Assembly: GCA_031272085.1 (NCBI GenBank)
Contig: JAISUN010000130.1
Coordinates: 1 to 51,780, forward strand
Reading direction: 5' to 3'
DNA from: Dysgonamonadaceae bacterium
GTDB taxonomy: Bacteria; Bacteroidota; Bacteroidia; Bacteroidales; Azobacteroidaceae
Length of the DNA stretch: 51,780 nt
The notes beneath the pieces are model-generated. The model searched no databases, had not been told where the DNA came from, and saw nothing but the letters and a program-made list of their open reading frames with translations. Positions 1-51,780 of the stretch are shown here, piece after piece; within the stretch, counting starts at the first letter, position 1; each line of letters starts with the position of its first letter. A program made the position numbers and the translations under genes.

Positions 1-138
1 GCATTTGTGCTTCGCATAGATACGCAAACTATGGAAGCGGTGGAACGCTGGGCGGCGGCGGAGTTTCGCAGCGTGAACGGGCAGATTTTGTACGTTCTGA
101 ATCAGGCTTTGAAGAAGCAGGGACGGCTAAAAAAGTAA
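1..138 (+). CDS. C-terminal part of an Arc-type ribbon-helix-helix protein (partial)
   Basis: The window opens inside an open frame that reads 45 residues to a TAA at 136-138. The visible part starts AFVLRIDTQTMEAVERWAA and continues through a FRSVNGQI segment into a basic tail. This is the strand-helix-helix layout of small Arc-like DNA-binding proteins: a short beta strand (FVLRID), helix A (METVE-like), a turn, and helix B. The family usually works as dimers that bind operators. The start lies upstream of the window, so length and targets are unknown. Its last 12 bases overlap the end of the convergent GNAT gene. The assignment rests on sequence pattern alone. Confidence 0.7.
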   Translation, partial: AFVLRIDTQTMEAVERWAAAEFRSVNGQILYVLNQALKKQGRLKK

Positions 139-639
139 CTTTTCGTAAGCCCGCCGCAGCCCGCTCCGCATGCGGACTTCGCCGCAAAAAGCGAATCCGA
201 GCCGGTCGAGCATTTTCAGCATAAACTCGTTGTCGAAATTTGTATCGATACGGAAACTGCGGAGGCCGCATTCGCGGGCGTACTGCTCAATCCGCCGCAT
301 AAAACCGGTGGCTACGCCGCGGTTTTTCATTTCGTCGGCAACTGCTAACCGGTGGACGACAACATAAGGGCAGTTGCTCAACCAACGGCCTTCAATCAGG
401 TTGTAAGCCGGTTCGCCGTCGAAAATCACAGCAGCGTAGGCAATAGTAATCGCTTCATATTCAAGCACAAAACCGTAGCCTTTTTCTATATCGTTCCGGA
501 TATTTTCCATAGCCGGATAGCCGTCCTGCCACTGTCGGCTGCCACGCAGTCGCATCTGTTCCTTTGCCTGTGCGATTATTTCCATAATCCGCTCTGCATC
601 GGCTTTTTCTGCTTTTCGAAAGATGATTTTTTCGTCCAT
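127..639 (-). CDS. GNAT-family N-acetyltransferase
   Basis: This 170-residue protein has the GNAT fold pattern. The N-terminal strand IIFRKAEKADAERIMEII is followed by a central strand HRLAVADEMKNRGVATGFM, whose R/G-rich turn (NRGVAT) matches the acetyl-CoA pyrophosphate loop Q/RxxGxG/A. A C-terminal FDNEFMLKMLDRLGFAFCG segment corresponds to the N..a...Y/F.k.GF motif. The WQDGYP segment near residue 40 is seen in many Bacteroidetes GNATs. The acceptor substrate cannot be told from sequence. It lies 12 bases after the Pif1-AAA gene on the same strand, so the two may share a transcript. Confidence 0.85.
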   Translation of the reverse strand: MDEKIIFRKAEKADAERIMEIIAQAKEQMRLRGSRQWQDGYPAMENIRNDIEKGYGFVLEYEAITIAYAAVIFDGEPAYNLIEGRWLSNCPYVVVHRLAVADEMKNRGVATGFMRRIEQYARECGLRSFRIDTNFDNEFMLKMLDRLGFAFCGEVRMRSGLRRAYEKLLF

Positions 640-651
640 TTTCGTTGTGAT

Positions 652-3351
652 TTAGAATCCCACAGTCGGGCGCGGCTTGTTGGCTGCAAGTTTTTCTTCG
701 CTGCAAAAGCGGTGCAGGTCGTCGATTGTCAGGCTGTCGCCGCGGATAATGTTTTCGACCGTATATTTTCGGGAAATATTTTCGATTTCGCCGCCGCTGA
801 ACTCGTATTTTTTCGCGAGTTCGTCGGCTTCTTCCGCTTTTAAGGCGGGAATCAGGGTTTGCCAAATCTCGCTGCGGGTTTGCGCCGTTGGCCGCCGGAA
901 CTCCACTTTATACAGGAAACGCCGCTCGAAAGCCGAATCCATATTTCCGCTCAAATTGGTGGTTGCAATCATAATTCCGTCAAGGTTTTCCATCTCTTGA
1001 AGGATAATGTTTTGAATGGCGTTCATCGTCTGGTCCACTGCTCTTCCGCCGCCGCCTTCCATTCGTTTGCCGATAACTGCGTCGGCCTCGTTGAAAAGCA
1101 GTATTGGAGCCGGTTCCGAAAGAATTGCCGCACGGTGGTAGGAATCGAAAACTTCCTTGATTTTTCGTTCGCTTTCGCCAAGCCACATGCTTTTTGTTTC
1201 CGAAATATTGACTGTAAACAGGTTGCGGCCGGTAGCGCGGGCGAGTTGATAGACCGATTCGGTTTTTCCGGTACCCGGAGCGCCGTAAAAGAGGCAGGCA
1301 AATCCTTTTCTCATTCCGGCGTCGAGCAGCCGCTGTTGAACGTTTTTAAAGTTCTCTTTTTCAAGCAGTTTTGCAAGGGAATCCAACTGTTTGCGTTCTT
1401 CGGCGTTGAAATAGAGTTTTTTTTCTGTAATCGTCTCAAAATTAATTATTTGATTTGGTTTTGGCTGCGTCTTTTCAAATGTCCTGTCGAACATATTTTC
1501 GTGTCTGTTAAATGGAATTTCGGCCGTATCTTTCAGAATTTCTGCGAGAAATTTTTTTTTCGCTTTTCGGGTAAGGACGTAACATTTCCCGTCCAATTTT
1601 ATGTAATCCGGCTCGAAAGCGGGATGCGACTTGTTGATAAATGTAAGTCGGATGCGGCGGTAATCGCGTCTGTCGTCGAAGAGTTCTTCCAAATCCGACA
1701 GGAAAACGTGTTCGTACGCGTTGTTTACCAGCAAATGGCAAAAATACAGGAAAACCGTCAATTCATCGGGTTTCCACTTCTGTTCTTTTATTGCTTTTGC
1801 GAAAGCGGTGGAATTGTCGGCGAGCAGGGCGGCAAACTGGTCGGCACGCTCGTCAAACAGCATATCGGCGCTAAAATATTCGTTAAGTTTTTCAAAAACG
1901 TCTTCGACGGGCATATCCGGCAAATTTGGAATCAGAGCGTGATTGGGACTGTTTTTCGGAATTTCCGCCTTTGCCGCTTCGAGCAGGCCGTCGAGTTGGT
2001 CGTCGGAAACAGCATTTCGGGCGTAAAACATTGCCTGCGAATTGGCGCGAATCACTTTATTGTCTATAACAGAGCGTAATACAAGCCCTTCGAGGCTGGA
2101 ACAGCGGCTCAATGCCACATAGACTTGCCCGTCGGAAAATGCAGCCCCGACGTCGGCTATCACGCGGTCGAAAGTCAGTCCCTGGCTTTTGTGAACGGTA
2201 ATCGCCCACGCCAATTTTATCGGATATTGCTCGAAAGTCCCGATAACTTCTTCGTCAATCCGGTTTTCCTTGCGGTTCCACGAGTAGCGGATATTCAACC
2301 ATTCGGTCATATCGACCGGGATTTCCTTGCCGTCGGGCAGGGTTACGAGCATATTCTGGTCGGTGATGGACGAGATTTTTCCCATTAATCCGTTGTAATA
2401 CTGGGGCATATTGTTGCGGACGAACATTATTTGAGCGCCCTCTTTCAGCCTCAAAACCGGATTTGTCGGCATAATTTCTTCGGGGAAAATGCCGGTTACT
2501 CTGGCCTCAAAAACTTTTTCTTCGGCGGGAAGTTTGGCCAATTTGGTGCGGTTGATGTCGTCGGCAATCCGGTTGTGGGAGGCAAGGGTGATGTACGGTT
2601 CGTTGTCATTTGGCTGAAAATAAGGAAGATAGCGCGAATTGAGCAGTTTCATATCTTCCGCTGTCATCGAATTGATGCGGATATGGTTGAGCAGTTCGAT
2701 AAAAACGGGGTCTTTTTGGCGGTAAATTTTCTTCAATTCGATGTACAGAAGCGGGTTTTCCCTCACTGCCTGCGAACTGAAAAAAAACGGGCTGTCGTAG
2801 AATTGCGCAAGAATTTTCCACTCCTCGCCGCTGGCGATTGGCGGGAGTTGGAAAGTGTCGCCGATGAGCAATATCTGAACGCCGCCGAAAGGCTGGCTGT
2901 CCCAGTCGCGCACCCACCGCAGGAGTTTGTCGATAGCGTCGAGCAAATCGCATCGCAACATCGAAATCTCGTCTATGACAAGGAGTTCGAGCGACTTCAT
3001 CAACTCGGTTTTGTCCTTGTTGTATCGGAAAAAGTCGGAAATGCAGCGTTTGTCGGCCTCGCCTTTGGGGGCTTTCCGGCGGAGGCGCACGTCGTCGGGC
3101 AGGAAAACTCCGCGTCCGAGTTGGAAAAACGAGTGAACCGTCTGTCCGCCCGCATTGATAGCGGCAACGCCGGTTGGAGCCAGCACAACCATCTGTTTTT
3201 TCGTTGTCTGGCGGATAAATTTCAAGAAAGTTGTTTTGCCGGTTCCGGCCTTTCCTGTAAGGAAAATATTTTTGTCGGTAAGTTGCACAAACTCGGCTGC
3301 CTGATTGAAAATCAGGTTGTTATCGTCTAATTCCGTGTTGTCAACTTTCAT
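652..3351 (-). CDS. Pif1-like helicase fused to a C-terminal AAA+ ATPase
   Basis: One uninterrupted 899-residue frame carries two ATPase modules. Residues 20-430 are a Pif1/RecD-type SF1 helicase: Walker A GKAGTGKTT (33-41), Walker B LLVIDEIS (123-130), motif III GDTFQLPP (164-171), TVHKSQGLTF (385-394) and VALSR (412-416). Residues 430-640 are a linker with no clear catalytic motif. Residues 660-880 are a classical AAA+ domain: Walker A GAPGTGKT (690-697), Walker B-like LLFNEAD (751-757), sensor-1 ATTN (796-799) and an arginine-finger-like FERRF (808-812). Pif1 helicases unwind DNA, including G-quadruplexes and stalled forks; free-standing bacterial Pif1 is roughly half this length. The AAA+ Walker B has N for the usual D, which I believe is common in this Bacteroidetes subfamily. 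The job of the fusion is unknown. Confidence 0.9.
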   Translation of the reverse strand: MKVDNTELDDNNLIFNQAAEFVQLTDKNIFLTGKAGTGKTTFLKFIRQTTKKQMVVLAPTGVAAINAGGQTVHSFFQLGRGVFLPDDVRLRRKAPKGEADKRCISDFFRYNKDKTELMKSLELLVIDEISMLRCDLLDAIDKLLRWVRDWDSQPFGGVQILLIGDTFQLPPIASGEEWKILAQFYDSPFFFSSQAVRENPLLYIELKKIYRQKDPVFIELLNHIRINSMTAEDMKLLNSRYLPYFQPNDNEPYITLASHNRIADDINRTKLAKLPAEEKVFEARVTGIFPEEIMPTNPVLRLKEGAQIMFVRNNMPQYYNGLMGKISSITDQNMLVTLPDGKEIPVDMTEWLNIRYSWNRKENRIDEEVIGTFEQYPIKLAWAITVHKSQGLTFDRVIADVGAAFSDGQVYVALSRCSSLEGLVLRSVIDNKVIRANSQAMFYARNAVSDDQLDGLLEAAKAEIPKNSPNHALIPNLPDMPVEDVFEKLNEYFSADMLFDERADQFAALLADNSTAFAKAIKEQKWKPDELTVFLYFCHLLVNNAYEHVFLSDLEELFDDRRDYRRIRLTFINKSHPAFEPDYIKLDGKCYVLTRKAKKKFLAEILKDTAEIPFNRHENMFDRTFEKTQPKPNQIINFETITEKKLYFNAEERKQLDSLAKLLEKENFKNVQQRLLDAGMRKGFACLFYGAPGTGKTESVYQLARATGRNLFTVNISETKSMWLGESERKIKEVFDSYHRAAILSEPAPILLFNEADAVIGKRMEGGGGRAVDQTMNAIQNIILQEMENLDGIMIATTNLSGNMDSAFERRFLYKVEFRRPTAQTRSEIWQTLIPALKAEEADELAKKYEFSGGEIENISRKYTVENIIRGDSLTIDDLHRFCSEEKLAANKPRPTVGF

Positions 3352-3354
3352 AAA

Positions 3355-3384
3355 AACTTTGCATTAAGATATTTTGCAAAGTTA
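3355..3384 (-). promoter_or_regulatory. Promoter -7 box with overlapping inverted repeat upstream of the Pif1-AAA gene
   Basis: On the minus strand, positions 3384 to 3377 read TAACTTTG, a match to the Bacteroidetes -7 consensus TAnnTTTG, 26 bases before the start codon. The same bases form one arm of a perfect 9-bp inverted repeat: AACTTTGCA at 3355-3363 and TGCAAAGTT at 3375-3383, with an 11-base spacer. The repeat could be an operator covering the promoter and leader, or may be chance in AT-rich DNA. Confidence 0.5.
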
Positions 3385-3413
3385 ATTTTTTTATTTTTAA
3401 TTAGCAACCAGTT

Positions 3414-4766
3414 TTAGGCAAAAAGATGAACAATTTCCTCAGCCCTCAGCATTTTTTGTTCGCCGCTTTGCATATCTTTTATTGTGATTTTGCCTTCTGC
3501 AATCTCGCTTTCGCCTGCTATTGCCACGAAAGGAATGTGGTTGTCGTCGGCGTAGGAAAACTGCTTTTTCAGTTTGGCCGCTTCGGGATAAATCTCGGTC
3601 GGAACGCCTGATTTGCGCAGTTTCAGCGCCAACGGCAGGATGTAATTTTCTTCCGTTTCCCCGAAATTGACGAAAAGGACGCGGGTTTGCTGCGTCGAAG
3701 CATCGGGATAGAGGTCTAACTGATTGAGTACGTCGAAGATACGGTCGGCTCCGAAAGAAATGCCGACTCCCGAAACGCCTTGCAGCCCGAAAACTCCGGT
3801 CAGGTTGTCGTAACGTCCGCCGCCTGTGATGCTGCCAATTTGCACGTCGAGCGCTTTTACCTCGAAAATTGCGCCGGTGTAGTAGTTCAGTCCGCGAGCC
3901 AGGGTGAGGTCTAATTCAAGTTCGGCTGCAAGCGGATTCAGAGCGGTTTTTGTAAGCACGGTTTCTATTTCTTCAAGGCCTTTCAACCCTGTTTCGGAAG
4001 ATTTCAGGACGTTTCGCAGGACGCTGATTTTTTCTTCGTTGCTGCCCGAAAGTTGGATTATCGGCTGCAATTTTTCAATCGCCTCGCGGCTTACGCCTTT
4101 TGCGGACAGTTCGGCGTTCACATTTTCGAGGCCGATTTTGTCCAATTTATCTATTGCGACCGTTATGTCGGTTATTTTTTCGGTTTCGCCGATGATTTCC
4201 GCTATTCCGCTCAAAATCTTGCGGTTGTTGATTTTTATCGAAACGCGGATTTTGAAGCGGCTGAAAACTTCGTCGATAATTTGCAGCAATTCCAGTTCGT
4301 TCAGCAGCGAATCGGAGCCGATAATGTCGGCGTCGCACTGGAAAAACTCGCGGTAACGCCCTTTTTGCGGGCGGTCGGCACGCCAGACTGGTTGAATCTG
4401 GAAGCGGCGGAAGGGGAAAGTTATCTCGTTGCGGTGCTGAACCACGTAGCGGGCAAAAGGCACCGTCAGGTCGTATCGCAAGCCTTTTTCGCAGATTTTG
4501 GATGCGGGTAGAGACGCGGCCTGCCACGCCGCTGCATCAACGCCTGCAAGAAAATCGCCCGAATTGAGGATTTTGAACAGCAGTTTATCGCCTTCCTCGC
4601 CGTATTTTCCCATCAGGGTTGAAAGATTTTCCATCGCCGGAGTTTCTATTTGTTGGAAGCCGTAAAGCCGAAATACAGCGCTGATTGTGTCGAAAATATA
4701 GTTGCGTTTCGCCATTTCTGATGGCGAAAAATCGCGAGTTCCTTTTGGAATTGTTGGAGTTTGCAT
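3414..4766 (-). CDS. hisS: Histidyl-tRNA synthetase
   Basis: This 450-residue class II aminoacyl-tRNA synthetase charges tRNA-His in the cytoplasm. It begins with [10 protein letters not shown], typical of HisRS. Motif 2 lies around residues 118-147 ([15 protein letters not shown] followed by [15 protein letters not shown]). The histidine-specific motif [10 protein letters not shown] is present, and motif 3 (GGRYDNL, then GISFGADRI) follows. The C-terminal 100 residues form the anticodon-binding domain. Length is normal for the family. The gene is transcribed away from the DUF4834-like gene, with 55 bases between the two starts. Confidence 0.97.
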
Positions 4767-4794
4767 TGTCGTATTAATTTTTTTTCTATCTTTG
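4766..4794 (+). promoter_or_regulatory. Bacteroidetes-type promoter for the DUF4834-like gene
   Basis: A -7 box TATCTTTG at 4787-4794 fits TAnnTTTG exactly. A TTG at 4766-4768 lies 18 bases upstream and is a plausible -33 element. The start codon at 4822 is 27 bases downstream of the box. Confidence 0.7.
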
Positions 4795-4821
4795 CACTCT
4801 CATTTAAAAGAGTTTCAAAAA

Positions 4822-5055
4822 ATGATTTTTAAATTTTTAATTTTTGTAATTTTATTTATTTTGTTTATTGGCGTATTCTTCGGATTCTCAATATTCAGGC
4901 TTATTTTCGGCTCGTCAAGTCGAAACGGCAAGTCTGCTCAAAACACCCGAAGTGAACAACGCGGCTCGCAATCGACGGCCAAAACCAAATCTTCGCAAAA
5001 AATCATCAGTAAAGACGAGGGCGAATATATTGATTTTGAAGAAATTAAGGATTAA
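4822..5055 (+). CDS. Small membrane protein, DUF4834-like
   Basis: This 77-residue protein begins MIFKFLIFVILFILFIGVFF, a single membrane helix covering residues 1-25. A Ser/Arg/Gln/Lys-rich soluble stretch follows, ending in the acidic DEGEYIDFEEIKD. The order (helix, low-complexity linker, YIDFEE end) matches what I know as DUF4834 in Bacteroidetes; the function is unknown. I chose the ATG at 4822 rather than an upstream in-frame start because it sits directly behind the TATCTTTG promoter and starts at the hydrophobic segment. Its last 11 bases overlap the convergent 5'-nucleotidase gene. Confidence 0.75.
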   Translation: MIFKFLIFVILFILFIGVFFGFSIFRLIFGSSSRNGKSAQNTRSEQRGSQSTAKTKSSQKIISKDEGEYIDFEEIKD

Positions 5056-6796
5056 ACAACAAGTTATAATCCCGTTTTCCCGCCGTATCTGTCCAAGTTT
5101 TTGGAATAAATTTCCAATCGCTTGTTATTTTCGGATTTATTATTTTTTCCTTCTTCATCCATTGCATAATGTAATAGCGTAAATCGACTGTGGTAGAATA
5201 AGTTATGTGCGAAGTCAGACTGTCGGGAGCGATGCCCGCACCTTCGGTCAGATGTCCGCCTCCGCCGTTTCCGCGATAGGAATTTATAGCGGCCGAATAA
5301 TCGGCGTCGAGGCTGAACCGTTTTCCGTTTTTCATCTTGCCGTCTATCGTAATCCGCTCGCCATAAGGCTTTGTGGCGTCAACGGTATATGAAATTCCCG
5401 CTGCCGAATCGAAGTTATAGTTCTCTCTTTCAAACAGATAGCGTTTGCCTTTCTGTGTGATTTTCAGGAAACGGTCGTCCGGCGAGTGCATAGTATTTAT
5501 CCACAAATCGTACGAAAATTCGAGGAAGTCCTTGATTTCCCGCCCTTTAAGGCGCATTGTATAAAGCAGGTTTTCGTACTTGTAGAGTTTGAACATATCC
5601 GAAACCAAAATATCGCCTTTTTTAATCTCGGTGTTGTACGACAGCGGCGAAGCGAAGGAAATATCGGCTCCTGTCAGGTCTAACTGAATCCTGTGAATCA
5701 TATCCACGAAAGCCGAAGGCCCCAGATAAGCCTCGCGCGAAGAAAAATCCTTCTTTGAAACGGCAATTTTTTCCGACACAAAAAGGCTGACTTTCAGCGA
5801 ATCGCCACGGAATCGGGCGAGAAAACCGCTGTCGGGGTCGTATTTGTTCGTATTGACTAATTCGCCATCGACGGAAAAACGGCCATCGCTGTCGATAGTT
5901 ATTGTCGCTTCGCTCAAATAGTTGCCGTTTGCTCCCGGATTTAGGAAAACGACCGATTCGCCGTTCTCGTAATCCGATTTTTTGTAAAGCGGACGGTGGT
6001 CGTGGCCGAGGAAAATGATGTTGAACCCTTTCACGTAAGCGGGCAAATCCAATCCTCCGTCTTCTTCAATCCCGCCCTGAACAGTGTTTGAGGCCGCCCC
6101 AAGATGAAACAGGCCGATTATAATGTCGGCTTTTTCAACATTTTTCAGATATGGAACCCAGCGCTCGGCAGTCGAACGGGCAGATTCAAAATACATATCC
6201 TGCCAAAGATTTTTCGGCAACCAGAGCGGAATTGCAGGGGTAATCATCCCCAGAACGGCAATTTTCAATCCCTGTATTTCTTTGATATAGAAGGGCTTAA
6301 AATAAGATTCCGTTCTATTTGAGCCTTCTCTAATGGCATTTGCAGCCAAACAGGGAAAAGGGCACTGCCTGACATAGCGGTCGTAAACCGCCGCTCCGGT
6401 TTCTATATCGTGATTTCCGATTGTCGCAGCGTTGTAGCCCATAAACTGCAACATTCGGGCGGCTAAATGCGTTTGCGTAGTGTCGATAAAATTGTAATAA
6501 TAGGCGGTCGGCTGCCCTTGCAGAATATCGCCGTTGTCGAGCAGCAGGACGTTTTCGGCGCCGAATTTTTCGCGCTCCTGACGGACGTAGGCGTAAATCC
6601 TTGACAAACTGCCGCTTGACGCCCGCTGTTCTATAAAGTCGTAAGGAAAAAAGTTTCCGTGAATATCGCTTGTTTGCAGGATTTTTATAATCCGCGGAGG
6701 CGCGGAATCCTGATTTTCTTCGGCACGTAAACTGTTGATACATAAGAAAATAGCAATCAGCGTCAATATCAGCGGAAATTTTTGCTTATTACTCAT
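5045..6796 (-). CDS. Secreted bimodular 5'-nucleotidase / 2',3'-cyclic phosphodiesterase
   Basis: This 583-residue protein starts with a signal peptide (residues 1-25, ending SLRAEE), so it acts in the periplasm or on the surface. The N-terminal calcineurin-like metallophosphatase domain shows the metal-binding series SDIHGNFFP (43-51), NGDILQG, GNHDIE, a histidine in GLFHLGA and the final GHDHRP. The C-terminal substrate-binding domain (5'-nucleotidase C-domain) follows, with a GNGGGGHLTEG-type loop. The family removes phosphate from nucleotides or opens cyclic nucleotides to scavenge nucleosides and phosphate. It ends three bases before folE begins on the same strand, so co-transcription is likely. 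Confidence 0.92.
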   Translation of the reverse strand: MSNKQKFPLILTLIAIFLCINSLRAEENQDSAPPRIIKILQTSDIHGNFFPYDFIEQRASSGSLSRIYAYVRQEREKFGAENVLLLDNGDILQGQPTAYYYNFIDTTQTHLAARMLQFMGYNAATIGNHDIETGAAVYDRYVRQCPFPCLAANAIREGSNRTESYFKPFYIKEIQGLKIAVLGMITPAIPLWLPKNLWQDMYFESARSTAERWVPYLKNVEKADIIIGLFHLGAASNTVQGGIEEDGGLDLPAYVKGFNIIFLGHDHRPLYKKSDYENGESVVFLNPGANGNYLSEATITIDSDGRFSVDGELVNTNKYDPDSGFLARFRGDSLKVSLFVSEKIAVSKKDFSSREAYLGPSAFVDMIHRIQLDLTGADISFASPLSYNTEIKKGDILVSDMFKLYKYENLLYTMRLKGREIKDFLEFSYDLWINTMHSPDDRFLKITQKGKRYLFERENYNFDSAAGISYTVDATKPYGERITIDGKMKNGKRFSLDADYSAAINSYRGNGGGGHLTEGAGIAPDSLTSHITYSTTVDLRYYIMQWMKKEKIINPKITSDWKFIPKTWTDTAGKRDYNLLFNP

Positions 6797-6799
6797 ATT

Positions 6800-7384
6800 T
6801 CATCGTCCGCCTTTTATAAGCGAGATAAACTCCTCGCGCGTTTTTGCCTGGTTGAAAGCCCCCGTAAAATCGGAGGTTGTAGTAATGGAATTTTGTTTTT
6901 CCACGCCCCGCATTTGCATGCAAAGGTGTTGAGCCTCAATCACTACCATTACGCCGAGGGGATTCAGCGTTTGCTGGATGCAGTCCTTAATCTGGGTTGT
7001 CATCCGCTCCTGAATTTGCAGGCGGCGGGCAAAAACGTCCACCACGCGGGGAATCTTGCTCAATCCGACCACCGACTTATTTGGAATGTAGGCTATATGC
7101 GCTTTTCCGAAGAAAGGCAGCACGTGATGTTCGCACATCGAAAAGAAATCTATGTCCTTCACGATGACCATCTGTTTGTAATCTTCGATAAATTTTGCCG
7201 ACGAGAGGATGGCTCCGGGTTCTTGCCCGTAGCCCCGCGTGAGGAAAAGCAGGGCTTTCGCCACGCGGTCGGGCGTTTTCAGCAGGCCTTCGCGATTGAC
7301 GTCTTCGCCCAGCAGTTCGAGTATTTTTTTGTAATGAAAGGCGATTTCTTCCCGTTTTTTCAGCATTTCAGGCGTCCATTCCAT
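6800..7384 (-). CDS. folE: GTP cyclohydrolase I
   Basis: This 194-residue enzyme converts GTP to 7,8-dihydroneopterin triphosphate, the first step of folate (or queuosine-type) pterin synthesis. The zinc ligands expected for the type I enzyme are visible as C84 and H86 (in [12 protein letters not shown]) and C155 (in [10 protein letters not shown]). The [17 protein letters not shown] and QERMTTQI segments are family hallmarks. The first 25 residues are a short helical tail. It lies nine bases after the SPOR gene in the conserved DUF1599-DoxX-tpiA-SPOR-folE run. Confidence 0.96.
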
Positions 7385-7393
7385 TGATTTATA

Positions 7394-7870
7394 TTATTTT
7401 ACAGGTATGTTAATTTTATCGCTTACAATATTCATTTCCCTTCCAAATTCGGGGAAGGCTTTGCGGAGTTCCTGCCGGAACTGGACGGCTTCTTCCCGAG
7501 ACGTAAAGTCGCCTGCAAGCAGTTTCCAGTTGGGCGCCTCAAAAGTGATGTAAGTCGCCGTTTCGGGAAATATATCGCGAATGCGGTTGCCTTTTTGAGT
7601 TGCCTCGCTTCGGGCTGTACTTGCGTTATTGCTCATAAAAACCTGAATCCGGTAGCCGTTGGCTTTGCGGTAACTCGTTTCGCCGACGCTGACGTCGGTA
7701 AATGGGATTCCGAGCAGGGCGGTAATGTTCGGGTCTGATTCGACCTCGATGACGCCTTTTCCCGTTTCGGGGGTTTTCAGGTCGTCGATTATCGTAACCT
7801 GCTTGACTTGCGCGTTAGAAGCGGAAATCGCCAATACGGGCAAAAATATTGCAAATATTAATTTTCTCAT
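7394..7870 (-). CDS. Exported SPOR-domain protein
   Basis: I start this protein at 7870 (158 residues), where the ATG begins a clear signal peptide MRKLIFAIFLPVLAISASNA; an upstream in-frame start would add 43 basic, cysteine-rich residues that read like antisense to tpiA. The C-terminal 80 residues carry a SPOR-like repeat: GYRIQVFMSNN, then a helix with RDIFPE, then WKLLAGDFTSREEAVQFRQ. SPOR domains bind denuded peptidoglycan glycan strands. The protein is probably periplasmic and envelope-associated. It is the middle gene of a block found in the same order in other Bacteroidales. Confidence 0.85.
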   Translation of the reverse strand: MRKLIFAIFLPVLAISASNAQVKQVTIIDDLKTPETGKGVIEVESDPNITALLGIPFTDVSVGETSYRKANGYRIQVFMSNNASTARSEATQKGNRIRDIFPETATYITFEAPNWKLLAGDFTSREEAVQFRQELRKAFPEFGREMNIVSDKINIPVK

Positions 7871-7884
7871 TTTTTCTGATTTTA

Positions 7885-8634
7885 TCAGAAGGCCTCTACA
7901 ATGGGCAAAAATTTCTCGACCGAGAGCGATGCACCGCCTATCAAACCGCCGTCCACATCGGGATTTGCAAAAAGTTCGGCCGCATTTCCGGCATTGCAAC
8001 TGCCACCATAGAGTATCGAAACGTCTTCTGCCGCCTGTTTGCCGTATTTTGCTTCAACGGTTTTGCGGATGAAAGCGTGCATTTCCTGCGCCTGCGCCGA
8101 GGTTGCGGTTTTTCCGGTTCCGATAGCCCAAACGGGTTCGTAAGCCAGTACGATTTTCCCGAAATCTGCCACAGAAAGGTCGAACAGCGATTCGCGGATT
8201 TGTTTTTCCACAACGGCATTTTGCGAGCCTGATTCGCGTTCGGCCAAGACTTCGCCGATGCAGAAAATCGGGGTAAGTCCGTTTGCCAAAGCGAGTAAAA
8301 CCTTTTCTTTCAGGATAGCGTTGGTTTCGCCGTAATAAGCGCGGCGTTCGGAGTGTCCGATAATCACGTATTTAGCGCCTGTCGAGGCTATCATTGCCGC
8401 CGAAACTTCGCCGGTGTATGCTCCCGAAACCTTGTCGGCGCAATTCTGGGCGCCAAGGCCTATGCTTGTAAGTTCGGGCGCTATCGAAGCCAGATGAATG
8501 AACGGCGTGCAGACGATTACGTCGCAATTTACCGTTTTGCCGTTCAATGCCTTTTGCAGGTCTTTGGCTAATGTCAATCCTTCTTGCAGGCTGTTGTTCA
8601 TTTTCCAGTTGCCTGCTACAATGTTTTTTCTCAT
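7885..8634 (-). CDS. tpiA: Triose-phosphate isomerase
   Basis: This 249-residue TIM-barrel enzyme interconverts dihydroxyacetone phosphate and glyceraldehyde 3-phosphate in glycolysis. The catalytic residues are in place: K11 in AGNWKMN, H94 in IIGHSERR and E166 in [12 protein letters not shown]. The phosphate-gripping ILYGGSCN and GLIGGASL loops near the C-terminus are intact. Length is standard. It is 14 bases from the SPOR gene and 24 from the DoxX gene on the same strand. Confidence 0.97.
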
Positions 8635-8658
8635 TTTGTGTTTATTTTTTATGTTAAT

Positions 8659-9957
8659 TTAATCTTTTTCGCCTTTTGAATGTTTGCGTGAGTGGCGTTT
8701 CCGCCGTTTTACCACATCTATTGCATAAAGAACGGCCATCGGAATGCAAAAAATGAGGGCTGCAACAAAAATTTTCAGAGCCGGACGACTGTGGGGCATA
8801 ATGACTAATTTGCTTTCAACCAGAGGCTTATCTAATAATTTCTGTTGCGGCAGGTTGGCGTCAGGCCATTTGTTGATAATCGTTCCGTTTTTCAGCAGCA
8901 ACAGGCCGGGATTCGACCTGATGATGGTTTTCAGCGGCGTTTCGTCTGTTGTGCAAACCGGATATTCGGCTCCGGTAGCCGATTTCCATTCTGCTATCTC
9001 GCTGTTTGGGGAGGATGTAAGCGCATAAAACCGGTATCCGTATTTCCGCGAATAATCGTAAAGCGCATTTATCCTGTCCACGTGAACGTCGCTCGCATCC
9101 TTGAATTTGGACGAAATGAGCAGAAAAGTGTAGGACGTGTCGGATAAAACCTCTTCTGTAATATCGTCTTCGTTGGCCGTAGTTATTGTAAAGTCGTGAA
9201 TTGGAGGCTCATAGCCTTTTTTTATGAGTTTCGACTTCTGGTCAACGAAAACCCAGGTCGTGTCATCGCTTTTCGGATAATTTTCGAGGGTAAATTCCTG
9301 TTCCACGCCATTTTTCTTATAAATCAGAACCGTTTCGTAAACGTCGTGTTCCGCATCTTCGGGAACGGTCATCAGGCTCGGAATATTTGCCCCGATTTTG
9401 TAAGGCCGGAAATCGACTATCGGCAGGTAAGTGCAAGTAAACCAGCAAAATCCGAGAATGAAAACGTAAGTCCACAGAACCGCCGAATTGTAGGATTTAT
9501 GCGAAAAAACGGGGGTTATCTGCTTGTGCCACAGGACGACAATCACAGCGGCGGCTAATAGGAAAAGGTTTTTGTAAAACGTTGCCCAGTTGCTGATTAC
9601 CAGCGCATCGCCGAAGCATCCGCAGTCGGTAATCGGATTTTTGATTGCCAAATACAGCGTCAGCGGCGTCATAACGAGCATAAAAAGCAGACTGAAAATG
9701 GTGTTGAACCTGCGGTAAATGCCCATCAGCAGGAAAACTCCAAGGCCAAATTCGATGGCAATCTGGATGATGCCCAGAGGCATAGCGGCAAAGTCGAGGT
9801 CGCCCAACCCGAAAGCCTCCAAATATTCCGCGTTTTTAATGGCCGTTCCCCAGGGGTCGATGGCCTTTACGAAGCCCGAAAAGATAAAAAGCAATCCGAG
9901 GCAAACGCGGCAAATCTCAACGATTATTTTCTTGATATTCAACGGTTTATTGTTCAT
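8659..9957 (-). CDS. DoxX-family membrane protein with extra C-terminal domain
   Basis: This 432-residue integral membrane protein begins with a DoxX-like four-helix unit. The segment ICRVCLGLLFIFSGFVKAID holds the typical GLLFIFSGFVK, and DCGCFGD (about residue 115) is a conserved cysteine motif of the MauE/DoxX type. A middle region of about 200 residues between later helices resembles a thioredoxin-like fold (SYTFLLISSKFKDAS, then YALTSSPNSEI), without a CxxC pair. A last helix (residues 390-410) precedes a basic tail. The role is unknown; related proteins are linked to redox or thiol metabolism of the envelope. It overlaps the upstream DUF1599 gene by 11 bases. Confidence 0.8.
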   Translation of the reverse strand: MNNKPLNIKKIIVEICRVCLGLLFIFSGFVKAIDPWGTAIKNAEYLEAFGLGDLDFAAMPLGIIQIAIEFGLGVFLLMGIYRRFNTIFSLLFMLVMTPLTLYLAIKNPITDCGCFGDALVISNWATFYKNLFLLAAAVIVVLWHKQITPVFSHKSYNSAVLWTYVFILGFCWFTCTYLPIVDFRPYKIGANIPSLMTVPEDAEHDVYETVLIYKKNGVEQEFTLENYPKSDDTTWVFVDQKSKLIKKGYEPPIHDFTITTANEDDITEEVLSDTSYTFLLISSKFKDASDVHVDRINALYDYSRKYGYRFYALTSSPNSEIAEWKSATGAEYPVCTTDETPLKTIIRSNPGLLLLKNGTIINKWPDANLPQQKLLDKPLVESKLVIMPHSRPALKIFVAALIFCIPMAVLYAIDVVKRRKRHSRKHSKGEKD

Positions 9958-10486
9958 AATCTAATTTTATCAACGCAAAAAGCGCATAGTTAATCATATC
10001 CATATAATTCGAGTCAATTCCTTCTGATGCAAGCGTTTGGCCGTTGTTTGATTCTATGTTCTTGACGCGGTTTATTTTTGTCAGAATCATATCGGTATAT
10101 GAACTTATCCTCATATCGCGCCAGGCCTCGTCGTAATCGTGGTTTTTGTCGAGCATCAGTTCTTCGGAAGCGGTAATATTCCGGTCGAAAAGTTGCAAGG
10201 CGGTTGCCGAATCGATATCTACCGCGTCGGCATAACCTAACTCAATCTGAATCAGTCCGATAACGCTGTAATTAACTATCGCGATAAATTCCGAGCGTAT
10301 GCCGTCGTCGATTTTCTGTTCGCCTTTTGTTTCGAGGCTCCGGATTCGTTTTGCCTTTATAAATATCTGGTCTGTAACCGATTGCGGGCGCATTATCCGC
10401 CACGACGGGCCGTAGTCGAACATTTTTTTCTCAAAAATCTCGCGACACACTGCAATTACCTTCTCAAATTGTGATTTCGTATTCAT
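9947..10486 (-). CDS. DUF1599-family protein with two tandem repeats
   Basis: This 179-residue soluble protein contains the same unit twice. The first copy has KKMFDYGPSWRIMRP then IKAKRIRSLE; the second has KNHDYDEAWRDMRISS then TKINRVKNIE. Each copy ends in an IDSNYMDMINYALFALI-like segment. This is the DUF1599 pattern; members are thought to be nucleotide-related by gene context, but I know of no assigned reaction. It is the first gene of the five-gene minus-strand operon running to folE and has its own promoter box at 10507-10514. Confidence 0.8.
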   Translation of the reverse strand: MNTKSQFEKVIAVCREIFEKKMFDYGPSWRIMRPQSVTDQIFIKAKRIRSLETKGEQKIDDGIRSEFIAIVNYSVIGLIQIELGYADAVDIDSATALQLFDRNITASEELMLDKNHDYDEAWRDMRISSYTDMILTKINRVKNIESNNGQTLASEGIDSNYMDMINYALFALIKLDYEQ

Positions 10487-10506
10487 TATTTTACCATATT
10501 CGGCTG

Positions 10507-10514
10507 CAAAATTA
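10507..10514 (-). promoter_or_regulatory. -7 box for the DUF1599-to-folE operon
   Basis: On the minus strand this reads TAATTTTG, a TAnnTTTG match, 20 bases before the DUF1599 start codon. I see no clear TTG at the -33 position. Confidence 0.5.
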
Positions 10515-10631
10515 CTATAATTAATTGAAAAACGGAAATGAAAGAGGGAAAAATTTCATTTTAAAGAATCCCTAAATTTTAAAAAATTAGTTAAATATCG
10601 TTTAACTAATGGAAAGTAAAAAATATTCTAC

Positions 10632-10639
10632 TATCTTTG
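10632..10639 (+). promoter_or_regulatory. -7 box for the outer-membrane protein / lptC / corC unit
   Basis: TATCTTTG matches the Bacteroidetes consensus exactly and lies 50 bases before the ATG at 10690. No good -33 TTG is visible. Confidence 0.6.
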
Positions 10640-10689
10640 CAGGCTGAAAGAAGGCTTTTTTTAGCCGGAAACGTAATTAAAACAAATTT

Positions 10690-11940
10690 ATGAGTAAAGT
10701 AAAAACAGTTGCTTTTATTGTAACATTCGTATTGAGTACTATAATAATTAACGCTCAAAACTATTCCGATTCGCCGTATTCTATGTACGGTTACGGTAAA
10801 CTCGCCGACAAAGCGTTCGCAGCCCAGAGGGGTATGGGCGGCATCGGATACGGATTTCGGGATAATCATTATATCAATCCCATGAATCCGGCGTCCTTCT
10901 CGAAGGTCGATTCGCTCACTTTTATGTTCGATATGGGACTGACGGGCAACTACGCTACGTTCAAAGACAAGACGGGCAGCGCAAGCGACTGGAACGGCAA
11001 TGTCGATTATATGGCTTTTCAGTTCCGCCTGCTGCGCGGACTTGGAATCGGCGTCGGCCTCGAACCTTTTTCATACGTAGGTTACAGTTACAACGACAAC
11101 ACTTATACGCAGTCCTCTACGGAAACCGATTCGGTGTATGTTTACCGCAATTTCAGCGGGACAGGCGGATTGAGCAAGGTTTACGGGGCGCTTTCGTATA
11201 ATTTCTTCGACCGTCTGGCGCTCGGCGTCAAGGTTTCGTATATGTTCGGCGATAATGTGAAACTGAAAACTATCACTCCTGCAATAGGATATTCTTCGGT
11301 TTATGCCGACACACTCCGCTCATCGGGAATAACTTACGACTTCGGACTTCAATACGTTCAGCCGCTCGGCTCCCGCCAAACCCTGGTTGTGGGCGCGGTT
11401 TTTTCGCCGAAACAGGAAATAAATACGCGGATAGCAACCAGCGAACTCCGAGGCTCGGTTTACGATAAAAATTACACAACAACCGATTCGATTTTTGAAA
11501 TCCCGATGTCAATAGGCATTGGCGCGACTTACAATAAATTGAACAAGACGACGCTGGGAATAGACGCCCTGTACGAAAAATGGGCCGACGCCCGCTTTTA
11601 CAACGTAACCGGCGCCTTGGCCGACCGCCTGAAAATCAGTCTGGGAGGCGAATACATCCCGGATGCAAATTCAGGGAAACTGTTTTCGAGAATCAGGTAC
11701 CGCGCGGGATTGAATTATACCAATTCATATATCCGGATAGGCGGCGAAGGATATAAAATGATAGGCGCAAATATCGGTTTCGGTATTCCTATGGTTGACC
11801 GCCGCTCGTTTATCAATCTCGCTCTGGAATATTCGCGGCTGATTCCCGATGTATCTTCCTATATTACAGAGCAATACTTTCAATTAACATTAAGTTATAC
11901 CTTTAACCAGGCGTGGTTCTTAAAACAAAAAATTCAGTAA
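10690..11940 (+). CDS. Probable outer-membrane beta-barrel protein
   Basis: This 416-residue protein starts with a signal peptide (residues 1-22, ending IINAQ). It then has NYSDSPYSMYGYGKL, an opening common in Bacteroidetes outer-membrane proteins of the FadL/PorV type. The rest alternates polar and aromatic residues in strands, with many Tyr and Gly, and ends in YFQLTLSYTFNQAWFLKQKIQ, close to an outer-membrane barrel end. The ligand or partner is unknown. The lptC start overlaps its end by 28 bases, so the two are translationally coupled, which suggests an envelope-assembly role. The FadL-like label is tentative. Confidence 0.75.
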   Translation: MSKVKTVAFIVTFVLSTIIINAQNYSDSPYSMYGYGKLADKAFAAQRGMGGIGYGFRDNHYINPMNPASFSKVDSLTFMFDMGLTGNYATFKDKTGSASDWNGNVDYMAFQFRLLRGLGIGVGLEPFSYVGYSYNDNTYTQSSTETDSVYVYRNFSGTGGLSKVYGALSYNFFDRLALGVKVSYMFGDNVKLKTITPAIGYSSVYADTLRSSGITYDFGLQYVQPLGSRQTLVVGAVFSPKQEINTRIATSELRGSVYDKNYTTTDSIFEIPMSIGIGATYNKLNKTTLGIDALYEKWADARFYNVTGALADRLKISLGGEYIPDANSGKLFSRIRYRAGLNYTNSYIRIGGEGYKMIGANIGFGIPMVDRRSFINLALEYSRLIPDVSSYITEQYFQLTLSYTFNQAWFLKQKIQ

Positions 11941-12548
11941 TCGTTCTGCTTTTTTCCTGCGTTTTTGCCGCTTCCTGCGACAAAAAGACCGGCGGAATCC
12001 CCATTGTTCCCATCAATGTGGAAACAATGCCTATGTTGCACGCCGAGAATGTTACCGCCTTTTTGTCCGATTCGGGATACACCCGCTACAAGGTCGTCGC
12101 AAAAATCTGGGATTCCTATTCTAATAAGGACAATCCGCACTGGCATTTTCCCGAAAAAATCTATGTCGAGCAGTACGATACCCTGTTTCATGTAGTCGGC
12201 CACCTGAAAGCGGATACTGCCTATTTCTTTGAACGGCAAAATCTCTGGAAACTGATTGGCAATGTCTATGTCATTAATATAGAAGGAACTACCCTCGAAA
12301 CTTCCGAACTGTTTTGGAGCCAGAACGCGCCCCATGGCGACCGCTGCGCAATAAGGGTAGATAAAAGCAAATTTGTAAAGATAACCCGCATCAACGGCGA
12401 TTTCTGGACAGGATACGGACTTTGTTCCGACCAGGCGATGAACGACCCGCGGATTTATTCCATCGGAGGCGAAATAACTTACACCGAACGCGCCGACAGT
12501 CTGGCTGCCGACAGCGTAAAACAAGCGGAAAAGGAGGCGCAGCCGTGA
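11913..12548 (+). CDS. lptC: LptC-like lipopolysaccharide export lipoprotein
   Basis: This 211-residue protein opens with a GTG start (11913) and a short lipoprotein signal ending VFAASC, so it is probably lipid-anchored. The body has the LptC/OstA-like beta-jellyroll pattern: MLHAENVTAFLSDSGYTRYK, then YDTLFHVVGHLKADTAYF, then TTLETSELFW. LptC joins the LptB2FG transporter in the inner membrane to the periplasmic bridge that carries LPS outward. No ATG precedes the signal in frame, so the GTG is forced. It overlaps the previous gene by 28 bases and the next by 4. Confidence 0.85.
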   Translation: MVLKTKNSVIVLLFSCVFAASCDKKTGGIPIVPINVETMPMLHAENVTAFLSDSGYTRYKVVAKIWDSYSNKDNPHWHFPEKIYVEQYDTLFHVVGHLKADTAYFFERQNLWKLIGNVYVINIEGTTLETSELFWSQNAPHGDRCAIRVDKSKFVKITRINGDFWTGYGLCSDQAMNDPRIYSIGGEITYTERADSLAADSVKQAEKEAQP

Positions 12549-13804
12549 ACATAATACTGATAGAAATAGGGATTACGCTGCTGTTTTCGGCATTTTTTTC
12601 GGCCTCGGAAATAGCCTTTGTCAGTTCAAATAAACTGCTTTTCGAGGTCGAGAGCAAGGACAAAAAAATCAGTTCGCGGATTCTGAACCGCTTTTACGCC
12701 AATCCCAACGAATACATTTCCTGTATGCTGGTCGGCAACAATATTGCGCTCGTCATTTACGGACTGCTGACTTCGCGGCTGCTTACCCCGCTTATGGAGC
12801 GGTTCATAAGCGGCGATTTCCTGATTCTGCTGCTGCAATCAATTGTGGCTACGGTATTTATACTGTTTGCGGGCGAATTTATCCCCAAAACGGTGGCAAG
12901 AATTAACCCCAACTTTTTCCTGACTTTTTTTGCAATTCCGCTATTTCTCGCATACATAATACTTTACCCGCTGTCGAAATTTGTTTCGGGGCTGGTAAAT
13001 CTCATTTTCAGGCTGTTCGGGGTGCGACTTTCGGTAACGGACAGCAAGCGTTTCGGGCGCGACGATTTGGATTACCTCATCCATAAAACGATAGAGGAAA
13101 GTCCCGACGAGGCCGAAATTGATACGGAAATGAAGTTTTTCCAGAACGCGATGGATTTTTCGCAAGTGAAAGTCCGCGACTGCATCGTTCCGCGAACGGA
13201 AATTGTGGCCGTCGAAAAAACAGCCTCAATAGCCGACCTGACGGATAAGTTTGTCGAAACAGGCGTTTCAAAAATCATTGTGTATGAGGAAGATATAGAT
13301 AATATTACGGGTTACATACATTCGTCGGAACTCTTCAACCGTCCCGCCGACTGGACGCAATCCATTATCAGCCTGCCGTTTGTGCCGGAAAATATGGCCG
13401 CCAACAAACTGATGAAAAAAATGCTGGCCGAAAAGAAAAATATGGCCGTAGCAGTGGACGAATTTGGCGGAACAGCCGGGATAATCACGCTCGAAGACCT
13501 TGTAGAAGAGATTTTCGGCGAGATAGAAGACGAACACGACACCCGCCTGCTGGTTACAAAACAGATAAAAGACGGCGAATTTGTGTTTTCAGGACGCGCC
13601 GAAATCGACCGCGTGAACGAGATGTTCGACCTCGAAATTCCCGAATCGGACGAATACCTGACCATAGCGGGCTTCATCCTGAACCGCTACCAGAATTTTC
13701 CGAAGTTGAACGAGACGGTAATTATCGACCGTTTTGAGTTCAAAATTTTGAAGGTTACGCGCACAAAAATCGAATTAGTTAAGTTAAGATTGCTTGAAAA
13801 ATAA
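12545..13804 (+). CDS. CorC/HlyC-type membrane protein (CNNM + CBS + CorC_HlyC domains)
   Basis: This 419-residue protein starts at a GTG inside the GTGA overlap with lptC. Residues 1-190 form a CNNM (DUF21) membrane unit with about four helices, including FFSASEIAFVSSNK and GEFIPKTVARINPN. Residues 195-325 hold a CBS pair (VRDCIVPRTEIVAVE; later KKNMAVAVDEFGGTAGIITL). The C-terminal 80 residues are the CorC_HlyC domain (SDEYLTIAGFILNRY). Related proteins are cation (Mg2+/Co2+) transport proteins regulated by nucleotide; older annotation calls them hemolysins. Its place behind lptC is, as I recall, conserved in Bacteroidales. Confidence 0.88.
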   Translation: MNIILIEIGITLLFSAFFSASEIAFVSSNKLLFEVESKDKKISSRILNRFYANPNEYISCMLVGNNIALVIYGLLTSRLLTPLMERFISGDFLILLLQSIVATVFILFAGEFIPKTVARINPNFFLTFFAIPLFLAYIILYPLSKFVSGLVNLIFRLFGVRLSVTDSKRFGRDDLDYLIHKTIEESPDEAEIDTEMKFFQNAMDFSQVKVRDCIVPRTEIVAVEKTASIADLTDKFVETGVSKIIVYEEDIDNITGYIHSSELFNRPADWTQSIISLPFVPENMAANKLMKKMLAEKKNMAVAVDEFGGTAGIITLEDLVEEIFGEIEDEHDTRLLVTKQIKDGEFVFSGRAEIDRVNEMFDLEIPESDEYLTIAGFILNRYQNFPKLNETVIIDRFEFKILKVTRTKIELVKLRLLEK

Positions 13805-13844
13805 AAAAAATATTAAAAAATATGCGAAATAAAGCAAAATTTTG

Positions 13845-13852
13845 TATCTTCG
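13845..13852 (+). promoter_or_regulatory. -7 box for the PpiD-like gene
   Basis: TATCTTCG differs by one base from the TAnnTTTG consensus and lies 46 bases before the ATG at 13899, in an AT-rich 94-base gap after the CorC-type gene. Confidence 0.5.
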
Positions 13853-13898
13853 CAGCCAATTTGAGAAAAAAACTAATACAAATAATATTCAAAAGTAA

Positions 13899-16034
13899 AT
13901 GGCAACATTAGAGAAAATAAGGAATAATGCGAAATGGGCGCTCATCATTTTCATCGGGCTGGCTATGTTTGCATTTGTATTCGACGGCTTTTTCCGCTCA
14001 GGGTCGGTGTTTTTCAACCGCTCAAAGGAAAATGTAATCATTGTTAACGGCGAAACCGTAAAGGCGCAGGATTATCAGGCGCGGGTAGAACGTATGGTCG
14101 ATGCCTACAAAAATCAGTACCCCAACATCAATGACCAAATGACCGGCGAAATCCGTGAACAGGTTTATAATCAATTAGTTGGAGTAATGCTCCTCGACCA
14201 GGAATGTGAGAAAACCGGAATCACTGTCGGCAAAGACGAACTTTACGATATGGTTGTGGGCAACAACATTTCGGAGCAGATTCAGCAAATCCCCTCGTTC
14301 CAGAATCAGCAAACCGGACGATTCGACAAGAACTTGCTCTTGCAGTTCCTGCAAACGATAGAATCGAACGACCTTGGCAATTTCAACGAGCAGCAAAGGC
14401 AACAGATTGAAACAGAGAAAGAAAACTGGGCAAATGTCGAAAAAAGCGTTTCAGACCAGAAAAAACTGATGAAACTGAACGCTCTGGTTTCGGCAGCCCT
14501 CGTTACCAACTCCCTCGAAGCCAAGGCTGAATACGAAGAAAACGCCGTCAGCGCAAGTTTTCAGTTCGTTTCGGCTCCCTTCGCTTCGATTCCCGATTCA
14601 ACGGTTCAGGTCAGCGATTCCGAAATCAAGAAACTTTACGATTTGCGCAAAAGCAGCCTGAAACAGCCCGGCGGAAAAGTTGTGGATTACATTGCGGTAG
14701 CAGTAAATCCTTCGCAGGACGATTATAAGCAGGCAAAAGATGATATAGACAAGGTAAGAGCCGAACTGGAAACCTCGAACGACGTTGCCGATATTGTAAA
14801 CGAAAAGAGCGACGTTCCTTTTCTCGATGTATATACCTCTGCTGCAACGCTTTCGCCCGACCTCGCCGCTTTTATGGCCACGGCCGCTCCCGGAGCGATT
14901 GACGGCCCGGTTTTGAACAACGACGTTTACAGCGTTTCAAAATTGATAGATACTAAAACCGCCCCCGATTCCATCAAGTTCAGTATGTTGATGTTGCCCT
15001 CGATGGCCGACGACGCCGAACTTATAAAAATAGCCGACAGCCTGATTAATATCGTGAAAGGCGGAAAAACATTCAGCGAAATGGTTTTAGAAGCCACTAA
15101 CGGACAGGGCAACGGCGATATGGGCTGGTACACCGAAGCATCGCTCGCTCAACGCCGCGACGCAAAATTTGCCGAAGAACTTTTCAATGCTCCGCTCAAT
15201 GAAGCGTTTATCCTGAAATCGAGCCTTGGAAACCAGATAGTTCAGGTTGTGGAAAAAACGAAACCGGTAAAAAAATACAAGATTGGCACCGTCCAAATCA
15301 AGGTTACGGCAAGTTCGGCCACGACCAACAATCTCTACAACGATTTGAACCATTATATTTCAACAAACAACAAACTCGAATCTTTCAAAGCCAATGCAGC
15401 GGATGCAGGCTATATCTGCCAGACGAATGTTACGCTTTCGGCCACGCAATACGCGATAGCAAATATCGACAATTCGCGTCAGGCTGTCCGCTGGGCGTTC
15501 AACCACAGTAAAGGTGAAATATCGGAAATTATTGAGTGCCAGGATTATTTCGTTGTAGTAGCGGTGGAAGGCTCGCTGAGAGAAGGCGAAATGTCGCTGA
15601 AAGAGGCTTCCGAAGCGCTGAAACGCGAACTCATCAACCAGAAGAAAGGCGAAAAAATAGTTGCCGACCTCAAAGCGAAAAACCTTTCGGGCTTCGACGC
15701 TTATGCACAGGCGATGAACTCAACCCCGCAGGACGTCCAGTTCGTTACTTTCGGCAGCCAAACACAGTTGATTACCGGAATCGGCCGCGACCCGATAGTG
15801 AACGCAATGGCAACTTCCGCTCAGAGCGGCATTGTAGGCCCGTTTGCAGGACGCAACGCCGTTTATGTCCTCAATATCACAGGACAAACCAAGTCGGAAG
15901 CGCCTTACGACCAGACGGCGACGATAAGCAAACTCAATTCCGAAAAAGCGCTTCTCGTGATGTCGGGACTTCAAAATTTTGAACTCCTCAAACAGAGCGC
16001 AAAAATAGAAGATTACAGAATACGTTACTTCTAA
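13899..16034 (+). CDS. PpiD/SurA-like periplasmic peptidyl-prolyl isomerase
   Basis: This 711-residue protein is anchored by one N-terminal helix (residues about 12-31, WALIIFIGLAMFAFVFDG), with the rest in the periplasm, as in PpiD. Residues 45-230 are a SurA_N-like helical chaperone part (ETVKAQDYQARVERMVDAY and NQLVGVMLLDQE). Residues about 345-460 form a parvulin-type rotamase domain (SIKFSMLMLP, FSEMV, NGDMGWYTEASL). A second partial rotamase-like segment follows (GWAFNHSKGEISEIIE-like, ending VVAVEG). It probably helps outer-membrane proteins fold. Length fits Bacteroidetes homologues. Confidence 0.9.
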   Translation: MATLEKIRNNAKWALIIFIGLAMFAFVFDGFFRSGSVFFNRSKENVIIVNGETVKAQDYQARVERMVDAYKNQYPNINDQMTGEIREQVYNQLVGVMLLDQECEKTGITVGKDELYDMVVGNNISEQIQQIPSFQNQQTGRFDKNLLLQFLQTIESNDLGNFNEQQRQQIETEKENWANVEKSVSDQKKLMKLNALVSAALVTNSLEAKAEYEENAVSASFQFVSAPFASIPDSTVQVSDSEIKKLYDLRKSSLKQPGGKVVDYIAVAVNPSQDDYKQAKDDIDKVRAELETSNDVADIVNEKSDVPFLDVYTSAATLSPDLAAFMATAAPGAIDGPVLNNDVYSVSKLIDTKTAPDSIKFSMLMLPSMADDAELIKIADSLINIVKGGKTFSEMVLEATNGQGNGDMGWYTEASLAQRRDAKFAEELFNAPLNEAFILKSSLGNQIVQVVEKTKPVKKYKIGTVQIKVTASSATTNNLYNDLNHYISTNNKLESFKANAADAGYICQTNVTLSATQYAIANIDNSRQAVRWAFNHSKGEISEIIECQDYFVVVAVEGSLREGEMSLKEASEALKRELINQKKGEKIVADLKAKNLSGFDAYAQAMNSTPQDVQFVTFGSQTQLITGIGRDPIVNAMATSAQSGIVGPFAGRNAVYVLNITGQTKSEAPYDQTATISKLNSEKALLVMSGLQNFELLKQSAKIEDYRIRYF

Positions 16035-16065
16035 ATTATGAGATAATTATTTAATAATCAAATTG

Positions 16066-16103
16066 TTGCGGGGTTGTCTAAAATTGCTTGGACAACCCCG
16101 CAA
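16066..16103 (+). terminator. Strong hairpin between the PpiD-like gene and rlmN
   Basis: A perfect 13-bp stem (TTGCGGGGTTGTC at 16066-16078 with its complement at 16091-16103) encloses a 12-base loop. It lies 32 bases after the PpiD-like stop and 23 bases before the rlmN ATG. An A-rich run follows on the plus strand rather than a T-run, so termination may be rho-assisted or the element may be an attenuator. Confidence 0.65.
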
Positions 16104-16126
16104 TCTTGAAAAAAAGAACCGTTCCA

Positions 16127-17161
16127 ATGACGAAAAAAGAAACTTTGCTCGGCAAAACGCTCGACGAACTGAAAGAGATTGCCGTTTCGCTGGGAATGCC
16201 AGCCTATTCAGCCGGACAGATAGCCAAAAGGCTCTATGGCAAGCGGGCTGCAACAATCGACGAAATGACCGAAATCTCGAAACAGAACCGCGAACTGCTG
16301 AACGAAAAATACGAAACAGGCCGCCGCGGGCCGGTCGAGCAGCAAATTTCTTCCGACGGAACGGCAAAATATCTGTTTCCCGTCAGCGATGGCCAATTTG
16401 TGGAATCGGTTTTTATTCCCGACCGCGACCGCGCCACGCTTTGCGTTTCTTCGCAGATTGGCTGCAAAATGAACTGCCTTTTTTGTATGACCGGCAAACA
16501 GGGCTTTTCAGGCCAACTGACCGCCGCCGAAATCCTGAATCAGGCGCTTTCGGTTCCCGAATCGGAACGGCTTTCAAATTTCGTGTTTATGGGAATGGGC
16601 GAACCGTTAGACAATTACGATAACTTGCTGAAAGTCCTCGAAATAATGACTGCTCCCTACGGAATGGCGTTAAGCCCGAAGCGCATAACCGTTTCGACCG
16701 TCGGGCTGCTGCGGCCGCTGAAACGCTTCCTCGACGAAAGCCGCTGCCATTTAGCAATCAGCCTGCACTCGCCTTTTCACGACGAACGCCTCTCGCTGAT
16801 GCCGGCCGAAAAAGCCTTTCCTGCGGCCGGAATTGTGGAAACGCTGCGGACTTGCGATTTTTCGGGACAACGCCGGCTCTCGTTTGAATACATTATGTTT
16901 GCCGGCCTGAACGACAGCGCGGCTCACGCTCTGGCTCTGGCGAAACTGCTCAAAGGAATGGAGTGCCGCGTAAATCTCATCCGATACCATTCCATTGGCG
17001 GCGTGAATTTGCAGGGCAGCGCCCCCGAAAAAATGCTCACTTTCCGCGATTTGCTTAACTCAAAAGGCGTGATTGCAACCATCCGCGCATCCCGAGGCGA
17101 AGACATTTTAGCGGCCTGCGGAATGTTATCTACCGAAAAAAAGGCAGAAATTAAAAAATAA
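16127..17161 (+). CDS. rlmN: Dual-specificity rRNA/tRNA adenine-C2 methyltransferase RlmN
   Basis: This 344-residue radical-SAM enzyme methylates C2 of A2503 in 23S rRNA, and in many bacteria A37 of some tRNAs. The 4Fe-4S ligands are C113, C117 and C120 in IGCKMNCLFCMTGKQGFSG. The SAM-contact loop FVFMGMGEPLDNYDNLLK and the C-terminal catalytic cysteine in ILAACGMLS are present. I start at the ATG at 16127; an upstream in-frame TTG falls inside the terminator hairpin. It is followed after 31 bases by pdxA. Confidence 0.95.
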   Translation: MTKKETLLGKTLDELKEIAVSLGMPAYSAGQIAKRLYGKRAATIDEMTEISKQNRELLNEKYETGRRGPVEQQISSDGTAKYLFPVSDGQFVESVFIPDRDRATLCVSSQIGCKMNCLFCMTGKQGFSGQLTAAEILNQALSVPESERLSNFVFMGMGEPLDNYDNLLKVLEIMTAPYGMALSPKRITVSTVGLLRPLKRFLDESRCHLAISLHSPFHDERLSLMPAEKAFPAAGIVETLRTCDFSGQRRLSFEYIMFAGLNDSAAHALALAKLLKGMECRVNLIRYHSIGGVNLQGSAPEKMLTFRDLLNSKGVIATIRASRGEDILAACGMLSTEKKAEIKK

Positions 17162-17165
17162 GTTG

Positions 17166-17173
17166 TATATTTG
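17166..17173 (+). promoter_or_regulatory. -7 box for pdxA and the following genes
   Basis: TATATTTG fits TAnnTTTG and lies five bases after the rlmN stop and 19 bases before the pdxA ATG. No clear -33 TTG is visible. Confidence 0.45.
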
Positions 17174-17192
17174 TGCGAAATTTAGATATACT

Positions 17193-18263
17193 ATGAGCGA
17201 TAAAATAATGAAAATAGGAATTAGCCACGGCGACGTCAACGGCGTCGCATACGAATTAATCCTTAAAACGTTCTGCGAACCGCGAATGTACGAAAATTGC
17301 ATACCTGTCGTTTACGGCTCGGCCAAAGTGGTGGCCTACTACCGTAAAATGATGGATTTGCCGCAATTCAGCGTGAATAATATTAACCATCCCAACGAAG
17401 CCGCTCCAAACAAACTGAACGTAATAAGTTGCGAAACCGACGACGTAACTGTGGAACTCGGCCGTTCAACCCCGCTGATTAACAAACTTGCCGAACAGGC
17501 TTTTCAGCGTGCGGTCGCCGATTTGACGGCAGGCCACATCGACAGCCTTATTTCGGCGCCCTCGCAGGTTGACGAAAGAGCCGCTTTCGACCAGTTGGCC
17601 GGAAATGGCAAAAAGGCAATCAACATATTGATTAAAGACAATTTACGAATAGCGTTGGCAACCGATAGAATCCCGCTGTCCGAAGTTTCGGCAAGTTTGA
17701 GCCTCGAAGCCCTTGTCGCGCAAATCCGCACTCTGCAATCGGTTCTGATTCACGATTTTCTGATTGATTTTCCACGGATTGCCGTTCTGTCGCTCAATCC
17801 GGGCGCAGGCTTGCGGGAAAACAAGTTCGGCCGCGAGGAGGAAGAACTGATTATCCCCGCCGTAAAAGAGGCAAGCAAAGCAGGAATTGTCTGCTTCGGC
17901 CCCTATTCTGCCGACGATTTCTTCGGAAACGAATATTACGACCGCTTCGACGCTGTTCTTGCGATGTATCACGACCAGGGCTGCATCCCGTTCCGCGCCC
18001 TGTCCGACAACGAAGGAGTTTGCTATTCGGCCGGCCTGTCCTGCACGCGGATTGCGCCGGATACCGGCGTTTGCTACGACAAGGCGGGGAAAAACGAAAC
18101 TTCGGAAGCCCCGTTCAGAAATTCTGTTTATCTGGCAGCCGATATTTTCAAAAACCGGCTTTTCGACAGGGAAATCAACGCAAATCCCTTGAAGAAAGAA
18201 TATTACGAGAAAGGTTCCGATAACGAAAAATTAGATTTGACAAAAGACGCTGACTCTGAATGA
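17193..18263 (+). CDS. pdxA: 4-hydroxythreonine-4-phosphate dehydrogenase (PdxA)
   Basis: This 356-residue protein matches PdxA, which oxidises 4-phosphohydroxy-L-threonine for pyridoxal phosphate synthesis. It has the opening IGISHGDVNGVAYELILK, the substrate segment SAPSQVDERAAF, LSLNPGAGLRENKFGREEEE and the metal-binding YHDQGCIPFRAL. I chose the ATG at 17193 because an upstream in-frame TTG falls within the promoter box. The end overlaps the first ATG of the next gene (ATGA), which ties the following nucleotidyltransferase fusion to the same transcript. Confidence 0.93.
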   Translation: MSDKIMKIGISHGDVNGVAYELILKTFCEPRMYENCIPVVYGSAKVVAYYRKMMDLPQFSVNNINHPNEAAPNKLNVISCETDDVTVELGRSTPLINKLAEQAFQRAVADLTAGHIDSLISAPSQVDERAAFDQLAGNGKKAINILIKDNLRIALATDRIPLSEVSASLSLEALVAQIRTLQSVLIHDFLIDFPRIAVLSLNPGAGLRENKFGREEEELIIPAVKEASKAGIVCFGPYSADDFFGNEYYDRFDAVLAMYHDQGCIPFRALSDNEGVCYSAGLSCTRIAPDTGVCYDKAGKNETSEAPFRNSVYLAADIFKNRLFDREINANPLKKEYYEKGSDNEKLDLTKDADSE

Positions 18264-19804
18264 TGAATTTTGCTATAATTGCCGCCGGCGATGGCTCACG
18301 ATTGAAAAACGACGGAATTACAATTTCAAAACCATTAGTCAGAGTGAATGGTAAACCGCTGTTAAACAGGCTGATAACTCTATTTGAAAATTACTCGTCC
18401 GTTCCTGTGTCGCTCATTATCAACAACGAAATGAGCGACGTACTACGGTATGTCGAAACTTTGCAACAGCGTCGCCGGATAAATCTGATTGTGCGCTCTA
18501 CGCCGAGTTCCATGCACAGTTTTGCCGAATTGAGCCGCTTTTTGACGGGCGGAAAATTTTGCCTGACAACGGTCGATACGGTTTTTCAACCCTCTGATTT
18601 TTCGCGCTTCATCCGCGCTTTTGAAAACGATGAAGATTGCGACGGAATGTTTGCTATAACCAAATTTACCGACGACGAAAAACCTTTGTATGTTTCTGTT
18701 AATGAGCAGGATATGACCATAACCGGCTTTTACGACGAACCTCATACCGAAGCAAAATACGTTTCGGGCGGGATTTACGGCTTAACCCCAAAATCCCTGC
18801 AAACTCTGAACCGATGCCTGCAAACGGGGCAGTCGCGGATGCGCAGTTTTCAGCGTCAGTTGCTTGCCGACGGCCTTAAAATCAAGGCTTTCCCGTTTGA
18901 CAAAATAATCGACCTCGACCACGCTTCCGATATTGCCAAAGCCGAGGAACTTGTTCGTCCGCTTAACTTGCTGGCTGTCAGCCGCGAAGAGCGTTTTTCG
19001 CCCGGACATATCGAAGACGATGAGGCGATTCTAAACTCGGTAATCGAGGCCTTAAAAACGATGGATTGCGAAGTTGAACGTTGTTCCGAAAAGGAATTTT
19101 TGACCAAAAACCTTGATGCCGACCTCGTTTTCGGTATGGCCAGAGATTCCTTGACAGTGGAAAAATTGCAGGAAGTTGAGCAAAAAGGTTTACGAATTGT
19201 TAATTCCGGCTTCGGAATCGGAAACTGCATTCGTGAGAATATGGCTAAACATCTGATAGATAATGGAATACCATATCCAAAATCAATTTTTATTTCTACC
19301 GATGAGGATTTTGTTTTGCCGGACGATTTCAAAACCGATAAGTTTTGGGTGAAAAAGAGCAGTTATTTTGCTGATTGTGAGGATGTTGTCTTTGCCCACG
19401 GCAAAGAACAACTGGTTGATGTTATAAAAAAATTCCGCGAATGTGGTATTCGCTATGCTGTTGTGAATGAACATATTGAAGGCGATTTGCTGAAATTTTA
19501 CGGCGTGGCGGACAGCGGATTTTTCTACTGGTTTTATCCAACAAACAAGTGCATCAGCGGACTTTCCCTGATAAACGGGAAAGCGCTTGGCACGAAATTT
19601 GATGTGAATAATCTTGAATTGGTTTGCCGAAAGGCTGCCGAAATCTTAAATATTAAAATTTTTGGAGGCGACTGCATCGTGAGACGCGACGGAACTCTGT
19701 GCATAATTGATTTCAACGACTGGCCGAGTTTTGCCGTCTGCCGCGATGAAGCCGCTCCCGCAATCGCCAATTGCATTTATGAGAGCGCTAAAAGAAAGAG
19801 GTAA
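18260..19804 (+). CDS. Nucleotidyltransferase / ATP-grasp fusion, candidate inositol-phosphate cytidylyltransferase
   Basis: This 514-residue protein joins two enzymes. Residues 1-235 are a sugar-phosphate nucleotidyltransferase: IIAAGDGSRL (6-15), SKPLVRVNGKPLL (23-35), a metal-binding D in TTVDTVF (103-109) and a closing IDLDHASDIAKAEEL (217-231). Residues about 240-510 look like an ATP-grasp ligase: RIVNSGFGIGNCIRENMAKH (312-331), FWVKKSSY (362-369), hinge VVNEHIEGDLLKFYG (401-415) and metal ligands near GGDCIVRRDG and CIIDFNDWPSF (481-491). The second half would make an amide or ester bond using ATP. It starts within the pdxA stop; a second ATG at 18263 is equally possible. The next gene is a CDP-alcohol phosphatidyltransferase, so I infer that it makes a CDP-activated polar alcohol, perhaps CDP-inositol. 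The substrate is not proven by sequence. Confidence 0.75.
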   Translation: MMNFAIIAAGDGSRLKNDGITISKPLVRVNGKPLLNRLITLFENYSSVPVSLIINNEMSDVLRYVETLQQRRRINLIVRSTPSSMHSFAELSRFLTGGKFCLTTVDTVFQPSDFSRFIRAFENDEDCDGMFAITKFTDDEKPLYVSVNEQDMTITGFYDEPHTEAKYVSGGIYGLTPKSLQTLNRCLQTGQSRMRSFQRQLLADGLKIKAFPFDKIIDLDHASDIAKAEELVRPLNLLAVSREERFSPGHIEDDEAILNSVIEALKTMDCEVERCSEKEFLTKNLDADLVFGMARDSLTVEKLQEVEQKGLRIVNSGFGIGNCIRENMAKHLIDNGIPYPKSIFISTDEDFVLPDDFKTDKFWVKKSSYFADCEDVVFAHGKEQLVDVIKKFRECGIRYAVVNEHIEGDLLKFYGVADSGFFYWFYPTNKCISGLSLINGKALGTKFDVNNLELVCRKAAEILNIKIFGGDCIVRRDGTLCIIDFNDWPSFAVCRDEAAPAIANCIYESAKRKR

Positions 19805-20699
19805 CTATTTTAACTCGCTAAAATCTGTTGATACGGAAGGTCCGTTAGACCTCGTATTTTACCGGCCGATAGGCTATTGCTGGGCTTTGCTCGCCCAACG
19901 CGCCGGAATAAGCCCGAACCAGATTACCGTTTTTTCAATCATTATCGGTATCAGCGCCGGTATCTGTTTTTATTTCAACAGTTTATGGATTAATGTCATC
20001 GGCGTTTTGCTCCTCGTTTGGGCAAATACCTACGACAGCGCCGATGGCCAACTCGCCAGAATGACAGGCCAAAAAACCAAACTTGGCCGAATACTCGACG
20101 GAGTAGGCGGATTCATCTGGTTTATAGCCATTTACATTGCAATCGTCCTTCGCTCGTGGCCTGATTGGGGCTTTTGGGGATTGGCAATCGCTGCCGTTTC
20201 GGGATATTTTCACGGAACTCAAACAGCCATAGCCGATTACTGCCGCAACGCCTATCTGTTTTTCAAAAATGGGAAAGCCGGAAGCGAAGCCGACAATTCG
20301 CGCGAAGTCGCCGCTAAATACAGGTCGCTTTCGTGGTCGAAACAGCCTGTAATTAAACTCTTCGAGTGCTTTTACCTGAAATATACCCGCAATCAGGAAC
20401 GTTTGACGCCGAAGTACCAGCAGTTGATGAGGCAAGTGAGGCGCAATTTCCGCAATGGCGTTCCGACGGAGTTTGCCGAAGATTTTTGCTACGAAATGCA
20501 TCCATTGCTGATTTTCACAAACCTGCTGACTTTCAATTTCCGCTCGATAGTCCTCTTTATCTGCGTTTTGAGCGGTTTTCCGATGATTTATTTCTTCTTT
20601 GAATTGACGGTTATGAACGGATTGTTGCTCTATCTGCTCGTCTGCCACGAATCATTCAGCAAGAAACTCGAAAAAACTTATTTCTTTTTCAGTTCGTAG
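19779..20699 (+). CDS. CDP-alcohol phosphatidyltransferase with altered signature motif
   Basis: This 306-residue protein has about six membrane helices and a CDP-alcohol phosphotransferase core: YDSADGQLARMTGQKTKLGR followed by ILDGVGG. The consensus is DxxDGxxARx8GxxxDxxxD; here the first three aspartates are present, but the last, usually the catalytic base, is G. The lead-in PLDLVFYRPIGYCWALLA and ISPNQITVFSIIIGI are, as I recall, shared by a Bacteroidetes subfamily. I start at the ATG at 19779, overlapping the upstream fusion by 26 bases; ATG 19746 is possible. Its product and donor are unknown. It converges on, and overlaps by 22 bases, the acyltransferase gene. Confidence 0.75.
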   Translation: MRALKERGNYFNSLKSVDTEGPLDLVFYRPIGYCWALLAQRAGISPNQITVFSIIIGISAGICFYFNSLWINVIGVLLLVWANTYDSADGQLARMTGQKTKLGRILDGVGGFIWFIAIYIAIVLRSWPDWGFWGLAIAAVSGYFHGTQTAIADYCRNAYLFFKNGKAGSEADNSREVAAKYRSLSWSKQPVIKLFECFYLKYTRNQERLTPKYQQLMRQVRRNFRNGVPTEFAEDFCYEMHPLLIFTNLLTFNFRSIVLFICVLSGFPMIYFFFELTVMNGLLLYLLVCHESFSKKLEKTYFFFSS

Positions 20700-21505
20700 G
20701 TTTTGGATTTCAGGAACTCGCCAAATGCCTTAATATCAGCATATTGAGCCTGTTCTTCCACGCTTATCGGCTGTCCGAGGCGGATATCGACCGTTCTTCC
20801 GCGTTTGTTGGTTACTTCGTGCATCAGCCTGACCATCCGCAAACGCCAGTCAATCAGTCCCAGAAAGCGGTAAAACCAAGAGTTGTTTCCCGAAATGAAC
20901 ATCGGAACTACCGGAACTTTTGCCCGCTTAATCAATTTAAGCACAGGCTCTTGCCATTCGCGGTCTTCGGTCGGGCGGAACAAGTGGGGCGAAGAAACTC
21001 CTCCGGCCGGAAAAAATCCCAGCGGGTGGCCTTCTTTCAAATGCTCGATGCAGAGTTTTACCCCGCCGACGCTCGATTTCACTTCCGACATCTTGGAATT
21101 TTTATCGTAAGGATTTACGCCTATAAAATTTTCCGACATTGTGTCAATCCGGTTCAGCATCCAGTTTACCATCATTCGGTAATCCGCTCTTTTTGCGGCT
21201 ACTACGCTTATTGCAATTATGCCGTCGATATGTCCGTAAGGATGATTTGATACTGTAATAAATGCGCCTTCCGGAAACTGGTCGAGTACCCCGTAATTCT
21301 CGATATTGCGGATAATTCCCTGTCTGTCAAGCAAATCAGTAACAAATCCAAGTCCGGTTTTGTGCTTCGAACCGTCGTAAACCCCGTTTACCTTGTCGGC
21401 TCCGGTAATCTTGAAAAGCGCATTGAGAAGCATATCGCCAAAGCGTCCGCGAAAAAGCGGTGATTTGTCCCTAAATTCTTCTTTATCAATGAGTTTATCT
21501 TTCAT
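20678..21505 (-). CDS. PlsC-like lipid acyltransferase
   Basis: This 275-residue protein has the acyltransferase motifs of the 1-acylglycerol-3-phosphate acyltransferase superfamily. Block I is ITVSNHPYGHIDG (catalytic H with D six residues on, the HPxGxxD variant). Block III-like is GHPLGFFPAGGVSS, and VPVVPMFISGNN is block IV-like. The variant resembles acyltransferases once called hemolysins, which act in ornithine or glycine lipid synthesis, so the acceptor need not be a lysophosphatidate. No membrane helix is obvious, so it is probably peripheral on the inner membrane. It is the last gene of the minus-strand lipid operon and abuts the PAP2 gene. Confidence 0.85.
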   Translation of the reverse strand: MKDKLIDKEEFRDKSPLFRGRFGDMLLNALFKITGADKVNGVYDGSKHKTGLGFVTDLLDRQGIIRNIENYGVLDQFPEGAFITVSNHPYGHIDGIIAISVVAAKRADYRMMVNWMLNRIDTMSENFIGVNPYDKNSKMSEVKSSVGGVKLCIEHLKEGHPLGFFPAGGVSSPHLFRPTEDREWQEPVLKLIKRAKVPVVPMFISGNNSWFYRFLGLIDWRLRMVRLMHEVTNKRGRTVDIRLGQPISVEEQAQYADIKAFGEFLKSKTYELKKK

Positions 21506-22417
21506 TTATTTTATATAGTTCGTGTATTCTTCAAGAAATTTTCTGAACCGCCGCCTGCGCATCAGGACAAGTTCAAAAATCAAAATTCCGCTTGCGGCGC
21601 ATAAAATGCCGAGTATTACGTCGATAATGTAATGGTGCGCCGAATAAACCGCCGTAAACCAGATTCCGAACATAAAGACGGCCAAAACCGCGCTAATCCA
21701 AGCCTGACACTGGCCTTTCAGCGAATAAAACAGCGCAATAACCAAATACGATGCGTGAAGCGAAGGCACTGCTGCAAAAACATTGGCATTACGCCCGTAA
21801 ATCGAGGAAAAAATGTGGAGTCCCGTCAGTTCGTCGAAGCGGCCAAGCCCGGCCACATTGCCCGGAGCGCCGATTACAGGCTCAAATCCGTAATACATTG
21901 CGTACCAGGGCGGAGCCGCCGGATGTATGTAATAAATGGTAAATCCTATCAGATTGACAAACAGAAAAACAAGTGAAAATTGCAGGAAAAGCGATTTGTA
22001 ACCCTTGAAATACAGATAGATAGCGAAAAAAACAGGCACCGGAACCCAGCCGAGGTAAAAAATTCCGGCCAAAATGTCCATAAACCTGCTGTTGTGTATC
22101 GCAAAATATTCCGAAGGAATCAGCAAATTGCCGTCGCTGCCCATTATTCCAAACAGCGTTTTTTCGAGATTGTAAAGTCCCCCGGTATCAACCGGATTAA
22201 CTAAATAATTTGGGAAAACCCGCATCCAGTCGTAAGAAATGCCGAACACGACAAAGGGCAGCAGCCCCACTATCAACTTCCGCGACTGCTCGTTAAACAG
22301 GAAAGCCGCAAGCGCAGCCCCCGTCAGTATCACGTGTTCCGGCCGCAGTCCTATGAAAAAATATGTTAAAGCAATATAGGCCGAAGCAACAATTACCGCC
22401 GTAATATTATCCTTCAT
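21506..22417 (-). CDS. Aur1-like PAP2 enzyme, candidate inositol-phosphoryl-sphingolipid synthase
   Basis: This 303-residue membrane protein has about seven helices and the PAP2 catalytic blocks [10 protein letters not shown] and [13 protein letters not shown] (histidines with D four residues on). A preceding [13 protein letters not shown] segment is typical of Aur1/IPC-synthase-type members rather than plain phosphatases. Such enzymes move the phosphoinositol head group from phosphatidylinositol to ceramide. Bacteroidetes make sphingolipids, and the neighbouring genes provide phosphatidylinositol, so inositol-phosphoryl-ceramide synthesis is the best reading. It overlaps the upstream synthase by four bases. 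A simple lipid phosphatase role cannot be excluded. Confidence 0.8.
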
Positions 22418-23133
22418 TCAGCGCCTCCTTTGTCCTGTTCCCTCAATACTTTACGACAGTGATTCATTCTGCCTATTGCGGTAATATTGGCAAAGACGGC
22501 CACGAAAAACACCGGAATCACAAGAATAAGGATTGGTTCAAAAATCGGAATATGCAGCCAAGAGGCGTAAATCTTGCAGTCGCCCGTAAAAAAGTAGCAA
22601 ATTCCGCATCCTATCGCGCCCAGACTGATGATTACTACCCGTTCCGGCCGCTGCATAAAACCGCCTTTACATTCAATGCCCAGCCCTTCGGCTCTTGCTC
22701 TGACGTAACTTACCATCATCGAGCCTATTAGCGCAATGAATGCAAACAGCGAACTGAAAAAATAGCCCTGTAATATAAGGTAATAACTGATTCCGAACAG
22801 CACTAATAATTCGCTGTAACGGTCTAATACAGAATCGAAAAGCGCTCCGTAACGCGAACTCATATTACCGAGCCGCGCAACTTGCCCGTCGAGCATATCA
22901 AACAGCCCTGCAAACAGTATTATCGCGCCCGCCCAGCCCACGTAGGAATAGTCGCCGCGCTCGCCGTTGATAGCCGCATAAATAAACAGGGCGCAGGCCA
23001 CGGCGTTCAGCGCCAGCCCGGTTGCCGTAACAAAATTGGGAGTTATCCCAATCCGTATCATTCCCTTGACAAAGGGATTGATGATTTTATAGATTGTTTG
23101 TTGTGCAGTATCCCGTAACTTCTTAAATTTCAT
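22414..23133 (-). CDS. CDP-alcohol phosphatidyltransferase, likely phosphatidylinositol-phosphate synthase
   Basis: This 239-residue integral membrane protein carries the full family signature [20 protein letters not shown] then LFDSVLDR, with all four aspartates spaced as DxxDGxxARx8GxxxDxxxD. It should join a CDP-diacylglycerol to a polar alcohol at the inner membrane. Next to MIPS, a PgpA phosphatase and an Aur1-like gene, the substrate is most likely inositol-1-phosphate, as in the characterised Bacteroides inositol-lipid cluster. A cluster of basic residues near the N-terminus would suit a phosphorylated acceptor. It is separated from gtrA by 19 bases. Confidence 0.88.
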
Positions 23134-23152
23134 ACGATAACAATTTGTTTTA

Positions 23153-23776
23153 TCATTTTTCTATATCTGTGTTTGCTTGTGAATTTTGGCCCAAAGTTAA
23201 TGATTTTTTTTGCATTTCTTTATATTTTTTAGGCATAAAAAGTTTTCTGAAATCGTGGTTGCGGTAAACAAACAGCCTCTGCATATTGTAATTCCAGATG
23301 AATCCGACCAATAGCGAAACCAACAGTTTTGACAACACAAACAGATAATCATACAGATGTCCCAAAAACTTGGGCAGCCAGTGGATTTTTCCAAGCGTTT
23401 CGGTCAGCGCAATCGTTCCGAAATTGTTCAGAAGGATGCTGCCAATCCACGTCAGGAGGTATTTTATAAGTATAAACCGCTTCTTTATATTGCTTGCCTT
23501 GAACGTCCAACGGTAGTTCACCACGCAATTGACCGTTCCGCCTACAATGCTGCCTATAAAATTAGGAATCACGTAATGCGGCATCTTGAAAACCCGTCCG
23601 GCAAAATTGACGTATATATTCTCGCCGAACATCCTCAAAAACAGGAAAGCCAGGACGATGGACACAATATAGTCCGTCAGGCTCGAACTCAACGAGGAAG
23701 CCTGCGCCCGAAGGAACGTAAAGATTCCGCCTTTCTTGGAAAACGATTGCGTAAATTCTTTTATGCGGGAAGCCAT
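23153..23776 (-). CDS. GtrA-like membrane protein
   Basis: This 207-residue protein has four membrane helices and the GtrA-type features [20 protein letters not shown] and [23 protein letters not shown] (shown here as two pieces of the same helix pair). The RWTF turn is the GtrA hallmark. GtrA proteins are thought to help flip polyprenyl-linked sugars or other lipid-linked groups. Here, inside an inositol-lipid operon, it may move a lipid intermediate across the inner membrane; that is inference. Its start overlaps the pgpA end by 16 bases, indicating coupled translation. Confidence 0.85.
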
Positions 23777-24249
23777 CTTGTCGCTGCTAAAATTATTAAC
23801 TCCAAAACGACGAGGCTGTAAACGCCGGCCAAAACATCGTCGAACATTATTCCCCAGCCTCCTTTCAGGTTTTCCATCTTTCTTATTCCCAGAGGTTTAA
23901 AGATGTCGAACAGCCTGAACAGAATCAAAGCCGCCAGACCGTACCAAATATTTCCGTCGCAAACGAGAAGCAGCGGTATCCAAACTCCGACCATCTCATC
24001 GACAACTACCCGCGAAGGGTCTTTCCCCCACACGGTTTCCATTACGCCCGACGACCAGACGCCAAGCGCGGTAAATACAACGACCAAAGCCAGAGTAGCG
24101 AGAAACAGCGGCGTCCCGGTAATAACGAGCGACAGCAGGTACCATATTATAACGGCTAAAATCGCTCCTGCCGTTCCGGGCGCTATCGGGCAAAATCCCG
24201 AGCCGAAGCCGGTCGATATCATCACGTGAAAAAAATTAGTCTTATTCAT
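23761..24249 (-). CDS. pgpA: PgpA-type phosphatase, likely phosphatidylinositol-phosphate phosphatase
   Basis: This 162-residue membrane protein matches PgpA. It has STGFGSGFCPIAPGTAGAI near the start, the catalytic VVDEMVGVWIPLL, and DDVLAGVYSLVVLELI at the end. PgpA normally dephosphorylates phosphatidylglycerophosphate. Inside this cluster the more likely substrate is phosphatidylinositol-phosphate, giving phosphatidylinositol, as has been reported for the Bacteroides counterpart. It lies 27 bases after the lipid kinase gene and overlaps gtrA. Confidence 0.87.
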   Translation of the reverse strand: MNKTNFFHVMISTGFGSGFCPIAPGTAGAILAVIIWYLLSLVITGTPLFLATLALVVVFTALGVWSSGVMETVWGKDPSRVVVDEMVGVWIPLLLVCDGNIWYGLAALILFRLFDIFKPLGIRKMENLKGGWGIMFDDVLAGVYSLVVLELIILAATRWLPA

Positions 24250-24276
24250 TAGCCTTAATATTTAATTCGTTTTAAT

Positions 24277-25230
24277 TCAAAGTTTTACTTTTTTATGCCG
24301 TTTTTGCAGGTAATCAAACAGCGAAGGCACGTCGTAAACCTGCGGCAGCGGATTTTTCGGAACAAGCACCCGCAACCCGCTGCGGAAAACCTCTATCGTT
24401 ACCGATTTTTCCATACTGAAAGGCTCGCCGTCGAGATGGACAATGCCTGCTTTTTCGCGTTTTACGGTCAGTTTTTTCGCCTTGAAATATTTCACCTTCG
24501 GGTTTTTGTTCAGTTGCTTTGTGAACATTTGGAAAACCATCCCGACAATGTCGAGCGAAGTCATCGGCAAAAGCACGGCCACGTCAATCAGCCCGTCGTT
24601 CATATCGGCCAAAGGCGCTATATAAGCATTGTTGCCGTATTGCGAAGCATTGGCGCAAGTTACTAAAAAAGCCTTTTTCCGCACCGTTTCCGAGTCGTCG
24701 AGCGTGATTTCGTAACCTTCGGGTTTGAATTTTATGTACTCCGTAATTACGCTCCGCAGGTAAGCCCACGAACCGCGGTGTTTTTCTTCCGCAAAACGCT
24801 GGCTGATTCGTGCGTCGAATCCTACTCCGCAGGTGCAGAAGAAAATATTTTCGTTAGCCTTGCAATAATCGATAGGCGCTATGTTATGTTCCAGTATCAC
24901 GTCGATTGCTTTCCGGGAATCAAGCGGGATTGAGAGGTCGCGTGCAAGCCCGTTGCCCGAACCCATCGGGATAATTCCGAGAGCCGACTGCGAGTCCACA
25001 AGCGCCTTTGCCACTTCGTTTACAGTGCCGTCGCCGCCTACCGCAATCACATAATCCGCTCCTTTTTCAACCGCTTCGCTTGCCAACAAGTATGCGTGGC
25101 CGTGAAATTCCGTAAAGAAAAATTCCTTCTCAAACTCTTCATTCGGAACAAGTTGGTCAAACATTGCCGGTATCCCCTTCTTGGATGCTGTTCCCGATAT
25201 TGGATTTATAATTGTTACTATTTTTTTCAT
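24277..25230 (-). CDS. Diacylglycerol-kinase-family lipid kinase
   Basis: This 317-residue soluble protein belongs to the DAGK/YegS/sphingosine-kinase catalytic family. It has IINPISGTASKKG at the N-terminus, the nucleotide-binding AVGGDGTVNEVAKAL, and PMGSGNGLARDLSIPL. The C-terminal beta domain carries IVHLDGEPFSM, the usual DGE motif. It phosphorylates a lipid hydroxyl, either diacylglycerol (recycling what Aur1-like transfer releases) or a sphingoid base; sequence does not decide. It is the first gene of the minus-strand operon, with a good -7 box upstream. Recycling of diacylglycerol from the Aur1-like reaction would explain its position. Confidence 0.9.
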   Translation of the reverse strand: MKKIVTIINPISGTASKKGIPAMFDQLVPNEEFEKEFFFTEFHGHAYLLASEAVEKGADYVIAVGGDGTVNEVAKALVDSQSALGIIPMGSGNGLARDLSIPLDSRKAIDVILEHNIAPIDYCKANENIFFCTCGVGFDARISQRFAEEKHRGSWAYLRSVITEYIKFKPEGYEITLDDSETVRKKAFLVTCANASQYGNNAYIAPLADMNDGLIDVAVLLPMTSLDIVGMVFQMFTKQLNKNPKVKYFKAKKLTVKREKAGIVHLDGEPFSMEKSVTIEVFRSGLRVLVPKNPLPQVYDVPSLFDYLQKRHKKVKL

Positions 25231-25248
25231 TTATCGGTTAATGACCTG

Positions 25249-25256
25249 CAAAAGTA
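25249..25256 (-). promoter_or_regulatory. -7 box for the minus-strand lipid operon
   Basis: On the minus strand this reads TACTTTTG, a TAnnTTTG match, 18 bases before the kinase ATG. It shares the 119-base divergent gap with the HAD gene promoter. Confidence 0.55.
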
Positions 25257-25319
25257 ATAAATTTTTGTTAATAAAAATACCTTTTCCTTATATTTTATGG
25301 GCTATTTAAATAAATTAAT

Positions 25320-25327
25320 TAAATTTG
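25320..25327 (+). promoter_or_regulatory. -7 box for the HAD / MIPS unit
   Basis: TAAATTTG fits TAnnTTTG and lies 22 bases before the ATG at 25350. The divergent arrangement with the lipid operon promoter would allow joint control of inositol phosphate supply and use. Confidence 0.5.
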
Positions 25328-25349
25328 CACGTTTTTTGAACAAAAGTTT

Positions 25350-26111
25350 ATGCATGATTTTAGCGAAATCAAAGGTTTGATTTTCGATTACGGAGGTACC
25401 CTTGACGCCAATGGAAAACACTGGTTGTCAATATTTTGGGATGCGTATTCCGATGCCGGAGTTCCTGTCGGGAAAGCCGATTTTACGGCGGCATACATAG
25501 CCGTAGAGCGGCATTTGGAGGCAGAACCGCTCGTAAAATCGGATTGCAAAATGAAAGAACTGCTCGACTTGAAAACCGGTTTACAATTAAAATGGCTTTC
25601 GGAAAACGGATTTTTAGCCCCAAAATCGGAAACTTCGCTCTTTTTTTTGGCTATTTCAAATCATTGTTATAACTTTGTGGTCGATTCTTTAAAGAAGACA
25701 ATACCCGTTTTGAGGGAATTGACAGCGGTCTATCCCGCGGTACTGGCTTCCAATTTTTACGGAAATCTGAACGCCGTCCTTGACGATTTCTCCATCTCTC
25801 ATTATTTTAAAGGAGTAATCGAATCGGCAGCCATTGGAATACGTAAACCGAATCCCGAAATTTTCCGCATAGCGCTCGACAGCCTCGGCTTAAAGCCTTC
25901 GGAAACGGCAGTGATTGGGGATTCATTGAAAAACGACATTCTTCCGGCCAAATCGCTGGGGTGTACGACAATTTGGCTCAAAAACTGCCTGCTTGAAGAA
26001 GAAAATTATCCGGAATCCGCTGCCGATAGTATTATCGGCGATTTCGGCCAATTAATAAAAATATTTTTTAACAACGACTGGGTTGTTAATTCAGCCGCTA
26101 AAATTAATTAA
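25350..26111 (+). CDS. HAD-superfamily hydrolase-like protein with atypical motif I
   Basis: This 253-residue protein has HAD motifs in order: I, IFDYGGTLD (D13 nucleophile); II, VLASNF; III, IRKPNPEIF; IV, VIGDSLKNDILPA. A helical C1-type cap sits between I and II. In motif I the residue two after the nucleophile is G15, where phosphatases usually have the acid/base aspartate. The fold is intact, but simple phosphatase activity is uncertain. It is 13 bases before the MIPS start, so both are probably on one transcript; a role on inositol-1-phosphate is possible but not shown. Confidence 0.8.
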   Translation: MHDFSEIKGLIFDYGGTLDANGKHWLSIFWDAYSDAGVPVGKADFTAAYIAVERHLEAEPLVKSDCKMKELLDLKTGLQLKWLSENGFLAPKSETSLFFLAISNHCYNFVVDSLKKTIPVLRELTAVYPAVLASNFYGNLNAVLDDFSISHYFKGVIESAAIGIRKPNPEIFRIALDSLGLKPSETAVIGDSLKNDILPAKSLGCTTIWLKNCLLEEENYPESAADSIIGDFGQLIKIFFNNDWVVNSAAKIN

Positions 26112-26124
26112 GTATATAAATATT

Positions 26125-27423
26125 ATGGAAAAGGTACAAGTAAAAGACGCCAAAGGAAAAATGGGCGTTCTTGTTATCGGAGTTGGAGGCGCTGTCGCCA
26201 CAACTTTCATCGCAGGTACTATGATTGCCCGCAAGGGACTGGGAGTGCCTGTCGGCTCAATCACACAGTTGGCTACAATCCGCCTCGGAAAACGCGAAGA
26301 AAACCGCTTCCCGAAAATCAAAGACGTTGTGCCTCTGACCGACCTGAACGACATCGTTTTCGGCGGCTGGGACATCTTTGAAGACGACTGCTACGCCGCA
26401 GCCCGCCACGCCGAAGTGCTGACGGTAGAAGACCTCGACAAGGTTAAAGACGAACTGGCAGCCATCAAACCGATGAAAGCCGTTTTCGACCAGAACTTCG
26501 TCAAACGTCTTCACGGAACATGGGTTAAACAGGCTCCCACAAAATGGGACCTCGTAGAAGCGGTCCGCAAAGATATCCGCGACTTCAAAGCGGCTCACAA
26601 CCTCGACCGCCTCGTCTGCATCTGGTGCGGAAGTACCGAAGTTTTTACCCCGATGAGCGACGTCCACAAATCCGTTGCATCACTCGAAAAAGCGATGAAG
26701 GAAAACAGCCCCGAAATCGCCCCCTCGATGATTTACGCTTTTGCAGCCCTGTCGGAAGACGCGCCTTTCATCAACGGCGCCCCCAACCTGACCGTCGATA
26801 TGCCCGCTATCTGGGACTACTCGGCGCAGAAAAAACTGCCTATCTGCGGAAAAGACTTCAAAACCGGACAAACGATGATGAAAACCGTCCTCTCGCCCAT
26901 GCTCAAAACCCGCATGCTCGGCCTAAACGGATGGTTCTCGACAAACATCCTCGGAAACCGCGACGGCGAAGTCCTCGACGACCCCGGCTCATTCAAAACA
27001 AAGGAAGAATCGAAACTATCGGTTATCCACAACATCCTGCAACCCGAACTCTATCCCCAACTCTACGGAAACGTCTATCACAAAGTGCGCATAAACTACT
27101 ATCCGCCGCGTAAAGACAACAAGGAAGGCTGGGATAATATCGACATCTTCGGCTGGCTCGGCTACCCGATGCAACTGAAAGTGGATTTCCTTTGCCGCGA
27201 CTCAATTCTCGCCGCTCCCCTTTGCCTCGACCTCGTCCTCTTTACCGACCTGGCTCACAGAGCAGGATTCAGCGGAATCCAATCATGGCTTTCGTTCTAC
27301 TTCAAAAGCCCGATGCACGACTTTGAACATATCGCCGAACACGACCTCTTCATTCAATACACAAAATTGAAGAATACCCTGCGTCAAATCATCGGCGAAG
27401 AAACGATTGATTATCTCGATTAA
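26125..27423 (+). CDS. ino1: myo-Inositol-1-phosphate synthase
   Basis: This 432-residue enzyme cyclises glucose 6-phosphate to inositol 1-phosphate using NAD. The Rossmann loop GVLVIGVGGAVATTFIAG is near the start. The catalytic half has GKDFKTGQTMMKTVLSPML, GLNGWFSTNILGNRDG and KVDFLCRDSILAAPLCLDL, all family hallmarks with the active-site lysines. I use the ATG at 26125; an upstream in-frame start would overlap the HAD gene. It feeds inositol phosphate to the lipid synthases encoded on the other strand. A strong terminator follows at 27435. Confidence 0.96.
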   Translation: MEKVQVKDAKGKMGVLVIGVGGAVATTFIAGTMIARKGLGVPVGSITQLATIRLGKREENRFPKIKDVVPLTDLNDIVFGGWDIFEDDCYAAARHAEVLTVEDLDKVKDELAAIKPMKAVFDQNFVKRLHGTWVKQAPTKWDLVEAVRKDIRDFKAAHNLDRLVCIWCGSTEVFTPMSDVHKSVASLEKAMKENSPEIAPSMIYAFAALSEDAPFINGAPNLTVDMPAIWDYSAQKKLPICGKDFKTGQTMMKTVLSPMLKTRMLGLNGWFSTNILGNRDGEVLDDPGSFKTKEESKLSVIHNILQPELYPQLYGNVYHKVRINYYPPRKDNKEGWDNIDIFGWLGYPMQLKVDFLCRDSILAAPLCLDLVLFTDLAHRAGFSGIQSWLSFYFKSPMHDFEHIAEHDLFIQYTKLKNTLRQIIGEETIDYLD

Positions 27424-27434
27424 TAAAAGAAATT

Positions 27435-27467
27435 CGGGGACGGACTGAAAAACTGTCCCCGTTTTTT
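27435..27467 (+). terminator. Rho-independent terminator after MIPS
   Basis: CGGGGAC (27435-27441) pairs with GTCCCCG (27455-27461), extended inward by a G-T and a G-C pair, and a run of six T follows (27462-27467). It lies 11 bases after the MIPS stop and separates it from the AraC-type gene. Confidence 0.85.
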
Positions 27468-27494
27468 ATCTTAATCAGGATACCAAAACGAATC

Positions 27495-28358
27495 ATGCAG
27501 AATAACAGCGCGACAACCAGCCCGTTAGAATTAAACCATACTTGGAACAGCGCCTCCTTCGCGGACGCCGCCGCTTTCAACAGTCCGGTTACATTCAGGG
27601 AATCAATAATACTCTTTGTAACGAAAGGCGGAATCAGGATTGACGGAAACAATTTCGGCCAATACAGCCTTTCGGAAAATCAAATGGTATTGATTCCCCG
27701 CGATTTTGAGTGCAAAATCGATGCCAAATGTCCGCTCAATATTCTGACCTGCATCTTTTCGATGGAACACCTCTTCGCGGAACAAAATCTGATAGATGAT
27801 TTTTTTTCCGAGGAAGGCACTACGTCGGAACGCCTCTCAACACTGCCCGTCAAACGCTTGCTACGCCAGTTCCTCTCATTCCTCGATAACTGTATGAAAG
27901 CCGGCCTCAACTCCGACAACTTCCTCGATATGAAGCGCACAGAATTTAACCAGATTATGGTAACGCAATACTCGAAGCAGGAAATCGTAAATTTCTTTAA
28001 AGAAGTTGTTTCCAAGAACATACGGTTCAAAAAGTTAGTTTGGGACAACTACCAGTCGGCAAGAAACGTAAAGGAACTCGCAGCCCTGGCAAATTACTCA
28101 ACCTCCGGATTCATCAAGAAATTCAAGAAAAATTTCAACGAATCGCCATACCATTGGATGCAAATCCGAAAATCACAGCAAATACTGCACGAAATAGGAC
28201 AGGGAATAAAACCCTTACAGGAAATAGCAAACAACTTCAAGTTTTCGTCCTACCAACATTTCGCCAATTTTTGCAAAACACATTTCGGGTTTCCGCCGAC
28301 GGAAATTTACGGTAAAAAACTGTCAGTTAATGGCAATAAAATGTTACTAAATGGATGA
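27495..28358 (+). CDS. AraC-family transcriptional regulator
   Basis: This 287-residue protein has a C-terminal AraC/XylS DNA-binding region (residues about 185-280): NVKELAALANYSTSGFIKKF is the first helix-turn-helix and PLQEIANNFKFSSYQHFANF the second, followed by FGFPPTEIY (the P-x-x-x-R/Y end). The N-terminal 150 residues resemble a cupin-like sensing part (FVTKGGIRIDGNNFGQYS). The ligand is unknown. It lies behind the MIPS terminator, and I see no good promoter of its own in the short gap, so it may depend on read-through. Targets may be the flanking lipid or polysaccharide genes; that is a guess. Confidence 0.9.
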   Translation: MQNNSATTSPLELNHTWNSASFADAAAFNSPVTFRESIILFVTKGGIRIDGNNFGQYSLSENQMVLIPRDFECKIDAKCPLNILTCIFSMEHLFAEQNLIDDFFSEEGTTSERLSTLPVKRLLRQFLSFLDNCMKAGLNSDNFLDMKRTEFNQIMVTQYSKQEIVNFFKEVVSKNIRFKKLVWDNYQSARNVKELAALANYSTSGFIKKFKKNFNESPYHWMQIRKSQQILHEIGQGIKPLQEIANNFKFSSYQHFANFCKTHFGFPPTEIYGKKLSVNGNKMLLNG

Positions 28359-28429
28359 AATATACGAATTGGGTAATAATATATGTCAGATAGGTAATTT
28401 TTTATGGGTGCGAAACGTTAAAAAGCCTT

Positions 28430-28437
28430 TATCTTTG
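28430..28437 (+). promoter_or_regulatory. -7 box for the polysaccharide leader block
   Basis: TATCTTTG fits the consensus exactly, 72 bases before the ATG at 28510. The long T/A-rich leader between box and gene (28441-28509) contains no clear hairpin. Confidence 0.65.
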
Positions 28438-28509
28438 TGGTGTTTTTAAAAACGGATAGTTTTTTTATAATTTTTTTGATTTATTATAAACTTTTTAATA
28501 ACAAGTATT

Positions 28510-28791
28510 ATGGCAAAGCAGACATCATTTGTTCATCAAAAGAATGTGTTGGAACAGTTACTATCTCTTATTACAGAGTTTGATACAGATTTTAAAAGTC
28601 TGATTCAACGCTACGAAGAAGGCGTAGAAACCTTGTATGAGAGCGAGGGGCTGATGGATGAAATCTACGAAGAGTACAGGGATAATTACCTAACCTCAAT
28701 GAAGGCTTCTCTTATTGAGCAACTGTCCCGGATACAGGACGAAGCGGTTCCTTTTGTAGAAAAGGAAATCGATTTCATGTCATCGCATTGA
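28510..28791 (+). CDS. Small acidic protein of unknown function
   Basis: I do not recognise this 93-residue protein. It is largely helical and acidic (LLSLITEFDTDFKSLIQRYE, then GLMDEIYEEYRDNYLT, then PFVEKEIDFMSSH), with no signal peptide, membrane segment or cysteine. The pattern suggests a helical bundle or coiled-coil cytoplasmic protein. A consensus promoter precedes it, and an ordered run of surface-polysaccharide genes follows, so it is the first gene of that block. It may be an adaptor or regulator of the next gene product. It is likely real, because coding statistics and context agree. Confidence 0.7.
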   Translation: MAKQTSFVHQKNVLEQLLSLITEFDTDFKSLIQRYEEGVETLYESEGLMDEIYEEYRDNYLTSMKASLIEQLSRIQDEAVPFVEKEIDFMSSH

Positions 28792-28873
28792 CGCAATCCT
28801 GTTGCTGTCGCCTTATTTTTAAATAGGTGGCGCAGCCGTTTGTAAAAAAACATTAAAATTATCAGATTAAGAA

Positions 28874-29857
28874 GTGGAAACAGTAGAAAATATTATTAGT
28901 GTTATCGTAAATGCCTTGAAGGAAGGGAAAAACGTTCCAATCCCGAATTTGGGTTTTCTTGAATTAAAAACTCTTTCGGGTAAGAAGACGGTGTTTTTCA
29001 CCCAGAATACGGCAGATAACGGCTCGTTTGCTTCGGCCATCAGCGGCTTCGACGCAGACGGCCTTGAAACGCTTATATCCAAACCCTTGCAGGACGGAGA
29101 AAGCGTAACGATACCGCAAATTGGCGTTTTCAGACCTATTCCAAAGAGCGACGGCAGTTTCAGAGTTTCATACATTCCATCTTCCGGGATACGCAATCTG
29201 CTTAACGGCGTGGAAACTCCCGCCGGTTTTTCGGATAGCGCCGAGGAAGAAAGAAATACAGAACCTCTGTTCCCGCTTGTGCCTCAAACTGACCTGAACA
29301 AGAGTGACGAAGTCGAAGTTGAAAAGGAAAACGAGCAGCCTGTCGTAATCGAGGCGTCTGCCGACGAAGCAACGCCGGTAAAGCCCATCGGATACAGCAG
29401 TTCTGAAAGAAAAAGGAAAAGCATCACTCATAGTAAGGTCGGCGACCAGATTGTAACGGAAGACAACAGCAACGATGTGAAGGTTGTCCGCCGCAAAAAA
29501 AGCAACCTTGTAGGGTGGCTCTTGGGAGTCGCTTGTGCAGTGCTGCTTTGCGTGATTATTTACTCCTTGTTCCACAAGTCGGGCAACGACGAGGCTGCTC
29601 CCGCGGCACAGGTAAACAGCACGACAAATCTGCCCGCTCTGGCCGAAAAGAACTATGGTAATCCCGCTTACTGGGTTTACATCTACGCAGCAAATATTGA
29701 CCGGCTCAATTCGAAGTCGCCCGTCAATATTCCATCAGACGTTGAACTTGTGATTCCTAATTTAAAGAATGATTTTGAAGTTGATGTTACGGATAGCCTG
29801 GAATTATCAAGGGCAAAGAATCTTGAAGAAATAATTTTGAACAATTTGGCAAAATAA
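28874..29857 (+). CDS. Membrane protein with HU-like N-terminus and LysM-like C-terminus
   Basis: This 327-residue protein starts at GTG 28874 (no ATG fits). Residues 1-110 resemble an HU/IHF-type fold: a helical start ENIISVIVNALKEGKNVPIP, NLGFLELKT, then VTIPQIGVFRPIPKSDGSF. A charged linker (residues 118-210) leads to a single membrane helix (211-233, LVGWLLGVACAVLLCVIIYS). Outside it, residues 254-297 (LAEKNYGNPAYWVYIYAAN, then IPSDVELVIPN) look LysM-like. The order implies a cytoplasmic HU-like part and a periplasmic, glycan-binding part. The HU-like part may bind other proteins rather than DNA. The function is unknown; it may link the envelope to the cell interior. Confidence 0.7.
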   Translation: METVENIISVIVNALKEGKNVPIPNLGFLELKTLSGKKTVFFTQNTADNGSFASAISGFDADGLETLISKPLQDGESVTIPQIGVFRPIPKSDGSFRVSYIPSSGIRNLLNGVETPAGFSDSAEEERNTEPLFPLVPQTDLNKSDEVEVEKENEQPVVIEASADEATPVKPIGYSSSERKRKSITHSKVGDQIVTEDNSNDVKVVRRKKSNLVGWLLGVACAVLLCVIIYSLFHKSGNDEAAPAAQVNSTTNLPALAEKNYGNPAYWVYIYAANIDRLNSKSPVNIPSDVELVIPNLKNDFEVDVTDSLELSRAKNLEEIILNNLAK

Positions 29858-29932
29858 AAAACGAAGTTATTTAGTTAAGAAACAGAAAAAGAAGAAATTA
29901 AGTTGAGAATAATAACTAAAAAAAATTAGAAT

Positions 29933-31750
29933 ATGAAAAGATTAATTACAATTTTTTTGACGCTTACCGGCTTTGTTTGCCTACGAGGGCAAACAGGTAA
30001 TTTGCCGGTTGTTGTTCTTGGAGACGTTTATGTCGGAGACACGAACGTCAAATCAGTCGGCTCATTTCACGTGAAGCCGCAAGGCACCGAGGCGGCAGGA
30101 GCCGAATTGGGCGGCGTGGTCGAAAACCATGGCACTCTTGCCGTGGACGACACGCTTTATCTTTATTCGTATGATAAAGTTGACGGCTTTGTATTAAATT
30201 TGAATACAACAGCGAACGCCGTAAAACCGAAAGTACTCGCGGTAAAGAAGTATTTCGGCGCCGTTGACGCTGCCGGATGGAAAGCCGTAGTATTTCCTTT
30301 CCCCGTGGAGGTCGGCACTAAAGGTGCTGCCAGTCCCGGAGTTACAAACTCGGCCGGCACGCCCTTGAATTTAAGAGGCGCGGGAGGTTTCTCGGCATCC
30401 TATTTCAATCCGCAACTCCGCGCCGACAGGGGAAATGTCATGAATATAGGGGTAAACGACACCAACTGGGGTTGGTTGAATGATAACGACAGTCTTAAAA
30501 ATGTTCCTGCCTATGGCGGAAACGCAACTGCTAATGCTAACGGTGGGAAAATGTTTATGACAGCCGGCGAAGGCTACCGCATTACAAGACAATCGTCAAA
30601 TCCCGACCCATACATTGTGTTTTTGACTAACGTCGATACAATAATTGAAAAAGCGTTCAAATACGACAATAAGACGAAAGGACTTGTTTACAAGAGCGCT
30701 CCAACTATCTGGGCAACATTTAACGGCGCAGGCTGGAATCTTATCGGCGGTCTTTCGCCTACTACATTTGAGGTTCCAGATACGAATATAACTTGTGTTA
30801 CAGAATATGACGGCCAAAACGATGCGGATGCCGTAATCTATTATACAGAAGATAACGGTGCCACATACCCCAAACAGATTTGCGTCAGTGATGTGAATTT
30901 AAGAGGTTTATCAAACGGACAGCGCGATTCTTTGTTGATTTCGCCGTATGTGCCTTTCTATTTTCAAACAAAAGACACAAAGTTGACTTTTACTTATGCA
31001 AAAGAAAGATTGACGGCGGCAAAGGCTGACGTTCCCGGCTTCCGCGCCTCGGCGGCAGTTAATCCGGATAATCTTTATATCAACATGAAATATGACGACA
31101 ACAAGCCCGAGGAAAGAAAAACGGCTACTACTGCAATTAAGTTAGGCAGCACTTTCTCGGACAGTTTCGTGCCGACGGAAGACGCTTTGTGGCTCGATTA
31201 TACGTATAACAGCCAGCGTCTTGCCATTTGGTCTATCGAAGAAACTGTTCCGACTGAAATCAACAGACTGTATATCAACAGAATGCCTTTGCACGCCAAT
31301 ACCCCCATAAGGCTTGGAGTCAATGTCCCGTGGAAGGCAGATTATGTAATCAGTTTGTTAAATCGCGAAAATCTTTCTTCAAATATTAATTCTGTAATTC
31401 TTGTTGACTTGTACAATAAGAAAGAAATAGATTTATTGCGGGAAGATTATAAAGTTTATTCGGGCGTAGGCGTAAATGAAAATAATTATTATCTTTACAT
31501 CAACCGCACGAAAACAGGCATAGAAAGTCTGTTTGATAAAAACGTATATGCTTACGCAGACGACAATATTCTTACTGTAAAGAATATAACCGAAGGCGAC
31601 AAGATTCAGGTCTATGATGTAGCAGGCCGGACAATAGCGTCTGGTAAGGCTATATCCGACGAATTTAAGGTGCCAGTAACCGCAAAAGGCGTTTATCTGG
31701 TAAATGTAAAGGGAGCAAAGAATGCTGTCTTAAAAGTGTTGAACAAATAA
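29933..31750 (+). CDS. Type IX secretion cargo protein (large surface protein)
   Basis: This 605-residue protein has a signal peptide (residues 1-22, ending LRGQTG) and a C-terminal type A sorting domain of the type IX system (about residues 535-605): IQVYDVAGRTIASGKA, then VPVTAKGVYLVNVKG, ending AVLKVLNK. Such proteins cross the outer membrane and are often attached to anionic LPS. The middle is rich in beta segments, aromatic residues and Asn/Asp, without a catalytic motif I recognise. It is followed after 23 bases by the tailed small protein, so it belongs to the polysaccharide leader block. The role may be adhesion or display. Confidence 0.8.
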   Translation: MKRLITIFLTLTGFVCLRGQTGNLPVVVLGDVYVGDTNVKSVGSFHVKPQGTEAAGAELGGVVENHGTLAVDDTLYLYSYDKVDGFVLNLNTTANAVKPKVLAVKKYFGAVDAAGWKAVVFPFPVEVGTKGAASPGVTNSAGTPLNLRGAGGFSASYFNPQLRADRGNVMNIGVNDTNWGWLNDNDSLKNVPAYGGNATANANGGKMFMTAGEGYRITRQSSNPDPYIVFLTNVDTIIEKAFKYDNKTKGLVYKSAPTIWATFNGAGWNLIGGLSPTTFEVPDTNITCVTEYDGQNDADAVIYYTEDNGATYPKQICVSDVNLRGLSNGQRDSLLISPYVPFYFQTKDTKLTFTYAKERLTAAKADVPGFRASAAVNPDNLYINMKYDDNKPEERKTATTAIKLGSTFSDSFVPTEDALWLDYTYNSQRLAIWSIEETVPTEINRLYINRMPLHANTPIRLGVNVPWKADYVISLLNRENLSSNINSVILVDLYNKKEIDLLREDYKVYSGVGVNENNYYLYINRTKTGIESLFDKNVYAYADDNILTVKNITEGDKIQVYDVAGRTIASGKAISDEFKVPVTAKGVYLVNVKGAKNAVLKVLNK

Positions 31751-31773
31751 TTAATTTTTTAGATTGAATTAGA

Positions 31774-32064
31774 ATGAAATCAATTATATCAAAATATTTG
31801 GCGGCCTTGATGTTGTCCTTTCTGGTTACAGGAACCCTTTTTTCGCAAGGACTTTACAGTAAGAAAACTACTGATACAGACAGAGGAGGCATAATTTTAC
31901 GCGATATAGACGAAAATAACGATACCCCGGGCGGTAATGTCATCGACCCCGGTATAAACGACGTTGATTCTCCGGTCGGCGAGGGTTTCCTTATTTTAAG
32001 TCTTCTTGCAGGAGGTTATGCCGTAATTAAAAAGAGTAAATATAAAAAGAAAAATGAAGATTAA
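31774..32064 (+). CDS. Small exported protein with PEP-CTERM-like C-terminal tail
   Basis: This 96-residue protein has a signal peptide (residues 1-25, ending LFSQG), a short Asp/Gly/Asn-rich middle (30-65), and a tripartite tail: SPVGEG (66-71), a hydrophobic stretch FLILSLLAGGYAVI (72-85), and basic KKSKYKKK (86-93). This is the layout of exosortase/archaeosortase sorting signals (motif, helix, basic end), here with a P-x-G-x-G type motif often seen in Bacteroidetes small surface proteins. It would be membrane-held until processed. No exosortase gene is visible in the window. The end overlaps the Wza-like gene by 11 bases. Confidence 0.75.
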   Translation: MKSIISKYLAALMLSFLVTGTLFSQGLYSKKTTDTDRGGIILRDIDENNDTPGGNVIDPGINDVDSPVGEGFLILSLLAGGYAVIKKSKYKKKNED

Positions 32065-32884
32065 TTTTCGGATTCTGTTAGGTGTGGCCATTTTGTTGCC
32101 GCTGTTCATCAATTCGTGTACAGCCTACAAAAAGGTGCCATACGTTCAACCCAAAGTTAAAACGTCGTCGGGCGAAGAAGTGATAATCCCCTCCTTTGCT
32201 CACGAGAGTACAATCCGTTTTCAGCCGGACGACGCTTTAAATATCACAGTAAATGTCGTTGGCGAGCAATCGCTTGCTACTGATTTCAATCTGTCGCTGG
32301 TTCCGACGGCAACGTCGGAAAACAGTGCTACGGAAGTCAGCGGCGGCGTAGGACGTCAGGCATACTTAATTGATAAAGAAGGGTATATAGATTTCCCTGT
32401 ATTGGGGAAAATCAAGGCTTCCGGCTACACAAGACAAGAATTTGAAGAATATCTGAAAGAAAAAATAAAAACATTTATTCCAGGAGCAGATGCGGTGATT
32501 TCCGTCAGGCTTGCAAGTTTCCGTATTTATGTTGCCGGCGAAGTAGCGTCGGCAGGCGAAAAAAGCGTAAGCCGCGACCGGATGAACATATTGCAGGCCC
32601 TTTCCCTTGCCGGCGATATGACAATCTATGGCCGGCGCGATAATGTTATGGTCTTGCGCGAAATGCCCGACGGCAGTCTGCGTAAGGTATATCTCGACCT
32701 CACAGACGAAAAAGTTATTAACTCTCCCGACTTCTATGTTCGTCAGAACGATTATATATATGTAGAACCAAACAAAGTCCGCTCGCAGGCGGCTGATGTA
32801 AGTCCGCAGGTTGGCGTGGCTGTTTCGGTAGGCTCGTTCCTGATTTCGATGGTTACATTCGTATTATTATTGTCTGGCAGATAA
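32054..32884 (+). CDS. Wza-like polysaccharide export outer-membrane lipoprotein
   Basis: This 276-residue protein has a lipoprotein signal with Cys22 (PLFINSC). A Poly_export domain follows (IRFQPDDALNITVNVVG, later YIDFPVLGKIKASGYT), then SLBB-like segments (VRLASFRIYVAGEVASAGEK and NILQALSLAGDM). A C-terminal hydrophobic stretch (253-275) may be a membrane anchor, as in Bacteroidetes homologues rather than E. coli Wza. It forms the outer-membrane exit of the polysaccharide. It is 13 bases upstream of the Wzc-like kinase gene. Confidence 0.92.
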   Translation: MKINFRILLGVAILLPLFINSCTAYKKVPYVQPKVKTSSGEEVIIPSFAHESTIRFQPDDALNITVNVVGEQSLATDFNLSLVPTATSENSATEVSGGVGRQAYLIDKEGYIDFPVLGKIKASGYTRQEFEEYLKEKIKTFIPGADAVISVRLASFRIYVAGEVASAGEKSVSRDRMNILQALSLAGDMTIYGRRDNVMVLREMPDGSLRKVYLDLTDEKVINSPDFYVRQNDYIYVEPNKVRSQAADVSPQVGVAVSVGSFLISMVTFVLLLSGR

Positions 32885-32897
32885 AAAATTGTAATTG

Positions 32898-35318
32898 ATG
32901 GAAAATACTAAAACAAAGGAAGGTACTAATAAAGGCGGCCTGAAAGAAATTAACGTTCACTGGTTTTTGGCCAATGTATTTATGCATTGGAAATGGTTTG
33001 CGTTGTCGATAATTCTTTTCTTTTTGGCCGGTTATGTCTACTTGCGTTATTCAACCCCAGTCTATAACGTTTATTCGAGAGTAATTATTCAGGACAAGGG
33101 GCAGGGTAGCGAATACGCCGCGTTTCAAGCCATTGGCGTATTGAGTGGAAGCAGCCCTGTTGATAGAGAGTTGGAGGTTTTCAAGTCGCGCGATCTTATT
33201 GAGCGGGTTGTAAGAACAGGCGATTTCTATATCAGATATTATGTAAGAGGCCGTTTCAAAGACACTGAACTTTATACAAGAGGAAACAGCCGTAAATTTT
33301 ACGGAGAATTGCCGTTTTCTGTATTTGTTGATTCAACTGTGCTGTCAAATTTAGCAGGCGCTATTAACTTGAAAGTGTCATTAACTGAAAAATCTAACTA
33401 TAAAATAGAGGGGAGTTACGGTAGTTCAACTTTTATTACTGAATCAATGTCCTTGCCTTGCGTAGTGAAGACTCCAATAGGTGAGTTGTTGATTAGATTG
33501 GGAAAAGGGCAATTAAGGGAAGAATACCCTATTGAAGTTCAGATATTCCATCCCTTGGCGATAGCAGGCTCCTATATGGGCAGGCTGCATGCTGAGGCTC
33601 CCAGTGTAAGAACCGCAGTTATTCAGTTAACTCTTTCTGAAACCCATAAAAAAAGAGGCGAAGATTTTCTTACGAAATTGGTGCAGGCTTATAACCGCGA
33701 CGCCGTTGTCGATAAAAACAAGGCCGCAGAAAGCGCTTTAACATTTATTGACCAGCGTTTAGTCGATTTGAAATCTGAATTGGATGCAGCAGAAAGAAAT
33801 ACAGAAGCATACCGTAGAGAAAATCACATATCGCTTTTGCCGACGGAAGGCGCTCTTTTATTAACGGGCGAAGACGAATCTTATCAAAAATATGCTGATT
33901 TACAAACTCAAAAATTGCTGTTAGATTATGTTGAAAAACAGTTTAAGTCTAACGACGAAACCGAATTGTTATCGGCTAACGTTTTACCGGGAATTGCACC
34001 AAGTATAGGACAATATAACAGCGCAATAGTTCAAAAACAAAGAATGTTGTCTGTTGCATCTCCTGAATTACCGATTATAAAACGGATGGACAGGCAAATA
34101 GAAAATATTAAGAAAAATATTTTGTCCGTTATCGATGGCGAGAGGAAAAGTATTGAAGAAAAAGAATCACAGTTTACAGGGATGGACGATTATTATGAGG
34201 CCGGAACTCTGGACTATCCCCGTAGGGAACGTGAACTTTTCGTCTATCAGCGCCAAGAGGCTTTAAAATCTGGCTTGGTTACAAGTTTGTCTAATCGTGC
34301 CGAAGAACTGAAACTGACATTGGCGGTGGATATACCAAGCGCGAAAGTGCTTGAATATCCTTTGGCGTCAGGCTCGCCTGTTTCGCCGAGAAGAATGTTT
34401 ATATTCTTGGTATGCCTTATTGCAGGCATATTGTTCCCATTTTTAGTAATCGCCATCAGGGAAATGCTGAACTATAAGTTAAGCAGGGAAGACGAAGTAC
34501 GCAGATTCTCGGAAATACCGGTCATCGTATCGCTGCCTTTGGTCAAGACAAAAACGCCTTTGGTCGTTACGCCACACTCGACTTCCGCTATTGTGGAACG
34601 CTTCCGTTTGTTGCGTACCAACCTGCAATTTGCGCTCGAATCGCCTGAAAAGAAATCAATTATGATTACCTCTACAATTTCCGGCGAAGGCAAGACTTTT
34701 GTTTCGCTTAACCTGTCGATGATTTTCTCGCTGAAATACAAGACGATATTGGTTGGATTGGACGTTCGACGCCCGAAAATCAATACATATCTCGGCTTGC
34801 CCAAACACGTTGGCCTGATTTCTTACCTTACCGGCGACGAAACAGACCTTGATAAATTGATTTACAAAGGCGTGAACGGCAGCAATCTCGACGTGCTTAT
34901 TTCCGGCATAGTGCCGCCGAATCCTAATGAACTTTTGATTGAAAAGACCTTGGATTCGATGTTTCAGGAACTCCGCAGGAAATACGACTATATTATAATC
35001 GACAGTTCGCCTGTCGGCAGCGTGTCAGACGCATTCCTGATTAACCGTGTAGTTGACGCTACATTGTTTGTAGTCAGAAACGAAGTTACTCCGAAATCGG
35101 CCATCGCTCTGGCTAACAGCATTTATGAAGACAAGCGCTTGAATAGTATGAGTTTCGTACTCAACGCATTCCATTCCGGACGAAAAGGCGGTTATGGATA
35201 CGGTTACGGCTATGGATATGGTTACGGATACGGCTATGGATATGGCTATGGATATGGCTACGGCGGTTATGGTTACGGCTATGGCGATTATGGCTACGGT
35301 TACAGTTCAGACGAATAA
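32898..35318 (+). CDS. Wzc-like polysaccharide co-polymerase and tyrosine kinase
   Basis: This 806-residue inner-membrane protein has a Wzz-type segment with helices at about 33-49 and 500-520, and a long periplasmic coiled-coil part between them. A cytoplasmic BY-kinase domain follows: Walker A TISGEGKTFVSLN (about 592), Walker A' ILVGLDVRRP, and Walker B YDYIIIDSSPVGSVSDAF. The last 40 residues are almost pure Gly-Tyr, the autophosphorylation tail. It controls chain length and export together with the Wza-like protein. I start at ATG 32898; a TTG three bases earlier is unlikely. The tail DNA is a hexanucleotide repeat (see the repeat entry). Confidence 0.93.
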   Translation: MENTKTKEGTNKGGLKEINVHWFLANVFMHWKWFALSIILFFLAGYVYLRYSTPVYNVYSRVIIQDKGQGSEYAAFQAIGVLSGSSPVDRELEVFKSRDLIERVVRTGDFYIRYYVRGRFKDTELYTRGNSRKFYGELPFSVFVDSTVLSNLAGAINLKVSLTEKSNYKIEGSYGSSTFITESMSLPCVVKTPIGELLIRLGKGQLREEYPIEVQIFHPLAIAGSYMGRLHAEAPSVRTAVIQLTLSETHKKRGEDFLTKLVQAYNRDAVVDKNKAAESALTFIDQRLVDLKSELDAAERNTEAYRRENHISLLPTEGALLLTGEDESYQKYADLQTQKLLLDYVEKQFKSNDETELLSANVLPGIAPSIGQYNSAIVQKQRMLSVASPELPIIKRMDRQIENIKKNILSVIDGERKSIEEKESQFTGMDDYYEAGTLDYPRRERELFVYQRQEALKSGLVTSLSNRAEELKLTLAVDIPSAKVLEYPLASGSPVSPRRMFIFLVCLIAGILFPFLVIAIREMLNYKLSREDEVRRFSEIPVIVSLPLVKTKTPLVVTPHSTSAIVERFRLLRTNLQFALESPEKKSIMITSTISGEGKTFVSLNLSMIFSLKYKTILVGLDVRRPKINTYLGLPKHVGLISYLTGDETDLDKLIYKGVNGSNLDVLISGIVPPNPNELLIEKTLDSMFQELRRKYDYIIIDSSPVGSVSDAFLINRVVDATLFVVRNEVTPKSAIALANSIYEDKRLNSMSFVLNAFHSGRKGGYGYGYGYGYGYGYGYGYGYGYGYGGYGYGYGDYGYGYSSDE
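35187..35303 (+). repeat. Degenerate GGNTAY hexanucleotide repeat encoding a Gly-Tyr tail
   Basis: About 18 copies of a six-base unit (GGT/GGC/GGA followed by TAT/TAC) lie in frame from residue 764 of the Wzc-like kinase. Third bases vary, so selection appears to hold the Gly-Tyr peptide. Copies gained or lost in whole units would change tail length without a frameshift. This is a coding repeat, not a CRISPR array. Confidence 0.85.
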
Positions 35319-35369
35319 AAGGATTATTAAAATATTAACACAAAGGAAAACAATAAAAAAATTACGAAT

Positions 35370-36728
35370 ATGAAAAATGTAAGGAACTTATTTTTAACGG
35401 CGCTTTTTGCAGCATTTACGTTTTCATCTTTTGCCCAAGATTATAACGAAGGTAGTTTATACGATGCTGTAAATAAAGACAAGTATGGCGACAACTGGTT
35501 CGTATCTTTTGGCGCTAATGTGAACCTGATGTTGGGCGAACAGGACAAGTTGGCTCCTTTCGGGGGTCGTATCCAGCAGGCATTCGGCGGACAACTTACC
35601 GGTGGTAAGTGGTTCAACCCTACTTTTGGTATGCGCATGCAAGTCATGGGCGGTACTTTGAGCGGTTATCAGATGGTTAAGTCCCAGATAACCGGCCCTC
35701 ATAATTACTACACTACGGGCGGGCGGGAGAATATTTACTCGCATCAAAATCAGCCTACTATTTATTGGGAAAATGGAGGGCCTACAAAAGATAAGATGAT
35801 TGAATTGGGAGATTTGGCTATGTTCCAAAATCCTGAATACTGGAAAGGAGTAAGAAATATAATGTCCGGAAAATATGTAAAAGGCTTCTATCAGGACTTT
35901 ACTTACGGAACGGCGACAGTTGACCTTATGGCAAATCTTACTACTTTGCTGCGTGGTCATTATGTTCCCGACAACAAGTTTGATTTGATTCCATTTGCAG
36001 GTTTTGGCGTTATTCACGCTTTCGACAATCATAAAACTACAATCTCATTTACGAGCATTGTGGCTAAAATCGGTTTCAGAGCAAACTACAATTTCAACGA
36101 TAAATGGGCTATTTTCCTCGAACCGCAGGCAAATGCCACAACCGCGGAGTTTGACGGATACCAGGGCGACGTGATAGCAGACGCTGTTCTGAACCTCTCG
36201 CTGGGCGTGCAATATACTTTCAACAAGAACATCGTTCCTTTCGAGAAACTGGCTTCCGACGAAATCGACCGCCTGAACAAGAAAGTTAACGAAAACCGTT
36301 ATCTTATCGACCAGCACCAGGATATTCTGGAACGCCATCAGGATTTGCTCGACCGCTTGCAGAAATGCTGCGAAGAAAAGCCGGTTGTTACCACCCAGAT
36401 AGTCCGCAACAAATTGCCGGAATATATCCGCTTCGTTCTTGATTCTTACAAGATTGAAATTTCTGAACAGAAGAAAATCAGCGATGTTGTAGAATATCTG
36501 AAAACCAATCCGGATGCAGACTTGCTGTTAGTAGGATATGCCGACAGACAGACCGGTAATCCGCGCTACAACTGGAATTTGAGCCAGAAACGAGTAGAGG
36601 CTGTATTCAATGAACTGAAACGTCTCGGCGTTGACCCAAGCCGTCTGAAAATTGAATGGAAAGGCGACAAAGAACAGCCATTCTCGCAAAACGATTGGAA
36701 TCGGGTAGTAATTTTAGTTGAAAGATAA
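35370..36728 (+). CDS. OmpA-like outer-membrane protein
   Basis: This 452-residue protein has a signal peptide (residues 1-22, ending SSFAQ). A barrel-like N-terminal part of about 280 residues is rich in Tyr, Gly and Asn. A coiled-coil spacer follows (about 290-335; IDRLNKKVNENRYLIDQHQD). The C-terminal OmpA-like domain (LLLVGYADRQTGNPRYNWNL, then SQKRVEAVF) should bind peptidoglycan. It may anchor the polysaccharide export machine in the wall; that is inference from its place after the Wzc-like gene. It ends 46 bases before the terminator hairpin. Confidence 0.85.
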   Translation: MKNVRNLFLTALFAAFTFSSFAQDYNEGSLYDAVNKDKYGDNWFVSFGANVNLMLGEQDKLAPFGGRIQQAFGGQLTGGKWFNPTFGMRMQVMGGTLSGYQMVKSQITGPHNYYTTGGRENIYSHQNQPTIYWENGGPTKDKMIELGDLAMFQNPEYWKGVRNIMSGKYVKGFYQDFTYGTATVDLMANLTTLLRGHYVPDNKFDLIPFAGFGVIHAFDNHKTTISFTSIVAKIGFRANYNFNDKWAIFLEPQANATTAEFDGYQGDVIADAVLNLSLGVQYTFNKNIVPFEKLASDEIDRLNKKVNENRYLIDQHQDILERHQDLLDRLQKCCEEKPVVTTQIVRNKLPEYIRFVLDSYKIEISEQKKISDVVEYLKTNPDADLLLVGYADRQTGNPRYNWNLSQKRVEAVFNELKRLGVDPSRLKIEWKGDKEQPFSQNDWNRVVILVER

Positions 36729-36774
36729 AATAAGGTTACTGTCTTTTGACTGACTAACTTGAAAATTCTATTTA

Positions 36775-36825
36775 AAAAAGTTTACATATCCGATGTTGCA
36801 AATCTATCGGGTATGTAAACTTTTT
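36775..36825 (+). terminator. 20-bp terminator-like hairpin before the priming sugar transferase
   Basis: The left arm 36775-36794 and right arm 36806-36825 pair over 20 bases with a single G-U wobble, around an 11-base loop. The right arm ends in a run of five T. The right arm ends 11 bases before the ATG at 36837, and the only bases in between include GGGAG, a possible ribosome-binding site. There is little room for a separate promoter, so this may be an attenuator. Confidence 0.85.
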
Positions 36826-36836
36826 ATTATGGGAGT

Positions 36837-38147
36837 ATGAAAAGAATACTGTATATCATAATTGATTTGGTAATAATTTACGGAAGCATTTTGCTCGTTT
36901 TTTATCTGTTCGACATTAATTCCTTGTTGAAAGATTTTGAAAAGAACTTGAATGCTTTCCTTATAGTAACGCCGTTTATCGGATTATTTTATTTTATTTT
37001 TCAGTATGTTTACGATTTATTCAACATTATACGCCGAGGGATAGGGGATGTAGTTTATTCGGTGTTTCTCGTGTCGATATCGCTGATGATATCGACTATG
37101 GGCGTTTGTTTTCTTATCCGCGACGCCTCGCTGGCTTTCCCGCGAAGCGTGTTGTTGGTCAGCGGATTTCTGTATTTTGTGCTGCTTTCGCTCGAAAAGA
37201 CATTTGTTTGGAATATTGGCCGGAAGTCGCACGGAATAAAGAAAATTGCAGTTATAAGCAGTAAAAACGATAAATTGGCCGATGAAATCGAGAGCAGATA
37301 TTCTAATTTTTACAAAATCGAACATAAAGGCAACGAAACGGACGTGCTTACGCCGGAAGATATAAATTCAGTTGACGAAGTCTTTTTGAGTACCGATGTT
37401 TCAAACTCGGTAAGGAAGCGGGTTTTGGCGCTGTGTATCAATACCAACAAGGACATCTTTTTCGTGCCGACATTCTTTGATTTGAGCATAATGTCGTCCA
37501 CATTTTTTAAGACGGGCGATATTCCGACTTACAGGATTTCCAACGTGCCGATTTCGAGCGACAAGAAAATCATAAAGCGGGCTATGGATTTGGTTTTATC
37601 GTCAATAGCGCTTGTCGTTTTTTCGCCGATAATCCTGATTCTCATTGCTTTAATTAAATTCGACGGCGGGCCGGCGTTTTATATCCAGGAAAGGCTTACC
37701 GAGGGTGGAAAAATCTTCAAAATGATTAAGTTCAGGACGATGATTCCCGATGCAGAGAAGGTTTCGGGGCCTGTGCTGGCCGGCCAAAACGACCCCAGAA
37801 TAACAAAAATCGGCAATTTTATGCGCACTGTCAGATTGGATGAAGTACCGCAATTAATCAATATTTTGAGAGGCGAAATGAGCATCGTTGGGCCTCGTCC
37901 CGAAAGGCCCTTCTTTACCGAGCAGTTCCAAAAAGAAATGCCGGAATATTCCTATCGCCTGAAAGTGAAAGCAGGACTTACCGGACTTGCGCAGGTTGAA
38001 GGAAAATACAACACCTCGGCAGAAGACAAACTGCGTTACGACCTGATTTACATCAACAATTTTTCGCTTTGGAACGATATAGTCATCATTTTGCAGACTA
38101 TAAAAATCCTGTTTATGAAAAGCAGTACGGAAGGAGTAAGTAATTGA
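36837..38147 (+). CDS. Undecaprenyl-phosphate sugar-phosphate transferase (priming transferase)
   Basis: This 436-residue protein has four or five N-terminal membrane helices, a nucleotide-binding-like middle, and a C-terminal bacterial sugar transferase domain: KRAMDLVLSSIALVVFSPII, then FKMIKFRTMIPDAEKV, RLDEVPQLINILRGEMS and IVGPRPERPFF. It starts repeat-unit assembly by moving a sugar phosphate (often glucose, galactose or an N-acetyl sugar) from a UDP donor to undecaprenyl phosphate. The exact sugar cannot be told. It lies directly behind the hairpin and begins the assembly genes. The next gene starts 12 bases later. Confidence 0.93.
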   Translation: MKRILYIIIDLVIIYGSILLVFYLFDINSLLKDFEKNLNAFLIVTPFIGLFYFIFQYVYDLFNIIRRGIGDVVYSVFLVSISLMISTMGVCFLIRDASLAFPRSVLLVSGFLYFVLLSLEKTFVWNIGRKSHGIKKIAVISSKNDKLADEIESRYSNFYKIEHKGNETDVLTPEDINSVDEVFLSTDVSNSVRKRVLALCINTNKDIFFVPTFFDLSIMSSTFFKTGDIPTYRISNVPISSDKKIIKRAMDLVLSSIALVVFSPIILILIALIKFDGGPAFYIQERLTEGGKIFKMIKFRTMIPDAEKVSGPVLAGQNDPRITKIGNFMRTVRLDEVPQLINILRGEMSIVGPRPERPFFTEQFQKEMPEYSYRLKVKAGLTGLAQVEGKYNTSAEDKLRYDLIYINNFSLWNDIVIILQTIKILFMKSSTEGVSN

Positions 38148-38158
38148 AAATCAGATAA

Positions 38159-39187
38159 GTGGAAGCCTCGGACGTGAAAATATCGGTTTTGTTGCCTGCC
38201 TACAATGCAGAAAAATATTTGCGGGAAGCGGTTGATTCTATTCTGAATCAGACGTTTACCGATTTTGAACTGCTCATTGTGAACGACGGCTCGACCGATT
38301 CTACCGAAGAAATCATCCTCTCATACTCCGACAGCAGAATCCGCTACGAGAAAAACGACGGCAATCACGGCCTGATTTATACGCTTAACCGCGGACTTAC
38401 GCTTTGCAAAGGCAAGTACATTGCGCGGATGGATTCCGATGATATTGCGCTCCCCGACAGGTTTCAAGCGCAGTTCGACTATATGGAGCAAAATCCCGAA
38501 ACGGGCGTTTGCGGCACAAATATTGAGGTTTTTTACGACGACGCTCCGCAATGTTTTACGAAAGTCTGGTTTCCCGAAAGCGACCGCGAGGTTAGGGCTT
38601 ATACTTATTTTCAGGCGGCCTTTTGCCATCCTTCAGTTATGTTGCGGAAATCGGTTCTTGACGCCAACAACATAGATTATCCCAACTATTTGCGGGCAGA
38701 AGATTATGCCTTGTGGATAGAATTGTTGCCGTTTACGAAGATGCACAATTTGCAGTCGGTTCATTTGCGTTACCGAAAGTGGGCGGGCAGCGAAAGTTGG
38801 TTGCTGTCGAACAAGGACAAGGCGGCAGTTTCTGTTGCTAACCGGTTGCAGGACATTTATTTCCGCCGCAATGGGATAGTAATGGAAATGGACGATATTA
38901 TCGCTTTGGGTAGTTTTGTAAACCGCTCGGCCTATTATTCCTTGTCGAAAGATTCGCAAAAAACGGCCGACAAGGCGCTGAACGATTTTTTTGCGCAGTT
39001 GAAGCGTCAAGATGCTGATTCAGCGGCTGTTGCGAAAGATTATGTTTCGACAGCCTGTTTTTATCGTTTCGTAAAAAACCGCAAATTTCCGGCATTTTGG
39101 GGCTTAATACGGCTTTTTTTCTTCGGAATGTACTCTTTTTCAAAGAAAATGCCTACTTTTGTGAGGCGAAAAATGAATAATAAATAA
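38159..39187 (+). CDS. Family 2 glycosyltransferase
   Basis: This 342-residue protein opens with ISVLLPAYNAEKYLREAVDS and has the GT-A donor segment IVNDGSTDSTEEI and a DxD-like MDSDDIA. The C-terminal half carries an ED/W segment (AEDYALWIELL). It adds one sugar to the lipid-linked repeat unit. The start is a GTG at 38159; a GTG at 38174, just before the first strand, is an alternative. It is close in sequence to the GT2 at 41646-42653, which suggests gene duplication. Confidence 0.88.
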   Translation: MEASDVKISVLLPAYNAEKYLREAVDSILNQTFTDFELLIVNDGSTDSTEEIILSYSDSRIRYEKNDGNHGLIYTLNRGLTLCKGKYIARMDSDDIALPDRFQAQFDYMEQNPETGVCGTNIEVFYDDAPQCFTKVWFPESDREVRAYTYFQAAFCHPSVMLRKSVLDANNIDYPNYLRAEDYALWIELLPFTKMHNLQSVHLRYRKWAGSESWLLSNKDKAAVSVANRLQDIYFRRNGIVMEMDDIIALGSFVNRSAYYSLSKDSQKTADKALNDFFAQLKRQDADSAAVAKDYVSTACFYRFVKNRKFPAFWGLIRLFFFGMYSFSKKMPTFVRRKMNNK

Positions 39188-39199
39188 CAACGAACGGAA

Positions 39200-40492
39200 A
39201 TGAAAACATTCTTCAAAGTGGTATTAGTTTTCCTGATAGTGTTTAATTTCAGGATGCCGATGGTATATAATTCCGTATTTTTGGCTATGTTATTGGCTAC
39301 GGTTTATTATATTATACCAAGGCAAAAGATACCCTTAACGTATTTTACTGCAAAATACAATGCGTTGATTCTGTTTAGTACTTTGATTATGGCGTTTATC
39401 TATTATGTATATGCCGGTTTTCACGGGCAGAGCGATATAGTCATGGTAAAGCGTTTTCTTGTCCAATTTCAAATGCTGTTAACGATGGTATATATAACTC
39501 CTCTGTTGCTCGATGGGGAGGAGGAATCGAACGCCTATAATCTTGCCTGTAAATATTTGGCTTACGCCTTTGCAGTTCAGGGAGTTATACATTTGACAGG
39601 TTATATTTATACTCCTTTCGGAGAATGGATATTATCGACAAAACCGCCGGAAGTTATTGCCCGTTTTAACAATGCGGCCAGCGGTCTTCAACGATTTCGC
39701 GGATATGCCCTTACGGGGAGTTTGTTTTTTGAGTTGCCTGCCGCTTATGGTATTGCTTTTATTGCCTTTGTGCGCCTGATGTTGTCCGATGCGGCCAAAC
39801 AGATACCGCGGTATATGCCGTATTTTGTTTTCTTTTTCCTGATTGTTGGGATTATGTTGTCAGGACGAACAGGGTTTATTGGAGTCGGAATAGGAATAGC
39901 ATTTTACTTTATTTTTGTAAAGGACCCGGTGTCGATTATTTATAATATGGCAAAGCGTACTTTGGTAATAATTCCTGTATTGCTTATTGTGTTTTTCTTT
40001 GTGCTTACGCCTCAAAAACGGAAAGGTTTTATTGACGATGTATTTCCTTTTGCATTTGAATTTATGTACCGTTTCAGCGAGACAGGCGAGTTAGGCACCA
40101 GGTCAACCGATGCTACCATCGCTTTTTATTTTCCTCTAAATGACGATACGCTGATTTACGGAATCGGGGCCGACCCTCAAAGAGTGTCGTCAGGTTATCC
40201 ATTTACCGATGCAGGATATATGCGAACGCTGATTTACGGCGGCGTGCCGTTGCTTATAATGCTGTTTATATACCAATACTTATATTTCCATACGCCTTTG
40301 GTGTATGCCCGACGGGAGCGAAGTTGGCTCGACATACTTTTGTTTCTGTCAATGTTTTTTTGTATATCGGTCTATCACATCAAGGACCTTGCGCTTGGTA
40401 CGCAGCATATTTCGGAAGTGCAGTTTCTGCTTCTGGGATTTACGTACATACTTTCGTGCGAAACCAGCGAGGAAAAGCGTTTACCGGCCTAA
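39200..40492 (+). CDS. Wzy-like polysaccharide polymerase / O-antigen ligase-like membrane protein
   Basis: This 430-residue protein is strongly hydrophobic, with about ten membrane helices and a large periplasmic loop around residues 275-345 (RKGFIDDVFPF, then TDATIAFYFPLN, GIGADPQRVSSGY). This shape fits Wzy polymerases or WaaL-like ligases, which cannot be told apart by sequence. It would polymerise repeat units or attach them to a carrier. The AT-rich composition is lower in GC than the flanking genes, common for polymerases in variable loci. Its last 12 bases overlap the convergent GT4 gene. Confidence 0.8.
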   Translation: MKTFFKVVLVFLIVFNFRMPMVYNSVFLAMLLATVYYIIPRQKIPLTYFTAKYNALILFSTLIMAFIYYVYAGFHGQSDIVMVKRFLVQFQMLLTMVYITPLLLDGEEESNAYNLACKYLAYAFAVQGVIHLTGYIYTPFGEWILSTKPPEVIARFNNAASGLQRFRGYALTGSLFFELPAAYGIAFIAFVRLMLSDAAKQIPRYMPYFVFFFLIVGIMLSGRTGFIGVGIGIAFYFIFVKDPVSIIYNMAKRTLVIIPVLLIVFFFVLTPQKRKGFIDDVFPFAFEFMYRFSETGELGTRSTDATIAFYFPLNDDTLIYGIGADPQRVSSGYPFTDAGYMRTLIYGGVPLLIMLFIYQYLYFHTPLVYARRERSWLDILLFLSMFFCISVYHIKDLALGTQHISEVQFLLLGFTYILSCETSEEKRLPA

Positions 40493-41671
40493 TAGGGAGT
40501 TAAACAGCGTTATCCACTGCTTCATAACGGCTTCTTCATTGTAGAGCAGCGAGTGTTCGCGGGCGGCGCTACCCATTGTTTTTCTCAATTCATCGGATTC
40601 TATCAAGGTGCATATTTTTTCTGAAAGCGCGTCTATATCGCCGGTTTTAATCAGAAAGCCGTTTTTCTCTTCTGCGATAATGTCTTTCGGGCCGCAAGGC
40701 GCGTCGAAGGCTGCAAGCGGCAATCCGCAGGATTCGGCTTCGAGCAGCACCATAGGCAGGGCTTCGAGATAGCGGGACGGAAAAAGAAACATCGAATGTT
40801 CGAGGTAACGGTCTAAAATATCTTTTACCGGCTCATGAAGATGAACCACGCCGTCGAGATTGTTTGCAATTATCTGATTTTGAAGATTTTCCCTTTGGTC
40901 GCCTCCGCCGAAAATATTCAGTTCCCAATCGGGGAAACGTTCGTGAACCTTTTTCCACGAATCAATCAGCATATCGAATCCTTTTTCGTAAGCCAGACGG
41001 CCTACGGCTATCGCTTTCCGGTTTTTGCAAGTGGAAACACTTGGCGGATAATAAGATAAGGCATTTGGAATAACTTCGATATTTCGACTGTCAGCCCAGC
41101 ATTCTTTTTCTTCATTAGTCAGGACAACCAAGCGCGAAAGTTGCTTGCAAGCCCGTTTCATATTTTGCGTCCTTATTTTGGCAACAAGATTCGGGATAAA
41201 AGCATCGGACAGTTTCCGCGCCATTTGCTGGCGGAAATTTCCCGGAAAATGCAGTTCGCCTATTTTTATGCTGCCGTCGTCGAAACTGTTCAAAAAGTCA
41301 ATGTCGAGACCGAGCGTGGAAACCGTAATGTCCGGTTTCAGGGAATAGAGCAACTTTTTCAGTTCCCGCCGGTACTGACGGGTTTTCAGGAAGCGGGAAA
41401 TGCACTTTTGAATATAATTTTCTTTCCCGAAATTGATGTGGATGCCTATGTCGAGATGGCATTGCCGGACTTTTTCAGAGAGTGGAAAAAATACCGGCCG
41501 TCCCATCTGTTCGGTAGTAACGATGGTAATGTCGTAGCCCATCACTTCGGAAAAATAATTTGCTTTCAGAATCGTGATGCGGTCGGTGCCTCCCGGACTG
41601 TAAATTCCGCCGGGTAGTAAATATACTATTTTCAAGGGTTTGCTATTATTTTCCAAATAATTTCCCGGCAT
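40481..41671 (-). CDS. Family 4 glycosyltransferase
   Basis: This 396-residue GT-B enzyme opens with IVYLLPGGIYSPGGTDRITI, the acceptor-side glycine loop. It has the C-terminal donor motif AVGRLAYEKGFDMLIDSWKK and LFPSRYLEALPMVLLEAESC, the E-x7-E retaining motif. It adds a sugar to the growing repeat unit; donor unknown. It is the last gene of the leftward operon and overlaps the upstream GT2 gene by 26 bases. Confidence 0.88.
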   Translation of the reverse strand: MPGNYLENNSKPLKIVYLLPGGIYSPGGTDRITILKANYFSEVMGYDITIVTTEQMGRPVFFPLSEKVRQCHLDIGIHINFGKENYIQKCISRFLKTRQYRRELKKLLYSLKPDITVSTLGLDIDFLNSFDDGSIKIGELHFPGNFRQQMARKLSDAFIPNLVAKIRTQNMKRACKQLSRLVVLTNEEKECWADSRNIEVIPNALSYYPPSVSTCKNRKAIAVGRLAYEKGFDMLIDSWKKVHERFPDWELNIFGGGDQRENLQNQIIANNLDGVVHLHEPVKDILDRYLEHSMFLFPSRYLEALPMVLLEAESCGLPLAAFDAPCGPKDIIAEEKNGFLIKTGDIDALSEKICTLIESDELRKTMGSAAREHSLLYNEEAVMKQWITLFNSLLGR

Positions 41672-42653
41672 AATAGGCTCCTCCTTTCAGAAATAGATTT
41701 AAAAACAGTTTTGTTTGCGGTATTTTCCTGTATTTCAGGAATTTATAAAAGCAAATTGCCGACAAGTTTTTCAGAGTTTCGTCAAGCAGTTCGGGATGAT
41801 TGGCTTTCAGTTGTTCCAAAAAAATGTTTATCACAAGGTCGGCTGCACGCTGATTTTCGGAATTGAGTTCGTAGCGGAACGAGCGGTCGGTAAAGAGAGT
41901 AAATGTTTCCAACTGCGCCGAATCAAGCCTTATATTGTTGTTTTCCAAATATTTATGATGAACGCGTATCACTACTTCGGCACGGCTGTTCACAACTTTG
42001 TCGGCCACAGTAGTTTCGCTTTTCTCGTGCTTGCGGTAGCGCAGCAGGATTTCGGACAGGTTGGCGCCTTTTGTAACTTTCAGTAAATCAACCCAAAAAC
42101 TGTAATCTTCGGCCAAATAATAGCCTTCTGGATATTTCAATCCGTTTTCGTCCAATACCGATTTTCTGAAAATTACCGATGGCTGGTTGAATGGCGACTG
42201 AAAAAAGGTAAATGCGCGTATTGCCTTGTCAGTGAGGGCAAAATCGACGCGCTGGCTTTTCCCTGTGTTGTTGTCGAAAGATTCAACCGAACTGCCCAAA
42301 ACTCCGATTTCAGGATGTTTTTCCATATAATCGTACTGGATTTGCAGGCGGCGGGGCAGGGCAATATCGTCGGCGTCGATGCGGGCAATGTATTTCCCGC
42401 TGCTCATCGACAATCCGCGGTTCAGGCTGAAAATTACGCCCATATTTTTCTCGTTTTCTACGTAAATTATCCGCGGGTCGTTGTATCGCGCTACCACGGC
42501 GGCGGTGGAATCGGTGGAACAGTTGTTTACAATAATCAGTTCAAAATCGGTAAACGTTTGATTTAGAATTGATTCTATCGCTTCGCCAATAAAGCGTTCG
42601 CCATTGTAAACAGGGATAATGACCGATATTTTTATTTCGTTTTCAAGATTCAT
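41646..42653 (-). CDS. Family 2 glycosyltransferase
   Basis: This 335-residue GT-A enzyme begins ISVIIPVYNGERFIGEAIES and has IVNNCSTDSTAAVV and the metal-binding RIDADDIALP. It shares long similar segments with the GT2 at 38159-39187 (ILNQTFTDFEL and SGKYIAR-type motifs). It should add a sugar to the lipid-linked unit. It overlaps both neighbours, by 26 bases downstream and 11 bases upstream, so the operon is tightly coupled. Confidence 0.88.
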   Translation of the reverse strand: MNLENEIKISVIIPVYNGERFIGEAIESILNQTFTDFELIIVNNCSTDSTAAVVARYNDPRIIYVENEKNMGVIFSLNRGLSMSSGKYIARIDADDIALPRRLQIQYDYMEKHPEIGVLGSSVESFDNNTGKSQRVDFALTDKAIRAFTFFQSPFNQPSVIFRKSVLDENGLKYPEGYYLAEDYSFWVDLLKVTKGANLSEILLRYRKHEKSETTVADKVVNSRAEVVIRVHHKYLENNNIRLDSAQLETFTLFTDRSFRYELNSENQRAADLVINIFLEQLKANHPELLDETLKNLSAICFYKFLKYRKIPQTKLFLNLFLKGGAYYAGKLFGK

Positions 42654-43806
42654 ATTCTATATAATGTTTAAGCGTTTTCAGGTACTGTTCTTTCCCGAAA
42701 AGTTCTGTAATTAGTTTATAATCAGCAGGAACAAGTTTGTTTGAGCGAAAGTCGGAGTAGAGAACATCCAGTTTGGCCGCAATATTGTTGAGGTCGAAAG
42801 GATTGAAAAAATGTCCGGCATTGCAGATTTTTCCGATTTCAAGCACGCCGCCGTGGCCGGAAAGGAAAAGTCCAAGACCTGCTCCGGCAGCCTCGACAAT
42901 CGAAAGCGGTGCGTTTTCGTACCACAGCGAAGGCAGTACAAAAATATCGAACTCTGCAAGCGCTTGATACAGTTTATTTTGCGGAAGCCTTGGCCGGATA
43001 AATACTTTTTTATCAAGAGAGTTGCATTTTATCGCATTTTCGATTTTTTCTTTGTCTTCCCCCTCGCCGATAATGGTAAAAGTGAAGTTTATATTGCTGT
43101 TTTTCAGCGCGTTAATGAAATTAACCAACCCTTTTTCCTGCGACAACCTACCAAAATAAACCATCCGCATTGTATCGCCGGTTTTGGATTTTTTTTCGGA
43201 CAAAGCGGGCAGAGAACAGGGATTGTAAATTCGCTGCACGTCCATATTTGGGTAGAGCGAGCGGATTTGCGCGGCCAAAAATTCGCTTGGCGACAGCACA
43301 AGGTCGAAAACCTCCTGCGCCTTGCAGAGTTTGTAGGCCTTTATCCATTGGATTTTTTTTAGCAAACTGTGGGATATGCCTCTGAAATCAAGCCGTTTAG
43401 ATAAAATTTCCGACAAGGCGGGCGGATTGGTAAAATTCACCGTCTCCCCGTTTTTGAAGTAACTGTAACCGCGATTGGGGCAGACCAAGTGAAAATCGTG
43501 GGCGTAATAGATTATTTTGCATTTTTCGCACTGCTTGTATTTTTTCAGAACGCCGAGAATCGACGGCGAGAGCGCTCCGCAGTAGTTGTGGACAATGATT
43601 GCGTCGAAATGCCGGTTTTTCAGGAAATCTTCCAATTTTTTGCGAAATCGAAAAGAATAAATATATTCCAATGGCGAAATTTTCCAGTCGGATATATTCT
43701 TAAATGCGTAAAACACAGCGCTTTCCGCAAGGATTTCGGATTGATAGCGAAACACCGATTCGGCGCCTCCGCCCTCCCAGTAATCGTTAATCAAGAGAAC
43801 TGCCAT
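42643..43806 (-). CDS. Family 4 glycosyltransferase
   Basis: I start this 387-residue protein at 43806, where the ATG begins MAVLLINDYWEGGGAESVF, a GT-B N-terminal strand with its glycine loop. The longer frame (45 more residues) would run into the rfbF gene. The donor half has VYFGRLSQEKGLVNFINALK and a FVLPSLWYENAPLSIVEAAG retaining motif. It lies 19 bases after rfbF. The sugar donor and acceptor are unknown. Confidence 0.86.
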   Translation of the reverse strand: MAVLLINDYWEGGGAESVFRYQSEILAESAVFYAFKNISDWKISPLEYIYSFRFRKKLEDFLKNRHFDAIIVHNYCGALSPSILGVLKKYKQCEKCKIIYYAHDFHLVCPNRGYSYFKNGETVNFTNPPALSEILSKRLDFRGISHSLLKKIQWIKAYKLCKAQEVFDLVLSPSEFLAAQIRSLYPNMDVQRIYNPCSLPALSEKKSKTGDTMRMVYFGRLSQEKGLVNFINALKNSNINFTFTIIGEGEDKEKIENAIKCNSLDKKVFIRPRLPQNKLYQALAEFDIFVLPSLWYENAPLSIVEAAGAGLGLFLSGHGGVLEIGKICNAGHFFNPFDLNNIAAKLDVLYSDFRSNKLVPADYKLITELFGKEQYLKTLKHYIEYES

Positions 43807-43825
43807 AGCGGTAAAAGTTTGTCGG

Positions 43826-44602
43826 CTACCACGTTTTCCACGGTGCAGAGCCTGATTTCCACAATTCTTCAAGTTGATTTTTATCCCGTAGCGTATCCAT
43901 AGGTTTCCAGAAGCCGGTATGTTTGTATGCAAACAGTTCATTATCAGTTGCTAACGATTCGAGCGGACGGCGTTCCCAGACGGTTTCGTCGCCCTGATTC
44001 AGATATCGGAAAACTCCCGGTTCGCAGACGAAAAATCCGCCGTTAATCCAGGTTCCGTCTCCTTTCGGCTTTTCGACAAACGAGGTTATTTGGTCGCTTT
44101 CGGAGTTTATGGTCAGCGAACCGAAACGGCCTTCGGGCTGAACGGAAGTCATTGTGGCTAACCGTTTGTGCGACAGGTGAAAATCGAGCAGGGCATTAAG
44201 ATTGACGTCGCTCAAACCGTCGCCATAAGTTAGCATAAAGCGTTCATTTCCAATAAATTCCTCTGCACGTTTCAGCCGCCCGCCGGTTTGCGTTGCGAGG
44301 CCGGTATCGAGGACGGTAACTTGCCATGGTTCGGTATGCCGGCTCAAAATCCGGAACGAATTGTCCTGCAAATTGAACGTAACATCCGAATTTTGAATGA
44401 AATAGTTGAAAAAATATTCTTTTATGATTTCGCATCTGTAACCGCCCAGAACGACAAAATCGTTGAATCCGCAGCGGGAATAGAGTTTCATTATATGCCA
44501 GAGAATGGGGCGGCCGCCGATTCTGACCATCGGTTTTGGAACGGAAGACGTTTCTTCGCTCAATCGAGTTCCCATACCGCCTGCAAAAATTACAACTTTC
44601 AT
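43826..44602 (-). CDS. rfbF: Glucose-1-phosphate cytidylyltransferase
   Basis: This 258-residue enzyme makes CDP-glucose from CTP and glucose 1-phosphate. It has the family start VVIFAGGMGTRLSEETSSVP, then KPMVRIGGRPILWHIM, the YGDGLSDVNL metal segment and GTWINGGFFVCEPGVF. CDP-glucose usually feeds 3,6-dideoxyhexose synthesis (via RfbG and RfbH), but neither is visible here; they may lie outside the window. The end is close to the GT4 start, and the start overlaps the methyltransferase end by four bases. Confidence 0.93.
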   Translation of the reverse strand: MKVVIFAGGMGTRLSEETSSVPKPMVRIGGRPILWHIMKLYSRCGFNDFVVLGGYRCEIIKEYFFNYFIQNSDVTFNLQDNSFRILSRHTEPWQVTVLDTGLATQTGGRLKRAEEFIGNERFMLTYGDGLSDVNLNALLDFHLSHKRLATMTSVQPEGRFGSLTINSESDQITSFVEKPKGDGTWINGGFFVCEPGVFRYLNQGDETVWERRPLESLATDNELFAYKHTGFWKPMDTLRDKNQLEELWKSGSAPWKTW

Positions 44603-45339
44603 ATTTTCAGCCTTTTATCTGTTTTTTCTGCAACAAAAATCATATTCAAAAACCACGTTTTGTCGTTTGGCAGGATAAAATTTAAAATTATCACGAGCAA
44701 GGCCAGAGGCCCGGTAAAAATTATCATCAGCAAAGTGCGTAAAGCCTTGTTTTTCGGGAATATATTGTCGATTATGTAACTGATGAACGACTGGCTGACG
44801 GTTTCGAAATAGGTAGTCGATTTGTGCAATCTCATTATTGTGAAACCGTGTTTTTCCATTATTTTCCTGATTCCGTAACTTGTGTAACGGCCGAAGTCAT
44901 AAGGGATTTCGTGTTCATTGCCGGCAAAAGGTATTGTTACCAACATCCGGCCGTCGTCTTTCAAAACGCGGTTCAGTTCATCCAATATCTCGTCCAAATT
45001 AAAAAGATGTTCAAAGACTTCGGATGCAAATATGCAGTCAAATGATTGATTGTCAAATGGTAAGTGATGTCCGTCGTAGAAAACGTCGGCCGAAATATCC
45101 GACTGTTCGTGTCCGCTTACTTCAATGTCAACGCCGACATATTCTTCCACATCGAACAGGCTTCGGTAAGGTTTCCGTCCGCAGCCGAAGTCGAGCAATC
45201 GACCTTTCAGCAGCGGCGCTTCGAATTTCACGTATTTAAGCAAACCCTTGCGGGAAAAGTAATTAGGATTAATAAAAATCGAAACGAAGTTTACGAAAAA
45301 CTGCTGATGTTTATAAAATTTAACTAATGAATTCAACAT
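44599..45339 (-). CDS. SAM-dependent methyltransferase (class I)
   Basis: This 246-residue protein has the class I motif RLLDFGCGRKPYRSLF, the acidic VGVDIE loop, and FDCIFASEVFEHLFNLDEIL, as in UbiE/Methyltransf_11 enzymes. A C-terminal pair of hydrophobic stretches may attach it to the membrane. It probably methylates a sugar or a lipid-linked intermediate. It is the first gene of the leftward operon, with its own -7 box upstream. Confidence 0.85.
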   Translation of the reverse strand: MLNSLVKFYKHQQFFVNFVSIFINPNYFSRKGLLKYVKFEAPLLKGRLLDFGCGRKPYRSLFDVEEYVGVDIEVSGHEQSDISADVFYDGHHLPFDNQSFDCIFASEVFEHLFNLDEILDELNRVLKDDGRMLVTIPFAGNEHEIPYDFGRYTSYGIRKIMEKHGFTIMRLHKSTTYFETVSQSFISYIIDNIFPKNKALRTLLMIIFTGPLALLVIILNFILPNDKTWFLNMIFVAEKTDKRLKI

Positions 45340-45359
45340 ACCAATAAATTTTTATAGTG

Positions 45360-45367
45360 CAAAAGTA
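45360..45367 (-). promoter_or_regulatory. -7 box for the leftward glycosyltransferase operon
   Basis: On the minus strand this reads TACTTTTG, fitting TAnnTTTG, 20 bases before the methyltransferase ATG. It shares a 119-base divergent gap with the promoter of the MBOAT gene. Confidence 0.55.
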
Positions 45368-45399
45368 GGTTATTTTTTTTACATAAACAAAAATTTTAC

Positions 45400-45407
45400 T
45401 ATCTTTG
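45400..45407 (+). promoter_or_regulatory. -7 box for the rightward acyltransferase/glycosyltransferase operon
   Basis: TATCTTTG fits the consensus exactly, 51 bases before the MBOAT ATG at 45459. Confidence 0.65.
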
Positions 45408-45458
45408 CGCCTTGAATAGTAAATATGAATTGGAGTTATTGAATATAAACGAACCGGA

Positions 45459-46916
45459 ATGTTATTTAATTCTTTTGAATATCTCATTTTTTTCCCTCTC
45501 GTTTTTATCCTTTACTGGTCGATAAAACCGGAAAGGTACAGATTGCAGAATATTCTGCTGATTGCGGCAAGTTACGTATTTTATGCTTTCTGGGACTGGC
45601 GGTTTCTCTTTTTACTGATTTTTTCCACTTCACTCGACTATTTTACAGGGCTGAAAATTTTTGGAGCAGGCGGTAACAAGCGAAGGAAAAAAGCGTGGTT
45701 GCTTACAAGCATTATCATTAATCTTGGATTCCTTGGTTTTTTCAAATATTACAATTTTTTTGTAGAATCGTTTGCCGAACTTGTGCAAAACTTTGGTTTT
45801 CAGCCGAATATATGGACTTTGAAAATCCTGATTCCGGTCGGAATTTCGTTTTACACTTTTCACGGACTCTCTTATGTTCTCGATATTTACAACGGGAAAA
45901 TCGAGCCGACGCGCAATGTGGTTGATTATTCGCTGTTTGTGAGTTTTTTCCCGCTGTTAGTTGCAGGGCCTATCGAACGCGCTACGCACCTGTTGCCGCA
46001 GTTGAAACGTCCCCGGCAGTTTGAGTATCCGCGGGCGGTTGACGGTCTGAAACAGATGCTTTGGGGACTTTTCAAGAAGATAGTCATCGCCGATAATTGC
46101 GCCCCGATAGTCAATCAGATTTTCGATAACTACGACATAATGCCGGCCAACAGCCTTGTGCTTGGGGCAATACTTTTCTCGTTCCAGATTTACGGCGATT
46201 TTTCGGGATATTCCGATATTGCGCTCGGAAGCGCCCGCCTGTTGGGAATCGAACTGCTCCGAAACTTTTCGTATCCCTATTTTTCGCGCGATATTGCCGA
46301 ATTTTGGCGGCGCTGGCATATATCGCTCACGACTTGGTTCCGCGATTACATCTACATTCCGCTTGGCGGCAGCAGGGTTTCAAAGGCGAAAGTTATCCGC
46401 AACACATTCATTATCTTTCTTGTAAGCGGATTTTGGCACGGCGCAAACTGGACTTTTATCGTCTGGGGATTTCTCAATGCCGTTTATTTTCTTCCTTTGT
46501 TGCTGTCGAAAAACAACAGGAAAAACCTTGACATAGTAGCCCAAGGCCGCATTTTGCCGACATTTCGGGAGTTCTGGTCTATGTTGGCGACTTTTGCGCT
46601 TGCGGCTTTCGGATGGATAGTTTTCCGCGCCGAAAGCATCACTCACGCTTGGCATTACGTAAGGAAAATGTTTTCCGAATCGTGGCTGTCGCTGGATATT
46701 GGGCAGTATGAGGTCGGCCGCAGCGGAGTTCTGCTTGTAGTTTTGCTGATAATCGCTTTTCTTGTTGCCGAATGGTTTGGACGAGAACGGCCTTACGCTC
46801 TTGCGGGGCTGTTTCCGAAACACCGATGGCTGCGGTATGCGGTTTATTATGCGATAATTTTGGTTATTCTCATTTACGGTGGCGAAGGCCAGCAATTTAT
46901 CTATTTTCAATTTTAG
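45459..46916 (+). CDS. MBOAT-family O-acyltransferase (AlgI-like)
   Basis: This 485-residue membrane protein has about ten helices and MBOAT motifs: EFWRRWHISLTTWFRDYIYI and the catalytic histidine in SGFWHGANWTFIVWG. The N-terminal NSFEYLIFFPLVFILYW is typical of AlgI/DltB-type members. It likely passes acyl groups across the membrane to O-acylate the polysaccharide. The next gene, three bases on, is the probable partner, as in alginate-type pairs. Confidence 0.92.
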   Translation: MLFNSFEYLIFFPLVFILYWSIKPERYRLQNILLIAASYVFYAFWDWRFLFLLIFSTSLDYFTGLKIFGAGGNKRRKKAWLLTSIIINLGFLGFFKYYNFFVESFAELVQNFGFQPNIWTLKILIPVGISFYTFHGLSYVLDIYNGKIEPTRNVVDYSLFVSFFPLLVAGPIERATHLLPQLKRPRQFEYPRAVDGLKQMLWGLFKKIVIADNCAPIVNQIFDNYDIMPANSLVLGAILFSFQIYGDFSGYSDIALGSARLLGIELLRNFSYPYFSRDIAEFWRRWHISLTTWFRDYIYIPLGGSRVSKAKVIRNTFIIFLVSGFWHGANWTFIVWGFLNAVYFLPLLLSKNNRKNLDIVAQGRILPTFREFWSMLATFALAAFGWIVFRAESITHAWHYVRKMFSESWLSLDIGQYEVGRSGVLLVVLLIIAFLVAEWFGRERPYALAGLFPKHRWLRYAVYYAIILVILIYGGEGQQFIYFQF

Positions 46917-46919
46917 GAT

Positions 46920-47837
46920 ATGATGAAAAGACTTCTATATAAGGCGTTTGTATTTTCGATTCCGATTATTGCCATCGTTCTGTTTTTTGAATATTATATA
47001 AGGACAAGGCCGAGCGTGTACCGCTCCAAACGCGACAATCTGATTGAAAATGCCGATAGCGTGAGGATTTTGATTATGGGCAATTCTCACTCTACATACG
47101 GATTGAACCCTAATCTATTTTCGGAATACGCATATAATCTGGCGTTTGAAGCACAAAGCATTTATTTCGATAAAGCCTTGATAGATAAATATTTATCAAT
47201 TTTACCCAATCTGAAATATCTTATTTTGGAAATTGATTACGGCAATCTTTGCCAGAAAAGGAGCGAAAACAGGGACTTTTTCTACAAATATTACTTCGAT
47301 ATTTCGTACAAGGGGGAACATTTTGTGAAAGAATACCTTTTGCAGTCGGTTTTCGTCCATTCGTTTAAGGAAACTTGGTCGCTGTATTGGATTGATAACA
47401 AGAATGGTAAAGTAAATCCGGCCGATGCGAAAGGCTGGACTGCCCGTAGCACGCATCGCGAAGACGATGTTGTAGGATATGATAAAAACAGAATAGTAGC
47501 CGCTCGGTTTAACGAAAGTTTTAAGTCCTTTACCGGCAACGAAGAAGAACTTCTTTTGGTGGAACAGGCGATTGAAACGCTGAAAGCGAGAGGCGTTAAT
47601 CCGGTTTTGATAACTTGCCCGATTTATAAGTCGCTGCGTAGCCTGCTTGATAAGGATGTAACGCAAAAAGTGGCAGAAGAAGGCCGGTTTTTGGCGGAAA
47701 AGTTTGATATTCAATATCTTAATTTCTTTTCAGACGACAGTTTTGAAGCCGCAGATTATTTCGATTCCGACCACTTGAACGACAGCGGCGCAGCAAAACT
47801 GACTTTGAAAGTGGATTCATTAATAGAAAATAGATGA
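46920..47837 (+). CDS. SGNH-like membrane-anchored partner of the MBOAT protein
   Basis: This 305-residue protein has one N-terminal helix (residues 7-25), then a periplasmic domain with RILIMGNSHSTYGLNP (SGNH block I-like, with a Ser) and, near the end, YFDSDHLNDSG (the DxxH pair). The fold is probably SGNH hydrolase-like. MBOAT plus SGNH partners acetylate polysaccharides, the MBOAT donating the acyl group and the partner transferring it. The family is not one I can name closely. ATG 46920 or 46923 is the start; the next gene overlaps by four bases. Confidence 0.75.
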   Translation: MMKRLLYKAFVFSIPIIAIVLFFEYYIRTRPSVYRSKRDNLIENADSVRILIMGNSHSTYGLNPNLFSEYAYNLAFEAQSIYFDKALIDKYLSILPNLKYLILEIDYGNLCQKRSENRDFFYKYYFDISYKGEHFVKEYLLQSVFVHSFKETWSLYWIDNKNGKVNPADAKGWTARSTHREDDVVGYDKNRIVAARFNESFKSFTGNEEELLLVEQAIETLKARGVNPVLITCPIYKSLRSLLDKDVTQKVAEEGRFLAEKFDIQYLNFFSDDSFEAADYFDSDHLNDSGAAKLTLKVDSLIENR

Positions 47838-48817
47838 AAATGGAAAAATATATTGTTATTACCTCAATTTCGTACCCGACAGAAGCGGTGCGATTGTTTT
47901 CGGAATTATCCGATTATCAGTTGGTTGTAGTGGGCGACAAAAAAACTCCGGCCGACTGGACTTGTCCGAATACGGTATTTCTTGCCGCCGACAGTAAGGA
48001 AACAGCCGGATATGCTCTTGCGTCAAGACTGCCTTACAATCACTATTGCAGGAAAATGCTCGGCTATCTCTACGCTATTTCGCAGGGTGCGGAATTTATT
48101 GTCGATACCGACGACGACAATTTGCCGATGGAAAACTGGACTTTCCCCGAATTTGAGGGCAGTTTTCTGCAAACGCCCGAAGGCGAGGGCTTTATAAATG
48201 TTTATAACTATTTTACAGAGCAAAATATCTGGCCGCGCGGACTGCCGCTATCGCTCATCAACATACGGAACCGTTTCGACGATTTGGCTGTAAAGCCCGC
48301 TAAAACAGGAGTTTGGCAAGGACTGGCCGACGAAGACCCCGACGTTGACGCCGTTTATCGCCTTGTTTTCGACAAGCCCTGCAATTTCGACAGCAAGCCG
48401 CCAATCGTTCTTGGCAAGGGAACCGTTTGTCCGTTCAACACACAAAATACGATCATTCGGAAAGAACTTTTTCCGCTGATGTATTTGCCGTCGTATGTAA
48501 CTTTCAGATTCACAGATATTTTGCGCGGATTGGTCGCTCAACCGATTATGTGGCTTTACGGGTACTCGCTTGGATTTACCGAGGCGACCGTGATTCAAAA
48601 ACGCAATCCTCACGATTATTTCAAGGATTTTGTTTCGGAAATACCGATGTATCAGCAGGTTGAAAAGGTTGTTGCCGCTGTGGATGGAGTTATCGGCGAA
48701 AGGCGTTCGATTTCCGACAATCTGTTCGAGGCTTACCGTGCGCTTCTTGCCATCGGAATTGTGGAAGAACGCGAGTTGGAAACTCTGGAAGCGTGGCTAA
48801 AAGACGTAAATAAATGA
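47834..48817 (+). CDS. STELLO/DUF288-like glycosyltransferase
   Basis: This 327-residue protein starts VITSISYPTEAVRLFSEL and has LVVVGDKKTPADW and a metal-binding FIVDTDDDNLPM (D-x-D-D-D). These are the marks of the STELLO (DUF288) family, known from plants and animals and seen in a few bacterial surface loci. It lacks membrane helices. The donor and acceptor are unknown. It overlaps both neighbours by four bases (ATGA), so it is part of the operon rather than a stray gene. Confidence 0.75.
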   Translation: MKMEKYIVITSISYPTEAVRLFSELSDYQLVVVGDKKTPADWTCPNTVFLAADSKETAGYALASRLPYNHYCRKMLGYLYAISQGAEFIVDTDDDNLPMENWTFPEFEGSFLQTPEGEGFINVYNYFTEQNIWPRGLPLSLINIRNRFDDLAVKPAKTGVWQGLADEDPDVDAVYRLVFDKPCNFDSKPPIVLGKGTVCPFNTQNTIIRKELFPLMYLPSYVTFRFTDILRGLVAQPIMWLYGYSLGFTEATVIQKRNPHDYFKDFVSEIPMYQQVEKVVAAVDGVIGERRSISDNLFEAYRALLAIGIVEERELETLEAWLKDVNK

Positions 48818-49929
48818 AGAAAATCCTCCATATTTCCAACTATTATCCGCCGCATATTGGCGGGATTGAGGACGTTTGCCACAGTATCGTAGCCGGAATG
48901 TCGGGTTACGAACACTGTGTTATTTGCTTCAACGACAAGCCGTTTACCGAACGCGGACTGTACGAAGGCGTTGAGGTTGTCCGTTGCGGAGTGTGGAAAA
49001 AACTGTTCAGCCAGTCGATTTCGTTCTCATTTTTTCGGGAATTGAGGAATATTTTGCGGGATTTCAAGCCCGATATTGTGCATTTTCATACGCCTAATCC
49101 TTTGAGCAGCGTTTATTTACTTGCTTTGCTGCCGAAAAATGCGAAACTTATAGTGCATTGGCATTCCGACATTGTTGCGCAGGGATTGCTGCACTTTTTC
49201 TACGCTCCGTTTGAGGCCTGTTTGCTGAACAGAGCGGATAAAATCCTGATTACAAGCCCGACCTATTTGTCAGGTTCCAAGCCGCTGAGAAAATATCATT
49301 CCAAGATTACGGTGATTCCGAATACGGTTGATGCGAAAAAACTTGATAAACGCCCCGAAGACGCGCAAAATATATCGAAAATAAAGGAATTGTGCGGAAA
49401 TCGGAAAATTGTTTTTACCTTTGGGCGGCACGTTCCTTACAAGGGATTGCAGTATTTGGTCGATTCGCTGGGGGCGCTTTCAAAAGATGCGGTTGTTGTG
49501 ATTGCGGGCGTTGGTGCGCTTACCGGCAAGTTGAAGGCGGGTTCTTCCATCTATCCGGTTTTGTTTCCCGGCCGTTTGAGCGAAGAAGATTTGCGGGCTT
49601 GGCTTTATGCTGCCGATGTGTTTGCGTTTCCGTCCGTTACCCGCAACGAAGCATTCGGAATTGCGCTTGCCGAGGCGATGTATTGCGGTTTGCCGGCTGT
49701 AACTTTCACTATTCCGGATTCCGGCGTAAACTGGGTTTGCATCGACGGCGAAGACTGCATAGAATCCGAAAACGGCAACTCTTCGGCCTTGGCGGCGGCG
49801 ATTAACCGCTTGCTTGACGACGACGAACTGCGGTTGCGGCTGGGAAAAAACGCTTCGGAGCGGGTTAGGCAAAATTTTGTAATAGAATCAATTACAGGCG
49901 AATTGAGGAAGATTTACGATAATATCTGA
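48814..49929 (+). CDS. Family 4 glycosyltransferase
   Basis: This 371-residue GT-B enzyme begins ILHISNYYPPHIGGIEDVCH, with the acceptor glycine loop. It has VFTFGRHVPYKGLQYLVDSL and VFAFPSVTRNEAFGIALAEA, the retaining E-x7-E pair. It adds a sugar to the repeat unit. The start overlaps the STELLO-like gene by four bases; its stop overlaps the next start by one base. Confidence 0.9.
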   Translation: MKKILHISNYYPPHIGGIEDVCHSIVAGMSGYEHCVICFNDKPFTERGLYEGVEVVRCGVWKKLFSQSISFSFFRELRNILRDFKPDIVHFHTPNPLSSVYLLALLPKNAKLIVHWHSDIVAQGLLHFFYAPFEACLLNRADKILITSPTYLSGSKPLRKYHSKITVIPNTVDAKKLDKRPEDAQNISKIKELCGNRKIVFTFGRHVPYKGLQYLVDSLGALSKDAVVVIAGVGALTGKLKAGSSIYPVLFPGRLSEEDLRAWLYAADVFAFPSVTRNEAFGIALAEAMYCGLPAVTFTIPDSGVNWVCIDGEDCIESENGNSSALAAAINRLLDDDELRLRLGKNASERVRQNFVIESITGELRKIYDNI

Positions 49930-50960
49930 TGGAAACAGTTTCGACAAACATATTTACAAAAAGGGATACGACTGCATTAAAAGGAGTTGCAATCTGTTTT
50001 ATGCTGTTTCTGCACCTGTTTAACAAGCCGTATAATGTGGATTTGTGTACAAATTTTCTTTACATCGGTGGCAAACCATTAGTCCTTTTATTGTCGAAAT
50101 TTACTGAAATATGCGTTCCAATTTATCTGTTTATCAGCGGATATGGCCTTTTTACGTCATTTCAAAACGGCAAAGGCCAAAAAAGTTGGAAGCGTCTTTT
50201 ACCATTATGGCTGAATTATTTTATCATTTTTGCGATTTTCGTGCCAATCGGCTCTTATGTTTTTCCGGAAGCATACCCCGGAAGCGTAAAACAACTGGTA
50301 TTGACTTTGCTGACTTACGATTACAACTACAATGGGGAATGGTGGTTTCTGTTCCCGTATTTTGTTTTGGTACTTATAAGTAATCCGCTTTTTAAGTTGT
50401 TGAATAACAGTAATATATGGACATTTTTCATCCTGTTGACGGCCGTGTATTATGCAGCCTCTTTGGTAGAAGTTTTTAATCGAATGTATTTATATACCCA
50501 TCAGTTTGCATACAAACCCGTACTGATATTGAAATGTCTGTATCCATTCGGGATTGGCGCGATTTTTGCCAAAGAAAATATTTTTGAAGCCTTTGCAAAA
50601 TTCGGGCATAAATGGCTGTTTCTATTGGCAATACCGCTGCTAATCGTGGCCAGAATTTTGATTCCTGTCGATAAGTTCACGGTTTACATAGCGGTTGCGT
50701 TTATCGTCTGTTTCGCTGTGCTGAAAAGAGGCCGGCTGTTTGATACGGTTTTGGGATTTTTAGGCCGTCACTCGACTAATATCTGGTTGCTTCACACGTT
50801 TTTCTGCTATTATCTGTTCAAAAATTTTATCTACTCCTTCAAATATCCATTGTTGATATTTTTAGTTTTGATGACGGTAAGTATAATATCCTCGTATATA
50901 GTAGATTTGATATATATTCCTATAAATAAAGGACTTAATAAAATATTGAACCGGCAATGA
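49929..50960 (+). CDS. Acyltransferase 3 family membrane protein
   Basis: This 343-residue protein has about ten membrane helices and the acyltransferase-3 start RDTTALKGVAICFMLFLHLF with the conserved H in the first helix. The later GRHSTNIWLLHTFFCYYLF is typical. It probably adds acetyl or another acyl group to a sugar hydroxyl, working on the membrane. AT-rich composition sets it apart from its neighbours. It is the fifth gene of the rightward operon. Confidence 0.9.
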   Translation: METVSTNIFTKRDTTALKGVAICFMLFLHLFNKPYNVDLCTNFLYIGGKPLVLLLSKFTEICVPIYLFISGYGLFTSFQNGKGQKSWKRLLPLWLNYFIIFAIFVPIGSYVFPEAYPGSVKQLVLTLLTYDYNYNGEWWFLFPYFVLVLISNPLFKLLNNSNIWTFFILLTAVYYAASLVEVFNRMYLYTHQFAYKPVLILKCLYPFGIGAIFAKENIFEAFAKFGHKWLFLLAIPLLIVARILIPVDKFTVYIAVAFIVCFAVLKRGRLFDTVLGFLGRHSTNIWLLHTFFCYYLFKNFIYSFKYPLLIFLVLMTVSIISSYIVDLIYIPINKGLNKILNRQ

Positions 50961-51780
50961 AAACAGGAATTTTGATTTTGGCGCACAACAATCCCAATCA
51001 ACTCAAATATTTGGTTGAGGCTTTGAAACAGGATTTTTCGATTTTTGTACATATTGACGCAAAATGCGATATTCCGGTTGATTTTATACCGGCCGGGGAC
51101 AATGTTTTTGTTTTCAAGAAGCATAAAATCCATTGGGGCGACGAGAACACAATATACGCAATGCTCGATTTATTCAGGATTTCTTACGAGCGGGGCTGCG
51201 ATTATTCGATGCTTGTCAGCGGCGCCGATTTGCCGATAAAACCCTTGTCGGCGATTAAAGCAAAAATTCAGGAAAATCCCGAAATAAACTACGTTCATTA
51301 CGAAAAAATGCCCCGTAGCGTTTGGCCGCTAAATGGAGGATTCGACCGCTTGACGCTTTATTGGGATGCAGTAAAGAACAGGAACAAACTTACTGTGGGC
51401 AACTACCTTTTTGCGGCATTACGCGCTTTCCAGCGGATAACCGGATTGAAGCGGAAGATACTGCCGATGGACTATTACGGCGGCTCCACATGGCTGAATC
51501 TTTCGCGGGAAATGATAAAACTCGTCCTTGATTTTATCGAGGATAATCCGAAATATGTAGCCCAGTTCAGGCATACCCGGAATGCCGACGAGATTTTCTT
51601 CCAGACGATTATTCTGAACTCGAAACTTGCCGACAAAGTTTGCAAATCCGACCTGCGCTACGTTGACTGGACTTCCGGCCCCGAATATCCGCGCACGCTG
51701 ACAATGGACGATTACGATAAAATAATGCAGTCCGACGCCCTTTTTGCACGGAAATTTGACGAGAAACGGGATGATAGTAT
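50957..51780 (+). CDS. GT14-like (core-2/I-branching) glycosyltransferase, cut by the window end
   Basis: The frame opens at ATG 50957, overlapping the previous stop by four bases, and runs 274 codons to the window end. It begins TGILILAHNNPNQLKYLVEA and has IFVHIDAKCDI, KIHWGDENTI, MLVSGADLPIKPLSAI and MDYYGGSTWLNLSREM, the pattern of core-2/I-branching enzymes (CAZy GT14) that add GlcNAc or xylose. The C-terminus is missing. It would form a branch on the repeat unit. Confidence 0.88.
   Translation, partial: MKTGILILAHNNPNQLKYLVEALKQDFSIFVHIDAKCDIPVDFIPAGDNVFVFKKHKIHWGDENTIYAMLDLFRISYERGCDYSMLVSGADLPIKPLSAIKAKIQENPEINYVHYEKMPRSVWPLNGGFDRLTLYWDAVKNRNKLTVGNYLFAALRAFQRITGLKRKILPMDYYGGSTWLNLSREMIKLVLDFIEDNPKYVAQFRHTRNADEIFFQTIILNSKLADKVCKSDLRYVDWTSGPEYPRTLTMDDYDKIMQSDALFARKFDEKRDDS

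What the first reader, a model, noticed from the sequence alone, without database searches (positions are those of the whole stretch)
18260..20699. Nucleotidyltransferase/ATP-grasp fusion paired with a CDP-alcohol phosphotransferase beside MIPS: a possible CDP-inositol route
Seen: a two-domain protein (nucleotidyltransferase, then ATP-grasp-like) overlapping a CDP-alcohol phosphatidyltransferase, about 5 kb from myo-inositol-phosphate synthase. Known: hyperthermophiles make di-myo-inositol phosphate with a CTP:inositol-1-phosphate cytidylyltransferase and a CDP-alcohol phosphotransferase, often fused. Inference: the same chemistry may make a CDP-activated inositol or other polyol for a lipid, and the ATP-grasp half may add an amino acid or similar group, giving a decorated head group. 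The canonical phosphatidylinositol-phosphate synthase is also present, so this would be a second branch.
Basis: partly seen in the sequence, partly recalled or inferred. Interest (0 to 1): 0.75.

Follow-up and report, generated by a model that had tools for sequence, protein, structure and literature searches.

The report
Kinase-linked CDP-inositol lipid gene module
Next to the enzymes thought to activate inositol for membrane lipids, this bacterium and many of its relatives carry an extra enzyme that may be an inositol kinase, pointing to a step not yet described in how such microbes might build inositol lipids.

Summary
Observation confirmed: 18260-19804 encodes a nucleotidyltransferase (NTase)/ATP-grasp fusion overlapping a CDP-alcohol phosphotransferase (CDPAP), 5.4 kb from MIPS. 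The CDP-inositol idea is already in print as a prediction (Heaver 2022, PMC9246714: NTP transferase, CDPAP, HAD). The window fits that cluster, with the BT-like cluster (PIPS, PI-dihydroceramide synthase, PgpA-like phosphatase) inserted in it.

New here: (1) an ATP-grasp protein recurs in the module (35 of 36 MIPS-positive, PIPS-negative genomes have it); I found it named in none of the papers searched. Profiles rank inositol-phosphate kinases first in PDB and Pfam, but ligase models lead in NCBIfam, and the fold does not discriminate. (2) Fusions: NTase-ATPgrasp, CDPAP-HAD and one triple. (3) Of 374 genomes of the order, 43 of 47 with the ATP-grasp have MIPS. (4) The CDPAP lacks the fourth signature aspartate in all 136 sequences read.

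Best guess: MIPS makes Ins3P, the ATP-grasp phosphorylates inositol (phosphate), NTase activates it, CDPAP moves it to a lipid, HAD trims phosphate. No chemistry is shown. In the window the ATP-grasp looks relaxed.

The parts
18260..18961 (+). Nucleotidyltransferase half of the fusion (residues 1-234), most like inositol-1-P CTP transferase by structure
   Evidence: PF00483 2.4e-9; Foldseek first match 4jd0, but by sequence profile 4jd0 is only fourth, behind a glucose-1-P thymidylyltransferase and two 6-deoxy-mannoheptose pathway chains; R14, K24, D106 near-invariant in 129 sequences, matching in order and roughly in spacing the residues R16/K26/D112 quoted for IMPCT/CpgD in PMC12275187; no residue-by-residue alignment made
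18962..19804 (+). ATP-grasp half of the fusion (residues 235-514), candidate inositol(-phosphate) kinase. In domain numbering D237, D250, N252 kept; N15, D134, R161, E202 changed
   Evidence: Profile to PDB: ITPK 1z2n 8e-8 first; ATP-grasp fold; conservation and departures. That D237/D250/N252 are the metal site is recalled
19779..20699 (+). CDP-alcohol phosphotransferase lacking the fourth signature Asp (open frame begins at 19707)
   Evidence: PF01066 2.1e-11; AF2299, CEPT1, CHPT1 as PDB relatives; motif; start by comparison with relatives
20678..21505 (-). Lyso-lipid acyltransferase-like (GlsA/OlsF type)
   Evidence: PF19576 4.5e-18; NF053697 110 bits, under its cut-off of 260
21506..22417 (-). 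Phosphoinositol dihydroceramide synthase (BT_1522-like)
   Evidence: NF052609 473.7 bits, just under its cut-off of 480
22414..23133 (-). Phosphatidylinositol-phosphate synthase (BT_1523-like), canonical four-Asp motif
   Evidence: NF052561 391 bits, cut-off 350; motif
23153..23776 (-). GtrA/DPMS-type membrane protein
   Evidence: PF04138 1.4e-8
23761..24249 (-). PgpA-like phosphatase (taken as the BT_1525 PIP phosphatase counterpart)
   Evidence: PF04608 3.3e-41; the equation with BT_1525 is inference
24277..25230 (-). YegS/diacylglycerol-kinase-like lipid kinase
   Evidence: TIGR00147 153.6 bits over cut-off; PF00781
25350..26111 (+). HAD hydrolase of the alternative cluster, motif DYGGT
   Evidence: PF00702 6.5e-17; DYGGT, DYGAT or DFGGT in 114 of 117 aligned
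26083..27423 (+). myo-Inositol-phosphate synthase (MIPS)
   Evidence: PF07994 4.6e-107; PDB 7nwr 7.3e-208

Best explanation
The fusion and the CDPAP are the core of the Bacteroidota 'alternative' inositol-lipid module (NTase, ATP-grasp, CDPAP, HAD, MIPS), here interrupted by a BT-like module. Proposed working: MIPS makes Ins3P. The ATP-grasp half is an ITPK-like kinase that adds a phosphate to inositol or Ins3P. The NTase joins that phosphate to CTP. The CDPAP transfers the phosphoinositol unit to a membrane alcohol, directly to dihydroceramide and/or diacylglycerol. The HAD removes the extra phosphate. If the kinase worked at the 1-position, Ins3P would become Ins(1,3)P2, CDP-Ins3P, lipid-PI3P and finally the 1-linked PI lipid that the BT route also makes, which would explain why the module holds both a kinase and a phosphatase. 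Shown: gene content, recurrent order, fusions, co-occurrence, fold, conserved residues. Inferred: every substrate and the order of steps. In this genome the module may be partly redundant with the BT-like route.
For: Around the ATP-grasp gene: of 80 named loci, NTase 77, CDPAP 77, HAD 72, MIPS 48; of 46 order-level loci 44, 42, 39, 36; of 11 phylum-level loci 11, 11, 11, 9 (contig ends not corrected). From the other side: all 22 genomes of 58 with a strong match to the fusion (E 1e-50 or better) match both halves, and 35 of 36 MIPS+ PIPS- genomes have the ATP-grasp. ATP-grasp with MIPS 43 of 47, MIPS in 18 of the other 327 (Fisher 3e-37; own genome included, phylogeny not corrected). Profiles: ITPK first in PDB at 7.5e-4 and, with a wider alignment, 8e-8; best single-member Pfam E Ins134_P3_kin 2.1e-5, RimK 0.0044. 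Plant ITPK1 phosphorylates the MIPS product Ins3P (PMC7618535, passages). Fusions: NTase-ATPgrasp in 18 loci besides the window (15 distinct contigs), CDPAP-HAD in 7 (6 distinct), one triple of 825 aa; Heaver reports a CDPAP-HAD fusion in P. veroralis. First structural match of the fusion is inositol-1-P CTP transferase.
Against: For a typical member NCBIfam gives ligase models first: MptN 1.4e-8, RimK family 2e-7, both far under cut-off; whether NCBIfam holds an ITPK model was not checked. No single stretch of the ITPK 1z2n match is significant alone (0.13, 0.14) and PsnB, a ligase, follows at 7e-7; the second hit was the ligase ArgX (0.056). Pfam: more members hit RimK (9 of 47) than ITPK (5 of 47). 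Fold search ranks PsnB, Ddl and RimK beside ITPK. AtITPK1 takes Ins3P slowly and first to Ins(3,4)P2, not Ins(1,3)P2; AtITPK4 does not use Ins1P or Ins3P (PMC7614388). G161 keeps the ATP-grasp but no NTase, CDPAP or HAD was found. G357 has no HAD and no PgpA-like match. The CDPAP lacks D4, whose D-to-N change nearly abolishes PIPS activity (PMC4634129). By sequence the NTase profile is nearest a glucose-1-P thymidylyltransferase, and CpgD also has 4jd0 as top structural hit yet uses phosphoglycerate (PMC12275187). Four of 47 genomes have no MIPS. No whole-genome search was made with NTase or CDPAP over the order, so how often these occur without the ATP-grasp was not measured there.
Confidence: 0.4

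Rival explanations
1. Heaver model without a kinase step: NTase makes CDP-inositol directly from inositol phosphate, CDPAP makes PI-DAG, HAD converts it to PI-dihydroceramide; the ATP-grasp protein is an accessory.
For: In print as a prediction (PMC9246714); structural similarity of the NTase to inositol-1-P CTP transferase. G304, G402 and G161, which have the PI-dihydroceramide synthase, lack HAD.
Against: 35 of 36 MIPS+ PIPS- genomes have the ATP-grasp and it is fused to the NTase in 15 distinct contigs besides the window, rather constant for an accessory. The HAD is of a soluble hydrolase family; I recall no transferase precedent. HAD is also present beside the module in the window and in G004, G006, G098, G189 and G263, which have PIPS too, and its loss also coincides with a PgpA-like phosphatase, so HAD loss does not decide.
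Confidence: 0.2
2. The ATP-grasp half is an amino-acid ligase that decorates inositol or the lipid head group.
For: NCBIfam ligase models first (MptN 1.4e-8, RimK family 2e-7); fold and second-tier matches to RimK, ArgX and PsnB. In unnamed phylum relatives a tandem ATP-grasp pair lies beside an aminotransferase and a Gfo/Idh/MocA oxidoreductase, which could supply an amino-inositol. G161 keeps the ATP-grasp without the NTase.
Against: First matches in PDB and lowest Pfam E are inositol-phosphate kinases. An invariant Lys (K180 of the reference sequence) stands where PsnB has Arg in the printed alignment. An aminotransferase was recognised near the module in one Bacteroidales locus whose neighbours were scanned with Pfam (L147); most neighbours in the other Bacteroidales loci were searched only with window-derived queries, so such enzymes were not excluded there.
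Confidence: 0.25
3. HAD first removes phosphate from Ins3P to give free inositol; the ATP-grasp is an inositol kinase giving Ins1P, then CDP-inositol and lipid.
For: Uses every gene once; HAD and MIPS overlap in the window (25350-26111 and 26083-27423).
Against: CDPAP-HAD fusions in 6 distinct contigs suggest HAD acts next to the CDPAP rather than before the kinase.
Confidence: 0.12
4. In this genome the module is decaying or diverged after the BT-like cluster arrived (compatible with any of the above).
For: Window and G004 ATP-grasp depart at 14 and 15 of 79 conserved columns, the other 16 genus sequences at 0-6; 10 PIPS+ against 49 PIPS- sequences p 0.018. The CDPAP +5 residue is F in the window and Y in G004.
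Against: All frames are open; NTase, CDPAP and HAD show no significant excess (p 0.18, 0.24, 0.33), and PIPS- sequences outside the genus reach 29 departures. G006, with the insertion elsewhere, has 3. Window and G004 share the arrangement and are probably one event. No phylogenetic correction.
Confidence: 0.35

Closest known systems
Alternative inositol-lipid cluster of Bacteroides vulgatus and Prevotella (Heaver 2022, BVU_RS13095/13105/13115)
   Same: NTP transferase, CDP-alcohol phosphatidyltransferase, HAD and MIPS together; predicted CDP-inositol route.
   Different: The ATP-grasp is not named in the text ('grasp' 0 hits; figures and supplements not seen; the gap at tag RS13100 would fit it, inference). 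Here NTase and ATP-grasp are fused and the BT-like cluster lies inside. B. vulgatus sequences were not compared.
Archaeal and Thermotoga IPCT/DIPPS (di-myo-inositol phosphate synthesis)
   Same: Cytidylyltransferase plus CDP-alcohol phosphotransferase; 4jd0 is the first structural match.
   Different: No ATP-grasp there (recalled); NF041135 scores 30.1 bits against a cut-off of 580.
ITPK, inositol 1,3,4-trisphosphate 5/6-kinase family
   Same: ATP-grasp fold; first profile match in PDB and lowest Pfam E.
   Different: Very distant: the one PF05770 score seen is 16.9 bits against a cut-off of 23.
RimK/MptN-type ATP-grasp ligases
   Same: Fold; best NCBIfam matches.
   Different: Far under the curated cut-offs (34.2 against 350, 30.6 against 143.4).
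Eukaryotic CEPT1/CHPT1 (Kennedy pathway)
   Same: CDP-head-group plus lipid-alcohol logic; second to fourth PDB matches of the CDPAP profile.
   Different: The Bacteroidota proteins lack the fourth Asp.
Caulobacter CpgD
   Same: Cytidylyltransferase of the same superfamily serving a sphingolipid head group (PMC12275187, passages).
   Different: Substrate there is phosphoglycerate; 'ATP-grasp' has 0 hits in that text.

Membership tests
Heaver alternative inositol-lipid cluster | NTP transferase, CDP-alcohol phosphatidyltransferase and HAD near MIPS | tested here: met
   all four in 18260-27423, separated by the BT-like genes
Heaver alternative inositol-lipid cluster | Sequence homology to the B. 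vulgatus proteins | not tested
   No B. vulgatus sequence was retrieved
Heaver alternative inositol-lipid cluster | Produces PI lipids | not testable with these tools
   Needs lipid analysis
CDP-alcohol phosphotransferase (PF01066) | Profile over the curated cut-off | tested here: met
   44.9 bits, cut-off 22
CDP-alcohol phosphotransferase (PF01066) | Signature D1xxD2G1xxAR...G2xxxD3xxxD4 | tested here: not met
   D4 is G or S in 124 of 124 by pattern and G in the one read by eye, G in 11 of 11 phylum-level; D in 6 of 6 PIPS and 5 of 5 paralogues
Inositol-1-P cytidylyltransferase | Fold, and conserved R, K, D | tested here: met
   4jd0 first; R14, K24, D106, matched by order and spacing only; shared with CpgD, so not specific
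Inositol-1-P cytidylyltransferase | Closest by sequence profile among solved structures | tested here: not met
   4jd0 fourth of 28 (7.7e-7), first is 3hl3 glucose-1-P thymidylyltransferase (6.1e-9)
Inositol-1-P cytidylyltransferase | NF041135 equivalog cut-off | tested here: not met
   30.1 bits against 580; that model is of bifunctional enzymes named for Thermococcales
ITPK | PF05770 over its curated cut-off (23 bits) | tested here: inconclusive
   One relative with a score shown: 16.9 bits; best E 2.1e-5 among 47, bits not shown; the window's fusion did not list PF05770 at E 0.1
ITPK | Kinase activity on inositol phosphates | not testable with these tools
   Assay needed
RimK-type ligase | TIGR00768 cut-off (143.4 bits) | tested here: not met
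   21.4 bits in the window, 30.6 in L069

The most novel reading that the evidence does not exclude
Bacteroidota use an ITPK-like ATP-grasp kinase, a family known from eukaryotes and reported in archaea, as a committed step of membrane-lipid synthesis: a kinase-cytidylyltransferase pair turns the MIPS product Ins3P into a 1-linked CDP-inositol carrying a temporary 3-phosphate, a CDP-alcohol phosphotransferase without the fourth aspartate moves it straight onto (dihydro)ceramide, and a HAD strips the temporary phosphate.
Probability: 0.18. Interest if true: 0.78.

Novelty: new variant of a known kind. Interest (0 to 1): 0.55.

Why it matters
The alternative inositol-lipid route is frequent in host-associated Bacteroidota (PMC9246714, passages) and unproven. 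A recurrent kinase-like or ligase-like partner and a CDP-alcohol phosphotransferase without a signature residue change the predicted chemistry and give direct assays. If the kinase role holds, inositol-phosphate kinases would have a bacterial, lipid-making branch.

Tried and rejected
Considered and set aside: that the pair belongs to the upstream pdxA operon and only happens to lie near MIPS. PdxA is often beside it (46 of 80 loci), but in the 11 phylum-level loci no PdxA was found while NTase, CDPAP and HAD (11 of 11) and MIPS (9 of 11) were. Considered: decay of the whole module in the window; only the ATP-grasp showed significant excess divergence. A first version of that test (ATP-grasp p 0.0013, CDPAP 0.005, NTase 0.019, HAD 0.13) was biased because the PIPS-negative sequences helped define the columns; the repeat with columns taken from the 80 named loci gave 0.018, 0.24, 0.18, 0.33. 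Fold comparison as a way to tell kinase from ligase failed. PMC10765375 gave no passages for my terms. G165 was dropped from the neighbourhood fetch, so 46 of 47 order-level loci were read. Rfam at gathering thresholds and a tRNA scan of the window found nothing.
Full report
Anatomy. The window is contig C54 of G000 (2.63 Mb, 82% complete). Contigs of same-genus genomes have the lengths of MAG contigs labelled Dysgonamonadaceae, Candidatus Symbiothrix and Bacteroidales bacterium, so it belongs to Bacteroidales. On the + strand a run of BamG, LptC-like, GldE-like, SurA-like, RlmN and PdxA-like genes leads into an NTase/ATP-grasp fusion (18260-19804, 4-nt overlap with pdxA) and a CDPAP (probable start 19779, end 20699). 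Then, on the - strand, come a GlsA-like acyltransferase, PI-dihydroceramide synthase, PIPS, GtrA, a PgpA-like phosphatase and a YegS-type kinase; then, again on +, HAD and MIPS.

What the surroundings show. In PIPS-negative genus members whose contigs span it, the order is NTase, ATP-grasp, CDPAP, HAD, MIPS, acyltransferase, mostly after PdxA. In the window and G004 the BT-like block lies between CDPAP and HAD; in G006 it lies between ATP-grasp and CDPAP. In three genomes of another family (G304, G402, G161) BT-like genes sit directly after the ATP-grasp gene. In the other four order-level genomes with both (G098, G137, G189, G263) PIPS and ATP-grasp are on different contigs. The paper that described the two routes (PMC9246714; [quoted passage not shown]

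Distribution. With the ATP-grasp alignment A3, 47 of 374 order genomes match (367 of the 374 are at least 90% complete and at most 5% contaminated). With window MIPS 61 match, with NF052561 PIPS 25. Cross-counting: 43 of 47 ATP-grasp genomes have MIPS; of 61 MIPS genomes 35 have the ATP-grasp only, 17 PIPS only, 8 both, 1 neither (G261). The own genome is counted. These tests ignore phylogeny, but the ATP-grasp matches lie in 34 of 199 genera. In a phylum-wide draw 12 of 296 genomes match; 11 loci from 10 of them were read: all have NTase, CDPAP and HAD, 9 have MIPS.

The recurrent gene. These loci were found by the ATP-grasp, so they show what accompanies it, not how often NTase and CDPAP occur without it. 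From the other side: in 58 relatives all 22 genomes with a strong match to the fusion match both halves, in one case (G010) on two contigs and in one (G001) from a contig end; three more (G002, G042, G045) have only weak NTase matches, E 4e-7 to 6e-6. And 35 of 36 MIPS+ PIPS- genomes have the ATP-grasp. Fusions of stop-to-stop frames: NTase-ATPgrasp in 18 loci besides the window, CDPAP-HAD in 7 and one triple NTase-ATPgrasp-CDPAP of 825 aa in G197. Three pairs of loci are one contig fetched twice, judged by equal contig lengths (L038/L078, L044/L055, L033/L071), leaving 15 and 6 distinct contigs; many are of one genus. Such fusions suggest successive steps.

What the ATP-grasp does. No Pfam family matched at E 0.01 in any of 45 members. 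The profile of A3 against 177,635 PDB sequences gave 7 matches: ITPK 1z2n (7.5e-4), the ligase 3vpb (0.056), four ITPK1 entries (0.73-0.78) and PsnB 7drm (0.79). With 47 more diverse members ITPK 1z2n led (8e-8, though no single stretch is significant alone), then PsnB (7e-7), AtITPK4 (4e-6), ITPK1 (1.5e-4) and RimK-type (5e-4). Single-member Pfam scans: RimK in 9 of 47 (best 0.0044), Ins134_P3_kin in 5 of 47 (best 2.1e-5). Against this, NCBIfam matches a typical member (L069) to MptN 1.4e-8 and RimK family 2e-7, both ligases, far under cut-off; I did not check whether NCBIfam holds an ITPK model. The AlphaFold model (pLDDT 89.3) is an ATP-grasp fold, but Foldseek ranks ligases and ITPKs together. 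I favour a kinase, narrowly. Arabidopsis ITPK1 phosphorylates Ins3P, the MIPS product (PMC7618535, abstract and passages), but slowly and first at position 4; AtITPK4 does not use Ins1P or Ins3P (PMC7614388, passages).

The NTase. The whole fusion's first Foldseek match is inositol-1-P CTP transferase 4jd0. By sequence profile 4jd0 is fourth of 28 PDB matches, the first being a glucose-1-P thymidylyltransferase. CpgD, which uses phosphoglycerate, also had 4jd0 as its top structural hit (PMC12275187, passages). The substrate is therefore open.

The CDPAP. The signature D1xxD2G1xxAR...G2xxxD3xxxD4 is called absolutely conserved, and changing D4 to Asn nearly abolishes PIPS activity (PMC4634129, passages). 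In this family the D4 position is Gly or Ser in 124 of 124 sequences that fit the pattern and Gly in the one that does not, and Gly in 11 of 11 phylum-level ones. The next residue is Asp in 102 of 124 but otherwise N, V, I, Q, F, Y, A or E; it is Phe in the window and Tyr in G004; among the 11 it is Asp in 1 and Asn in 10. PIPS (6 of 6) and a CDPAP paralogue next door in some genomes (5 of 5) keep D4. Either a one-residue shift restores an equivalent residue in most members, or another residue serves as base; in eukaryotic CHPT1 a Glu/His pair is proposed (PMC10182977, passages), in CEPT1 His155 or His197 (PMC10156783, passages). The closest solved structures after AF2299 are CEPT1 and CHPT1, which use a CDP-head group and diacylglycerol.

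The HAD. Its motif is DYGGT, DYGAT or DFGGT in 114 of 117 aligned sequences, without the second Asp of the usual DxD (usual motif recalled). G304, G402 and G161 lack it and have the PgpA-like phosphatase and PI-dihydroceramide synthase; G357 lacks all three; the window, G004, G006, G098, G189 and G263 have PIPS and HAD together. The eight alternative-only genomes examined (G058, G242, G091, G181, G275, G283, G352, G025) show no PgpA-like and no PI-dihydroceramide synthase match at E 1e-6. This fits HAD as phosphatase or as the ceramide-directing enzyme; it does not decide.

Why kinase and phosphatase together. MIPS makes Ins3P. Cytidylylated directly it would give a 3-linked lipid, the mirror of ordinary PI. 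Phosphorylation at position 1, activation there, transfer, then loss of the 3-phosphate would give the 1-linked lipid. This is my inference from known stereochemistry (recalled); no call tests it, and the plant ITPK1 precedent starts at position 4.

State of the module here. Using columns conserved in the named set (74 ATP-grasp sequences, not wholly independent of the genus), the window's ATP-grasp departs at 14 of 79 and that of G004 at 15, the other 16 genus sequences at 0-6. PIPS-positive against PIPS-negative genomes: p 0.018 for ATP-grasp (10 against 49), 0.18 NTase, 0.24 CDPAP, 0.33 HAD; PIPS-negative ATP-grasps outside the genus reach 29 (no phylogenetic correction). All frames are open and the fusion models well. 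The pair may be relaxed or reshaped where the BT-like route is present.

Comparison with print. The CDP-inositol idea and the NTP transferase/CDPAP/HAD cluster are published as a prediction (PMC9246714) and repeated in a review (PMC10191378, passages); another review mentions a variant pathway in Prevotella (PMC12482443, passages). Searches whose listings showed no ATP-grasp role in bacterial inositol lipids: (open-licence PMC library only; figures and supplements not seen). That ITPKs are reported in archaea is from PMC8024741 (abstract and passages).

Noticed in passing
L186, L188, L190, L192 (unnamed phylum relatives): Two tandem ATP-grasp genes in a larger module. In L186 Pfam names MlaE, ABC ATPase and MlaD genes after the NTase, a class III aminotransferase before the CDPAP, and a Gfo/Idh/MocA oxidoreductase and LPG_synthase_TM before HAD and MIPS; L189, with one ATP-grasp, also has the Mla genes and LPG_synthase_TM. 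Possibly an amino-inositol lipid with its own transport.
   Followed up: partly
L147:3978-7486; also L144, L145, L148, L052: A second CDPAP with the canonical four-Asp motif lies upstream of the NTase; in L147 it is accompanied by a class I/II aminotransferase, another NTP transferase and a LysE-type transporter.
   Followed up: partly
L142:10832-11839 and similar: An LPG_synthase_TM-type membrane protein sits between CDPAP and HAD in 16 of 46 order-level and 10 of 11 phylum-level loci, in none of 80 named loci and not in the window (one query sequence, E 1e-8).
   Followed up: partly
L140 (G161): ATP-grasp gene kept beside GtrA, PIPS and PI-dihydroceramide synthase in a 99% complete genome where no NTase, CDPAP or HAD of the module was found.
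   Followed up: partly
window 20678-21505: GlsA-like acyltransferase beside the BT-like block; related acyltransferases follow MIPS in alternative-only genus members, hinting at acylation of an inositol lipid.
   Followed up: no
L153:8272-10746 (G197): Single 825-aa frame joining NTase, ATP-grasp and CDPAP in a genome without a MIPS match.
   Followed up: partly
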